43,516 nucleotides of DNA, taken from positions 1 through 43,516 of the forward strand of contig JAOAFA010000004.1 in assembly GCA_026416535.1 (NCBI GenBank), read 5' to 3'. Each line of letters starts with the position of its first letter. Positions within the stretch are counted from its first letter, which is position 1. The notes beneath the pieces are model-generated. The model made no database searches. It saw only the letters and a program-made list of their open reading frames with translations, and had not been told where the DNA came from. A program made the translations under genes and the position numbers. This DNA is from Deltaproteobacteria bacterium. Its GTDB lineage: Bacteria; Myxococcota; SpSt-1050. Below, piece by piece: positions 1-43,516 of the stretch.

Positions 1-1862
1 CTTATTGTTCTGAATATCAATGTAAATGTTATGATGGATATGGGAACTGTGATGACAAGTGGAATAATGGATGTGAAATAGATTTGAGAAGGGATGTAAA
101 TAACTGTGGAGTATGTGGAAATATTTGTAAAGTGGAAAAAGGTATAACTACTTGTGAGAATAAAATTTGTAAAATTAAGAGCTGTGAACTTAATTATGGG
201 GATTGTAATGCGGAATATAGCGATGGGTGTGAGGAGGAACTAACGTCAGTATCTCATTGTGGAAGTTGTGAAAATGATTGTACGCAAAAGAAGTGGTATA
301 AAGTTAGTGAGTATAGATGTATACCTACAGTCATTGACAATTATATCTGTGATATAAGTATGTGTGAATTAAATTATGCAAATTGTAATAGAAAGAGTGA
401 GGATGGTTGTGAAGTAGATATAGGAGGGGATGTCAATAATTGTGGTGAGTGTGAAAAGGTTTGTGATGCTAATACAATGAATGTAGTGAAGCCTTTTTGC
501 AAAAATGGAAGTTGTGACTATGATAGATGCAGAGTTGCATGGGAGGATAAGAATTATAGTAGAACTGATGGATGTGAAACATATAACTATTTCCCAAAGA
601 CTTATGGAAAGGATGGCATTAATGAAGAGGGAAGTACTATAATTCCTGTTAAAGGCGGAGATGAGGGCTTCTTTTTGGTCGGCAATTCTGGAAATCATAT
701 TCTGGCGGTAAGGCTTGATATAAATGGTAATATAAGTTGGGCAAAAAAATATGGTGACTCTATAAATAAATATTCTTCGACAAACGCAATTATAGAAGTA
801 GGTGCTGGTGGAGTTATATCTTACTTTATTCTTGGATCAATTAACATAGCAAATGTCAACAGAAGAGATCTGTTAGCCCTAAGGATATCTGATAAGGGTG
901 AGATTTTATCAGGATTGGTTTTTTCTACTGCCTCAGGTAATAGTGAAGCAACTTCACTCTTGAAGGCAAGAGATGGTGATTATGTTGTTCTTGGCAACCA
1001 TATAAAAAATAACGATTCGGATGTTTTGGTTATTAAACTAAACAATAATGAGATTGTATGGGCTAATAGTTATTCATATAAGGATAATGTTAATCCAGGG
1101 AACTATGTGTATGAGTATGCATATTCTATTTTTCAGACTACAGATGGTTATTATCTTATTGGGGGATCTACCTCATTAAATAATTATGATTTTCTTATGA
1201 TTTTATTGAAAGAGGATGGCGATGTTTTTGATGCTGCTAATTTTGGAGGTAGTGGAGGGGATTATGGTAAGGTAATAATACCATCGAATAACGGATACAT
1301 GATTGGAGGGTTTACTAATTCATCGGGCTCTGGTAATGAGGATATTGCGGTAATATTTTACACCAAGGATTTGATGGGATATTGGGCACGTACTTATGGT
1401 AATAGTAATACAAATATACTCATTAATATGAATTCTACGGATAACGGATATATAATCTCTGCACAGACACTCTCGAGTAGCAATTTCTATGAAGGATTGC
1501 TAATGAATATCTCAAATGAAGGTAGTATTATCTGGCAGAAATCCTATGGAGGGAAAGAGAGGGATATGTTTGTAAATTCTTTACAGATGTTTGATGGAGG
1601 GATTATATCTGTTGGCAAGAGCAACTCTTTTAACAGTGATTATGATATATGGGTTGTTAAGACTGATAAGAGAGGAAATGTTCCTGGTAAATGTCCATCT
1701 GGTTTCTCTTCCACACTTGATTTTTTGGCGAAACTTTTTCCTTTAAGTTTCAATAAGTATCAACTTAATAAGGTTAATCTCTCAACTTTACCTCCATCTA
1801 TACCGAGTTTTTCTGGAACTGGTGAAGAACTTAATGTGAAGATGCAATGTGAGAAGCCTTAA
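1..1862 (+). CDS. Cys-rich, propeller-like exported protein (5' end cut by window)
   Basis: The reading frame is open from base 3 to the left edge, so this is the 3' part of a longer gene; the TTG at 84 lies inside a repeat and is not a credible start. The N-terminal third repeats a DGCE...NCGxC module: CEIDLRRDVNNCGVCG, then DGCEEELTSVSHCGSC, then DGCEVDIGGDVNNCGECE. From about base 590 the cysteines stop and blade-like repeats follow, each with a glycine/aspartate-rich start, a GY(Y/M)(L/I)GG core and a D..G.I.W.K.YG end, which suggests a beta-propeller. Cysteines return only at the C-terminus. Such Cys modules are common in exported myxobacterial proteins. The role is probably at the cell surface or secreted, but no function can be assigned. 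Any signal peptide lies outside the window. Confidence 0.8.
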   Translation, partial: YCSEYQCKCYDGYGNCDDKWNNGCEIDLRRDVNNCGVCGNICKVEKGITTCENKICKIKSCELNYGDCNAEYSDGCEEELTSVSHCGSCENDCTQKKWYKVSEYRCIPTVIDNYICDISMCELNYANCNRKSEDGCEVDIGGDVNNCGECEKVCDANTMNVVKPFCKNGSCDYDRCRVAWEDKNYSRTDGCETYNYFPKTYGKDGINEEGSTIIPVKGGDEGFFLVGNSGNHILAVRLDINGNISWAKKYGDSINKYSSTNAIIEVGAGGVISYFILGSINIANVNRRDLLALRISDKGEILSGLVFSTASGNSEATSLLKARDGDYVVLGNHIKNNDSDVLVIKLNNNEIVWANSYSYKDNVNPGNYVYEYAYSIFQTTDGYYLIGGSTSLNNYDFLMILLKEDGDVFDAANFGGSGGDYGKVIIPSNNGYMIGGFTNSSGSGNEDIAVIFYTKDLMGYWARTYGNSNTNILINMNSTDNGYIISAQTLSSSNFYEGLLMNISNEGSIIWQKSYGGKERDMFVNSLQMFDGGIISVGKSNSFNSDYDIWVVKTDKRGNVPGKCPSGFSSTLDFLAKLFPLSFNKYQLNKVNLSTLPPSIPSFSGTGEELNVKMQCEKP

Positions 1863-1929
1863 TTTTAGCTAAATTTTTTGTCATTTTTATGCTTGAATAA
1901 TTGTTTGATATCGTGCTTATAAAAATATA

Positions 1930-1958
1930 TTTACATAGCCTTTGTTTAATATTATAGA
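1930..1958 (+). promoter_or_regulatory. Candidate sigma70-type promoter for thiSGHE
   Basis: TTTACA at 1930-1935 and TATAGA at 1953-1958 are separated by 17 bases and sit about 30 bases before the thiS ATG. The predicted leader is too short to hold a TPP riboswitch. Both boxes are imperfect and the region is AT-rich, so this is a weak call. Confidence 0.35.
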
Positions 1959-1988
1959 TTTAATTTGTATGTCTGCTGGAGATATAAG

Positions 1989-2201
1989 ATGGCGAGAATA
2001 AACATTACTTTGAATGATAAAGATTATACTTTTGAATCTGATATTATGAATATTGTAGAATTACTCAATAAAATAGATCTTAAGCCGGAAGGTATAGCGG
2101 TCTGTGTCAATGGAGAAATTGTAAAAAAAAGGGATTATCTAAATTTTACTTTAAAAGAGGGGGATAGAGTGGACATTATAACGATGGTTGGAGGTGGATA
2201 G
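1989..2201 (+). CDS. thiS: Sulfur carrier protein ThiS
   Basis: Small ubiquitin-fold protein of about 70 residues that ends in the GG tail whose C-terminal thiocarboxylate donates sulfur for the thiazole ring of thiamine. The sequence shows an N-terminal beta strand (ARINITLND), a central [12 protein letters not shown] stretch and the C-terminus [10 protein letters not shown] place the start at ATG 1989, which has TGGAGA 6 bases upstream; the TTG at 1965 would add eight unlikely residues. The stop codon shares one base with the thiG start, and the GGAGGTGG that encodes the GG tail also serves as the thiG ribosome binding site. It is the first gene of thiS-thiG-thiH-thiE. Confidence 0.93.
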
Positions 2202-2971
2202 TGGATAAGCCTCTAGTCATTGCGAATAGAGAATTCAGATCAAGACTTATGATAGGAACAGGGAAATTTGCCTCCTCGGAATTGTTAAAGAGTGCTCTTC
2301 AATCTTCTGGCGCTGAGATAGTAACGGTTGCAATAAGAAGGGTGGATATTTCAAATAAAGAAGAGCCTATATTAAAAGCTATTGATAGAGGTCGGTATTT
2401 TTTGCTTCCAAATACATCTGGAGCAAGAGATGCAAAAGAGGCACTGAAAGTTGCCCAGATAGCAAGAGAGATTTTAGAAACCGATTGGATAAAGCTGGAA
2501 GTTACACCAGATCCGAGAAGTTTACTACCAGATCCTGTTGAGACATATCTTGCCGCGAAGATGATGATTGAAGATGGTTTTGTTGTCCTACCATATATGC
2601 CTGCTGATCCGATCTTGGCTAAAAGACTGGAGGACTTGGGGTGTGCTACTGTTATGCCTTTAGGTTCACCGATTGGATCGAACAGGGGAATAAGAACAGA
2701 GGATGCCATAAGAATGATAATAGAGAATTCTTCTGTTCCGGTGGTTGTAGATGCAGGGATAGGTGCGCCTTCTCATGCTGCCTATGCCATGGAGATGGGT
2801 GCTGATGCCGTACTTGTTAATACTTGTATTGCTACTGCAAAGGATCCTGTGCTTATGGCAGAGGCCATTAGGGATGCAGTGATCGCTGGTAGGAAGGCAT
2901 TTATAGCAGGCATTCCTCCACAGAGTATTTATGCAAGACCGTCAAGTCCGCTTAAAGGTCAAATTTTTTGA
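2201..2971 (+). CDS. thiG: Thiazole synthase ThiG
   Basis: Condenses deoxyxylulose 5-phosphate, dehydroglycine and ThiS-thiocarboxylate into the thiamine thiazole phosphate. At 256 residues it is full length for the family. It has the N-terminal LMIGTGKF motif, the WIKLEVTPD segment carrying the Schiff-base lysine, the [12 protein letters not shown] phosphate loop and [13 protein letters not shown] near the C-terminus. The GTG start overlaps the thiS stop by one base. Dehydroglycine should come from the adjacent ThiH. Translational coupling with thiS is likely because the coding tail of thiS supplies the Shine-Dalgarno sequence. Confidence 0.95.
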
Positions 2972-4089
2972 TTATGGATTTCTATGATATTTTAACAAGG
3001 ATTGATAAAAGAAGATTTTATAAAGATCTGGCGTGTGTAACAGAACAAGATGTTGAGTTTGTCCTTACCAAAGATGCATTTTCTATTTCTGATTTACCCG
3101 TATTACTCTCTGATAAAATGATGCCTTATGTAAATTTGTTGAAGGAAAAGGCAAAAATTATTACCAAGAGGAGATTTGGTAATAATATTCTGTTATATGC
3201 TCCTCTATATATTAGTAATGAGTGTGTAAATGACTGTGAATATTGTGGGTATAGAATTTCACAAAGTAGTAATAAAAAAACTTTGACGATTGATGAGGTA
3301 ATAAAAGAGGCAGATAAGCTCTTCTCCATTGGTTTTAGGCACGTTCTTCTGGTGTCTGGAGAGGAAAGAACAAAGGTAACTAATGAATATTTGGCAAGGA
3401 TTGTCCAATTGTTATCAAAGAAATTCGCATCAGTTTCGATAGAAGTAGGTCCTCAGAGTCTGGAGGAATATCATATCCTTGTGAAAAATGGGTTAGACGG
3501 ACTTACGATATATCAGGAGACCTACGATCAAGAGGTGTATAATAGGTATCACAAAAGGGGACCAAAATCAGATTTTTATAGAAGATTGATAACTCCTGAG
3601 TATGGTCTAATGGCAGGTATTAGGAGGCTTGGTATAGGTATCCTTATGGGATTGAATGATTTTAAATTTGATCTCTATTTGCTATCTCTTCATCTTGATT
3701 ATCTGATGAGAAAGTATTGGAGGACATTTTATACAGTATCATTTCCGAGAATAAGAAAGAGTGTAGCAAACTTTAATGTGCCTAATCCTGTAAGTGATGA
3801 GGAGCTTGTGCTTGCAATTTGCGTTATAAGAAATATTTTTGAAGATGTCGGCTTGGTCCTCTCTACAAGAGAGCCTGCCACACTGAGAGATCAACTTATA
3901 GGTGTTGGTATTACCCAAATGAGCGCAGGTTCAAAGACGAACCCAGGTGGATATAGTTTGAATCTTAACTCTGAGAATCAATTTGATGTTGAGGATACAA
4001 GGACCCTAAATGATGTTGTGCAGATAATAAAGGCTACAGGGTATGAATGTGTTTTTAAAGATTGGGATAGTTCATTTTTTGTAGTTTAA
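2968..4089 (+). CDS. thiH: Radical SAM tyrosine lyase ThiH (2-iminoacetate synthase)
   Basis: Radical-SAM enzyme that cleaves tyrosine to p-cresol and dehydroglycine, the oxygen-independent source of glycine imine for ThiG. The cluster motif [11 protein letters not shown] (CxxxCxxC) is seen at about residue 86. At 373 residues it matches ThiH rather than the longer HydG, and the C-terminal cysteine cluster of HydG is not seen. The start may be TTG 2968, overlapping the thiG stop, with AAAGG 9 bases upstream; ATG 2974 is the alternative. Using ThiH rather than the flavin oxidase ThiO suggests thiamine can be made without oxygen (inference). Confidence 0.93.
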
Positions 4090-4092
4090 TGC

Positions 4093-4749
4093 ATGGATAA
4101 AGAAGAAAAGATAGAAGTTTTTAAAAATTCGCTTCTGTATCCTGTAACCTCAGAAGTTCACTCCAGAGGTAGAACTGATGAAGAGGTTGTAACAGCAATA
4201 GCTGCAGGTGGTGCAAAGATTGTTCAATTTAGAGATAAGTTCTCCAATAAAAGAAGGTTTTATGAAAAGGCAAAGAGGATAAGAGAAATTACTAGAAATC
4301 ATAATATGCTTTTGATAATAAATGACTATGTAGATGTGGCACTTGCAGTGGAGGCTGATGGTGTTCATCTTGGGCAAGAAGACCTCCCTTTAGAATCTGC
4401 TAAAAAAATAGCTCCTAATCTTATTATTGGGATTTCAACACATAATAAGGATGAGATCTTAAGTGCCCAAGCTGGTGGTGCCGACTACATAAATATTGGT
4501 CCTATATTTGAAACTAAGACAAGGGAAGGTCATACTCAATTTTTGGGAGTAAATGGATTCATAGAGCTGAAGAGGTATGTTCAGATTCCATTTTCGGTAA
4601 TGGGAGGAATAAAGGAAAAACATCTTTCTGAACTTGTATCGGTAGGAGCTAGAGTGATAGCGATGGTAACTGAGATTACAGAAGCTGAATGTATTAGCGA
4701 AAAGGTTAGAGGTATTTTGCATAAGATAAGGGAGTGTATGCAAAACTAA
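4093..4749 (+). CDS. thiE: Thiamine-phosphate synthase ThiE
   Basis: Joins hydroxymethylpyrimidine diphosphate to thiazole phosphate to give thiamine phosphate. The 218-residue TIM barrel shows the family motifs IVQFRDK, IINDYVDVALAVEADGVHLG followed by QED, IGISTHN, GADYINIGPIFETKTR and FSVMGGI. It starts three bases after the thiH stop and closes the operon. The genes for the pyrimidine branch (thiC, thiD) and for ThiF are not in the window. Confidence 0.93.
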   Translation: MDKEEKIEVFKNSLLYPVTSEVHSRGRTDEEVVTAIAAGGAKIVQFRDKFSNKRRFYEKAKRIREITRNHNMLLIINDYVDVALAVEADGVHLGQEDLPLESAKKIAPNLIIGISTHNKDEILSAQAGGADYINIGPIFETKTREGHTQFLGVNGFIELKRYVQIPFSVMGGIKEKHLSELVSVGARVIAMVTEITEAECISEKVRGILHKIRECMQN

Positions 4750-5192
4750 TTACCCAGAGAATTTAAGACGAAATTGTTATATAAATTGTCTACTTTTTAA
4801 TTGTTTTTGTTTATGATTTGTTTGCTATTTTTTAGGTTTAGTTTTTAGGGCTAGGAAAGGATGTATATCGTATTCCTCACATTACTGGGAAAAATTGGAG
4901 TGCTTATCCAACAAAATTAATTGACCAATTGAGAGGCAAGACTGAGATTAGGTGTACCGGTGATAATGGAGTGCTTGATGGACTTAGGGTTGGTGATGTA
5001 ATTTTTCCCCTATGTTAGAATGTATTAGGTTTGTAGGATTTGTAAAGAGTTGAACCAGTGATTATTAAAGAATAGATAGCAAGATGATGAGAAAGAGAAT
5101 AGTTTTTTATTAGCAAAATACTGTATATTGTGGTAGGCTTAATAAGTTTTTGAATCTTGTGTCTCTGATGAGCTTATTTTTCAGGAGGTATT
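4750..5192. other. 443-base gap between thiE and phoH
   Basis: AT-rich stretch holding the coding-like fragment at 4845-5018 described separately. The rest is T-rich and shows no complete gene, tRNA or convincing terminator. A good Shine-Dalgarno (CAGGAGGT) lies at the right end, just before phoH. A CTGAGA inside the fragment recalls the TPP riboswitch, but the remaining conserved parts are absent. Confidence 0.5.
4845..5018 (+). pseudogene. Coding-like C-terminal gene fragment
   Basis: One frame stays open for 57 codons and reads like real protein: GLGKDVYRIPHITGKNWSAY, then a basic LIDQLRGKTEIRCTG, then NGVLDGLRVGDVIFPLC and a stop. There is no start codon with a ribosome binding site, and a stop lies just upstream in frame, so it looks like the surviving 3' end of a lost gene. 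I do not recognise the family. The two cysteines and the LDGLRVGD-type ending suggest an exported domain. Confidence 0.35.
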
Positions 5193-6506
5193 ATGCGTAA
5201 GAACTTTGTCCTTGATACGAATATCTTGCTCCACGACCCAATGGCTATCTTTGCCTTTGCAGATAATACTGTGGTAGTTCCAATATATGCTATTGAAGAA
5301 ATTGATAGCTTTAAGAAGGAGTTATCAGAGCTTGGAAGAAATGCAAGAACAGTAACAAGGACGATAGATCAACTGCGCACAAAGGGTTCTATTGTTGATG
5401 GGATAAAACTCGACAATGGGGGGGTGATAAAGGTGTTGTTTTCATCAGAGGAATTGCCTGAATATATTACGAGTAGGAGAAGTGTTGATAATAAGATACT
5501 TGCTGTGGCATTAAGGCTAAAAAAAGAAGAGCCAGATGTTCCTACTATATTTGTTTCTCAGGATGTTAATTTGAGGATACGAGCAAATATTTTGGGAATA
5601 AAAGCTGTTAACTATGTGAGGGATAGAAAGGATGTAACGGAGATCTACAAGGGCTATAGAGAGGTCATTACTAACTCTGAGAAGATTGATCAGTTTTATG
5701 AGCTTGGGACAATGGATTTCGATACCTCAGATTTTTTCCCCAATGAATTTGTTCAATTAAAATCTGAGACGAATCCTTCTCACTCGGCACTTGCGAGAGT
5801 TGATACTGAAAGAAAGATTTTTAAAAGGTTGATGAATATTCCAAAAGAAGGTGTTTGGGGTATACGACCTAAGAATAGAGAACAATCATTTGCAATGGAG
5901 TTGCTTCTTGATGATTCGGTGCAGATAGTCACCTTAGTTGGTAAAGCGGGGACAGGTAAGACCCTACTTGCAATTGCAGCCGGTCTTATGAAAGTGGCTG
6001 ATGAAAATAAGTACTTGAAAATGTTAGTCTCGAGACCTATATTTCCATTAGGACGTGATATAGGTTTTATCCCTGGTGAGATTGAGGAAAAACTCAATCC
6101 ATGGATGAAACCGATTTTTGATAATATAGAGTTTATTATGGGAGTCACGCGGGCTGACAAAAAACGGACAAGAGGATACAAGGAGTTGGAAGATATGGGT
6201 ATTATAGAGATTGAACCTCTTACATATATAAGAGGCAGATCTCTTCCCAGGCAGTACATAATTATTGATGAGGCTCAGAATCTAACACCCCATGAAGTGA
6301 AGACTATTATTACAAGGGCAGGAGAGGGCACCAAAATCATTCTTACAGGTGATCCATACCAGATTGATAATCCTTATGTTGATTCAATGAATAATGGTCT
6401 TGTGTATATTGTTCATAAATTTATGTCAGAAAAGATCTATGGACATGTGATGCTCGAAAAAGGTGAGAGATCTTATCTCGCAGAGTTAGCCGCTAACAAA
6501 TTATGA
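5193..6506 (+). CDS. PIN domain-PhoH family ATPase
   Basis: Two-domain protein of 437 residues in the PhoH2/YlaK group. Residues 1 to about 130 form a PIN nuclease-like domain (FVLDTNILLHDP with its early Asp, and SVDNKILAVALRL with a second acidic site). The C-terminal half is the PhoH P-loop ATPase: GKAGTGKT near residue 250 and Walker B IIIDEAQN near 359, followed by TKIILTGDPYQIDNPY. Known PIN-PhoH proteins couple RNA unwinding to RNA cleavage. The start has a strong CAGGAGGT. The next gene follows at once, so phoH, hsp20 and dnaJ are probably co-transcribed, linking it to stress or RNA quality control. Confidence 0.9.
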   Translation: MRKNFVLDTNILLHDPMAIFAFADNTVVVPIYAIEEIDSFKKELSELGRNARTVTRTIDQLRTKGSIVDGIKLDNGGVIKVLFSSEELPEYITSRRSVDNKILAVALRLKKEEPDVPTIFVSQDVNLRIRANILGIKAVNYVRDRKDVTEIYKGYREVITNSEKIDQFYELGTMDFDTSDFFPNEFVQLKSETNPSHSALARVDTERKIFKRLMNIPKEGVWGIRPKNREQSFAMELLLDDSVQIVTLVGKAGTGKTLLAIAAGLMKVADENKYLKMLVSRPIFPLGRDIGFIPGEIEEKLNPWMKPIFDNIEFIMGVTRADKKRTRGYKELEDMGIIEIEPLTYIRGRSLPRQYIIIDEAQNLTPHEVKTIITRAGEGTKIILTGDPYQIDNPYVDSMNNGLVYIVHKFMSEKIYGHVMLEKGERSYLAELAANKL

Positions 6507-6518
6507 ATGGAGGATGTG

Positions 6519-6947
6519 ATGTCCAAATGGGATTTTTATTACGAATTTGTCTCTTTTGCTCAAAGGTTTTCGGATATGTTTGATGATCTAACTATTAGAC
6601 ACAAAAGGGACACATTACAGGGAGGGTCATGGGAGCCACCTGTTGATGCATTTGAGAATGAAAAAGAAATAGTTGTAGAGGCGGAAATTCCAGGCACGAC
6701 TCAAAAGAATATTGAGATTCGTCTGGAAGATAATATATTGATAATTAAGGGTGTAAGAAACATGGATGAAAACGCTTTACAAGGCAATTTTTATAGAATG
6801 GAAAGAATGTATGGCAGTTTTATAAGAACTTTTACTCTCCCTGATCTGGTGGATAAAGAAAAAATATCGGCAAGTTATAAAAATGGTGTTTTGACTGTTA
6901 GAATGCCAAAACGTAGAAGGGATAGTATTACAATAGAGGTGAAGTAA
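6519..6947 (+). CDS. Hsp20/alpha-crystallin small heat shock protein
   Basis: ATP-independent holdase of about 142 residues. It has an aromatic N-terminal arm ([19 protein letters not shown]), the alpha-crystallin domain ([20 protein letters not shown] to [10 protein letters not shown], with the conserved GVL) and a short tail ending SITIEVK, close to the usual IxI/V anchor. ATG 6519 is preferred because TGGAGG lies five bases upstream; ATG 6507 directly after the phoH stop would use no visible site. It ends five bases before dnaJ. I see no CIRCE inverted repeat or other known heat-shock operator nearby. Confidence 0.9.
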
Positions 6948-6952
6948 GGTAT

Positions 6953-8035
6953 ATGAAGGATTACTACGAAATTTTAGGTGTGTCGAGAAATGCAACTGAT
7001 AAAGAGATAAAGAGTGCCTACAAAAGACTTGCAAAAAAATATCATCCAGATCTTAACCCGGGTAATAAGGCCGCTGAAGAAAAGTTTAAGGAGATAAATG
7101 AGGCTTATGAGGTCTTGTCTGATCCTGAGAAGAGAAAGAGATATGATATGTTCGGAGATATAAAGGGAGGCTATGGATCTGGTCAATATCAGGGTGGAGA
7201 TTTTTATCAAGATATAAATTTTGAAGATTTTGGATTTTCTGGGTTTCAAGATATATTTTCTCAGATATTCAGCCAGGGTTTTTCAAATCAATCAAGAAGG
7301 ATGAGGGACGAGGATGGTCAAGATATCAATTATCCTGTGTATATAACCTTAAGAGATGTGGTTCTGGGTAATAACGTAGATGTATCTTTTGAGAAACCTG
7401 TTAGATGTGAAGAGTGTAGAGGAACAGGGATGTCTGGTTCGAAAGGCAGGATAACCTGTCCAGATTGTAATGGCACAGGATTTAAAGGAATATTAAAAGG
7501 TACTTTTAGAATAGGATCTAAGTGTAGGACTTGTAACGGTAGTGGATTTATTTCTCACTCTACATGTTTGAGATGTGATGGTAGTGGATTTTATAATAAA
7601 GAACAAAAGTTATCGATTAAAATTCCTAAAGGGGTAGATGATAATTATAAGATACGCATTGCAGGAAAAGGAATGCCTGGTAGGGGTAGCGGAAAGGATG
7701 GAGATCTCTATCTTGAGGTTCATATAAAGGAGGATCCAACATATACAAGAAAAGGAGATGATCTTTATAGAGACATCTATATATCTTTATACGAAGCGGT
7801 TGCCGGCGGAAGAGTAGATGTAGATACGTTTGATGGTATAATTTCTGTTAAGATTCCAGAGATGACTTCCTCCGGAACGGTTTTGAGAGTTCCTCAAAAG
7901 GGTGTTCCACATTTGAAGGATTCAGGAAGGGGGGACTTGTATCTAAGAATCTTAGTAGAGATACCCAAAAATCTGCCTCAAAAGATTGTGGATTTAATAA
8001 AGGATTATTATAAGAAAACTACTAAATCCTTCTAG
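6953..8035 (+). CDS. dnaJ: Chaperone DnaJ (type I Hsp40)
   Basis: Co-chaperone that stimulates the ATPase of DnaK. All type I parts are visible: the J domain with HPD near residue 31, a Gly/Phe-rich stretch ([20 protein letters not shown]), four CxxCxGxG zinc motifs between about residues 150 and 210 ([32 protein letters not shown]), and the two C-terminal substrate-binding barrels ending near [11 protein letters not shown]. At 360 residues it is normal length. No dnaK follows; the only Hsp70-like gene in the window is the PilZ-DnaK fusion at 19198. It could equally serve a canonical DnaK elsewhere. Confidence 0.93.
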
Positions 8036-8390
8036 CAATACCGTAATTACTGTGTGGGGTTCTGATGTTTTATTGATTTTTGTTCAAAGTGAGTGGATTA
8101 TCTTCTCTATTCAGTGTATGTATTGGCGTTGGATTGGTTTTTTAGAATGTAATAAATTTAGGTAATTTGTTATTGTTTATGGAGAGTAAAGATAGGGAGG
8201 CTGAACAGTTGTGGTATGGAGGACTTTTATTAGTGTGGGCTAGAAAGTTTTTAAGTTGGATCCCTAAGCATTTATAACTTTCTCAATACTAAAGGCTCGA
8301 TTCCCAGATAATTATGTATAAAATTTATCTTGACCAATTGCTAATGATAAAATAGCATAAGTCAATTTAATTGTTTATTAGGAGGTTATT
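8036..8390. other. 355-base gap between dnaJ and lipoprotein gene
   Basis: Holds a promoter candidate at 8330-8358 and the Shine-Dalgarno for the lipoprotein. A 32-codon open frame at 8179-8277 encodes a peptide with an amphipathic, Trp-rich second half (LLLVWARKFLSWIPKHL), but no ribosome binding site precedes its ATG, so I do not call it a gene. Nothing else recognisable. Confidence 0.45.
8330..8358 (+). promoter_or_regulatory. Candidate promoter of the Cys-repeat lipoprotein
   Basis: TTGACC at 8330-8335, a 17-base spacer and TAGCAT at 8353-8358, about 30 bases before the ATG at 8391. The -35 box matches five of six consensus bases and the -10 box four of six. Confidence 0.45.
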
Positions 8391-8867
8391 ATGAGAAAAG
8401 TATTTTTGTTATTTGTCTTATCATGCTTTTCCTTATTAAATTGTTCCTCTGGGGATGATAGTGAATCAGCTGATGTAAATATTACGAACGATATTGGTGG
8501 TGGGGTCAGTGATATCATTACGAACAATGATACAGGGGGAGGTAATCAAACCTCTTGTGAAAAAGAACAGTGTATTACGTCATGTCCAGCAGGGTATTGC
8601 TATACTTGTGTAACCGCTGAGAATTGTGTAAACGACTGTGCTGGGGGTTATTGTAAGATGTTTTGCAAGGGAAACGTAGATTGTCAGTTTAGCTGTAGTG
8701 GTGGATACTGTGAATATACGTGTGGTGGTAATTCAAATTGTGAAGGGAGTTGTTCGGGTGGTAGATGTAAGTTCAACTGTGTAGACAATGCAAATTGTGA
8801 ATTTTCTTGCACAGGTGGTAATTGTTCTCACAATTGTAGTACTAAAGGAGTTTGTGAAAATATATAG
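8391..8867 (+). CDS. Small lipoprotein with 19-residue Cys repeats
   Basis: Protein of 158 residues. MRKVFLLFVLSCFSLLNC is a type II signal with a lipobox ending at Cys18 (LLNC), followed by an Asp/Asn/Gly-rich linker to about residue 53. The mature domain is a tandem array: C-x3-C-(A/S/T)GG-x-C-x3-C units begin at residues 79, 98, 117 and 136 with an exact 19-residue period, and a diverged unit precedes them. The Cys density suggests disulfide-stacked short turns or metal binding on the outside of the cell. AGGAGG lies just upstream of the ATG. The gene stands alone, with its own promoter candidate and gaps on both sides. No function is known to me. Confidence 0.85.
   Translation: MRKVFLLFVLSCFSLLNCSSGDDSESADVNITNDIGGGVSDIITNNDTGGGNQTSCEKEQCITSCPAGYCYTCVTAENCVNDCAGGYCKMFCKGNVDCQFSCSGGYCEYTCGGNSNCEGSCSGGRCKFNCVDNANCEFSCTGGNCSHNCSTKGVCENI
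8625..8841 (+). repeat. 57-bp coding tandem repeat (four units)
   Basis: DNA encoding the 19-residue Cys units of the lipoprotein. Units start at 8625, 8682, 8739 and 8796; the last is partial. Spacing is exact, while the sequence has diverged enough to be an old duplication under selection for Cys and Gly-Gly positions. Confidence 0.7.
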
Positions 8868-8951
8868 TAATTTTTGTGACGTGTAAAAGACGTTTTTATA
8901 ATTTACTAAATAAAAAATCTAAATTATATTTTCTTTAGGTGGAGGTGTATT

Positions 8952-10271
8952 TTGGTTTTTGATGGCAACGAAGAGATTATTAAAGTTTTATCAGAGCTAA
9001 TTAAGATTGATACCTCTAATCCACCTGGCAATGAGAAAGAAGCGATTGAATATTGTGCAAGGTACTTAAAGTCTTATGGTGTTGAACCAATTGTTATTGA
9101 ATCAGCACCCAAACGAGCAAATCTTGTAGCACGTGTAAAGGGGACCGGTAGGACACCATTCTTACTCACTGGTCATATAGATACGGTGCCGGCTGATGAA
9201 GCGAATTGGAGATTTCCTCCCTTTTCTGGTGTTTTAGAAGATGGTGCGATATGGGGTAGGGGGGCACTTGATATGAAGCATTTTGTAGCTATGCTTTTGG
9301 TTGTTATAAGGGAGCTTATTGCTGAGAACTTTAAGACTAAGAGGGATATAATAATTGTAATAACTTGTGATGAGGAAGAGGGTTCACAGTGCGGGGCCAG
9401 ATTTCTCGTAGAGAAACACCCCGATCTTATTGATGCAGAATTTGGCCTTGGTGAGGTTGGGGGATTTTCAATGAGCGTCGCCGGCAAGAGGTTGTATCCT
9501 GTTATGACGTCGGAGAAGGGTTTTGCGTGGCTGAAAATTACAGCGGAGGGAGAATCGGGACATGGGTCTATGCCTGTTTTTCGAAATTCAATTGGTCGAT
9601 TAGGGTTAGCAGCATGGAGACTGTCAAATATATTGCTTCCCCTTCATATTACAAAAGATGCATCTAATTTTTTGAGGAATCTCGGTAGTATTATTGGCTA
9701 CAAAGGTAAACTTCTAAGACTTCTTGAATATAATCTGACTAATGAATTAGTAGTAGAGAAACTTGTAACTAATCAGAGTCAAAAAAAATATTTTAAGTCC
9801 CTATTGAGGAATACCGCTTCTCCAACATTATTTTTTGCTGGTGATAAAATTAATGTAATACCCAAGGTTGCGTATCTTAAGGTTGATCTTAGATATCTAC
9901 CAGGGATTTCACTTGAGGAGGCCGTAGATGAAGTGCGTGAAGTTGTTGGTGATGATGTCAATATTGAAGTTGAGTCTTATGGTGAACCTGTTCAATTTGA
10001 GTCGAATACCGAGTTGTTTAAATTGATTAAGGATGTTGTTGAAAGGGAAGATAGGTTCTCGATTGTGACCCCATATATGTCGCCTGGTTTTACCGATGCA
10101 AAATATTTTAGTAAAAAAAATATAACAGTGTATGGTTTTACGCCCCTAAGGTTTGAAGGCGATTTCTCTTACGTATCTCTTATTCATTCGGAAAACGAGA
10201 GGGTGCCAGTTAGTGCACTATTATGGGGTAAACATGTATTAAAGCAGATAATAAAAGAGTATTGCGGATAA
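8952..10271 (+). CDS. M20 family zinc metallohydrolase (ArgE/DapE-like)
   Basis: Two-metal amidohydrolase of 439 residues. Metal-site motifs in order: LTGHIDTVPADE near residue 75, WGRGALDMKH near 105, TCDEEEGSQCG near 140 with the catalytic Glu pair, and a late SLIHSENERVPV carrying the C-terminal His. A lid/dimerisation domain with GHGS sits in the middle. The family removes acyl groups or cleaves dipeptides (acetylornithine deacetylase, succinyl-DAP desuccinylase, carboxypeptidase G2); the substrate cannot be read from the sequence. The TTG start at 8952 is chosen for the strong GGTGGAGGTG just upstream. It ends three bases before the kinase gene, suggesting co-transcription. Confidence 0.87.
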   Translation: MVFDGNEEIIKVLSELIKIDTSNPPGNEKEAIEYCARYLKSYGVEPIVIESAPKRANLVARVKGTGRTPFLLTGHIDTVPADEANWRFPPFSGVLEDGAIWGRGALDMKHFVAMLLVVIRELIAENFKTKRDIIIVITCDEEEGSQCGARFLVEKHPDLIDAEFGLGEVGGFSMSVAGKRLYPVMTSEKGFAWLKITAEGESGHGSMPVFRNSIGRLGLAAWRLSNILLPLHITKDASNFLRNLGSIIGYKGKLLRLLEYNLTNELVVEKLVTNQSQKKYFKSLLRNTASPTLFFAGDKINVIPKVAYLKVDLRYLPGISLEEAVDEVREVVGDDVNIEVESYGEPVQFESNTELFKLIKDVVEREDRFSIVTPYMSPGFTDAKYFSKKNITVYGFTPLRFEGDFSYVSLIHSENERVPVSALLWGKHVLKQIIKEYCG

Positions 10272-10274
10272 ACT

Positions 10275-12212
10275 ATGAAACCTACAATCTTTGGGAATTA
10301 CGCTCTTATTAAGAAGATAGGAAAAGGGGGTATGGCAGAGATATTTTTGGCTACACCAATTAAGTCCCCTCAATTTCTTGTAGTTATTAAAAAGATTAAT
10401 CCCGAACTTGTGGAGGATAAACATTATATTACAATGTTTCTGGATGAGGCGAAGTTGATGTCTTGTCTGATCCATCCAAACATAATTCAGATTCTTGATG
10501 TGGGAGAGGTAAAAGGAGAATACTATATTTGTATGGAGTATGTGCATGGAAAGGACCTTCTTACAATAATTGAATATTGTGTAGGGGCAGGTATAAGGAT
10601 ACCAGAGGATATAGGGCTTCACATAATGTTGGAGCTTTTAGAGGGACTTGATTATATTCACAATGTAAAGGGGCCTGATAATCAAGAGCTTAAAGTGATT
10701 CATAGAGATCTTTCACCATCCAATATTCTCATCTCACTTGATGGAGAGGTAAAGATAGGAGACTTTGGGATAGCTAAGACGGCGTTGCAAAAGAATGTGA
10801 CAAGGGCGGGTTATATCAAGGGCAAGATTGGATATATGTCGCCTGAACAAGTGGAGGGGAAGAAGCTTGACCATAGGACAGATGTCTATGTTGCAGGGTT
10901 GGTGCTTTACGAGATTTTTGCACAGAGCATGTATTTTAATATTGATAATGAATTTGAGGCCCTAAAGGCTATGCGAGAGGCAAAGCCGAAAGATAAAAGT
11001 GAGCTTTCAAAGTATATGTCGCCTGGATTAATTGATATTTTATACAAGGCATTGAAGAAAGATCCAGATGAGAGATTTCAAACTGCCTTGGATTTCTCAT
11101 CCGCGATAATGCAATACATGATTGAAAACAGGCTTTCGACTAACGTAAGTATACTTTCCTCTTTTATGCGTTCTCTTTTTCCAACAGATGAGACCCTTCT
11201 TGAACAAGTGCATAATGTCTCTAAAAAGTCATCTGTGATTGTCAAGCCTCTTAGTTATAAGAAAAAGGAATCTAAGGGTAGCCCAAAAACATTAAAGTTT
11301 TTTTTAAAAGATAAACATGGCAAAGTAGTTGGTCCATTCCTAGTTGATGTCCTTATTAACATAATAAAGATCTACAATCTTCCATCGAATACACTGGCAT
11401 CCACTGATAATAAATCTTTTAAACCACTGGATCAATATCCAGAATTTATTGAAGCCTTTCAATGTAGTCCAGAGGATAGAACAGGATTATTTTCTTTAAA
11501 TCCGCAATATCAAGGATTGTTGAGTGAAATCTCAGTTACAAAATTGTTTTATAGATTTGCATCTGCTAAGGTTACAGGGAAGCTGGTATTCAGAAATGGC
11601 GATATTGAGAAGATTGTATATTTAAGGGATGGATTCCCTGAGCATATAGAGACAAACAAAAAAGATGAACTATTTGGAGAGATTCTTGTAAGTAGAAAGA
11701 TTATAACGCGAACAAGTTTAAGTTTATCGTTAAAAGAGCAGGAGAAGAAGAAGCAGAAGATAGGTAATATTCTTATTGAAAAGGGTTATATTAAGCCTGC
11801 TGATTTAATAAAATTACTCACTGAGCAGATGCGCATAAGGTATTTTGAACTTTTTAATTGGCGAGATGGTCAATATCAATTTTATGCATGTTCCATTAAT
11901 AAAAATGTAGCTAATCCAATGGGCATGGGTGCGTTTGCTTTAATATCTGAGGCTGTAAGAAATAGGATGAATTATTCTATTATTGAAGAGACTTTGTCAC
12001 CTCTTTTAACGAAGAAGATTAGATTTGCAAAGGAAAGGGTCGTTAATCCGGAAAATTTTAGGTTAACACAAGAAGAATTAAAGATAACTTATGAACTTAA
12101 TAACATGAGTGTGAATTCAATTTATAGAAGATTTAGGATGACTTCCAATGAGGTTATTGATAGACTTGTGTATCTGCTTTATCAGACGGAGATTATAACA
12201 TTTGAGGAGTAG
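10275..12212 (+). CDS. Ser/Thr protein kinase with GYF-like and DUF4388-like regions
   Basis: Cytoplasmic eukaryotic-like kinase of 645 residues with no transmembrane segment visible. The catalytic domain (about 1-280) is complete: glycine loop GKGGMAE, VVIKKI lysine, HRDLSPSN near residue 142, DFGIA near 163 and GYMSPEQVEG. HRD(V/L)SPSN is typical of myxobacterial kinases. Around residues 335-395 lies a GYF_2-like module (FFLKDKHGKVVGPF ... PLDQYPEF). From about 410 a DUF4388/PATAN-like region follows (GLLSEISVTKLFYRF, VTGKLVFRNGDIEKIVYL, IGNILIEKGYI), with FELFNWRDGQYQF near 535. It is sandwiched between the M20 hydrolase and the DsbA-like gene with 3- and 6-base gaps, so the three are likely one operon. 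Confidence 0.9.
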   Translation: MKPTIFGNYALIKKIGKGGMAEIFLATPIKSPQFLVVIKKINPELVEDKHYITMFLDEAKLMSCLIHPNIIQILDVGEVKGEYYICMEYVHGKDLLTIIEYCVGAGIRIPEDIGLHIMLELLEGLDYIHNVKGPDNQELKVIHRDLSPSNILISLDGEVKIGDFGIAKTALQKNVTRAGYIKGKIGYMSPEQVEGKKLDHRTDVYVAGLVLYEIFAQSMYFNIDNEFEALKAMREAKPKDKSELSKYMSPGLIDILYKALKKDPDERFQTALDFSSAIMQYMIENRLSTNVSILSSFMRSLFPTDETLLEQVHNVSKKSSVIVKPLSYKKKESKGSPKTLKFFLKDKHGKVVGPFLVDVLINIIKIYNLPSNTLASTDNKSFKPLDQYPEFIEAFQCSPEDRTGLFSLNPQYQGLLSEISVTKLFYRFASAKVTGKLVFRNGDIEKIVYLRDGFPEHIETNKKDELFGEILVSRKIITRTSLSLSLKEQEKKKQKIGNILIEKGYIKPADLIKLLTEQMRIRYFELFNWRDGQYQFYACSINKNVANPMGMGAFALISEAVRNRMNYSIIEETLSPLLTKKIRFAKERVVNPENFRLTQEELKITYELNNMSVNSIYRRFRMTSNEVIDRLVYLLYQTEIITFEE

Positions 12213-12218
12213 CAAAAG

Positions 12219-13679
12219 ATGAAAAGAAGATGGGTCTTGTCGAGCGTAATATTGATGATAGCTATTGTTGTGTATATTAGTTTTTTTATATTTTCACCTT
12301 TTGAGAAAAAAGTTAAAGTTCAGAACTCGAATGGTAATAGAGATCCAAGCAATACTAATATTGTAGTAACTTTGGAGCCTCCAGATACAGTCTATAAAAT
12401 CATTCCCCATCCTTCTCGGCTTATTTATGGGCAAGATGACGCGATTGTCAAAGTAATCCTTTTTGCAGACTTTAGCAACAAAAAATCTTCCGAGGCTTTG
12501 AGAACATTAAAAGAGCTTGTTAATTCCAATAATAGCGTTGCAGTCTATCTGTATTCCTTTCCTATTTATCAGAATGAATTTTCTATTCCATTGTCTAATC
12601 TTTTTTTAATTTCTATTGATAAGGGGAAGAAAGGAGATTTCGTTAATTTTATTGAAAATACAGTGATAAAAGATGAATCAAGTATTATAGATTTCGTTGA
12701 GAGGCATAAGATTGATGTTCAAAAGGTTTTTGAACAGTACTTAGAAAATGAATTAAGTAAGTTGCCGGCATTAGATGATATGAATTTAGGTGTCAATTTT
12801 GGAGTCAAGATACCTCCTACATTCTTTGTTAATGGAGTCAGGGTAGATGGGTTGAAGACAAAGGATGAATTACAGACTATTATTGAAAATGAATTGGCTA
12901 AGGCAGAAAAGATATTAGATGCAGGTGTGAATCGGTCTGAAGTCTACCATTTAATAGTTAAAAACGGGAAGGAGACAGCTTATAAAGTTAAGGTCGTGGA
13001 TAGAGTAGAACATAAGGAGAAGACTGTTATTGATGACAACATTTACGAAGAGGATTTAAGATTTGTTCCTATTAGAGGTCCCAGGTATGCTTATGTCACC
13101 ATTGTTGTCTTTGTTGATTATGAGTGCCCTTATACAAAAAGGTTTTTTCGCATTTTAAACTCTTTATATAAAAACTATGAAAAGGATGTTAGAATCTTTG
13201 TAAAACACTATCCTTTGAGTACACATAAGCGTTCTTATGAGGTTGCAAAGATTCTTGCTGCTGCACTTGTACAAAGGAAGTTTTGGGTGCTATTTGAAAA
13301 GATAATGGAGACTCCAGAGTTTACTGATGAAGAGAAAATCTATGATATAGCGATGAATAATGGTATTGATTTAGAACAACTAAAGAGTATGAGAGATTCC
13401 GATAGAGTCAAAAAGTATGTAGAAGATGATTTAATAAAAGGTAGGGAGCTTGGAATAAAAGTCTTGCCAACAACTTACATAAATGGAGTTAGGTATGAGG
13501 GTGTATTGTCCTCTTCTTTCCTTGAAAAGATAATAAAGGACGAAAAGAGATTGGCAGAGAGATTAATCGGAGAGGGGATCAAAATGGAAGAATTGTATGA
13601 TAATATTGTAAGGAGGAATAAAGTAAAGAATTTCTTTACCAAAGGCATACAGAAACCGTATATTGAAAAAATAAAATGA
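12219..13679 (+). CDS. Membrane-anchored tandem DsbA-like protein with degraded active sites
   Basis: Protein of 486 residues with one N-terminal transmembrane segment (about residues 5-27) and a periplasmic body. Two thioredoxin-fold, DsbA-like domains can be recognised. The first (about 68-230) has VKVILFADFSNKKSSEA where CxxC should be, so both cysteines are missing, but keeps a cis-Pro loop (IPPTFFVNGVRVDG). The second (about 285-450) has VVFVDYECPYTKRF, a CxxT with a single Cys near residue 303, and the loop VLPTTYINGVRYEG. Classical disulfide exchange therefore looks impossible in domain 1 and unusual in domain 2. It starts six bases after the kinase stop. It may be a structural or binding protein, or act with one thiol. 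Confidence 0.8.
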   Translation: MKRRWVLSSVILMIAIVVYISFFIFSPFEKKVKVQNSNGNRDPSNTNIVVTLEPPDTVYKIIPHPSRLIYGQDDAIVKVILFADFSNKKSSEALRTLKELVNSNNSVAVYLYSFPIYQNEFSIPLSNLFLISIDKGKKGDFVNFIENTVIKDESSIIDFVERHKIDVQKVFEQYLENELSKLPALDDMNLGVNFGVKIPPTFFVNGVRVDGLKTKDELQTIIENELAKAEKILDAGVNRSEVYHLIVKNGKETAYKVKVVDRVEHKEKTVIDDNIYEEDLRFVPIRGPRYAYVTIVVFVDYECPYTKRFFRILNSLYKNYEKDVRIFVKHYPLSTHKRSYEVAKILAAALVQRKFWVLFEKIMETPEFTDEEKIYDIAMNNGIDLEQLKSMRDSDRVKKYVEDDLIKGRELGIKVLPTTYINGVRYEGVLSSSFLEKIIKDEKRLAERLIGEGIKMEELYDNIVRRNKVKNFFTKGIQKPYIEKIK

Positions 13680-13722
13680 GAATTTCATAGACAAATATTA
13701 TATTTGATTATAAATTTGGAAT

Positions 13723-14361
13723 ATGATTAAGCATATGAATATAGCAATTGAAGGGCCAATAGGAGTTGGCAAGACAGAACTAGCGAGGATGTTAAGTAAT
13801 ACATTTGATGCTCGACTAATTCTTGAGCCTCAAGAAGATAATCCATTTTTGGAAAAGTTTTACAAACAGCCGCAAAGATATGCATTTCAAACACAGATCC
13901 ATTTTTTGTTTGAGAGATACAGGTTGATAGAACAATTTAAGCAACAAGACCTTTTTCATAAAGTTACTATATCAGATTTTATCTATGAGAAGGATCGGAT
14001 ATTTGCATATATCAACCTAACTGATCCAGAACTCATTCTTTATGAAAAGATCTGGAATATCGTTATTGGAGAGCCAATAAAATTTGATTTGGTTATATAT
14101 CTTGAAGCAAGGATAGACGTATTAATCAATCGTATAAGGAAGAGGAATAGACCCTACGAACGGGATATTTCGATTGGTTATCTTGATAAATTAATAAAGG
14201 CATATAACGAATTTTTCTATAGATGGAATAATTCTCCGCTCCTTGTTGTCCATACTTCAGAGATTGATTTTGTTAAAAATCCTGAGGACTATGAAAGATT
14301 AGTTGAAAATATTAGACAGATGAAGGGTGGTAGGCAAGATTTTATTCCTTCCATGAGGTAG
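13723..14361 (+). CDS. Deoxynucleoside kinase (dGK/dAK family)
   Basis: Salvage kinase of 212 residues that phosphorylates deoxynucleosides with ATP. It shows the P-loop IEGPIGVGKTE at residues 8-18, the substrate-site LEPQEDNPFLEKFY, RYAFQTQIHFLFERY, the ISDFIYEKDRIFA segment (equivalent of the DRS motif) and a lid RIRKRNRPYER. Which base it prefers cannot be told. ATG 13723 and ATG 13735 are both possible; the second starts directly at the first beta strand, but neither has a strong ribosome binding site. It lies 7 bases before panC, a pairing I know from other bacteria. Confidence 0.88.
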   Translation: MIKHMNIAIEGPIGVGKTELARMLSNTFDARLILEPQEDNPFLEKFYKQPQRYAFQTQIHFLFERYRLIEQFKQQDLFHKVTISDFIYEKDRIFAYINLTDPELILYEKIWNIVIGEPIKFDLVIYLEARIDVLINRIRKRNRPYERDISIGYLDKLIKAYNEFFYRWNNSPLLVVHTSEIDFVKNPEDYERLVENIRQMKGGRQDFIPSMR

Positions 14362-14368
14362 TATATTT

Positions 14369-15226
14369 ATGAGAGTTATCAGAAGTGTAGGCTCTATGCA
14401 GAGTATATCAAGAGATCTAAAGAAAAAGGGAAAAACTATTGCCTTTGTTCCTACAATGGGCTATTTGCATGAAGGACATCTAAGGCTTGTAGATGTTGCT
14501 AAAAATTGTGGTGATGTTGTTGTTGTAAGCATCTTTGTAAATCCTATACAGTTTGGTCCAACCGAGGATTTCAAAAAATATCCGAGAGACATAAAGGGGG
14601 ATTTAACAAAGCTTAGAAAAAGAGGTACTGATATAGTCTTTTTACCTGTTTCCAGAGATGTTTATCCTGATGGATTTCAAACTTTTGTAGATGTTGTAGA
14701 GATATCTAAGCCATTATGTGGTAAATATAGGGAGGGTCACTTCAGAGGTGTGGCCACGATTGTTGCTAAGTTGTTTAATATAGTAATGCCGGATATTGCG
14801 GTATTTGGCAAGAAGGATTACCAACAATATATACTTGTTAAACGAATGGTTTGTGACCTAAATTTTCCTATCAAAATAATTGGGGTTGAGACAGTGCGAG
14901 AAGAGGATGGGTTGGCAATGTCATCAAGAAATTCATATCTCTCTGCTAAGGAAAGAAAACTTTCTTCCCATTTTGCAGAAAGCCTTTATTTGGCATCAAG
15001 GTTGTATAAAAAAGGAAGATTTTCAAATCCAAATCAGATAATCAGATTTGTGAGAGATTATTTGAGAGATTTTTCTGGAATTAAGGTTCAGTATGTAGAT
15101 ATCAGGAGTGCTGATAATCTTAATCCAGTGGGTGATTTCTCGAAAGACATGGTTTTAGCAGCGGCCGTATTTATTGGCAAGACGCGGCTGATAGATAATA
15201 GGATTTTAAGGGCAAGATGTCAATAA
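14369..15226 (+). CDS. panC: Pantothenate synthetase
   Basis: Condenses pantoate and beta-alanine with ATP in vitamin B5 synthesis. The 285-residue protein has the nucleotidyltransferase signature PTMGYLHEGHLRLV (HxGH type), FVNPIQFGPTEDF, GKYREGHFRGVATIVAKLFN, FGKKDYQQ and the KMSKS-like AMSSRNSYLS. Its last ten bases overlap smpB. Together with coaX at 35149 it shows the cell makes CoA from its own pantothenate, although panB, panD and later coa genes are not here. Confidence 0.95.
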   Translation: MRVIRSVGSMQSISRDLKKKGKTIAFVPTMGYLHEGHLRLVDVAKNCGDVVVVSIFVNPIQFGPTEDFKKYPRDIKGDLTKLRKRGTDIVFLPVSRDVYPDGFQTFVDVVEISKPLCGKYREGHFRGVATIVAKLFNIVMPDIAVFGKKDYQQYILVKRMVCDLNFPIKIIGVETVREEDGLAMSSRNSYLSAKERKLSSHFAESLYLASRLYKKGRFSNPNQIIRFVRDYLRDFSGIKVQYVDIRSADNLNPVGDFSKDMVLAAAVFIGKTRLIDNRILRARCQ

Positions 15227-15669
15227 AGGTAGTGTGTAAGAACCCTAATGTTTTTAAGGATTATGATATTGTTGAAAGGTATGAGGCAGGTATTGTGTTG
15301 TTGGGTTCCGAGGTCAAATCTCTGAGAAATGGTGCTGTTTCTATTAAAGAGGCGTATGTAAAAGTAGAGGATGGAGAGGCATTTTTGATTAATTCTCATA
15401 TAGCTGACTATAAGGCTGCCTCATTTTTGAACCACAAACCAAATAGGAAGAGAAAACTCTTATTGAAGAAACGTGAGATCGAGAAGATTGCAGGTAGGAT
15501 TACCCAGAAAGGGTTTACAGTTGTTCCAATACAAATATATTTCAAAGAAGGTATTGCAAAGATTGAAATTGGAGTTGGCAGGGGTAAACATAAAGAGGAT
15601 AAGAGGGAGCAAATAAGATTGAGGGAGGAAAAGAGGAGATTAGAAAAGACACTCAAGCCGCGGATATAA
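15217..15669 (+). CDS. smpB: SsrA-binding protein SmpB
   Basis: Partner of tmRNA in trans-translation, rescuing stalled ribosomes. The 150 residues are complete: N-terminal NPNVFKDYDIVERYEAGIVL, the GSEVKSLR signature, RKRKLLLKKREI, and a basic C-terminal tail (KHKEDKREQIRLREEKRRLE) that inserts in the ribosomal A site and mRNA channel. It overlaps panC by ten bases, with AAGGG before the ATG. The tmRNA gene itself is not in this window. Confidence 0.95.
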   Translation: MSIKVVCKNPNVFKDYDIVERYEAGIVLLGSEVKSLRNGAVSIKEAYVKVEDGEAFLINSHIADYKAASFLNHKPNRKRKLLLKKREIEKIAGRITQKGFTVVPIQIYFKEGIAKIEIGVGRGKHKEDKREQIRLREEKRRLEKTLKPRI

Positions 15670-15806
15670 TTTTAATTTTTTATATATAGATTGATAGAGG
15701 TGAAGGGGGAGTTTACTATAAAAGTTTCCATAACAAATTGAACTACTACGTATTAATATGTAGCATAAATTGGGCTTGGGTTTGATGATGTGCTTGTTTA
15801 AAATGT

Positions 15807-16940
15807 TTATTGATTTTTTCCAGATTTAAAAAGTTTTTTAAGATGATTCTCAAAAACTGTTAGTGCCTCTATCATGTTCTTTCTACCAAAACCAATTCGA
15901 AAGTGCCTATTATCGTAGTCATAATAATTTCCGGGTAGAAGTAGAACACCAGTGTTATTTACTAGTTCTATGCAAAACTTTTCTACATCTTCTCCTGTCT
16001 TAAGTTCTGGAAAGGCTATTGTCCCTCCCTTGGGCTTTAGATAATTGAAAAATTCCTTGTGCCTTTTGAAGAATTCATCTAGAATTTTCAGGTTTTCTTT
16101 TACTATGGCCAAATTTCTCTTCAATAAGAAATCTCTATTCTTAAGTGCAAATATTGCTAAAAGTTCACTTATGCCACTATTGCATATTGTAGTAAAATCT
16201 TTGTAGTAGTTTATCTCATTTATTAGGTTTTTATTTTTTGATGCTATCCATCCAATTCTAAGGCCAGCTAGTCCATAGGCCTTTGATAGACCACCAATGG
16301 AGACACCATTCTCGTAGAGGTCACATATGTATGGTAGCCTGTCATTAGGGTCATATTCAAGGCCGTTGTATACTTCGTCATTTAGAACCATTATATTTTT
16401 TTCACGGGCTATATTTATAATTTCAGTGAAGGTTTTTTTGTCGACAATAAATCCAGTTGGATTGTGAGGCATGTTTAAAACTATAACACTTGTGTTATCT
16501 CTAATATTTTCTATCAGGTACTCTAAGTTCAATCGCCATTCTCTGTCTTTTTCTAACTCCCAAAATGACACATTCACCCCTTTGTACTTAGCTATTTCAC
16601 CTAATGACTGATAAAAAGGATATTGAATTATTATGTGTTCGCCCTTTTTTAATGCGACATTCATGAATAAATAAATTGATTCTTCAGCTCCATTTGTCAC
16701 AACAATGTTATCTGGCTTTATAGAATCATACATATCAGCTATCAGCTCTCTTAATTCGTATTGCCCATCAGTATTAATGTAGCCAAGGCGAAATTTCATA
16801 ACACGATCTAAATATGATGGATCTAGATTGATAAGTTCTTCAAATGTCAATGATTCACAGTCAGAAGTACAAAGTAAGTAAGGGGCCTTAAATTCATATT
16901 TGGCAAAAAATCTTTCAAGTTTAAATGGAGATAAATTCAT
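15807..16940 (-). CDS. PLP-dependent class I/II aminotransferase
   Basis: Fold-type I aminotransferase of about 377 residues. Visible motifs: VVTNGAEESIYLFMNVALK, NMPHNPTGF (cofactor-binding Asn), VLNDEVYNGLEY (Asp and Tyr) and the Schiff-base lysine in GGLSKAYGLAGLRIGW. The start FKLERFFAKYEFKAPYLL resembles a subgroup often labelled capreomycidine synthase-like or methionine/aspartate aminotransferase-like; the substrate is unknown. I chose ATG 16940 with AGGA eight bases upstream because it matches the usual N-terminus; ATG 16967 and 16961 are alternatives with AAAGG. It converges with smpB and stands alone on this strand. Confidence 0.85.
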   Translation of the reverse strand: MNLSPFKLERFFAKYEFKAPYLLCTSDCESLTFEELINLDPSYLDRVMKFRLGYINTDGQYELRELIADMYDSIKPDNIVVTNGAEESIYLFMNVALKKGEHIIIQYPFYQSLGEIAKYKGVNVSFWELEKDREWRLNLEYLIENIRDNTSVIVLNMPHNPTGFIVDKKTFTEIINIAREKNIMVLNDEVYNGLEYDPNDRLPYICDLYENGVSIGGLSKAYGLAGLRIGWIASKNKNLINEINYYKDFTTICNSGISELLAIFALKNRDFLLKRNLAIVKENLKILDEFFKRHKEFFNYLKPKGGTIAFPELKTGEDVEKFCIELVNNTGVLLLPGNYYDYDNRHFRIGFGRKNMIEALTVFENHLKKLFKSGKNQ

Positions 16941-16967
16941 AATACAAATCCTGTATTTCATAATCAT

Positions 16968-17383
16968 CTATCCTTTATGTTTGTCAAGATATTAAGATAA
17001 AAAATTTATCTTATTTGTGTTATATGGGCTGTAATTGTTTTAATATAAATACACTTAGTTTCTCAAAGGAGTGAGTACTTGCATCTCTGTGGACGACTTG
17101 TAAGGTACAAATCCCAAAATCCCATTTTGTTAAAATATTCTCACAAACCTCTTGCCTGTATGGTCATGTTAGATATGGCATAGAGTGAATTTTTATAAAC
17201 CTGAGGGCTTAGATTCTATGTTTAGGAGGAAGACCTACTTTATGAAAAAACTACTGAGATGAAGGGCTAAGTAAGAACAAGAGTTTTGATTTGTATCTAT
17301 TTGGAGGAGCTGCGGTGTATACTCTGAAAAAGATACTTGAAAAAGCACAATATTTTTCGTATTAGTATTTCTGGGAGTTATTT
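16968..17383. other. 416-base divergent gap between aminotransferase and ychF
   Basis: Contains the inverted repeat at 16993-17013, a smaller hairpin CAAAATcccATTTTG at 17115-17129 and an AGGAGG at about 17224 that precedes no gene (its nearest ATG opens only six codons). A 34-codon open stretch before ychF reads FDLYLFGGAAVYTLKKILEK but lacks a start signal and may be the relic of a gene. No RNA gene was recognised. Confidence 0.4.
16993..17013. repeat. Perfect 9-bp inverted repeat upstream of the aminotransferase
   Basis: TAAGATAAA and its exact complement are separated by three A. It lies just upstream of a TTGACA (minus strand, 16987-16982) that could be the -35 box of the aminotransferase, although no good -10 box is spaced correctly. 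It could be an operator or simply an AT-rich hairpin. Confidence 0.35.
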
Positions 17384-18472
17384 ATGGGCTTTAAGTGTGG
17401 TATTGTAGGTCTTCCAAATGTGGGGAAATCTACACTTTTTAATGCACTTACAAAAAGTAATGTACCAGCTGAAAACTATCCATTTTGCACTGTTGAACCT
17501 AATATTGGTGTCGTGAGTGTACCTGATGAAAGGTTGAAAAATATAGTTAAGTTAGTAAAACCAGAGAAGGTAACCTACAATACGCTGGAGTTTGTTGATA
17601 TAGCTGGTCTTGTAAAAGGTGCCTCAAATGGGGAGGGTCTCGGTAATAAATTTCTTTCACATATTAGGGAAGTAGATGCTATATGTCATTTGGTGAGAGG
17701 TTTTGAAGATGAGAAAATTGTAAATGTAAACCCTGATCTTAATCCAGTAAGGGATGCTGAGATAGTAAATACAGAATTGATTCTTTCTGATTTAGAGATA
17801 GTATCTCGCAGATTAGAAAAACTAAGAGGTGCTGTAAAGAGCGGCAGCAAGGATGCGAGTTATGAATATGGGATGCTTATCGAAATTGAAAGGTGTCTAA
17901 ATGAGGGAGTTTTTATTGCTAACTCTAAGCTTAAGAGCGAGGTTAAGCAGTATGCGAGGCAGATATCTCTTCTGACAATAAAACCTCTCTTTTATGTCCT
18001 TAATATATCAGACAGGGGGCAGAATACCTCGATGATTTCTTCATTTGAAAATTTTGTTAGTAAAAGTAACGCGAGATTGGTCAAAATAGCTTGTAAGTTT
18101 GAAGCAGATCTGATTGAATTCGAAGAGAAGGAGAGAGAGCAGATGCTAAAAGAGGCTGGGTTTGCCGAGGGTGCACTTTATAAGATAATAAAAACAGGTT
18201 ATGAGGTCTTGAACTTGCTTACCTTTTATACAATAGTAGGCTCTGAGACAAGGGCTTGGTCAATAAAGGCAGGAGGCAAGATAATAGATGCGGCTGCAAA
18301 GATACATACTGATATGGCTAAAGGCTTTGTTAAAGGTGAGGTGATTCATTATTATGATTTTATGGATTGTAAGGGAGAAGAGGGAGCGGCGAAAAAAGGA
18401 AGGGTGCTGATAGTTGGTAGAGATTATGTTATACAAGATGGTGATATAATAAAAATAAGGTTTAATATGTAG
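17384..18472 (+). CDS. ychF: Redox-regulated ATPase/GTPase YchF
   Basis: OBG-family P-loop protein of 362 residues, universal in bacteria, binds the ribosome and in studied species prefers ATP. Visible: G1 [14 protein letters not shown] at residues 8-21, [14 protein letters not shown] (switch I), [12 protein letters not shown] (G3), NISD in place of the canonical NKxD (as expected for this subfamily), and the C-terminal TGS-type domain ending [15 protein letters not shown] 17384 has GGGAG upstream. Its stop is followed at once by rph, so ychF, rph and the PilZ-DnaK gene probably form one transcript. Confidence 0.95.
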
Positions 18473-18481
18473 GAGATGACA

Positions 18482-19189
18482 ATGAGAATAGATTCAAGGG
18501 CAAATGACCAGATAAGGAAGATTGAGATCCAGACAAATATCAATAAATATGCCGAGGGTTCGTTGATAATCTCATTTGGGGATACAAAGGTTCTAATTAC
18601 AGTTTCGCTTGAGGATAAACTCCCACAGTGGCTTATTGGTAAAGATTCGGGTTGGATAACAGCAGAGTATAATATGCTTCCAAGGGCAAATCAGAAGAGA
18701 ACGCCAAGAGATGCGATTCTTAAGTCTGGTAGGACACATGAAATCCAAAGATTGATAGGTAGGTCAATAAGAGCTGTTACCGATCTCACCGTTTTAAAAG
18801 ATAAATCAATCATTATTGACTGTGATGTTATCCAGGCTGATGGTGGAACTAGAACTTGTGCCATCACGGGTTCTTATATTGCGGTTCAAAATGCGTTACA
18901 TAGGCTTTACAACATGGGTGTTATACCAGCTATGCCTCTTAAGGAACCTGTTGCAGCGGTATCGGCTGGAATAGTAGATGGTGAATTTTTATTGGATTTA
19001 AATTATTTGGAGGATTCAAATGCGGAGATTGATATGAACCTTGTGATGACGGAGAGCCAGAATATAGTAGAATTTCAATGCACGTCTGAAAAAAGGGTTG
19101 TCTCTAAGGATGAGGTTGATAGACTGTTTTTGCTTGCCAAAAAGGGAATCATGGATATAATAAAAATTCAAAAGGATTTTCTTCTTTAA
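18482..19189 (+). CDS. rph: Ribonuclease PH
   Basis: Phosphate-dependent 3'-5' exoribonuclease that trims tRNA 3' ends. The protein of about 235 residues shows the family landmarks: RANDQIRKIEIQTN start, EGSLIISFGDTKVLITVSLE, WITAEYNMLPRAN, RTHEIQRLIGRSIRA, IDCDVIQADGGTRTCAITG and the C-terminal NLVMTESQNIVEFQCTSE. ATG 18482 is preferred because AGGAG lies six bases upstream; ATG 18476 is too close to it. It lies between ychF and the chaperone fusion, eight bases from the latter. Confidence 0.94.
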   Translation: MRIDSRANDQIRKIEIQTNINKYAEGSLIISFGDTKVLITVSLEDKLPQWLIGKDSGWITAEYNMLPRANQKRTPRDAILKSGRTHEIQRLIGRSIRAVTDLTVLKDKSIIIDCDVIQADGGTRTCAITGSYIAVQNALHRLYNMGVIPAMPLKEPVAAVSAGIVDGEFLLDLNYLEDSNAEIDMNLVMTESQNIVEFQCTSEKRVVSKDEVDRLFLLAKKGIMDIIKIQKDFLL

Positions 19190-19197
19190 TAGAATGT

Positions 19198-21261
19198 ATG
19201 GAGTATTATAATAGGCGAAAAGATGAGAGGGTAAAATATCCACTTCTGATACGATTAGAGGGGGAAAAATCTGGAGTAAATAAGGATTTTGCAACGAATA
19301 TCTCACGAGGAGGATGTTTTGTTCATACTCATGCACCCCCTGAAGTGGGCCAAACTGTAAAGTTTGAAATACTAAAGAGTAATGGTGAGGTTTTATTCTC
19401 TGGTGAAGGGGTTGTGGTTTGGAGAAAGACGGAGAGTGAGGATAAAAGGGAACATGGATGTGGAATCAAATTTACACGACTTTCTCCAGATTCTATTCGA
19501 ATAATAGAAGAGATTGTTGCTCAAGAGGTTGAAAAGAAAGGGGCTGTTAAAGAGTTTAAAGATGGAAGGGATCTAGAATCTCAAAGGACGGTTTTGGGTC
19601 CATCTATAAAAAAGTCTAGAAAGATAATCGGGATTGATCTGGGGACGACCTATTCCTGTGTATCCTCAGTTGTAAATAATAAGCCTATTGTGATCCCCTC
19701 TAGACAGGGATATAGGACGGTACCTTCTATAGTAGCGATTAATGAGAAAGGTAAACTACTTGTAGGTAATCCTGCCAGGGAACAGCTGCTTATTAACCCT
19801 AAAAATACAGTTTACGGAGCAAAAAGATTAATTGGTAGAAAGTATAAATCAAAGATTGTTCAAGATATCAAAAGTAGATTTTCTTATGAGATTTTAGAAG
19901 GTGAAAATGATAATTGTGTAGTGAGTATTGCAAATACCATATTTACTCTGGAGGAGATTTCATCCTTTATACTAAGAGAGCTAAAGGAGATTGCTGAGAC
20001 CTTTTTTGGAGAAGAGATAAATCGTGCTGTTATTACTGTACCTGCATATTACAATGAATCTCAAAGACAGGCAGTTAAAGAGGCGGGTAGGCTTGCCGGG
20101 CTTGATGTAGAGAGGATATTAAATGAGCCTACCGCAGCAGCCATTGCATTTGGGTTTTTCAAGGGTATGAAGAAGAGAATAATGGTATATGACCTAGGAG
20201 GTGGAACCTTTGATGTGTCTATTATGGATATTCATGACAATGTATTTGAGGTGTTATCTACTGGTGGTGATACCTTCTTAGGTGGAGTAGATTTTGATAC
20301 TAGGATCGTGAATTATATAGTGCAAGAATTTTATAAGCAATACAATGTTGATTTATCAAAGGATATGGTAGTAATGCAGAGACTTTTATTCGCCGCGGAA
20401 AATGCGAAGATCGAACTTTCATCCTCTTTTGAAAAGGAAGTGCACATTCCGTTTGTATCTCTGATTAATGGTAAGGCTGTTGATATAAGGCAACATTTGA
20501 CCAGACAAAAGGTAGAAGAGCTAACATCTGATCTTGTTGATAGAACAATTATAGTATGTGAAGAGGTCCTGTCAGCGAAAGGGATTGATATAAGGAGTAT
20601 TGATGAAATTCTGCTAGTCGGTGGTCAGAGTAGAATGCCTCTTGTTAGAAAGAAGATTAAGGAGTATTTTGGTAAGGAGCCTCATAAAGGTGTTCACCCT
20701 GATGAGGCAGTGGGGATTGGCGCTGCACTAATAGCTGATTCTATTCTTAGAAACGAGAATGTCCTTCTTATTGATGTTCTTCCAATGTCTGTCGGTATAT
20801 CATTGGATGGCAAGAAATATTTAAAGGTAATTCCAAGAAACTCACAGCTTCCAACAGAACGTTCTATAACATTATTAAACTCTGAAGATTATGTTAGTGA
20901 GATGAAACTCTCTATATATCAAGGTGAATCCCCCTTTATAGAGGCAAACGAAATTGTTGGTGAACTAACTATTTTTAATATACCAAGGGTTCCAAAGGGG
21001 GGTGCGAGAATAAATGTTAAATTTTCAGTTGATCCAGAGTCCATATTTAAGATTCAGGCGATAGATTTGAAAAGTGGTGAAAGTTTGCCTGTAAGGTTTA
21101 TAAATTTTACAAACAGGAGGGATTTAATAAAGGTCAGAGTTAATGAACTGTCGGATACCACAAACATAACACAAGAGGGTGTAGAGAACTCATCTCAAAA
21201 AGACGAAACTTTGTCGAAAAAGGGATTTATAAATTGGTTGAGGAAGCTGTTTTCTAAATAG
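19198..21261 (+). CDS. PilZ domain-DnaK (Hsp70) fusion protein
   Basis: Protein of 687 residues. Residues 1 to about 112 form a PilZ domain with both c-di-GMP signatures: RKDER (RxxxR, 7-11) and NISRGG (NxSxxG, 34-39), then GCGIKF near 92. A linker leads to an Hsp70 ATPase domain from about 142: IGIDLGTTYS, AVITVPAYYNESQRQAVKEA, ILNEPTAAAIAFG, YDLGGGTFDVS and ILLVGGQSRMPLV are all intact. From about 525 the beta-sandwich substrate domain follows (LLIDVLPMSVGISLDG, VIPRNSQLPTE). The usual helical lid of about 100 residues is missing; instead there is a short tail ending in a basic amphipathic GFINWLRKLFSK. The chaperone is likely cytoplasmic, perhaps membrane-associated, with activity or location tuned by a nucleotide second messenger (inference). 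Confidence 0.92.
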   Translation: MEYYNRRKDERVKYPLLIRLEGEKSGVNKDFATNISRGGCFVHTHAPPEVGQTVKFEILKSNGEVLFSGEGVVVWRKTESEDKREHGCGIKFTRLSPDSIRIIEEIVAQEVEKKGAVKEFKDGRDLESQRTVLGPSIKKSRKIIGIDLGTTYSCVSSVVNNKPIVIPSRQGYRTVPSIVAINEKGKLLVGNPAREQLLINPKNTVYGAKRLIGRKYKSKIVQDIKSRFSYEILEGENDNCVVSIANTIFTLEEISSFILRELKEIAETFFGEEINRAVITVPAYYNESQRQAVKEAGRLAGLDVERILNEPTAAAIAFGFFKGMKKRIMVYDLGGGTFDVSIMDIHDNVFEVLSTGGDTFLGGVDFDTRIVNYIVQEFYKQYNVDLSKDMVVMQRLLFAAENAKIELSSSFEKEVHIPFVSLINGKAVDIRQHLTRQKVEELTSDLVDRTIIVCEEVLSAKGIDIRSIDEILLVGGQSRMPLVRKKIKEYFGKEPHKGVHPDEAVGIGAALIADSILRNENVLLIDVLPMSVGISLDGKKYLKVIPRNSQLPTERSITLLNSEDYVSEMKLSIYQGESPFIEANEIVGELTIFNIPRVPKGGARINVKFSVDPESIFKIQAIDLKSGESLPVRFINFTNRRDLIKVRVNELSDTTNITQEGVENSSQKDETLSKKGFINWLRKLFSK

Positions 21262-21491
21262 CTTTTATATGAGACAGAAATCTGATTTTTGCCTTTTGTC
21301 GTTATTATCTCAAAGGGCGCTTAATACTTTTTGTTATACAAATGCTAATCACTTGCTAAAAACTTTTCATTTATGAGAGCGAATTTTAAGTCTAATTTTT
21401 ATGAAATCAACTAAATAGTTTTTATCGGAAGGGGATGGTATTGCGAGAATTTGGGGATCTATATATGGAAAAGCAAAATTTTTAGTTTTGG

Positions 21492-23687
21492 CTATTTAAT
21501 ATAATTGCAGCTACAGCCTGATGATTTAATAGCCTCCTCCATTATTTCTTCATCACTGTTATTCTCATCTGAATTATCATTATTTTTTAACTTAAAGTAC
21601 ACTGTGACAGGTGTATCGTAATTAACTATAATGTTACATGTTTGGTTCTTTCCACAGCTTGCAATGTTCCATCCTTCAAAGGAGCTGGAATTGTTTGGAT
21701 TTGCAATGAGTTGGACCATGGATCCTTTAACGAACCATCCTGAACAATCACTTGTGCAATTGAGACCTTCTGGGTTACTTACTACGCTTCCTCTCCCATC
21801 TCCGGAATATCTTATGGATAACTTTACGTATTCTTTATTAGGATCCTGCCTTTTAAAAATGGCGGATATCCCGTGGTTTGAAGAGACATTTTGAAATGTG
21901 TAGGTGCTGACAGCGCCCATAGATTCTCCATCAACTATCACATCTTTAATGATGTATCCGGTATCTGGTATCATTGTGAATGTCTGAGATGCCCCTTTTC
22001 TTACAATGATTGAGCCTTCTGGTTGAATCTTGCCACCCTCTGAGGCTGAGGCAACTATGGTATAGGTTGGTATAGTATTTGAGATGAATTTGGCATATAT
22101 TGTGTGATTTGAAGTTACATTATTGAATGTGTATTTAGTGAGTGCACCAACTGATCTATTATCTACCAGTACATCTTCCACAGAGTAGCCATTATCTGGG
22201 ATGATCTCAAAAGACTGAGTACCTTTTTCTTGTACATATATATTTCCTGAAGGCACAATCTTTCCGTTGGGCCCTGCTGAGGCTGTGATTGTATAGGTCT
22301 TTGCTGTTGATTTTTCAAAATTTGCCATTATTGATAGTGGTTCCATTACCGTCAGTTTGATAGGATTGATGCTACTTTGGATGTCGCCGCTCCAGTTTTT
22401 GAATTGGTATCCTATATTTGGTATAGCTGAAAAAGTAATACTCGTCCAATAATCATTCCAACACCCAGAAGAGCAATCGGGATCAACTCTACCATAGGAA
22501 GTATTATTTACAGAGGTCTTAATTAGGTATTGCAATTTGTAATTCCACACTATAGATGAGTCTTGAGAGGGGATTACGACATTGTCATTTATTCCTTTAC
22601 CATCAGATCTATTATCAAATATATATCTGGTCTTTCCATCGGATTCAGTAAATACATTATTTACGTTTACAGTATGGGAGGAACCAATAGGTAGACTAAA
22701 GATCACAGGTGTTGTTATAGTGTAGCCATCGAATTTTATTGATTTTCCCCCCGGATCAGTTGCTAACATTGTTTGGACATAGTTTGTAGCTGATATATTG
22801 CCAAATGCTATAGCACTGTATCCAAAATCTGTGTCACCGTTTACTTCTGAATATGCTATTCTAAAATATCCATTCTCACCCCAAGCAGTAGAGAAGCTGT
22901 TCTTAACTATGAAACAACTTTGTGAATCATCCCAACCAACAATGAGCACTGCATGTGCACCTTGTTGTGATCCTGCCCTGTGGGTATAAACTCCGCTCTG
23001 ATAGTATTCAAAATCTTCATAAACAATCATAGCGACAGGTATAGGTCCATAATTATATACTGCTTCTTTCAGAGCGGAAACTGATTGTCTTACCATTTGA
23101 TAAGATGTTATTTTGTATACGTACGTGCCATATAATTTGCATGTGTAAGAACAAGAGGAATCGGATGCTCTATAAGGATAACAGGACTCATCATAAGTAC
23201 CATAGTTTTTTAAAAAATTTGCTGCATTATCTAGATAACCTCCTTCGCACCCGCCACCAAAGTTATTACACGAAACCAAGATCTGTTCAGATAAATCTAG
23301 CATGTTGTTGTAGCTTTTGTTTGTCTGGATGAGATATTTTGATTCAAGTGCACCAACTGAGGCGAATGCCCAACATGCACCACAATCTTCTTGATATTTA
23401 ACTGGGGTTACATAATTTTTTCCATTGTTGTTTCTCCAATCAAATTTCGATGGCACAGCTCCAAGACCGCCATTAAAAACGTTGTGACTATCAATGGTTC
23501 TCTTATAACTTAATGAGAACATCCTTTTTTTGACCTCTTTTGGTAACTTTGAGATATTTGTCTCAGCCGCTGTCCAACTGGCATTGGTCTCTTTCAAGAT
23601 TTGTTGTAATTTTTCGAGTGAAAGATCTTCCGCAAAGACATGATTGAGAAGAAATATACTAAAAGAGATGATTAATAGTCTTTTCAT
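21492..23687 (-). CDS. Secreted papain-like (C1A) protease with InlB-type repeats
   Basis: Exported protein of about 731 residues. Signal peptide MKRLLIISFSIFLLNHVFA, short propeptide to about 78, then a papain fold: FDWRNNNGKNYVTPVKYQ with oxyanion Gln99, DCGACWAFA with catalytic Cys105, GAHAVLIVGWD with the His and IVKNSFSTAWGENGYF with the Asn. After about residue 310 come modules of divergent InlB B-repeat type (YTITASAGPNGKIVPSG, YTIVASASEGGKIQPEG, VSNPEGLNCTSDCSGWF). The C-terminus is acidic and then ends SSGCSCNYIK. A cysteine-rich step like this often opens a C-terminal sorting signal, but no membrane segment follows. ATG 23687 has GGAGG five bases upstream. Confidence 0.9.
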   Translation of the reverse strand: MKRLLIISFSIFLLNHVFAEDLSLEKLQQILKETNASWTAAETNISKLPKEVKKRMFSLSYKRTIDSHNVFNGGLGAVPSKFDWRNNNGKNYVTPVKYQEDCGACWAFASVGALESKYLIQTNKSYNNMLDLSEQILVSCNNFGGGCEGGYLDNAANFLKNYGTYDESCYPYRASDSSCSYTCKLYGTYVYKITSYQMVRQSVSALKEAVYNYGPIPVAMIVYEDFEYYQSGVYTHRAGSQQGAHAVLIVGWDDSQSCFIVKNSFSTAWGENGYFRIAYSEVNGDTDFGYSAIAFGNISATNYVQTMLATDPGGKSIKFDGYTITTPVIFSLPIGSSHTVNVNNVFTESDGKTRYIFDNRSDGKGINDNVVIPSQDSSIVWNYKLQYLIKTSVNNTSYGRVDPDCSSGCWNDYWTSITFSAIPNIGYQFKNWSGDIQSSINPIKLTVMEPLSIMANFEKSTAKTYTITASAGPNGKIVPSGNIYVQEKGTQSFEIIPDNGYSVEDVLVDNRSVGALTKYTFNNVTSNHTIYAKFISNTIPTYTIVASASEGGKIQPEGSIIVRKGASQTFTMIPDTGYIIKDVIVDGESMGAVSTYTFQNVSSNHGISAIFKRQDPNKEYVKLSIRYSGDGRGSVVSNPEGLNCTSDCSGWFVKGSMVQLIANPNNSSSFEGWNIASCGKNQTCNIIVNYDTPVTVYFKLKNNDNSDENNSDEEIMEEAIKSSGCSCNYIK

Positions 23688-23713
23688 AAGGCCTCCCAAA
23701 TACCTATTGTTAT

Positions 23714-23742
23714 ATTATATATTTATTCGATGTAAAATCCAA
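23714..23742 (-). promoter_or_regulatory. Candidate promoter of the papain-like protease
   Basis: On the minus strand TTGGAT (23742-23737), a 17-base spacer and a perfect TATAAT (23719-23714), 26 bases upstream of the ATG. The -35 box is weak (three of six). Confidence 0.45.
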
Positions 23743-23823
23743 ATTGGAAATTATCCTATTTTATGCAGAAGATGTCATAACAATACTTTATGTTTGCAAA
23801 AGTATATCAGGGTTAAAGTAATG

Positions 23824-25734
23824 TTAAAGCCCAACATTAATCTCCTCTGGTTCTAATATCTTTATCTGTTTTTTTGTTTCATCAAATCTTACTTTTAATT
23901 CGCTTATCCTCATTTGGATCTCTATGAGGTCTTTACTAATGATTTGAAGCCTTGATGCGTTTTTATCAAGTCTTTCTGTGAGTTTCATCTTGAGGTCTGA
24001 TGCCTGAGGATTTTTTTCGATAGCCTTAAGGTTTGCCCTTGTTTCATTTTGAGCCTTTTCAAGTTCATTCTGCTCCTGATATAATTTATCTCTCTTTATA
24101 TAAGACTTTTTAAGCTGATCACGGATTTCGAGTAATTGTGATAAAAGTTTAACGTTTCCTGTGTCAGACTTGTTGTTTTGAATGTAATCTTTAATTGCTT
24201 CTTCTGCAATATCGGACATCCAATCAACAGATTGTGGATATGACTTAACTTCTTCAACTTTAAGTATATCGGTTGTAAATCCTTCTATATCTTTTTTGAT
24301 CAGTGCAGTGTTTGTGCCTACGTTGTCTTCAACTCCTTTATTAGGCTCGGTTATCCTTGAGTTGGCATTTCTTTGATGCTTGATTATTATATTTATGGAC
24401 TTGTCAAGGCCGTTTTTAATTTTGTACTCTGTCTGGTAGACAAGATCTCTTTCGATCATTATTTCGCCAGCTTCAATCTTATAAAGTCTTCCACCTCTTT
24501 CTATACTATTCTTTTTTACTTCTAGAGCTATTCCCCGTTCAAGTGAGAATGGAACTGTTGTTGTAGCATTGGCTGGAAGCATATTAAGTATACCCTGCCC
24601 CAAAAATGAGCCATCTTCATAGATGGCAAGAGGACCCTTTTCTAAAAGTCCACCTGTCGTATTCTTAAATCTCACCACTCTAAACGGGTGAGATGAGGAA
24701 TCAGGGACTCCATATTCGGGTGCAAAAAGATAGGAAAGTTCGCCATCAACTTTTTTGCTGAATATTAAAACCATAGTCGAATTATTATCAGGAATTGTTA
24801 CTCTCTGAGGTATGTCGTATCTCGTTTGTCCCCCCTCAACTACTACAGAGGCCAGCTGTATATTATCCTTCGGAATCATGCTCGTGGAAGGTTCAGCTTT
24901 ATCGTTGGTACTTATAGTATCTTCTCTTCTTGGAGGAGCCTTTTTCTTGCTTTTTGCTTTTGCCTCTTTCGTAGTCGGTGTAGTTATTGGAGATGCCATG
25001 CTTTTTGAAGGCATTGACTGAGGTATATCATAAGACCGCCCGTTTGCATAGAGTTCCGTTTCGGATGCCATAGGGGGTTCTTCGGCTAGTGTTGTCTCGG
25101 ATTGGGGAACAGAAGATATTACTTCCCCATAATCGGATATCATGGGTCTTTGTGGGATATAGGTATATGCTAAGTTTGTCTCAAACGATATTGGAGAGCC
25201 CGCTACAAGAGAGAGCCTGATATTTTTCCAATCTTCTCCGGAGATATTTTGAACAATACCCCATGATTGTAAGTATAATTTTTTGCCCTCTTGAACAATC
25301 CTGTATGACGGGCGCCAAAGGGGTGTTTCAGTTATATAACCGACCCTAATCTTTTCGTAACCTTCTGCCAATTCAAGTGTGACTTTCATAAGACCACTCT
25401 TTTTCTGTAACTCTTTGCATTTTTCTGGTTTAACCTTTGGCGGGCAGATGACTGGTTCTTCTTCGATCTTTGTTGGAAAAGATATTCCTTTAATTGACGT
25501 CCCACCCTCCTGTAATATAGCAAGTGACGCTAGAAAATCAGAAACCTTATTAGTTCTAACTCTAAAATAGACCTTTTGGGAGTCAGGTTCTCCCTCACGT
25601 TCGAAATAGCCTACGCCATTGCGATATATAACTGCTTTTTTTATTGGAAGCCCTTCTACGGCTACATCAGGATTTTTTGGACATCCATATAAAGTAAAAA
25701 CAACAATAGTTAAAAAAAGCAAAGACTTTTTCAT
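23824..25734 (-). CDS. DUF4139 domain lipoprotein
   Basis: Lipoprotein of 636 residues: signal MKKSLLFLTIVVFTLYGC with Cys18 as the lipidated residue. The early IKKAVIYRNGVGYFEREG is the start typical of MuiA/DUF4139 proteins, and YITETPLWRPSYRIV plus WGIVQNISGEDWKNIRLSLV is the DUF4139 core. A low-complexity linker (about 215-270; Met/Ser/Pro then Lys-rich KAKSKKKAPPRRE) splits the domain. The last 100 or so residues form a predicted coiled coil (YQEQNELEKAQNETRANLK and onward). A strong AAGGAGGG precedes the ATG. Its role is unknown; a periplasmic or outer-membrane scaffold is plausible. Confidence 0.82.
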   Translation of the reverse strand: MKKSLLFLTIVVFTLYGCPKNPDVAVEGLPIKKAVIYRNGVGYFEREGEPDSQKVYFRVRTNKVSDFLASLAILQEGGTSIKGISFPTKIEEEPVICPPKVKPEKCKELQKKSGLMKVTLELAEGYEKIRVGYITETPLWRPSYRIVQEGKKLYLQSWGIVQNISGEDWKNIRLSLVAGSPISFETNLAYTYIPQRPMISDYGEVISSVPQSETTLAEEPPMASETELYANGRSYDIPQSMPSKSMASPITTPTTKEAKAKSKKKAPPRREDTISTNDKAEPSTSMIPKDNIQLASVVVEGGQTRYDIPQRVTIPDNNSTMVLIFSKKVDGELSYLFAPEYGVPDSSSHPFRVVRFKNTTGGLLEKGPLAIYEDGSFLGQGILNMLPANATTTVPFSLERGIALEVKKNSIERGGRLYKIEAGEIMIERDLVYQTEYKIKNGLDKSINIIIKHQRNANSRITEPNKGVEDNVGTNTALIKKDIEGFTTDILKVEEVKSYPQSVDWMSDIAEEAIKDYIQNNKSDTGNVKLLSQLLEIRDQLKKSYIKRDKLYQEQNELEKAQNETRANLKAIEKNPQASDLKMKLTERLDKNASRLQIISKDLIEIQMRISELKVRFDETKKQIKILEPEEINVGL

Positions 25735-25797
25735 TTACACCCTCCTTAATAATAAAAGAATCAATATTACTTATCGGGTTTTCAAATAAGTTTATCA

Positions 25798-27495
25798 CTA
25801 TCTATCCCATTTATTTTCTGATCTTAGTTTTGCAACTAATTCTTTCGTGATCTCTTTTAGTTTTAGGTAATCTGTTTTTGCAACTCTGTTAAGAGGTAGT
25901 TCTCCCGGCTTTAGGATTACAACATGTGACGGTCTACTATAAGAGGCTATGTCTCTACAGGCCTCATAGATGTCATTTTCTGTAATGTTTATTCCTTCTT
26001 TTGCCTCCACGAATGTAATGATAGCCTCAGAATATATTGCGTGTTCAGCCCCTACGCAGGCGACCGCATTTATTTTATCTTTGAGTTTTTCCATGATGTG
26101 ATTCTCAATATCCTCTGGGTAAACCTGATAACCTTTTGGCTTTATTACAAGTTTTGCTCTTCCGGAGAAGTGTAGTCCTTTTTCGTCATAGTATCCCAGA
26201 TCCCCTGTGTAGCATATACCGTCCTTCGAGATTGTCTTTTTCGTACTTTCTTCATCTCCTAAATACCCCAGAAAGATTTGGGGTCCAGAGAAGCATATCT
26301 CGCCTATCTCACCTGTCTTTTTTATCTCGCCGGCTGTCCCATCAGGCTTCATAGGTTCTCTGATTGATATTGGAGTAATTGGCATGTCATATCCTATGCT
26401 TTGTGCGAGTTCATCAACGTCAGCACCAGCATCTGTGTATGTGCAGAATCCAGCTGTTTCAGTAAGTCCGAGCCCAGTTCCAATTTTTGGTGCCATCTCT
26501 CTCATTTTTATAAGGAATTCCTTTGATACAGACTGACCACCATATATAGCAAACCTGAGAGATGATAAGTCGGTCTCCTTATACTTTGATAGCCTCCATT
26601 CCATATTGTATAGGGCTGGGATTTGTCCCAAAATAGTTACCTTGTATTTTTGTATGGCATCAAGACTCTTTGCCGCGTCAAAGATATGTAGGATCACTGA
26701 TTTAGCGCCTGCGTAGATCGTTGTAATCAATTGCTCAGTCACACATCCGACATGTGAAGGTGGTAGATTAACCATCATTACATCCTTTTCTGTTAGTTCA
26801 AAGGCGACCTTAAGACCTATATTTTGAACAAGTATATTTTCATGGCATAAAAGTGCCGGTTTTGGAGATCCCGTTGAACCAGTTGTAAATATAATAAGGC
26901 AGGGATCTCTTTTGTCTACCAAACTTCTCGCCTTTTTTACTGAACCAGTAAACAAGCTTTTTATGTACTGCCATTTTATGTCTTTTATGAATTCAGTAAT
27001 ACTTATTGCCCCTCTTACTGGTTCACCCTCTTTGATGAATTGAACCCAGAGCTTTATGTATGGACACTCAGGCATCAATTCTTCTGTCGTTTTACCAAAA
27101 TCCATAAATGTAGTCTTTCCCAAAAAGAAGTAGATCGATGGCTTTATCTTGTCTAGCGAATATTTTATTTCTTTCTTCTTTAGTCTTAAATCCAAGGGAG
27201 CAATTATGGCACCAATCTTGAAGCACGCAAACATAAGGTATATGTGCTCTTTTAAGAGAGGAAGACTGGTAGCTATTATATCTCCCTTCTTTATCCCAAT
27301 TGATAAAAGTTTTGCAGCGAATGCGTTTACAGCTGTGTTAAATCTCTTCCAACTAACAATCTCTTCTGTGTTGTATTCTATAATTGCTATGTCGTTGGGT
27401 CTATTTTTAGAGTGTATCTCAACGTAATCTGAGATATTTGGTTTGAGTTCCGAATATAATTTTAATACAAGTTCATCTTTCTTTTTATCTTTCAT
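25798..27495 (-). CDS. AMP-forming acyl-CoA synthetase-like enzyme
   Basis: Adenylate-forming enzyme (ANL superfamily) of about 565 residues, activating a carboxylic acid as the acyl-adenylate and usually as a CoA thioester. Motifs: IIFTTGSTGSPKPALL (P-loop, A3), GLGLTETAGF (A5), CYTGDLGYYDEKGLHF (A7), GRAKLVIKPKGYQVYPEDIE (A8) and the catalytic lysine in LPLNRVAKTDYLKL (A10). A medium- or long-chain fatty acid is a likely substrate, but this cannot be read out. ATG 27495 is chosen for GGAGG four bases upstream; the longer ATG 27543 form lacks a site. It precedes the DUF4139 gene by 63 bases. Confidence 0.88.
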   Translation of the reverse strand: MKDKKKDELVLKLYSELKPNISDYVEIHSKNRPNDIAIIEYNTEEIVSWKRFNTAVNAFAAKLLSIGIKKGDIIATSLPLLKEHIYLMFACFKIGAIIAPLDLRLKKKEIKYSLDKIKPSIYFFLGKTTFMDFGKTTEELMPECPYIKLWVQFIKEGEPVRGAISITEFIKDIKWQYIKSLFTGSVKKARSLVDKRDPCLIIFTTGSTGSPKPALLCHENILVQNIGLKVAFELTEKDVMMVNLPPSHVGCVTEQLITTIYAGAKSVILHIFDAAKSLDAIQKYKVTILGQIPALYNMEWRLSKYKETDLSSLRFAIYGGQSVSKEFLIKMREMAPKIGTGLGLTETAGFCTYTDAGADVDELAQSIGYDMPITPISIREPMKPDGTAGEIKKTGEIGEICFSGPQIFLGYLGDEESTKKTISKDGICYTGDLGYYDEKGLHFSGRAKLVIKPKGYQVYPEDIENHIMEKLKDKINAVACVGAEHAIYSEAIITFVEAKEGINITENDIYEACRDIASYSRPSHVVILKPGELPLNRVAKTDYLKLKEITKELVAKLRSENKWDR

Positions 27496-27804
27496 AAGAC
27501 CTCCATTAGCCATTTTTATAATTTTAAAATGCCTAAAAATCAAACTTAATTATACTTAAATTCAGCTTCTAGTACCGTTGCATGGTAGGATATAAAATCT
27601 TTCTTCGTCCATGATAGATTTTAATGTTAGACTCTCTTTCTGCTTGGCTAATTTACATTTTTTGATTTAAAATTTATTCTAATTTTGGGTTGGGCGTTTA
27701 AGAGGTGATTATTAAATAACTGGGCTGATGTATAAGTAGGGAAGATTGGATTTTAAAAATGGGGTGGCAAGAAGATCTTTTACTCATGCTTGTGATGGAA
27801 TCCT
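27496..27804. other. 309-base gap between acyl-CoA synthetase and hutI
   Basis: AT-rich leader of the acyl-CoA synthetase gene. A TATAAT on the minus strand (27554-27549) could be a -10 box, but no -35 box is well placed. No open frame of note and no RNA gene seen. Confidence 0.4.
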
Positions 27805-29028
27805 TCATGAATTTTCGAAAATTATCTTTCCTTTTGATATCACTAGTTTTATTAAAGATGGATCTGGATTGTAAAAAATTTCTCTATAGTCATTTGTGTT
27901 TAAAACGAGTAAGTCAGCGTCTTTTCCAACCTCTATAGTACCTTTTCTTTCTTGGAGTCCTAAGGCATAAGCAGCGTTGATCGTAATAGCCATCAGAGCC
28001 TCATTTATAGTCATCCTCATTTGTGTAATTCCAAGCATTGCACAGAATAATAGATTAAATGTATAGGAGCTTCCAGGATTGAAGTCTGTTGAAATAGCTA
28101 CTCTGAGGCCATTGTCTATCATCATTCTTGCCTTTGCAAATTCGTTGTGTCCTGTAAATATGGTAGCGTATGGGAGTAGAACGGCAGTTACACCCGCCTT
28201 TTTGAGAGCTAATATTGATTTTTCATCACTTTTTTCAAGATGTTCAGCTGAGATGCATTTGTACTTAGCTGCAAGTAGTGCAGCGCCAGAATTTGTTAGT
28301 TGATCTGCGTGTATCTTTAATTTGAATCCTAATCTTTTAGCCGCGTTGAAAATCTGTTTGGTCTGATTTAGGTTAAAAGCACCTTTTTCTGTGAACACAT
28401 CACAAAATTGTGATAATTTTCTCCTCTTTATAACAGGTAACATTTTTTTAATAATAATATCAATATATTTCCCTTTTTCATTTCTATATTCCTCTGGAAA
28501 GGTATGAGCACCCAAAAATGTTGGGATTATCTCTATATCCGATTTTTTCTTTATAGTGTTTATAATTCTAAGGAGTTTTAATTCATCTTCAAAGCTTAGT
28601 CCGTATCCGCTCTTAATTTCAAGAGTTGTTATGCCATTGGATATGAATTTTTTAACTCTCTTGAGACCTGTTTTTAATAATTCTGATTCTTTAGTGCTTC
28701 TTGTGCATTTAACTGTATAGTTTATTCCTCCACCAGCTTTTAAAATTTCCAAATAAGAAATGCCATTACTCCTTTTTTCAAAATCATCAATCCTGTTTCC
28801 ACCAAATATAGCATGGGTATGGCATTCTATTAAACCAGGTATAACCGCTTTTCCTTTTACATCAATGATCTTCTCCTTTTTATAACGACCTAGCTTGCTG
28901 TTGGGACTGAGTTTTAATATCTTACCTTCATGTATTTGTAAGGACAAATTATTGTATATAGTAGGTTGAGGATTCAGATTATCTGTAGAATGAGTAACAA
29001 GCTGGCTAATATTTTTTATTATAGTCAT
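27805..29028 (-). CDS. hutI: Imidazolonepropionase HutI
   Basis: Amidohydrolase of histidine catabolism that opens 4-imidazolone-5-propionate to N-formimino-L-glutamate. It is full length at 407 residues. Visible: metal site IECHTHAIFGGNRIDDFEKR, GISYLEILKAGGGINYTV, LEIKSGYGLSFEDELK, TFLGAHTFPEEYR, IHADQL, SAEHLEKSDE and the Asp in ISTDFNPGSS. GGTGA lies eight bases before the ATG. hutH, hutU and hutG or hutF are not adjacent, so the pathway is scattered or this enzyme is isolated. It is divergent from exbB with a shared 119-base spacer. Confidence 0.92.
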   Translation of the reverse strand: MTIIKNISQLVTHSTDNLNPQPTIYNNLSLQIHEGKILKLSPNSKLGRYKKEKIIDVKGKAVIPGLIECHTHAIFGGNRIDDFEKRSNGISYLEILKAGGGINYTVKCTRSTKESELLKTGLKRVKKFISNGITTLEIKSGYGLSFEDELKLLRIINTIKKKSDIEIIPTFLGAHTFPEEYRNEKGKYIDIIIKKMLPVIKRRKLSQFCDVFTEKGAFNLNQTKQIFNAAKRLGFKLKIHADQLTNSGAALLAAKYKCISAEHLEKSDEKSILALKKAGVTAVLLPYATIFTGHNEFAKARMMIDNGLRVAISTDFNPGSSYTFNLLFCAMLGITQMRMTINEALMAITINAAYALGLQERKGTIEVGKDADLLVLNTNDYREIFYNPDPSLIKLVISKGKIIFENS

Positions 29029-29086
29029 AATTTATTCACCAAAAATTCTTGACATCAAAAAGTTAGGTATGTTATTTATCACATCG

Positions 29087-29118
29087 TTGTTATGCATTGC
29101 AATGATTTTTTGTATAAT
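29087..29118 (+). promoter_or_regulatory. Candidate exbB promoter with embedded palindrome
   Basis: A perfect TATAAT at 29113-29118 lies 30 bases before the exbB ATG. The best -35 candidate is TTGTTA at 29087, with a long 20-base spacer. The perfect palindrome CATTGCAATG (29095-29104) sits inside that spacer and might bind a regulator. A consensus TTGACA at 29049 has no good partner box. Confidence 0.3.
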
Positions 29119-29147
29119 AACAATTTTATCATCACGGAGGTAAGAAG

Positions 29148-29783
29148 ATGGTAACAATTTTTAGAGAGTTGTATCAACTTGGCGTGTGGGAGTTTTATGC
29201 ACTTTTGGGCTTAGCTGCGTTCGGAATTGCAATTGTAGCAGACAGGTTTTATTCGTTATTTTTCAAGTATAGCTTGGATGCAAAAAAGTTTTTTGCAGAG
29301 ATTCAGAAAAGGGTAATGGCTGATAGGATTGATGATGCAATTAGACTGTGTAATGATGCCCCGCTTGCACAGGTTATTAAGCACGGTCTTATGAAGCATG
29401 ATATGGGTGTAGAGGCTATAGAGATTGCAATAAATGAAAAGGCAACAGAGGTTATTCCTCTTATTGAAAGAAGAACCCATTATCTCTCTATGGTGGCTAA
29501 TGCCTCGACTATGACAGGACTTCTTGGAACTGTTATGGGAATGATACTCTGCTTTAGAGCTGTTGCCGGTGTTGAGCCATCCAAAAAAGCTACAATTCTT
29601 GCTCAGGGGATATCTGTGGCTATGAATTGCACTGCTTTGTCACTTATTGTGGCTGTTCCAGCTATAGTGGTCTATTCATTTATACAAGCTAAAAGCCAAA
29701 AGTTAGTGGAGGATATTAGAACAGTATCTCAACAAACTGTTAACCTATTTAGGATAAAAGAGCAGAAGCAAGAAGATATGTAA
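29148..29783 (+). CDS. MotA/TolQ/ExbB proton channel protein
   Basis: Inner-membrane motor subunit of 211 residues with three transmembrane segments: about 15-33, 112-135 (ASTMTGLLGTVMGMILCF) and 155-178 (MNCTALSLIVAVPAIVVYSF). The GLLGTVMGM and NCTALSLIVAVPAI segments are the family signature. In this family five such subunits surround an ExbD/TolR pair and use proton flow to do mechanical work. CACGGAGG precedes the ATG. Two exbD genes follow, an arrangement also found in myxobacterial gliding motors (AglR-AglQ-AglS) and in energisers of outer-membrane transport. Confidence 0.9.
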   Translation: MVTIFRELYQLGVWEFYALLGLAAFGIAIVADRFYSLFFKYSLDAKKFFAEIQKRVMADRIDDAIRLCNDAPLAQVIKHGLMKHDMGVEAIEIAINEKATEVIPLIERRTHYLSMVANASTMTGLLGTVMGMILCFRAVAGVEPSKKATILAQGISVAMNCTALSLIVAVPAIVVYSFIQAKSQKLVEDIRTVSQQTVNLFRIKEQKQEDM

Positions 29784-29817
29784 TTTCTATATAACTACAT
29801 AATAGTGGAGGTTTACA

Positions 29818-30363
29818 ATGGCTGGAGCTGTTGATACTGGAGGAAAAAAAGAGACTATACACGTAAATGTTGTGAATTTGATAGATGTGTTAATAATACT
29901 TATAGTGTTTCTTCTGACTAACTTTGCTACTTCCACATTTGAAGATGTAACTACTATGCCTGCTAAGATGCCTGTCTTTGGTGGACAGCCACCTGATGAA
30001 CCTTTGGATCAGCCTGATAAAAAGACGTTACAGAATCTTGAGGTTAGGATGAAAAAAGAGGGTGATTCGCCAGGTTTTCAGATTGTAGTAACTGTAACAG
30101 GGGAGGCTCCAACGGGGATAGATATACCCCTTAAAGAGAATAAAGAGTTTGATTTTGATAAGTTGTCAGAGGAACTCTATAAGATAAAGCAGGTATATGA
30201 GGCAAGACAGGATATATTGCTTGAGGTGCAAAAGACAATAGAATATGAGTTAGTGGTAAAGGCGATGGATGCGGTGAGAGAAAAAGTTGTAACAGGAGCC
30301 GGTGATCAAAAGATGAAATATCCTTTATTCCAGAGCGTCGCCCTGACAGATTTACCCTATTAA
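29818..30363 (+). CDS. ExbD/TolR family protein (first copy)
   Basis: Motor subunit of 181 residues: short basic N-terminus, one transmembrane helix (NVVNLIDVLIILIVFLLTNF, about 19-38) whose buried Asp is the expected proton carrier, and a periplasmic domain. That domain has a proline-rich linker and a C-terminal alpha/beta part (FDFDKLSEELYKIKQVYEAR, DILLEVQKTIEYELVVKAMD) typical of the ExbD/TolR fold. GGAGG precedes the ATG. It overlaps the alternative start of the next gene by one base. Confidence 0.88.
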   Translation: MAGAVDTGGKKETIHVNVVNLIDVLIILIVFLLTNFATSTFEDVTTMPAKMPVFGGQPPDEPLDQPDKKTLQNLEVRMKKEGDSPGFQIVVTVTGEAPTGIDIPLKENKEFDFDKLSEELYKIKQVYEARQDILLEVQKTIEYELVVKAMDAVREKVVTGAGDQKMKYPLFQSVALTDLPY

Positions 30364-30383
30364 TGAAATATGTGGAGGCGGTT

Positions 30384-30908
30384 ATGATTTTCCCCAAAAA
30401 ACATCAGACAATGAAGCCAGCGAAAAAACCGGAAGATCTGATAGTAAATGTTGTTAATCTCATAGATGTTATGATAATTCTTGTAGTGTTTTTGATTATG
30501 TCGAATGCTGTTTCTACGTTTTCTTCTTTTAACTCACCAGATCTAATTATGCCTAAGTCTAGGGCAGAAGATCCTATGTCTTATGAGACAGAGGTGGCTG
30601 TAACTGAGAAGGCTGTTTATATGGATGGTGAGTTGGTGGAACCCACTTTCAAAGATTATGAAGATAAGGATGTGCCTTTGCTCCCCGGACTTGATCAGGC
30701 TTTGAGGAGAAAACTAGAAAAAATTGCATCAAAGCCAGGTGCCCCACCTGCTTATGACCCAGTTACAGGTTTACCTACACCAGGTCATTTAGTCACAATT
30801 AAGGCTCATAAGGGGATACCTTTTAAACAATTGCAAAAAGTAATGTATACCTGTAATCAGGCGGGCTTTGATAAGATTGAGTTTGCAGTTGTGAAAGAGG
30901 GTTCTTGA
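30384..30908 (+). CDS. ExbD/TolR family protein (second copy)
   Basis: Second ExbD-like subunit of about 174 residues. Its transmembrane helix NVVNLIDVMIILVVFLIMSN is nearly the same as that of the first copy, keeping the Asp, while the periplasmic parts have diverged (here a FNSPDLIMPKSRAEDP linker and VTIKAHKGIPFKQLQKVMYT). ATG 30384 is favoured by GTGGAGG; ATG 30363 overlaps the upstream stop. One ExbB with two different ExbD chains suggests a heterodimeric rotor as proposed for AglQ/AglS. I see no clear terminator after it. Confidence 0.88.
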   Translation: MIFPKKHQTMKPAKKPEDLIVNVVNLIDVMIILVVFLIMSNAVSTFSSFNSPDLIMPKSRAEDPMSYETEVAVTEKAVYMDGELVEPTFKDYEDKDVPLLPGLDQALRRKLEKIASKPGAPPAYDPVTGLPTPGHLVTIKAHKGIPFKQLQKVMYTCNQAGFDKIEFAVVKEGS

Positions 30909-31331
30909 TCAACACTATTTAAGCATTACTTTTCTATAACTCTATATAATAATTAGGCAGAGAAATAGGGGTTGTTGGACGAGAAAGGTGTAAGTTGAAA
31001 AAGTAGAAATCACTACCAGTTATCTTTTTTGATGTATCATTTATGTAGCGTATATTAAGGTGATTGTTGTCTTGTAGTCCAGTGTTGGGTATGGACCTTT
31101 TGCATTTTTTGTGTATAGCCCGAGCATCGGGGGAAAGACTTTTGTAAAATGTCGTGCTTGAGGGAATATCCTAATTTTGAAATGGGGTAATTTACCTTAG
31201 TAATAAATTTTGGCAACTTGTTTTTTAGTATAATTGCATAATAGTATAGGATTTTGTGGATAAAAAAGAGAGAGCTGTTTTTTGTTTGCATACATGTTAT
31301 TGATAAGTATAATTTTGGCCAAGGGTTTTTT
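30909..31331. other. 423-base gap after the exbD genes
   Basis: AT-rich, with a small hairpin CCCGAgcaTCGGG at 31119-31131 that has no T-run on the plus strand. A TATAAT at 31229-31234 has TTGGCA only 13 bases upstream, too close for a standard promoter. The frame of the next gene extends back to 31254, but that extension has no good ribosome binding site. Confidence 0.4.
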
Positions 31332-33464
31332 ATGATATTGTTTTGGAGTAATATTTGTCCGTCTCATAGGTATCTTAAAAAGGGTATTTTGGTCCTTATG
31401 GTTGTTGTATCTAATTTGTTCTTATTTTGTCAAATGCCTGAGACGGTTAGCATTGTGAGAGACAATTGCCCAGTGGGTTCGTTGAGGGTGGGTAACTATT
31501 GTGTAGTGAGTGTTGGGACGAGATGTGATGGCTCCAGCGATTGTGTAGGTGGATTTTGTATGCAGAATTATAATGAAAAGTATTGCACACAGCTATGTAG
31601 CTATGATTATGATTGTCCGTTGGGCTATTTTTGTTCTTTGGTAGGTAATAATAAATTGTGTGTTAAGAGTATTTATTCGAAAACCATCTGTAGTATAAAT
31701 TCAGAGTGTGAACCGTGTGGATTATGTGTAAATGGTGTGTGTGAGTTATCGAACTTTTGCATTGTTACACTTTGTGGAGATGATTCGGATTGTGGTAGTT
31801 GTAGGGTATGTCAAGATGGTAAGTGTTTTCCAATAGAAAAGTGTGGTAGAGGTTGTATATCTAATATGGATTGCGATGAGGATCAGATATGTGATAGGGA
31901 TTATCAGGGGAGGCTTGCCTGTCTTCCTAAAATTCCACGCGAGACAGGGATGTTTTGCGAGGGGAAAGAGCCTTATAAGGAATGCAGGAGCGGGATTTGT
32001 CTTTTTGCGGATGGATATGTTTACTCTTACTGTAGTAGAAGTTGTTCTAATAATTCTGATTGTCCATATGATTTTTATTGTGATTTTTTCCCTACCTATC
32101 CTGATAAAAGGGTGTGCATAAAGAACGGGATTTATGCTCCAAGAAAATGTAATAGTAGCAGTGATTGTGAGTATAATTTAAAATGTAGGTATTCATTTAG
32201 TATTGATAAAGATAAGATTACTACGTTCTGTGGTATATTAAATAGTGGTATGGTATCACAACATTATTGCGATAGATATTATGAATGTAGATGGGGGATG
32301 TGTGGGCGGCCGGAATATTGTAAAGATTCTTGTAGGAGTTTCTGTACTATGCCTTGTTACGAAGATGCAGATTGTCCTGAGTCCTTTGTATGTGAAGGTA
32401 TGTTGAGCAATGAGGGGGATGTCTATTATAAGGGTTGTGTAAACTATAAAGATGTAAAAAATGAGATTGGTGAATTTTGCATGTATTCAGATGATGTGTG
32501 TAGAAATTCTCTATGTGTGAAGAATTCAGATATATTTTATTGTTCTCGCTATTGTGCTAATGATTCCGATTGCCCTAAAGGTTTTTTGTGTAGATTGATT
32601 GATGATAGAATGGTGTGTCAAAAAGAGGTTAGTCCTAGTGATTGTTATAGTGATGCAGATTGTCAAGATGGTTTTTTCTGCTCATTGATCCAAGAGGGTA
32701 GTATTAGAAACGTGAAATGTCATAGACCAGAGGGGGATTTTGCAGTTGTTGGAGAGAGTTGCGATAAAGGGTGTGCCTCAGGTATTTGTTTGCCTGAAAC
32801 TAACACTTGTTCAGCCTTTTGCAAAACAAGATATGATTGTCCTCATGATTATGTCTGTGTATTTGCTGATATCGATGTGGGATTTGGACAAGAGATGACA
32901 GTAAAGCTTTGTGTTCCAAATCCTGGGTCGTTGTTTCCTTGTAGTAGGGATGAAGGGTGTCCTGAGGGTGAGGTCTGTAGAGTTTCTATAGATAAGAGGA
33001 GTGGAGAGATAGAGTCTATTTGTATGAGAATCTATTCTAGATTAAAGGATTATAATGAGATATGTTATGCAAATGATGAATGTGTAAGTGGGATATGCCT
33101 ACCGGATAGTGAGACTGATATATCTCTTGGCTTTTATGGGAGATGCACAAAATTTTGCGCAACTGATGATGACTGTAGTATGGATGATGTCTGTAAAATA
33201 GTACCAGTATATTTTGATTATGAATATGCGAAGGCCGCCAGAGTATGTGCCCCCAGATTTATGAAGACCACTGTAGGCGTGGATTGTATGGATAATCCTT
33301 ATGTATGTGAAGATGGTTTCTGTGCACATGTAGATAAAAAGAGAGCTTATTGTACGGAGAGATGCAGAAATCATTTTGATTGTTCTAAATCGTTGACTGT
33401 ATGCCGTCTAATAGATAAAATAGGTACCATATGTCTCCCTGTAAATTATTATCAGGAGGAATAA
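31332..33464 (+). CDS. Cys-rich exported repeat protein
   Basis: Protein of about 710 residues. A hydrophobic segment (KKGILVLMVVVSNLFLFC) serves as signal peptide; the Cys at its end makes a lipoprotein possible, although LFLFC is a poor lipobox. The remainder is a long array of Cys modules with a C-x4-DC-P-x3-(F/Y)-x-C core, for example CSYDYDCPLGYFC, CSNNSDCPYDFYC, CYEDADCPESFVC, CANDSDCPKGFLC and CKTRYDCPHDYVC, alternating with shorter C-x-SG(I/L)C units. No catalytic motif is seen; an adhesive or structural surface role is likely. Start ATG 31332 follows AAGGG; the exact start is uncertain. Its stop lies one base before the glycosyltransferase TTG. Confidence 0.8.
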   Translation: MILFWSNICPSHRYLKKGILVLMVVVSNLFLFCQMPETVSIVRDNCPVGSLRVGNYCVVSVGTRCDGSSDCVGGFCMQNYNEKYCTQLCSYDYDCPLGYFCSLVGNNKLCVKSIYSKTICSINSECEPCGLCVNGVCELSNFCIVTLCGDDSDCGSCRVCQDGKCFPIEKCGRGCISNMDCDEDQICDRDYQGRLACLPKIPRETGMFCEGKEPYKECRSGICLFADGYVYSYCSRSCSNNSDCPYDFYCDFFPTYPDKRVCIKNGIYAPRKCNSSSDCEYNLKCRYSFSIDKDKITTFCGILNSGMVSQHYCDRYYECRWGMCGRPEYCKDSCRSFCTMPCYEDADCPESFVCEGMLSNEGDVYYKGCVNYKDVKNEIGEFCMYSDDVCRNSLCVKNSDIFYCSRYCANDSDCPKGFLCRLIDDRMVCQKEVSPSDCYSDADCQDGFFCSLIQEGSIRNVKCHRPEGDFAVVGESCDKGCASGICLPETNTCSAFCKTRYDCPHDYVCVFADIDVGFGQEMTVKLCVPNPGSLFPCSRDEGCPEGEVCRVSIDKRSGEIESICMRIYSRLKDYNEICYANDECVSGICLPDSETDISLGFYGRCTKFCATDDDCSMDDVCKIVPVYFDYEYAKAARVCAPRFMKTTVGVDCMDNPYVCEDGFCAHVDKKRAYCTERCRNHFDCSKSLTVCRLIDKIGTICLPVNYYQEE

Positions 33465-33465
33465 T

Positions 33466-35136
33466 TTGAGAGTCCTTGCAATAACAAGAGGTTCGCCTCC
33501 TCTTGAAGATATTGTGACTGTTGGTTCTGCAATTAGGGCTTATAATTACCTTTCCTATCTACAAAGGTTCGGTTTTGAATGTTTTTATGTTTCTAAGGAG
33601 GAGGAATTAAAAGATATAGCTAAAGAGGTCAACGGTATTAGGATGATACCGTTTTCCTCAGATTATGAAATACGAAAAATAATTGATTCACTTCAACCTG
33701 ATTTTGTCATTGTTTGTGTCTCAGAGCTTTTACATTTTCTTCCTGAAGATAATAATGCAATTGTCATATTAGACTTATTTGCACATAGGGTTTTAGAGTC
33801 TATTTTTGAAGATGTAGATTTTTCCATTGACCTATTCCTGAGACTTGATTCTTTAAGGAAGGTTGACTATTTTGTTGTGAGCAGTGCTAGACAGAGAGAT
33901 TTTGTTTCTTCCCTGCTTATATTGGCAGGATTGACTGATGTCCTTGATAGGGTATTAGTTATTCCTCAGATAATTTTGAATTGCCCTCTGCAAAGAAAGA
34001 TTCCCGAAGAAGTAGTCTTTGTAGCAGGTGGGTATAATTGGCCTTGGGCAGATGACAAAGCTTACATAAATAGACTTGTTGAGATTCTTGAGAAGAAGGG
34101 GAAGGGTGAATTAAGAATATTTGGAGGTAAATTCGCTATAGAAAGTAGGGCATATGGATCAGGATTTAATTACAGAAAAAGTGATAGAATAAGGTATATG
34201 GGCACCTTTCCTTATGGTAGACTTTTGGCTGAGTATAGTTGTGCGTCTGTAGGAATTCTATGTTTTGAGAGGAACATTGAGAGATTTTATTCTTATAATT
34301 TTAGAGGTAGTGATTACCTGTTTTCAGGATTGCCTGTGATAGTAAATGATTATATGCAGATGAGCGAACTTATTAGAAAATATGACGCGGGGTGGGTGAT
34401 AAGAGGGATATCTGATTTTGAAGAGGTTGTGGATAGGATAATCTCTGACAACGAATTGATAGTGCACAAGTCTGACAATGTTGCAACCCTTATCATGCAG
34501 GAATTTGATGTGGTTAAATGTATGGAACCTCTAGTAAATATACTTAAGAAGCCTTCTAAACTTGAAAAGAGAGAAGGTCTTATTTGGGGATTAGTTAGGA
34601 TTGTTGATAGATATGTGAAGGAGGGTATTGAACATGCTAACCTTATTAAAGAGGTAAAAGAGCTACAGGCTGAAAATATTCGCCTTTCTGAAAGGATTGT
34701 TTCTAAGGATAATGAGATACTTAGATTGAATAATGAGAAGACAGAATTGATGAGAGAATGTGGTTGGCTTAAAGATGAATGTAAACGTTTAAATGATGAA
34801 TTGTTCAGATTTAAAGATGAAATAATTAAATTAAAAAATGATAGAGATAGACTGAGTTTGGAGGTCTCTGAACTCAATGCCAAACTTACTGAACTGATGC
34901 GAAAAAATGGTTTTCTTGAGGATGAGAAGGTAAGAACATTAAACGAAATAAGTTTTAAATCAGATGAAATAATTAGATTAAAAAATGAGGTTGTTGAACT
35001 TAGGAAGACAATTTCTATGCTGGAATTAGAGACTCAAAAGAGAGATGAAATAATTACTGTCCTGAGGAAAAAAGAGGCAGAACTTGAAGGGATAAAAAGT
35101 CTACCTTTGTATAAGTTTTATAAGAAGGTGTTTTAA
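33466..35136 (+). CDS. Glycosyltransferase (GT-B-like) with C-terminal coiled coil
   Basis: Protein of 556 residues beginning at TTG 33466 after CAGGAGG. The N-terminal 350 residues look like a GT-B/GT4-type glycosyltransferase: LAITRGSPPLEDIVTVGSAI at the start, FVAGGYNWPWADDKAY, LRIFGGK, RIRYMGTFPYGRLLAEYSCA and the donor-site-like FRGSDYLFSGLPVIVND. From about 385 to 545 it is an uninterrupted heptad coiled coil rich in Leu, Lys, Glu and Asn, and it ends SLPLYKFYKKVF, a tail I associate with polysaccharide-cluster glycosyltransferases. The acceptor and sugar are unknown. The preceding Cys-rich protein is encoded directly upstream and could share its transcript. Confidence 0.78.
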   Translation: MRVLAITRGSPPLEDIVTVGSAIRAYNYLSYLQRFGFECFYVSKEEELKDIAKEVNGIRMIPFSSDYEIRKIIDSLQPDFVIVCVSELLHFLPEDNNAIVILDLFAHRVLESIFEDVDFSIDLFLRLDSLRKVDYFVVSSARQRDFVSSLLILAGLTDVLDRVLVIPQIILNCPLQRKIPEEVVFVAGGYNWPWADDKAYINRLVEILEKKGKGELRIFGGKFAIESRAYGSGFNYRKSDRIRYMGTFPYGRLLAEYSCASVGILCFERNIERFYSYNFRGSDYLFSGLPVIVNDYMQMSELIRKYDAGWVIRGISDFEEVVDRIISDNELIVHKSDNVATLIMQEFDVVKCMEPLVNILKKPSKLEKREGLIWGLVRIVDRYVKEGIEHANLIKEVKELQAENIRLSERIVSKDNEILRLNNEKTELMRECGWLKDECKRLNDELFRFKDEIIKLKNDRDRLSLEVSELNAKLTELMRKNGFLEDEKVRTLNEISFKSDEIIRLKNEVVELRKTISMLELETQKRDEIITVLRKKEAELEGIKSLPLYKFYKKVF

Positions 35137-35148
35137 GGATGGTTTGTT

Positions 35149-35919
35149 ATGTTGTTTACTATTGATATTGGAAATACAAATATTGTATATGGTATTTTTG
35201 AAAAGGATAATCTTAAAGCGTCATTTAGACAGAGCACATCTCTTAATATTACAGTGGATGAGGTTGCGACATATCTAAATTCGATGTTTTTAATAAAGAA
35301 GCTTGAATTTTCTGATATAGATGGGATAATTATTGCATGTGTAGTGCCTCCGATTCAGGAAGTGTATGTCTCAGTATGTAAAAGATATTTTGGCATAGAT
35401 CCTATTGTTGTGGGACCTGGTATCAAGACAGGTATTCAGATATTATATGAGAATCCAAAGGAGGTAGGTGCTGATAGAATAGTAAATGCAGTTGGAGCTC
35501 TTGAGAAATATAAGAGATCATGTATAATTATTGATTTTGGGACAGCGACTACTTTTGATGCTGTAAGAGGTACGAGAGAATACTTAGGAGGAGCAATTGC
35601 ACCAGGTATTGGTATATCCATGGATGCTCTGTTTTCGAGAACGAGTAAACTGCCAAGGGTTGATTTTAAGAGGCCACCGTCTGTTATAGGTAAAAATACT
35701 GTAAATTCTATTCAATCTGGCGTTGTATTTGGATATATAGGGATTGTAGATAACATAGTTAGGCTTATGAGAAGAGAAATGAATGAAGAAGATGTATTGG
35801 TTGTTGCAACAGGTGGTTTTGCTGAGATAATAGCTGAAGAGAGTCTGTCCATAGAGATTGTTGATCCTAATCTTACACTTGATGGTCTAAGATTTATTTA
35901 TGAGAGGAATAAAGGATGA
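35149..35919 (+). CDS. coaX: Type III pantothenate kinase CoaX
   Basis: First step of CoA synthesis, phosphorylating pantothenate. The 256-residue ASKHA-fold protein shows the phosphate-1 motif TIDIGNTNIVYGIF at the start, DGIIIACVVPPIQ, the substrate motif GADRIVNAVGA, IIDFGTATTFDAV (phosphate 2), and YLGGAIAPGIGISMDALFSRTSKLP. Type III enzymes need a monovalent cation and are not inhibited by CoA. Its stop overlaps the next start by four bases (ATGA). Confidence 0.95.
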   Translation: MLFTIDIGNTNIVYGIFEKDNLKASFRQSTSLNITVDEVATYLNSMFLIKKLEFSDIDGIIIACVVPPIQEVYVSVCKRYFGIDPIVVGPGIKTGIQILYENPKEVGADRIVNAVGALEKYKRSCIIIDFGTATTFDAVRGTREYLGGAIAPGIGISMDALFSRTSKLPRVDFKRPPSVIGKNTVNSIQSGVVFGYIGIVDNIVRLMRREMNEEDVLVVATGGFAEIIAEESLSIEIVDPNLTLDGLRFIYERNKG

Positions 35920-37094
35920 TGGACAAGATAGATATTAATAACCTTTCTGAGAGCGTAAAAAAACTAATTCTTCCTACTACGCCATCTGGGCTTAAAGCTC
36001 TAGCTATAAAAGGGTTGGTACCTCTCAAACCCATAGACTATGTAATTTTTCTATATCTAATGTTTTCGGAAGAGGATGAGGAGATTAGATCTCTTGCTAG
36101 AAAAACATTTTCTGAACTTCCCATGAAGATTTTAAACGCTGTGTTGACACAACCCTTACCGGGTCAATTGATTAATGAATTAGCTATTGTTTATCGCTCA
36201 GATAGAACAGTGCTCGAAAAGATCATTATGAATAATTCCACAGCTGATGAGACAATTGAGATGATAGCTACATTTGCAGATGAAAAACTTGTTGATATGA
36301 TTTCAAGAAATCAAGTTAGGATTTTGAGGCATCCTAAAATTGTTAGTGCCATTTGTAATAATCCTAATTCGACCGCGTCTCAGAAGAGTATGGTGATGGA
36401 ATTTGCGGAAAAATCAGGACTAAAGGTCGAGCTACCTTTTGTATCTGCTCATAATAAGTCAGTTAGGGATGAGGAGAGGGAGGATTTGGAAACAGAACTG
36501 TCAACTGAGGAGGGTGAAGATTCATCTAAATTAGAAAAAGATGGTGAACAGTTAGAACCCATATTTAGTTCAACGAAGGATTCATTGATCGAACCAAAGA
36601 GCTCAAAAAATAAAGAGGAATTAATAAAGAAATTTAATATAGAGAGGGAATATTATGATGAGAGTGTACCGTTGCCTGAAGAGATGGAGAAGAAGTTGAT
36701 AGATGATATTGAGACGATGAGTGAAGAGAGACAGTTGGCTTTTGTGGAGGTGGGGAGACATAGAGTTAAGCAAATCATGGCAAAGTCTCCATATCCATCA
36801 GTAGCTCTTGCCGCTGTGAAACATCCCGATATTACTAAAGATGATATATATAAAATTGCCCAGGATAGAGCAGCAAATGCAGAGGCGATAAAATATATTG
36901 CTACGCACAGAGATTATATTAGGGTATATAATATAAAACTTAAACTCGCCTTGAATCCTAAGACACCTGTTCCCATGGCAATGGCTTTTGTAAGGAGCCT
37001 CAGATTGTCTGATCTGAAGAATATAGCGAAAAACGCTAGCGTTTCTAAGATATTGCAAAATACAGCCAAGGGAATAATCAAGATGCATTCATAG
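35916..37094 (+). CDS. Conserved helical repeat protein of unknown function
   Basis: Protein of 392 residues, translationally coupled to coaX through ATGA. Two helical domains flank an acidic, low-complexity linker (about 185-235; EEREDLETELSTEEGEDSS). The C-terminal domain (MAKSPYPSVALAAVKHPDIT, IKYIATHRDYIRVYNIKLKL, ALNPKTPVPMAMAF) resembles a HEAT-like conserved deltaproteobacterial protein I recall, with its motif of non-essential residues around KLALNPKTP. The N-terminal domain has related short repeats. No enzyme motif, signal peptide or membrane segment is visible. A scaffold role is the only reasonable guess. Confidence 0.75.
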   Translation: MMDKIDINNLSESVKKLILPTTPSGLKALAIKGLVPLKPIDYVIFLYLMFSEEDEEIRSLARKTFSELPMKILNAVLTQPLPGQLINELAIVYRSDRTVLEKIIMNNSTADETIEMIATFADEKLVDMISRNQVRILRHPKIVSAICNNPNSTASQKSMVMEFAEKSGLKVELPFVSAHNKSVRDEEREDLETELSTEEGEDSSKLEKDGEQLEPIFSSTKDSLIEPKSSKNKEELIKKFNIEREYYDESVPLPEEMEKKLIDDIETMSEERQLAFVEVGRHRVKQIMAKSPYPSVALAAVKHPDITKDDIYKIAQDRAANAEAIKYIATHRDYIRVYNIKLKLALNPKTPVPMAMAFVRSLRLSDLKNIAKNASVSKILQNTAKGIIKMHS

Positions 37095-37456
37095 GTTGGA
37101 CTCTTAGATAATGGTTTTGATTTGAGAAAGAGTAAAATGGCTTTAGTTAATCCAAGATTTCGTATTTAGCCTGTGTTAGGTTAACTGTCTTGTCTATTAG
37201 GGGTTGTTTCTTTAGAGGCCTTAATGGTTAATAAATGCGTTGACTCATATCTTTTGTAAACTAAAATTATAACGTTAGAGAAACCTTTTGTGTTGTTATC
37301 TGTTTTTTTAGGCGCTAGATTAGAAGGAAGCTTTGGATTTTATTTAGAATAGTATGGGGGAGGGTGTTAATTAGCGTTTCGTTTTGTCAGCATAAATTTT
37401 CTTTGTCTTTTGTCTGTTATCAATTATAATAAAACTCCTCTTAATGAGGTGGTTAT
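37095..37456. other. 362-base gap before the PaaK-like gene
   Basis: T-rich region without open frames of note. The right end carries the promoter candidate at 37403-37430 and a small CCTCttaatGAGG hairpin that includes part of the ribosome binding site of the next gene. No RNA gene recognised. Confidence 0.45.
37403..37430 (+). promoter_or_regulatory. Candidate promoter of the ligase-tmk-hisS operon
   Basis: TTGTCT at 37403-37408, a 16-base spacer and a perfect TATAAT at 37425-37430, 27 bases before the first ATG. The transcript would start inside or close to the CCTC/GAGG hairpin that contains the Shine-Dalgarno, giving an almost minimal leader. Confidence 0.5.
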
Positions 37457-38884
37457 ATGATGTCTCTAATTCAATTAATATATATGTTTGTTATAGCTAT
37501 ATGGGCGAGGGTAAGAGAGAAATATTTTAGCAGGGAAAGGATATTGAGACTGAGAGATAAAAAGTTAAGATCTATTATAAAGTATGCATATAAAAATAGT
37601 CCCTTATATAGAAGGCTTTACCAGAATATTGATTTAGAGAAGGCAAAGATTACTGACCTACCTGTGGTCAATAAAGAGTTGATATTAAAACATCTACAAG
37701 ATTCATTGACAAAGAGAGGCATAACGAGAGATGAGATAATTTTATTTGCACATGATCCCGATTCGGTTGGTAAATATTTTAAGGGCAAGTATGTTCTTTC
37801 TACAACTTCGGGTACGACAGGTGTAATAGGTTATTTTATTATGAGTCAATGGCAGTGGATTGTTCAAAAAGGTGTTGAATTTGCTCGGCTCTTAAAACAT
37901 AGGTTGTCATTACCTTATATTTATAAGTATACGGTGAAGACGAAGCTCAGATGGGCAATGATTGTAGCAAGTGAGGGACATTATATAACATATCTATTGG
38001 CGCGCCTTACACCAAAGCAGGCTTTTTATCTGTCCGATATTAGAATATTTTCAATTACTAAGCCTATGAATAAATTGGTAGAAGAATTAAATGAATTTAA
38101 TCCTCATTATGTTCATAGTTATCCTACGTTTCTTGAGGCGTTAGCATACGAGAAGTTGGCTGGTAGACTTAAAATAGAGGTAGATTTTATGTCTTCTGGT
38201 AGTGAGCCATTTAGTACCAGTGCTCGAGAGGTAATAAAGAGGGCGTTTAAGGGGGTTGAAGTTGTTGAGACTTATGGAACTACAGAAGCAATTTGTCTTG
38301 CGAATCAGTGTAAGTATCAGAAGATGCATATTAATGAAGATTATGTTTTGATTGAGGCAGTAGATGAAGATAATAGGCCGGTTCCGGATGGTGTAGCATC
38401 TAAAAAAGTGTTGATTACAAATTTTATTAACAAACTCCAACCTCTTATCCGCTATGAGTTGCGGGACTCTGTAATAATTAATCGTAATTATAGATGTGAG
38501 TGTGGTTCTCCGTTTGCTATTATAGAGGTACAAGGTAGGAGCGATGACACATTTTATCTGATGACTAAAGAGGGTCATTTTAGGGCATTTCCACCTATAC
38601 CATTTGAGGCTCTCTTTTTGAGAATAAAGGGTCTGAAGCAATTTCAACTCATTCATGAAGAGCAAAACCATCTGCTTGTAAGATATATTTCGCAGGATCC
38701 CAAGGAGAATGAGAGAATTGAGAGGGAAATCAAGGAAAGATTTGATGAGTTTTTTAAAAACACAGATGTATACGATAATATAACTATTACAATTGAAGAG
38801 TCTGGAGAGATTACAAGGCCGCCAACACATCAGAAAGTGCGGCAGATATTCTCACGGGTAAAGCCTCCTCCAAATATTATATGA
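37457..38884 (+). CDS. PaaK/CapK-like adenylate-forming enzyme
   Basis: Enzyme of 475 residues related to phenylacetate-CoA ligase and the CapK group found near polysaccharide genes. Features: the LRSIIKYAYKNSPLYRRLY start, TTSGTTGVIGYF (P-loop), VEVVETYGTTEAIC (A5), NKLQPLIRYELRDSVI, a zinc-like pair in YRCECGSPFAII and VQGRSDDTFYL (A8). A hydrophobic N-terminal stretch (IQLIYMFVIAIWA) could anchor it to the membrane, which standard PaaK lacks. ATG 37457 and 37460 are equally possible after GAGGTGG. It begins an operon with tmk (9-base gap). The substrate is unknown. Confidence 0.83.
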   Translation: MMSLIQLIYMFVIAIWARVREKYFSRERILRLRDKKLRSIIKYAYKNSPLYRRLYQNIDLEKAKITDLPVVNKELILKHLQDSLTKRGITRDEIILFAHDPDSVGKYFKGKYVLSTTSGTTGVIGYFIMSQWQWIVQKGVEFARLLKHRLSLPYIYKYTVKTKLRWAMIVASEGHYITYLLARLTPKQAFYLSDIRIFSITKPMNKLVEELNEFNPHYVHSYPTFLEALAYEKLAGRLKIEVDFMSSGSEPFSTSAREVIKRAFKGVEVVETYGTTEAICLANQCKYQKMHINEDYVLIEAVDEDNRPVPDGVASKKVLITNFINKLQPLIRYELRDSVIINRNYRCECGSPFAIIEVQGRSDDTFYLMTKEGHFRAFPPIPFEALFLRIKGLKQFQLIHEEQNHLLVRYISQDPKENERIEREIKERFDEFFKNTDVYDNITITIEESGEITRPPTHQKVRQIFSRVKPPPNII

Positions 38885-38893
38885 GGTATTATT

Positions 38894-39538
38894 ATGAGTA
38901 AGGATGGATTCTTTCTTGTCCTTGAAGGTATAGATGGTTCGGGGACAACAACAATTGGAAAGATGTTGGAATCTGAATTAAAATCAAAGAGAATAAAGTC
39001 GCATTACACATTTGAACCGACTTATGGACCTATTGGTTCTGTTATTAAGAATATCCTCTCTAGGAGAGTGGTTATGAATACCACTAGAAAGGGTGAAGTT
39101 TTTGACCAAAAGTCACTCGCACTTCTCTTTGCAGCAGATAGAATTGACCATATAAGAAATGAAATAGAGCCCCTTCTGTCTATGGGATATATCATTATTT
39201 GCGATAGGTATAAATACTCATCTTACGCGTATCAATCTCTGTTTGTCTCAGAGGGATGGATAAGAGAAATCAATACTTATGCTATTGAGCCAGATTTACT
39301 TATATTTTTGGATGTTGATGTAGATATTGGACTGAAAAGGGTTGGTGCGAGAGGTGGTGTAAAAGAGATTTATGAGAGAAGAGGTTTGTTAAAAAGGGTC
39401 AGAAGTAACTATTTGAATTTTATAACAAAGGTTAAGTTTGCTAAGATCGTTAATGCCAATAAGGCGTTGGACGATGTTTATTTAGAAGTGAGAGATATAC
39501 TTTTTAGAAGGTTGTTGAAATATGGATATAAGATTTAA
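38894..39538 (+). CDS. tmk: Thymidylate kinase with altered P-loop
   Basis: dTMP kinase of 214 residues, essential for dTTP synthesis. Seen: LEGIDGSGTTTIGKML at residues 10-25, the FEPTYGPIG substrate loop, LLFAADRIDHIRNEI and IICDRYKYSSYAYQS (DRY motif), and FLDVDVDIGLKR. The Walker A lysine is replaced by Thr18 (codon ACA at 38945-38947, one base from AAA). Everything else looks functional, so this may be a lineage variant rather than a dead enzyme. Its last 17 bases overlap hisS, implying coupled translation. Confidence 0.88.
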   Translation: MSKDGFFLVLEGIDGSGTTTIGKMLESELKSKRIKSHYTFEPTYGPIGSVIKNILSRRVVMNTTRKGEVFDQKSLALLFAADRIDHIRNEIEPLLSMGYIIICDRYKYSSYAYQSLFVSEGWIREINTYAIEPDLLIFLDVDVDIGLKRVGARGGVKEIYERRGLLKRVRSNYLNFITKVKFAKIVNANKALDDVYLEVRDILFRRLLKYGYKI

Positions 39539-40823
39539 GTCTATTAAGGGTATGAATGATATATTACCCCCTGAGTCTAATATTTGGATAAATCTGGAGC
39601 ACTTGTTAAGGGAGCACTTTTTTATGGCGGGATTCAGGGAGATAAGAACCCCTATCCTTGAGTATTTTGAGTTGTTTGTAAGAGGTATAGGAGAGGGGAC
39701 TGATATTGTAGAGAAAGAGATGTATAGTTTTAAGGATAAAGATGGTGAGATGATTACATTGAGACCGGAAGGAACTGCACCTGTTGTGCGTGCTATAATA
39801 GAACATAACTTTTTAAAGCACGATGGAATATGTAGATTCTTTTATTTGGGACCAATGTTTAGATACGAAAGACCTCAAAAAGGTAGGTTGAGGCAATTTC
39901 ACCAATTTGGTGCAGAGGTGTTTGGGATTCAGGACGGTAGTATAGATGGAGAACTTATATTTTTAGGTGTTTCTCTGCTTAATAAGCTTGGTGTGCAAGA
40001 AAGAGATTTTATCACTAAAGTAAATTCCCTGGGGTGCATAGAATGCAGAAAAGGATTCAGAGAGTCTTTAGTTGTTTTTTTGAATAAGTCAAAGGATTCG
40101 TTTTGTGATGATTGCAAGAGGAGAATACTCACTAATCCGCTTAGAGTATTAGATTGTAAAAACGATAGTTGTAGGGCTTTGACACAAGATGCACCATGCA
40201 CTGTGGATTATCTATGTGAGGGTTGCTCGAAACACTTTGATGAGGTGAAGAGAGCTCTTAAGTGTTTTGAGATAAAATATGAGATAGATTCTAGGCTTGT
40301 GAGAGGATTAGATTATTATAGTCGAACAACTTTTGAAATACAAATTACAAACAATCTTTTGGGTTCACAAAATACAGTTATTGCGGGAGGTAGGTATAAT
40401 TCGCTGTTTAAGGATTTCGTAGGTGAGGATTATCCAGCTATAGGTTTTGCCGGTGGGATTGAGAGGTTGCTTGAGGTTATTGATAAGAAGCTTATTGAAC
40501 CTAAAGAGAAGTTAAGAGTAAGTTTTATGTCAGATCTTGCATCTTTTGATGTTAGGGATGTCTTGGTTGTGCAGAAATTGAGAGAGGCTGGTATTGAGGT
40601 TGAGGTTGATTTGGCAACTAAATCATATAAATCAAAATTTAAGAGGGCTGATAGAAATCAATCAACATTTGCCATTATAAAGGGAGAAGACGAGAAAAAG
40701 GGGGGCTATTATACTGTAAAAGATCTTAGGCTTTCTATTAACTCAGAGGATAAACAGTTTAGGATCAAACCAGAGGAGCTGTGTAACGAAATACTGAGAA
40801 GAAAGGAGATAGAGTGGTCATGA
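39522..40823 (+). CDS. hisS: Histidyl-tRNA synthetase
   Basis: Class II synthetase of 433 residues charging tRNA-His. Motif 1 region (EIRTPILEYFELFVRGIG), motif 2 (TLRPEGTAPVVRAIIEHNF and FRYERPQKGRLRQFHQFGAE), the histidine-specific LVRGLDYYSRTTFEI and motif 3 AIGFAGGIERLLEV are all present, plus a C-terminal anticodon domain. In the insertion there are cysteines CIECRKGF, CDDCKRR and CTVDYLCEGC that may bind zinc, as in some bacterial HisS. It starts inside tmk. Confidence 0.95.
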   Translation: MDIRFKSIKGMNDILPPESNIWINLEHLLREHFFMAGFREIRTPILEYFELFVRGIGEGTDIVEKEMYSFKDKDGEMITLRPEGTAPVVRAIIEHNFLKHDGICRFFYLGPMFRYERPQKGRLRQFHQFGAEVFGIQDGSIDGELIFLGVSLLNKLGVQERDFITKVNSLGCIECRKGFRESLVVFLNKSKDSFCDDCKRRILTNPLRVLDCKNDSCRALTQDAPCTVDYLCEGCSKHFDEVKRALKCFEIKYEIDSRLVRGLDYYSRTTFEIQITNNLLGSQNTVIAGGRYNSLFKDFVGEDYPAIGFAGGIERLLEVIDKKLIEPKEKLRVSFMSDLASFDVRDVLVVQKLREAGIEVEVDLATKSYKSKFKRADRNQSTFAIIKGEDEKKGGYYTVKDLRLSINSEDKQFRIKPEELCNEILRRKEIEWS

Positions 40824-41446
40824 TAGTGATCATGAGAAAGGTGAGTTTTTTGTTATTATGTTCTATGATATTTATATCGGCGGGGAATAAACTTGAAGAG
40901 GGGATGATTGTCCCCAAGTTTTTTGTGAAGATTTATAATGAAAATCTGAGTGGTTTTTCCGTAATAAGATCCGATAATCTTTTTGATGGCAAAAATAAGG
41001 CCGTAATTGTATCATTTTTTGCTAGTTATTGTAAACCGTGTAAGAAAGAAATCTTTGTGTTGGCCGATTTTTATAAGAAGTATAAAAATAAAGGTATAAT
41101 GATTATAGAGATATCTATTGATACTGAGCCAGAAGGGATAGAGTTGTTCAAAAAAATTGTGGATGAAACTGGTATCGAGATGCCCTGTGTAATAGATCCA
41201 ATGGGTGTAATGGCAAGGCGATTCGGTGTGAGTAAATTACCCACACTTTTTGTATTTGATAGATATGGATATGTTAAGAAGAGGTTTGAGGGATATACAG
41301 AAGAAAATGTCAATAATTTTGAGAAAATAGTCCTTGGGTTAATTGAAGAAGGTGCAATGGATGAAGATATAAAATCTCTGCCTAACTCGGATATAAAAAG
41401 AAAAGCAGATCAAGATTTGAGTGGAAAGAATAAAAAGGAGAAATGA
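40814..41446 (+). CDS. TlpA/ResA-like periplasmic thioredoxin
   Basis: Thioredoxin-fold protein of 210 residues. A hydrophobic N-terminus (MRKVSFLLLCSMIFISA within the reading frame) exports or anchors it. The redox site is FFASYCKPCKKE (CxxC) near residue 77, with cis-Pro in LPTLFVFDRYG near 139. The family reduces periplasmic disulfides, for example in cytochrome c maturation. The C-terminal tail is charged and unstructured. GTG 40814 overlaps hisS by ten bases and follows AGGAG; ATG 40820 and 40832 are alternatives. It overlaps the next gene by four bases, placing it in a cell-envelope operon end. Confidence 0.85.
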   Translation: MVMIVIMRKVSFLLLCSMIFISAGNKLEEGMIVPKFFVKIYNENLSGFSVIRSDNLFDGKNKAVIVSFFASYCKPCKKEIFVLADFYKKYKNKGIMIIEISIDTEPEGIELFKKIVDETGIEMPCVIDPMGVMARRFGVSKLPTLFVFDRYGYVKKRFEGYTEENVNNFEKIVLGLIEEGAMDEDIKSLPNSDIKRKADQDLSGKNKKEK

Positions 41447-42864
41447 AGATTTTCATAATAGTATTTGCTACTTTTTTTTGTCTATCTAATATTGCCTTTT
41501 CTGAGGAGGAGCTTTCAACAAAGATAGATGAGATACTTTCCCATCCTTTGATTAAACCTGTTGACTTAACTGTGTATGCATACAATATTAGTAAGTCAAA
41601 AGAGATTTATCAAAGGGAGAAGAATAAGCAGTTAAATCCTGCATCGATAACAAAGCTCTTGACCTCTGCTGCAGCGTTGTATTATTTGGGTGCGTACTAT
41701 AAGTTTCCTACTGAGGTGTATCTTCAGGAGTTTCCTGATGATGGTGGAATAGTAGAGGGGGACCTTTATATCAAAGGCTATGGTGATCCAAGGATGGTAA
41801 ACGAGAATATCTTTAATTTGGTGCTCGAATTAAAGAGGGAAGGTATAAATCAAATTAATGGAAATATCTATTTGGATTCATCCTTTTTTGATAGGGATTA
41901 TTTTAGACCTGGTTGGCAAAAGGATATAGGTATTAGGGCGTATTATGCACCTGTATCGGCAACAGCTGTAAATTTCAATAGTTTTACTGTATACGTAAAG
42001 CCCGCATCAAAAGAAGGGAAAAAACCGATAGTATTCACTGAGCCTCCACTCCCTAAATATTTTAAAATAATTAATAATGCGTTAACTACCTTGAAAGGGA
42101 ATACGATAGAGGTGGATGTGAAACCTAAAAAAGGGTATTTGGAGGTAATTGTAAGTGGAGATATCGGTATTAATCAGAGGGGTAAGAAGTTTAATAGGAG
42201 GGTGGAAGACCCTGATAGTTATGCAGTTGAGGTATTCAGGTGGTTTTTTAATATCCATGGTATAAAAGTTAAGGGGAGATTTGGCATAAAGGAAGTACCC
42301 AAAGATGATTATAAACTTTTTTATACCTATTATTCGGAACCTCTGATGTCTGTTTTGAAGGATCTAAATAAGCATTCAAACAATTTTAGTGCAGATCAGC
42401 TTTTAAAGCATATGGGTGGGCAGATCTATGGGGCACCAGCTACATTTGAAAAAGGCTTGAGAGTCATAGCAAGCTTTATGGAGATAGCAGGGATTAGCAA
42501 ATCTGAGTATTATATAACGAATGGTTCTGGACTTTCTCATGAAAATAGGATGAGTTCTGAGACAGTTGTTAAATTATTGAATTATGTCTACAATAATTTT
42601 CAGTTGATGCCAGAGTATTTAGCCTCCTTATCTATTGCTGCTGGTGATGGTACAATAAGAAAAAGGTTCTTCAACACACCCTGTGAATTAAAAACGAGGG
42701 TAAAGACAGGAAGTATAGATGGTGTAGCCTCTATTGCGGGGTTTACTATTAACTCTAAGTTAGAAGTAATATCTTTTTCTCTTATTGCAAATGGGTTTAA
42801 TCCCAAAAATTATAGAGAGATAAGTGAGATCCTCGACTCTGTTGTAGTAGAGCTTTCCAAGTAA
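41443..42864 (+). CDS. dacB: D-alanyl-D-alanine carboxypeptidase/endopeptidase (PBP4, S13)
   Basis: Periplasmic class C penicillin-binding protein of 473 residues that trims or opens peptidoglycan cross-links. Signal peptide MKIFIIVFATFFCLSNIAFS, SxxK in NPASITKLLTSAAALYYLG near residue 67, SNN in NKHSNNFSADQLLKHMGG near 311, and KTG in RVKTGSIDGVASIAGF near 418. GDLYIKGYGDPRM between them belongs to the inserted PBP4 domains. The ATGA overlap with the TlpA-like gene and the GGAG upstream indicate coupled translation. Confidence 0.92.
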   Translation: MKIFIIVFATFFCLSNIAFSEEELSTKIDEILSHPLIKPVDLTVYAYNISKSKEIYQREKNKQLNPASITKLLTSAAALYYLGAYYKFPTEVYLQEFPDDGGIVEGDLYIKGYGDPRMVNENIFNLVLELKREGINQINGNIYLDSSFFDRDYFRPGWQKDIGIRAYYAPVSATAVNFNSFTVYVKPASKEGKKPIVFTEPPLPKYFKIINNALTTLKGNTIEVDVKPKKGYLEVIVSGDIGINQRGKKFNRRVEDPDSYAVEVFRWFFNIHGIKVKGRFGIKEVPKDDYKLFYTYYSEPLMSVLKDLNKHSNNFSADQLLKHMGGQIYGAPATFEKGLRVIASFMEIAGISKSEYYITNGSGLSHENRMSSETVVKLLNYVYNNFQLMPEYLASLSIAAGDGTIRKRFFNTPCELKTRVKTGSIDGVASIAGFTINSKLEVISFSLIANGFNPKNYREISEILDSVVVELSK

Positions 42865-42871
42865 ACCTAGT

Positions 42872-42889
42872 TTATTAGAAACCTAATAA
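42872..42889 (+). terminator. Hairpin after dacB
   Basis: TTATTAG, a four-base loop AAAC and the exact complement CTAATAA begin seven bases after the dacB stop. No T-run follows, and the stem is AT-only except one pair, so termination strength is doubtful. Confidence 0.3.
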
Positions 42890-42909
42890 TGTGGGAGGTC
42901 AATTAGTGG

Positions 42910-43179
42910 TCATATTGTGCTTCTGGGAAAAATTAAATGTTGTAAATAAATTTGGTAATTGTGCGTTATATTCCCAAATGTTTTAATTGTTTCAAATAAT
43001 GCCTTATATAAGTTCTCATTTCTGTTATTATACCTCCACTCCAACTCCTTATACCTTCAAGAACATCTTGGACTAAACACCCTTAGACAATCTGAACACC
43101 TAATCTGTATTCTCCTACCAAGCCCTATTCTTTCGCTTCCACGATAAATATACCTACTATGTCTTTTTAAAACCTCCAT
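42910..43179 (-). pseudogene. Decayed transposase-like fragment
   Basis: Minus-strand frame from an ATG at 43179: 40 codons with RRIQIRCSDCLRVFSPRC, which resembles the N-terminal zinc-ribbon of IS transposases (Q-R/Y-x-C-x2-C-G/L-R-x-F-S-P), then TGA at 43059-43057. The same frame continues for 48 codons with RYKELEWRYNNRNENLYKAL, which resembles the C-terminal EF/EWRYNNR end of DDE transposases of the IS1595 type. The catalytic middle is missing. I read this as an internally deleted, stop-interrupted relic; no terminal inverted repeats were found. Confidence 0.4.
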
Positions 43180-43325
43180 CTTTATGAGAAAATCGAAAGC
43201 TTTTTCGCTAGTTACTAATTTAATTTCGGATTAGTTGGAGAAACTTTTTATTTAAATACACCTTTTCCTTTTGAATTGATGACTTCATGTTTTTTGTTAA
43301 TTTATTCATGTAAAAAAGTATGAAC

Positions 43326-43419
43326 TGGCGGAGAGGCAGGGATTCGAACCCTGGATACGGACTTTCGACCGTATAACGGTTTAGCAAACCGCCGCCTTCG
43401 GCCACTCGGCCACCTCTCC
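43326..43419 (-). tRNA. tRNA-Ser (anticodon GCT)
   Basis: The minus strand folds as a class II tRNA: acceptor GGAGAGG pairs with CCTCTCC, discriminator G and encoded CCA at 43328-43326. The anticodon arm GCGGT-TTGCTAA-ACCGT gives GCT, reading AGC/AGT. A long variable arm (TATACGG...CCGTATC) and GGTTCGAATCC T-arm are clear. It lies four bases from the next tRNA-Ser. Confidence 0.95.
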
Positions 43420-43423
43420 AAAC

Positions 43424-43515
43424 TGGCGGAGAGAGAGAGATTCGAACTCTCGAGGGCGACTAAGCGCCCTGCCGGTTTTCAAGACCGGTGCTTTCGACCA
43501 CTCAGCCATCTCTCC
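43424..43515 (-). tRNA. tRNA-Ser (anticodon TGA)
   Basis: The minus strand forms acceptor GGAGAGA with TCTCTCC, encoded CCA at 43426-43424 and anticodon arm CCGGT-CTTGAAA-ACCGG with anticodon TGA, reading UCN serine codons. The variable arm (AGGGCGC...GCGCCCT in reverse sense) is long as in all tRNA-Ser. It is complete; its 5' end is one base from the window edge, so its promoter is outside. Confidence 0.95.
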
Positions 43516-43516
43516 G

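Follow-up and report, generated by a model that had tools for sequence, protein, structure and literature searches.

The window, by which we mean the whole stretch of 43,516 nucleotides analysed here, carries on its plus strand an open reading frame (12219-13679) that starts with ATG and encodes 486 residues. Six bases separate it from the end of a Ser/Thr kinase gene (12212), as a preceding sequence-only reading of the same DNA had pointed out. The features are as follows:

10275..12212, plus strand: Ser/Thr kinase with DUF4388 and a match to a c-di-GMP-type (MshE-related) domain; context, outside the mechanism proposed below
12219..13679, plus strand: tandem DsbA-like protein, 486 aa, with the single cysteine C303 (ORF; Pfam PF13462 twice; AF2 model, pLDDT 85.5)
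12225..12290, plus strand: predicted N-terminal membrane helix, residues 3-24 (helix in the AF2 model; Kyte-Doolittle)
12399..12902, plus strand: DsbA-like domain 1, residues 61-228, without cysteine (alignments; domain model; VIA)
12477..12488, plus strand: NKKS, residues 87-90, the CxxC columns of domain 1 (alignments; DEKT in the orthologue of genome G001)
12816..12818, plus strand: cis-Pro position P200 of domain 1, loop IPPT (column is P in 45 of 45 relatives)
13047..13553, plus strand: DsbA-like domain 2, residues 277-445 (Pfam; alignments; VIA)
13125..13136, plus strand: CPYT, residues 303-306, the CxxC columns of domain 2, with C303 as sole cysteine (alignments; same in G001)
13467..13469, plus strand: cis-Pro position P417 of domain 2, loop VLPT (alignment)

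What kind of protein does this gene encode? Both halves match the Pfam family Thioredoxin_4 (PF13462) above its curated cut-off, domain 1 on its own with 28.9 bits against a cut-off of 23.2, and the sequence-only reading, which had described a tandem DsbA-like protein devoid of CxxC, is borne out by the alignments: the columns in which a dithiol oxidoreductase would carry CxxC hold NKKS and CPYT, and the entire chain has one cysteine. CPYT had been placed correctly in domain 2, and both cis-Pro loops are indeed kept, IPPT with P200 and VLPT with P417; the SNKK given for domain 1 (residues 86-89) is one residue out of register, the aligned columns 87-90 reading NKKS. The two residues directly ahead of P417 are VL, in contrast to the GT of nearly all relatives, so the surroundings of the active site have changed. 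The 19-residue Kyte-Doolittle maximum of the protein is 2.76, at residue 6, and the domains beyond this N-terminal helix probably lie on the periplasmic side.

A whole-protein AF2 model, built with 45 pieces of relatives, has a mean pLDDT of 85.5, with values of at least 90 at 310 of the 486 residues, and a pTM of 0.55, which leaves the relative placement of the two domains unsure; domain 1 folded apart reaches a pLDDT of 92.6 and a pTM of 0.88. In VIA comparisons, domain 1 matches the ScsC structure 5idr_C (Z 19.6, rmsd 2.6, 165 residues aligned) and BdbD 3eu4 (Z 18.3, rmsd 2.4, 166 residues), while domain 2 matches 3gyk_B (Z 21.7, rmsd 2.1, 171 residues aligned) and ScsC structures at a Z of about 21. 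ScsC and BdbD, periplasmic oxidoreductases of the DsbA family, share the predicted fold (Z 19.8-21.1 for domain 2 and 17.7-19.6 for domain 1), but the window protein differs from them in lacking CxxC and in having two domains per chain. Both halves are thus modelled as DsbA-like folds, with a thioredoxin fold, an inserted helical subdomain and a cis-proline, in models that depend in part on the DsbA assumption, since the input alignments consisted of DsbA relatives.

Myxococcota widely carry tandem DsbA-like proteins: a search of 58 genomes, among them that of the window, gave a match to some part of the window protein in 55. Loci were taken for at most the best 30 matches of this search and, from named records, for the best 80 of 517 relatives; the best of the named-record matches come mostly from Myxococcales, Myxococcota or kin. 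The loci with DsbA domains hold 145 such ORFs, 127 of them distinct and 78 of these with at least two domains, in counts that omit domains too degenerate for the profile, whose training set included the domains of the window protein. Sixty-nine of the 78 have CxxC in every domain, seven are mixed and two, the window protein and its orthologue in G001, have none. By origin, the division into all-CxxC, mixed and none is 25, 1 and 2 in the subset found by homology (n=28), and 44, 6 and 0 in the named-record subset (n=50), the latter being biased towards a kept cysteine because its search pattern demands CP(Y/F)(C/T) in one domain. These proteins consist of two to four Thioredoxin_4-type domains and repeat the same DsbA domain with helical extension as the window protein, and their matches to it span the junction of its two domains (query 187-468 in one example); however, 76 of the 78 sampled have CxxC in at least one domain, in contrast to the window protein and its orthologue.

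The mixed cases include CPFS-CPFS-CPFC (genome G017), CPFT-CPFC-CPFC (Sorangium cellulosum So0008-312), APNG-CPFS-CPYC (locus L131) and VPAS-CPFC-CPFC-CPFC (locus L114), and single domains with CPFS, CPFT or CPYS recur among other tandem proteins. The window protein marks the far end of this series, whose members have individual domains with one cysteine or both lost (CPFS, CPFT, CPYS, SPLS, VPAS, APNG). The three-domain protein of L131 (5989-7992) is another case far along this series, and is adjoined by a kinase match on the opposite strand. In a domain tree, domains 1 and 2 of the window genus group together (98/92) on long branches, 4.66 for domain 1; given these branches, unsettled bootstrap values and an unusual letter make-up, no conclusion on a local duplication is drawn.

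Is the absence of CxxC peculiar to one genome? The orthologue in G001, a genome of the same genus, shares 60% identity with the window protein; its CxxC columns read DEKT and CPYT, it likewise has a single cysteine, and the order M20 peptidase, kinase, DsbA-like gene, deoxynucleoside kinase, PanC, SmpB is common to both genomes. As the loss, the single cysteine and the gene order are shared, the loss of CxxC is not a local decay; an orthologue with a normal CxxC, which the sequence-only reading had named as the sign of such decay, was not seen. Across 195 phylum genomes, the hits with E <= 1e-33 contained one further full-length orthologue, that of G001; three genomes, the window's own included, covered its class and order. 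The pattern of CxxT in one domain and no cysteine in the other, which had been proposed as a check on orthologues, therefore recurs in the one available, and its conservation is that of two sequences only. Pfam matches at E <= 0.001 reach domain 2 of the G001 protein and not its domain 1. With a DsbA fold modelled in both halves and the pattern repeated in the orthologue, the tandem arrangement of degraded sites is not due to chance.

The comparison of the two species further indicates that the gene is under constraint. With silent sites at saturation, the DsbA-like gene shows a dN of 0.31, as against 0.07-0.20 for its neighbours, which are 73-90% identical. Domain 1 (dN 0.37) and domain 2 (dN 0.23) differ in this respect, and also in the CxxC columns, where one of four residues is identical in domain 1 and all four in domain 2. 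Of the family-conserved residues, defined as the same in at least 90% of 46 rows with the window row counted and the inter-domain Y243 left out, the window protein has retained 9 of the 25 that fall in domain 1 and 18 of the 26 in domain 2, and it agrees with the G001 protein at 15 and 25 of these positions, respectively; C303, P304, R308, P332, H336, F355, W356 and P417 are among those retained in domain 2. That the fold is under selection, as initially proposed, agrees with both the modelled DsbA folds and the dN of 0.31 at saturated silent sites. The accompanying statement, by which selection would not act on disulfide exchange, was too strong, as CPYT with its C303 is identical in both species and 18 of 26 domain 2 residues are kept.

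What could be the role of such a protein? The reading we favour, tentatively but as a quite conceivable one, is that of a monothiol protein of the holdase, isomerase or de-thiolation type instead of an oxidase, since the attacking cysteine is kept and the releasing one is gone; a redox-independent adaptor ranks second. The protein would be a divergent relative, reduced to a single thiol, of the tandem DsbA-like proteins seen in Myxococcota. Its N-terminal helix would act as an anchor for presumably periplasmic domains. Domain 1 would be a catalytically dead DsbA fold, probably serving as a binding or spacing module comparable to the b domains of disulfide isomerases. In domain 2, the N-terminal cysteine of the motif and the cis-Pro loop would be maintained, with threonine replacing the resolving cysteine, such that C303, if nucleophilic, would form mixed disulfides with client thiols that it could not release by itself. 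We infer from this a thiol-dependent holdase, isomerase or de-thiolation factor, with putative clients and a putative activity. An oxidase would be available elsewhere in the window genome, as it encodes a VKOR-DsbA fusion with CPFC, which could serve in this capacity, as well as other Dsb-type genes, with two matches of the DsbD/CcdA type; there is also a GILT-like protein with CPYG motifs. A Thioredoxin_4 search of the genus's two genomes revealed no tandem DsbA with CPFC-type sites.

In favour of the monothiol reading are the single cysteine in both species, the identical CPYT together with 25 of 26 conserved domain 2 positions, the stronger constraint on domain 2 than on domain 1, the VKOR-DsbA fusion in the same genome, and the recurrence of CPFS, CPFT or CPYS domains in other tandem proteins. 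A precedent is provided by the non-canonical CXXS members of the PDI family, such as ERp44 and AGR2, which resemble domain 2 in having kept the first cysteine of the motif and lost the resolving one, but are eukaryotic and carry serine instead of threonine. ERp44 also has thioredoxin domains without an active site. According to the accessible text of one account, CXXS PDIs bind clients for longer and are called holdases, a PDI in CXXS form was active in isomerisation and in neither oxidation nor reduction, and a further cysteine of ERp44 is thought to aid client release (PMC12384036); the window protein has no further cysteine. CXXS and CXXT also occur in reductases of the thioredoxin fold (PMC4960241, in part), and CXXT is listed among derived motifs in an excerpt of PMC9927160. 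In the PDI family, thioredoxin domains that have lost the catalytic cysteines serve structure or protein binding, and UGGT has four DsbA-like domains (PMC7687155, in part). Several points count against this reading: the conservation comes from two sequences only, VL replaces GT before the cis-proline, threonine stands where the CXXS precedents have serine, and the DsbAs characterised by the time of PMC4960241 all had CXXC, as far as the accessible part of that paper goes. The faster evolution of the gene (60% versus 73-90% identity) would also fit a weakening function. A more specific proposal, which we regard as speculative and rather unlikely, is a bacterial periplasmic holdase of two DsbA folds, in which the dead domain binds clients and the CxxT domain traps them covalently, an independent counterpart of thiol quality control of the ERp44 type, descended from an oxidoreductase through loss of all resolving cysteines.

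Alternatively, the protein could be a redox-independent adaptor or folding sensor whose DsbA folds are binding surfaces only, C303 being structural or inherited; we consider this possible, if doubtful. The model would be YjbH of Bacillus and Staphylococcus, an Spx adaptor, or the DsbA-like domains of UGGT, both being DsbA-like folds in proteins that serve to bind another protein. UGGT is among the Foldseek matches and YjbH among those of VIA (Z 15.4). YjbH, however, is a cytosolic adaptor and UGGT a glucosyltransferase of the ER, so the likeness is one of fold, and no family relation is claimed; moreover, the UGGT match covers both domains only at an rmsd of about 20 Å, so that the similarity holds per domain. 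The absence of any CxxC, the largely degraded domain 1 and the altered residues before the cis-proline all suit an adaptor, as does the precedent, in the available part of one account, that both B. subtilis and S. aureus degrade Spx without needing the YjbH cysteines (PMC7253607). In the same text, however, Listeria YjbH requires its CXXC cysteines (PMC7253607). Also counting against an adaptor, C303 and the entire CPYT are identical at 60% overall identity, and P304, H336, F355 and W356 are kept too.

It is improbable that the gene is a decaying remnant of a tandem DsbA heading for loss, despite its faster evolution relative to the neighbours, the long branches of both domains in the tree and the intact CxxC in nearly all sampled tandem relatives: the ORF is intact in both species, and a good DsbA fold is predicted for both domains. 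Local decay as the main reading was discarded on account of the loss shared with the orthologue, the dN of 0.31 at saturated silent sites and the identical CPYT.

The kinase neighbour had led the sequence-only reading to a periplasmic sensing or scaffold partner. The orthologous kinase is found in at least 12 of the 195 genomes of the phylum (matches at E <= 1e-90 over most of the kinase length, with at most six candidates scored per genome). The proposed constant adjacency stands in both genomes of the window genus; beside the kinase of the other ten, no DsbA-like gene was detected within the flanks examined, four of the ten contigs leaving 1.3-2.5 kb downstream. Three weak domain matches at these kinase loci, with E values of 0.057 to 0.15, either fall at a distance from the kinase or are antisense to it and were taken as chance. 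Conversely, 13 of 51 tandem DsbA proteins from the 80 named loci have a kinase match in their flanks, four within 400 bp and three having one kinase in common, a raw count without background rate from which neither enrichment nor its absence follows. One such locus, L103 of Nannocystis sp. RBIL2, has a two-domain DsbA (5692-7203) and, 67 bases downstream on the same strand, a kinase match (7270-12561). Mycobacterial PknE is a membrane kinase joined to a DsbG-like extracellular domain; here, in contrast, the genes are separate and the kinase has one marginal hydrophobic window (1.65) and no clear membrane helix. In the portions of the PknE literature available to us, neither a Dsb nor a thioredoxin domain is mentioned. 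The neighbours M20, dNK, PanC and SmpB are functionally unrelated. Co-transcription with housekeeping genes is the simpler reading of the adjacency; it is suggested by the spacing only, since a search for promoters and terminators gave no clearer signal than shuffled sequence did. Thus, for all the six-base gap on the same strand, its repetition in one orthologue and the precedents of L103 and PknE, a partnership with the kinase is the least probable of these readings, given the ten genomes in which no such pair was detected within the flanks, the unrelated neighbours and a kinase that lacks a clear membrane helix.

According to the accessible part of PMC2757866, certain bacterial DsbA-like sequences contain two or three domains. 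Among the open-licence papers listed by our searches, judged mostly by title and abstract, we found no tandem DsbA without any CxxC that is kept in two species, and no mention of DsbA together with CPYT; among the titles listed for Myxococcota multi-domain DsbA-like proteins, none has these proteins as its subject. If the monothiol reading is true, the series described here would show a stepwise transition from an oxidoreductase to a client-holding protein, as in the eukaryotic PDI family. If it is false, the gene nonetheless cautions clearly against annotating its like as thiol-disulfide oxidoreductases.

Other thiol-related proteins were observed in these genomes. A lipoprotein-like protein of 529 aa in the window genome (L180:487-2076, on G000:C101) has two GILT-type stretches (Pfam GILT, 2.5e-27), with MSQCPYG motifs (CxxG) around a middle segment that bears CxxC; with relatives at L179 and L181 in G001 and G002, it is represented in all three genomes analysed from the order. 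G001 also encodes a single DsbA-like protein with CPFC (L171:1459-2304, on G001:C28), for which the Thioredoxin_4 search gave no counterpart in the window genome. Within the window, a small protein that looks secreted and is rich in cysteines set in short repeats (8391-8867) is a possible client of the disulfide machinery, and a gene on the minus strand (21492-23699) encodes a papain-like C1 peptidase followed by InlB-type B repeats.
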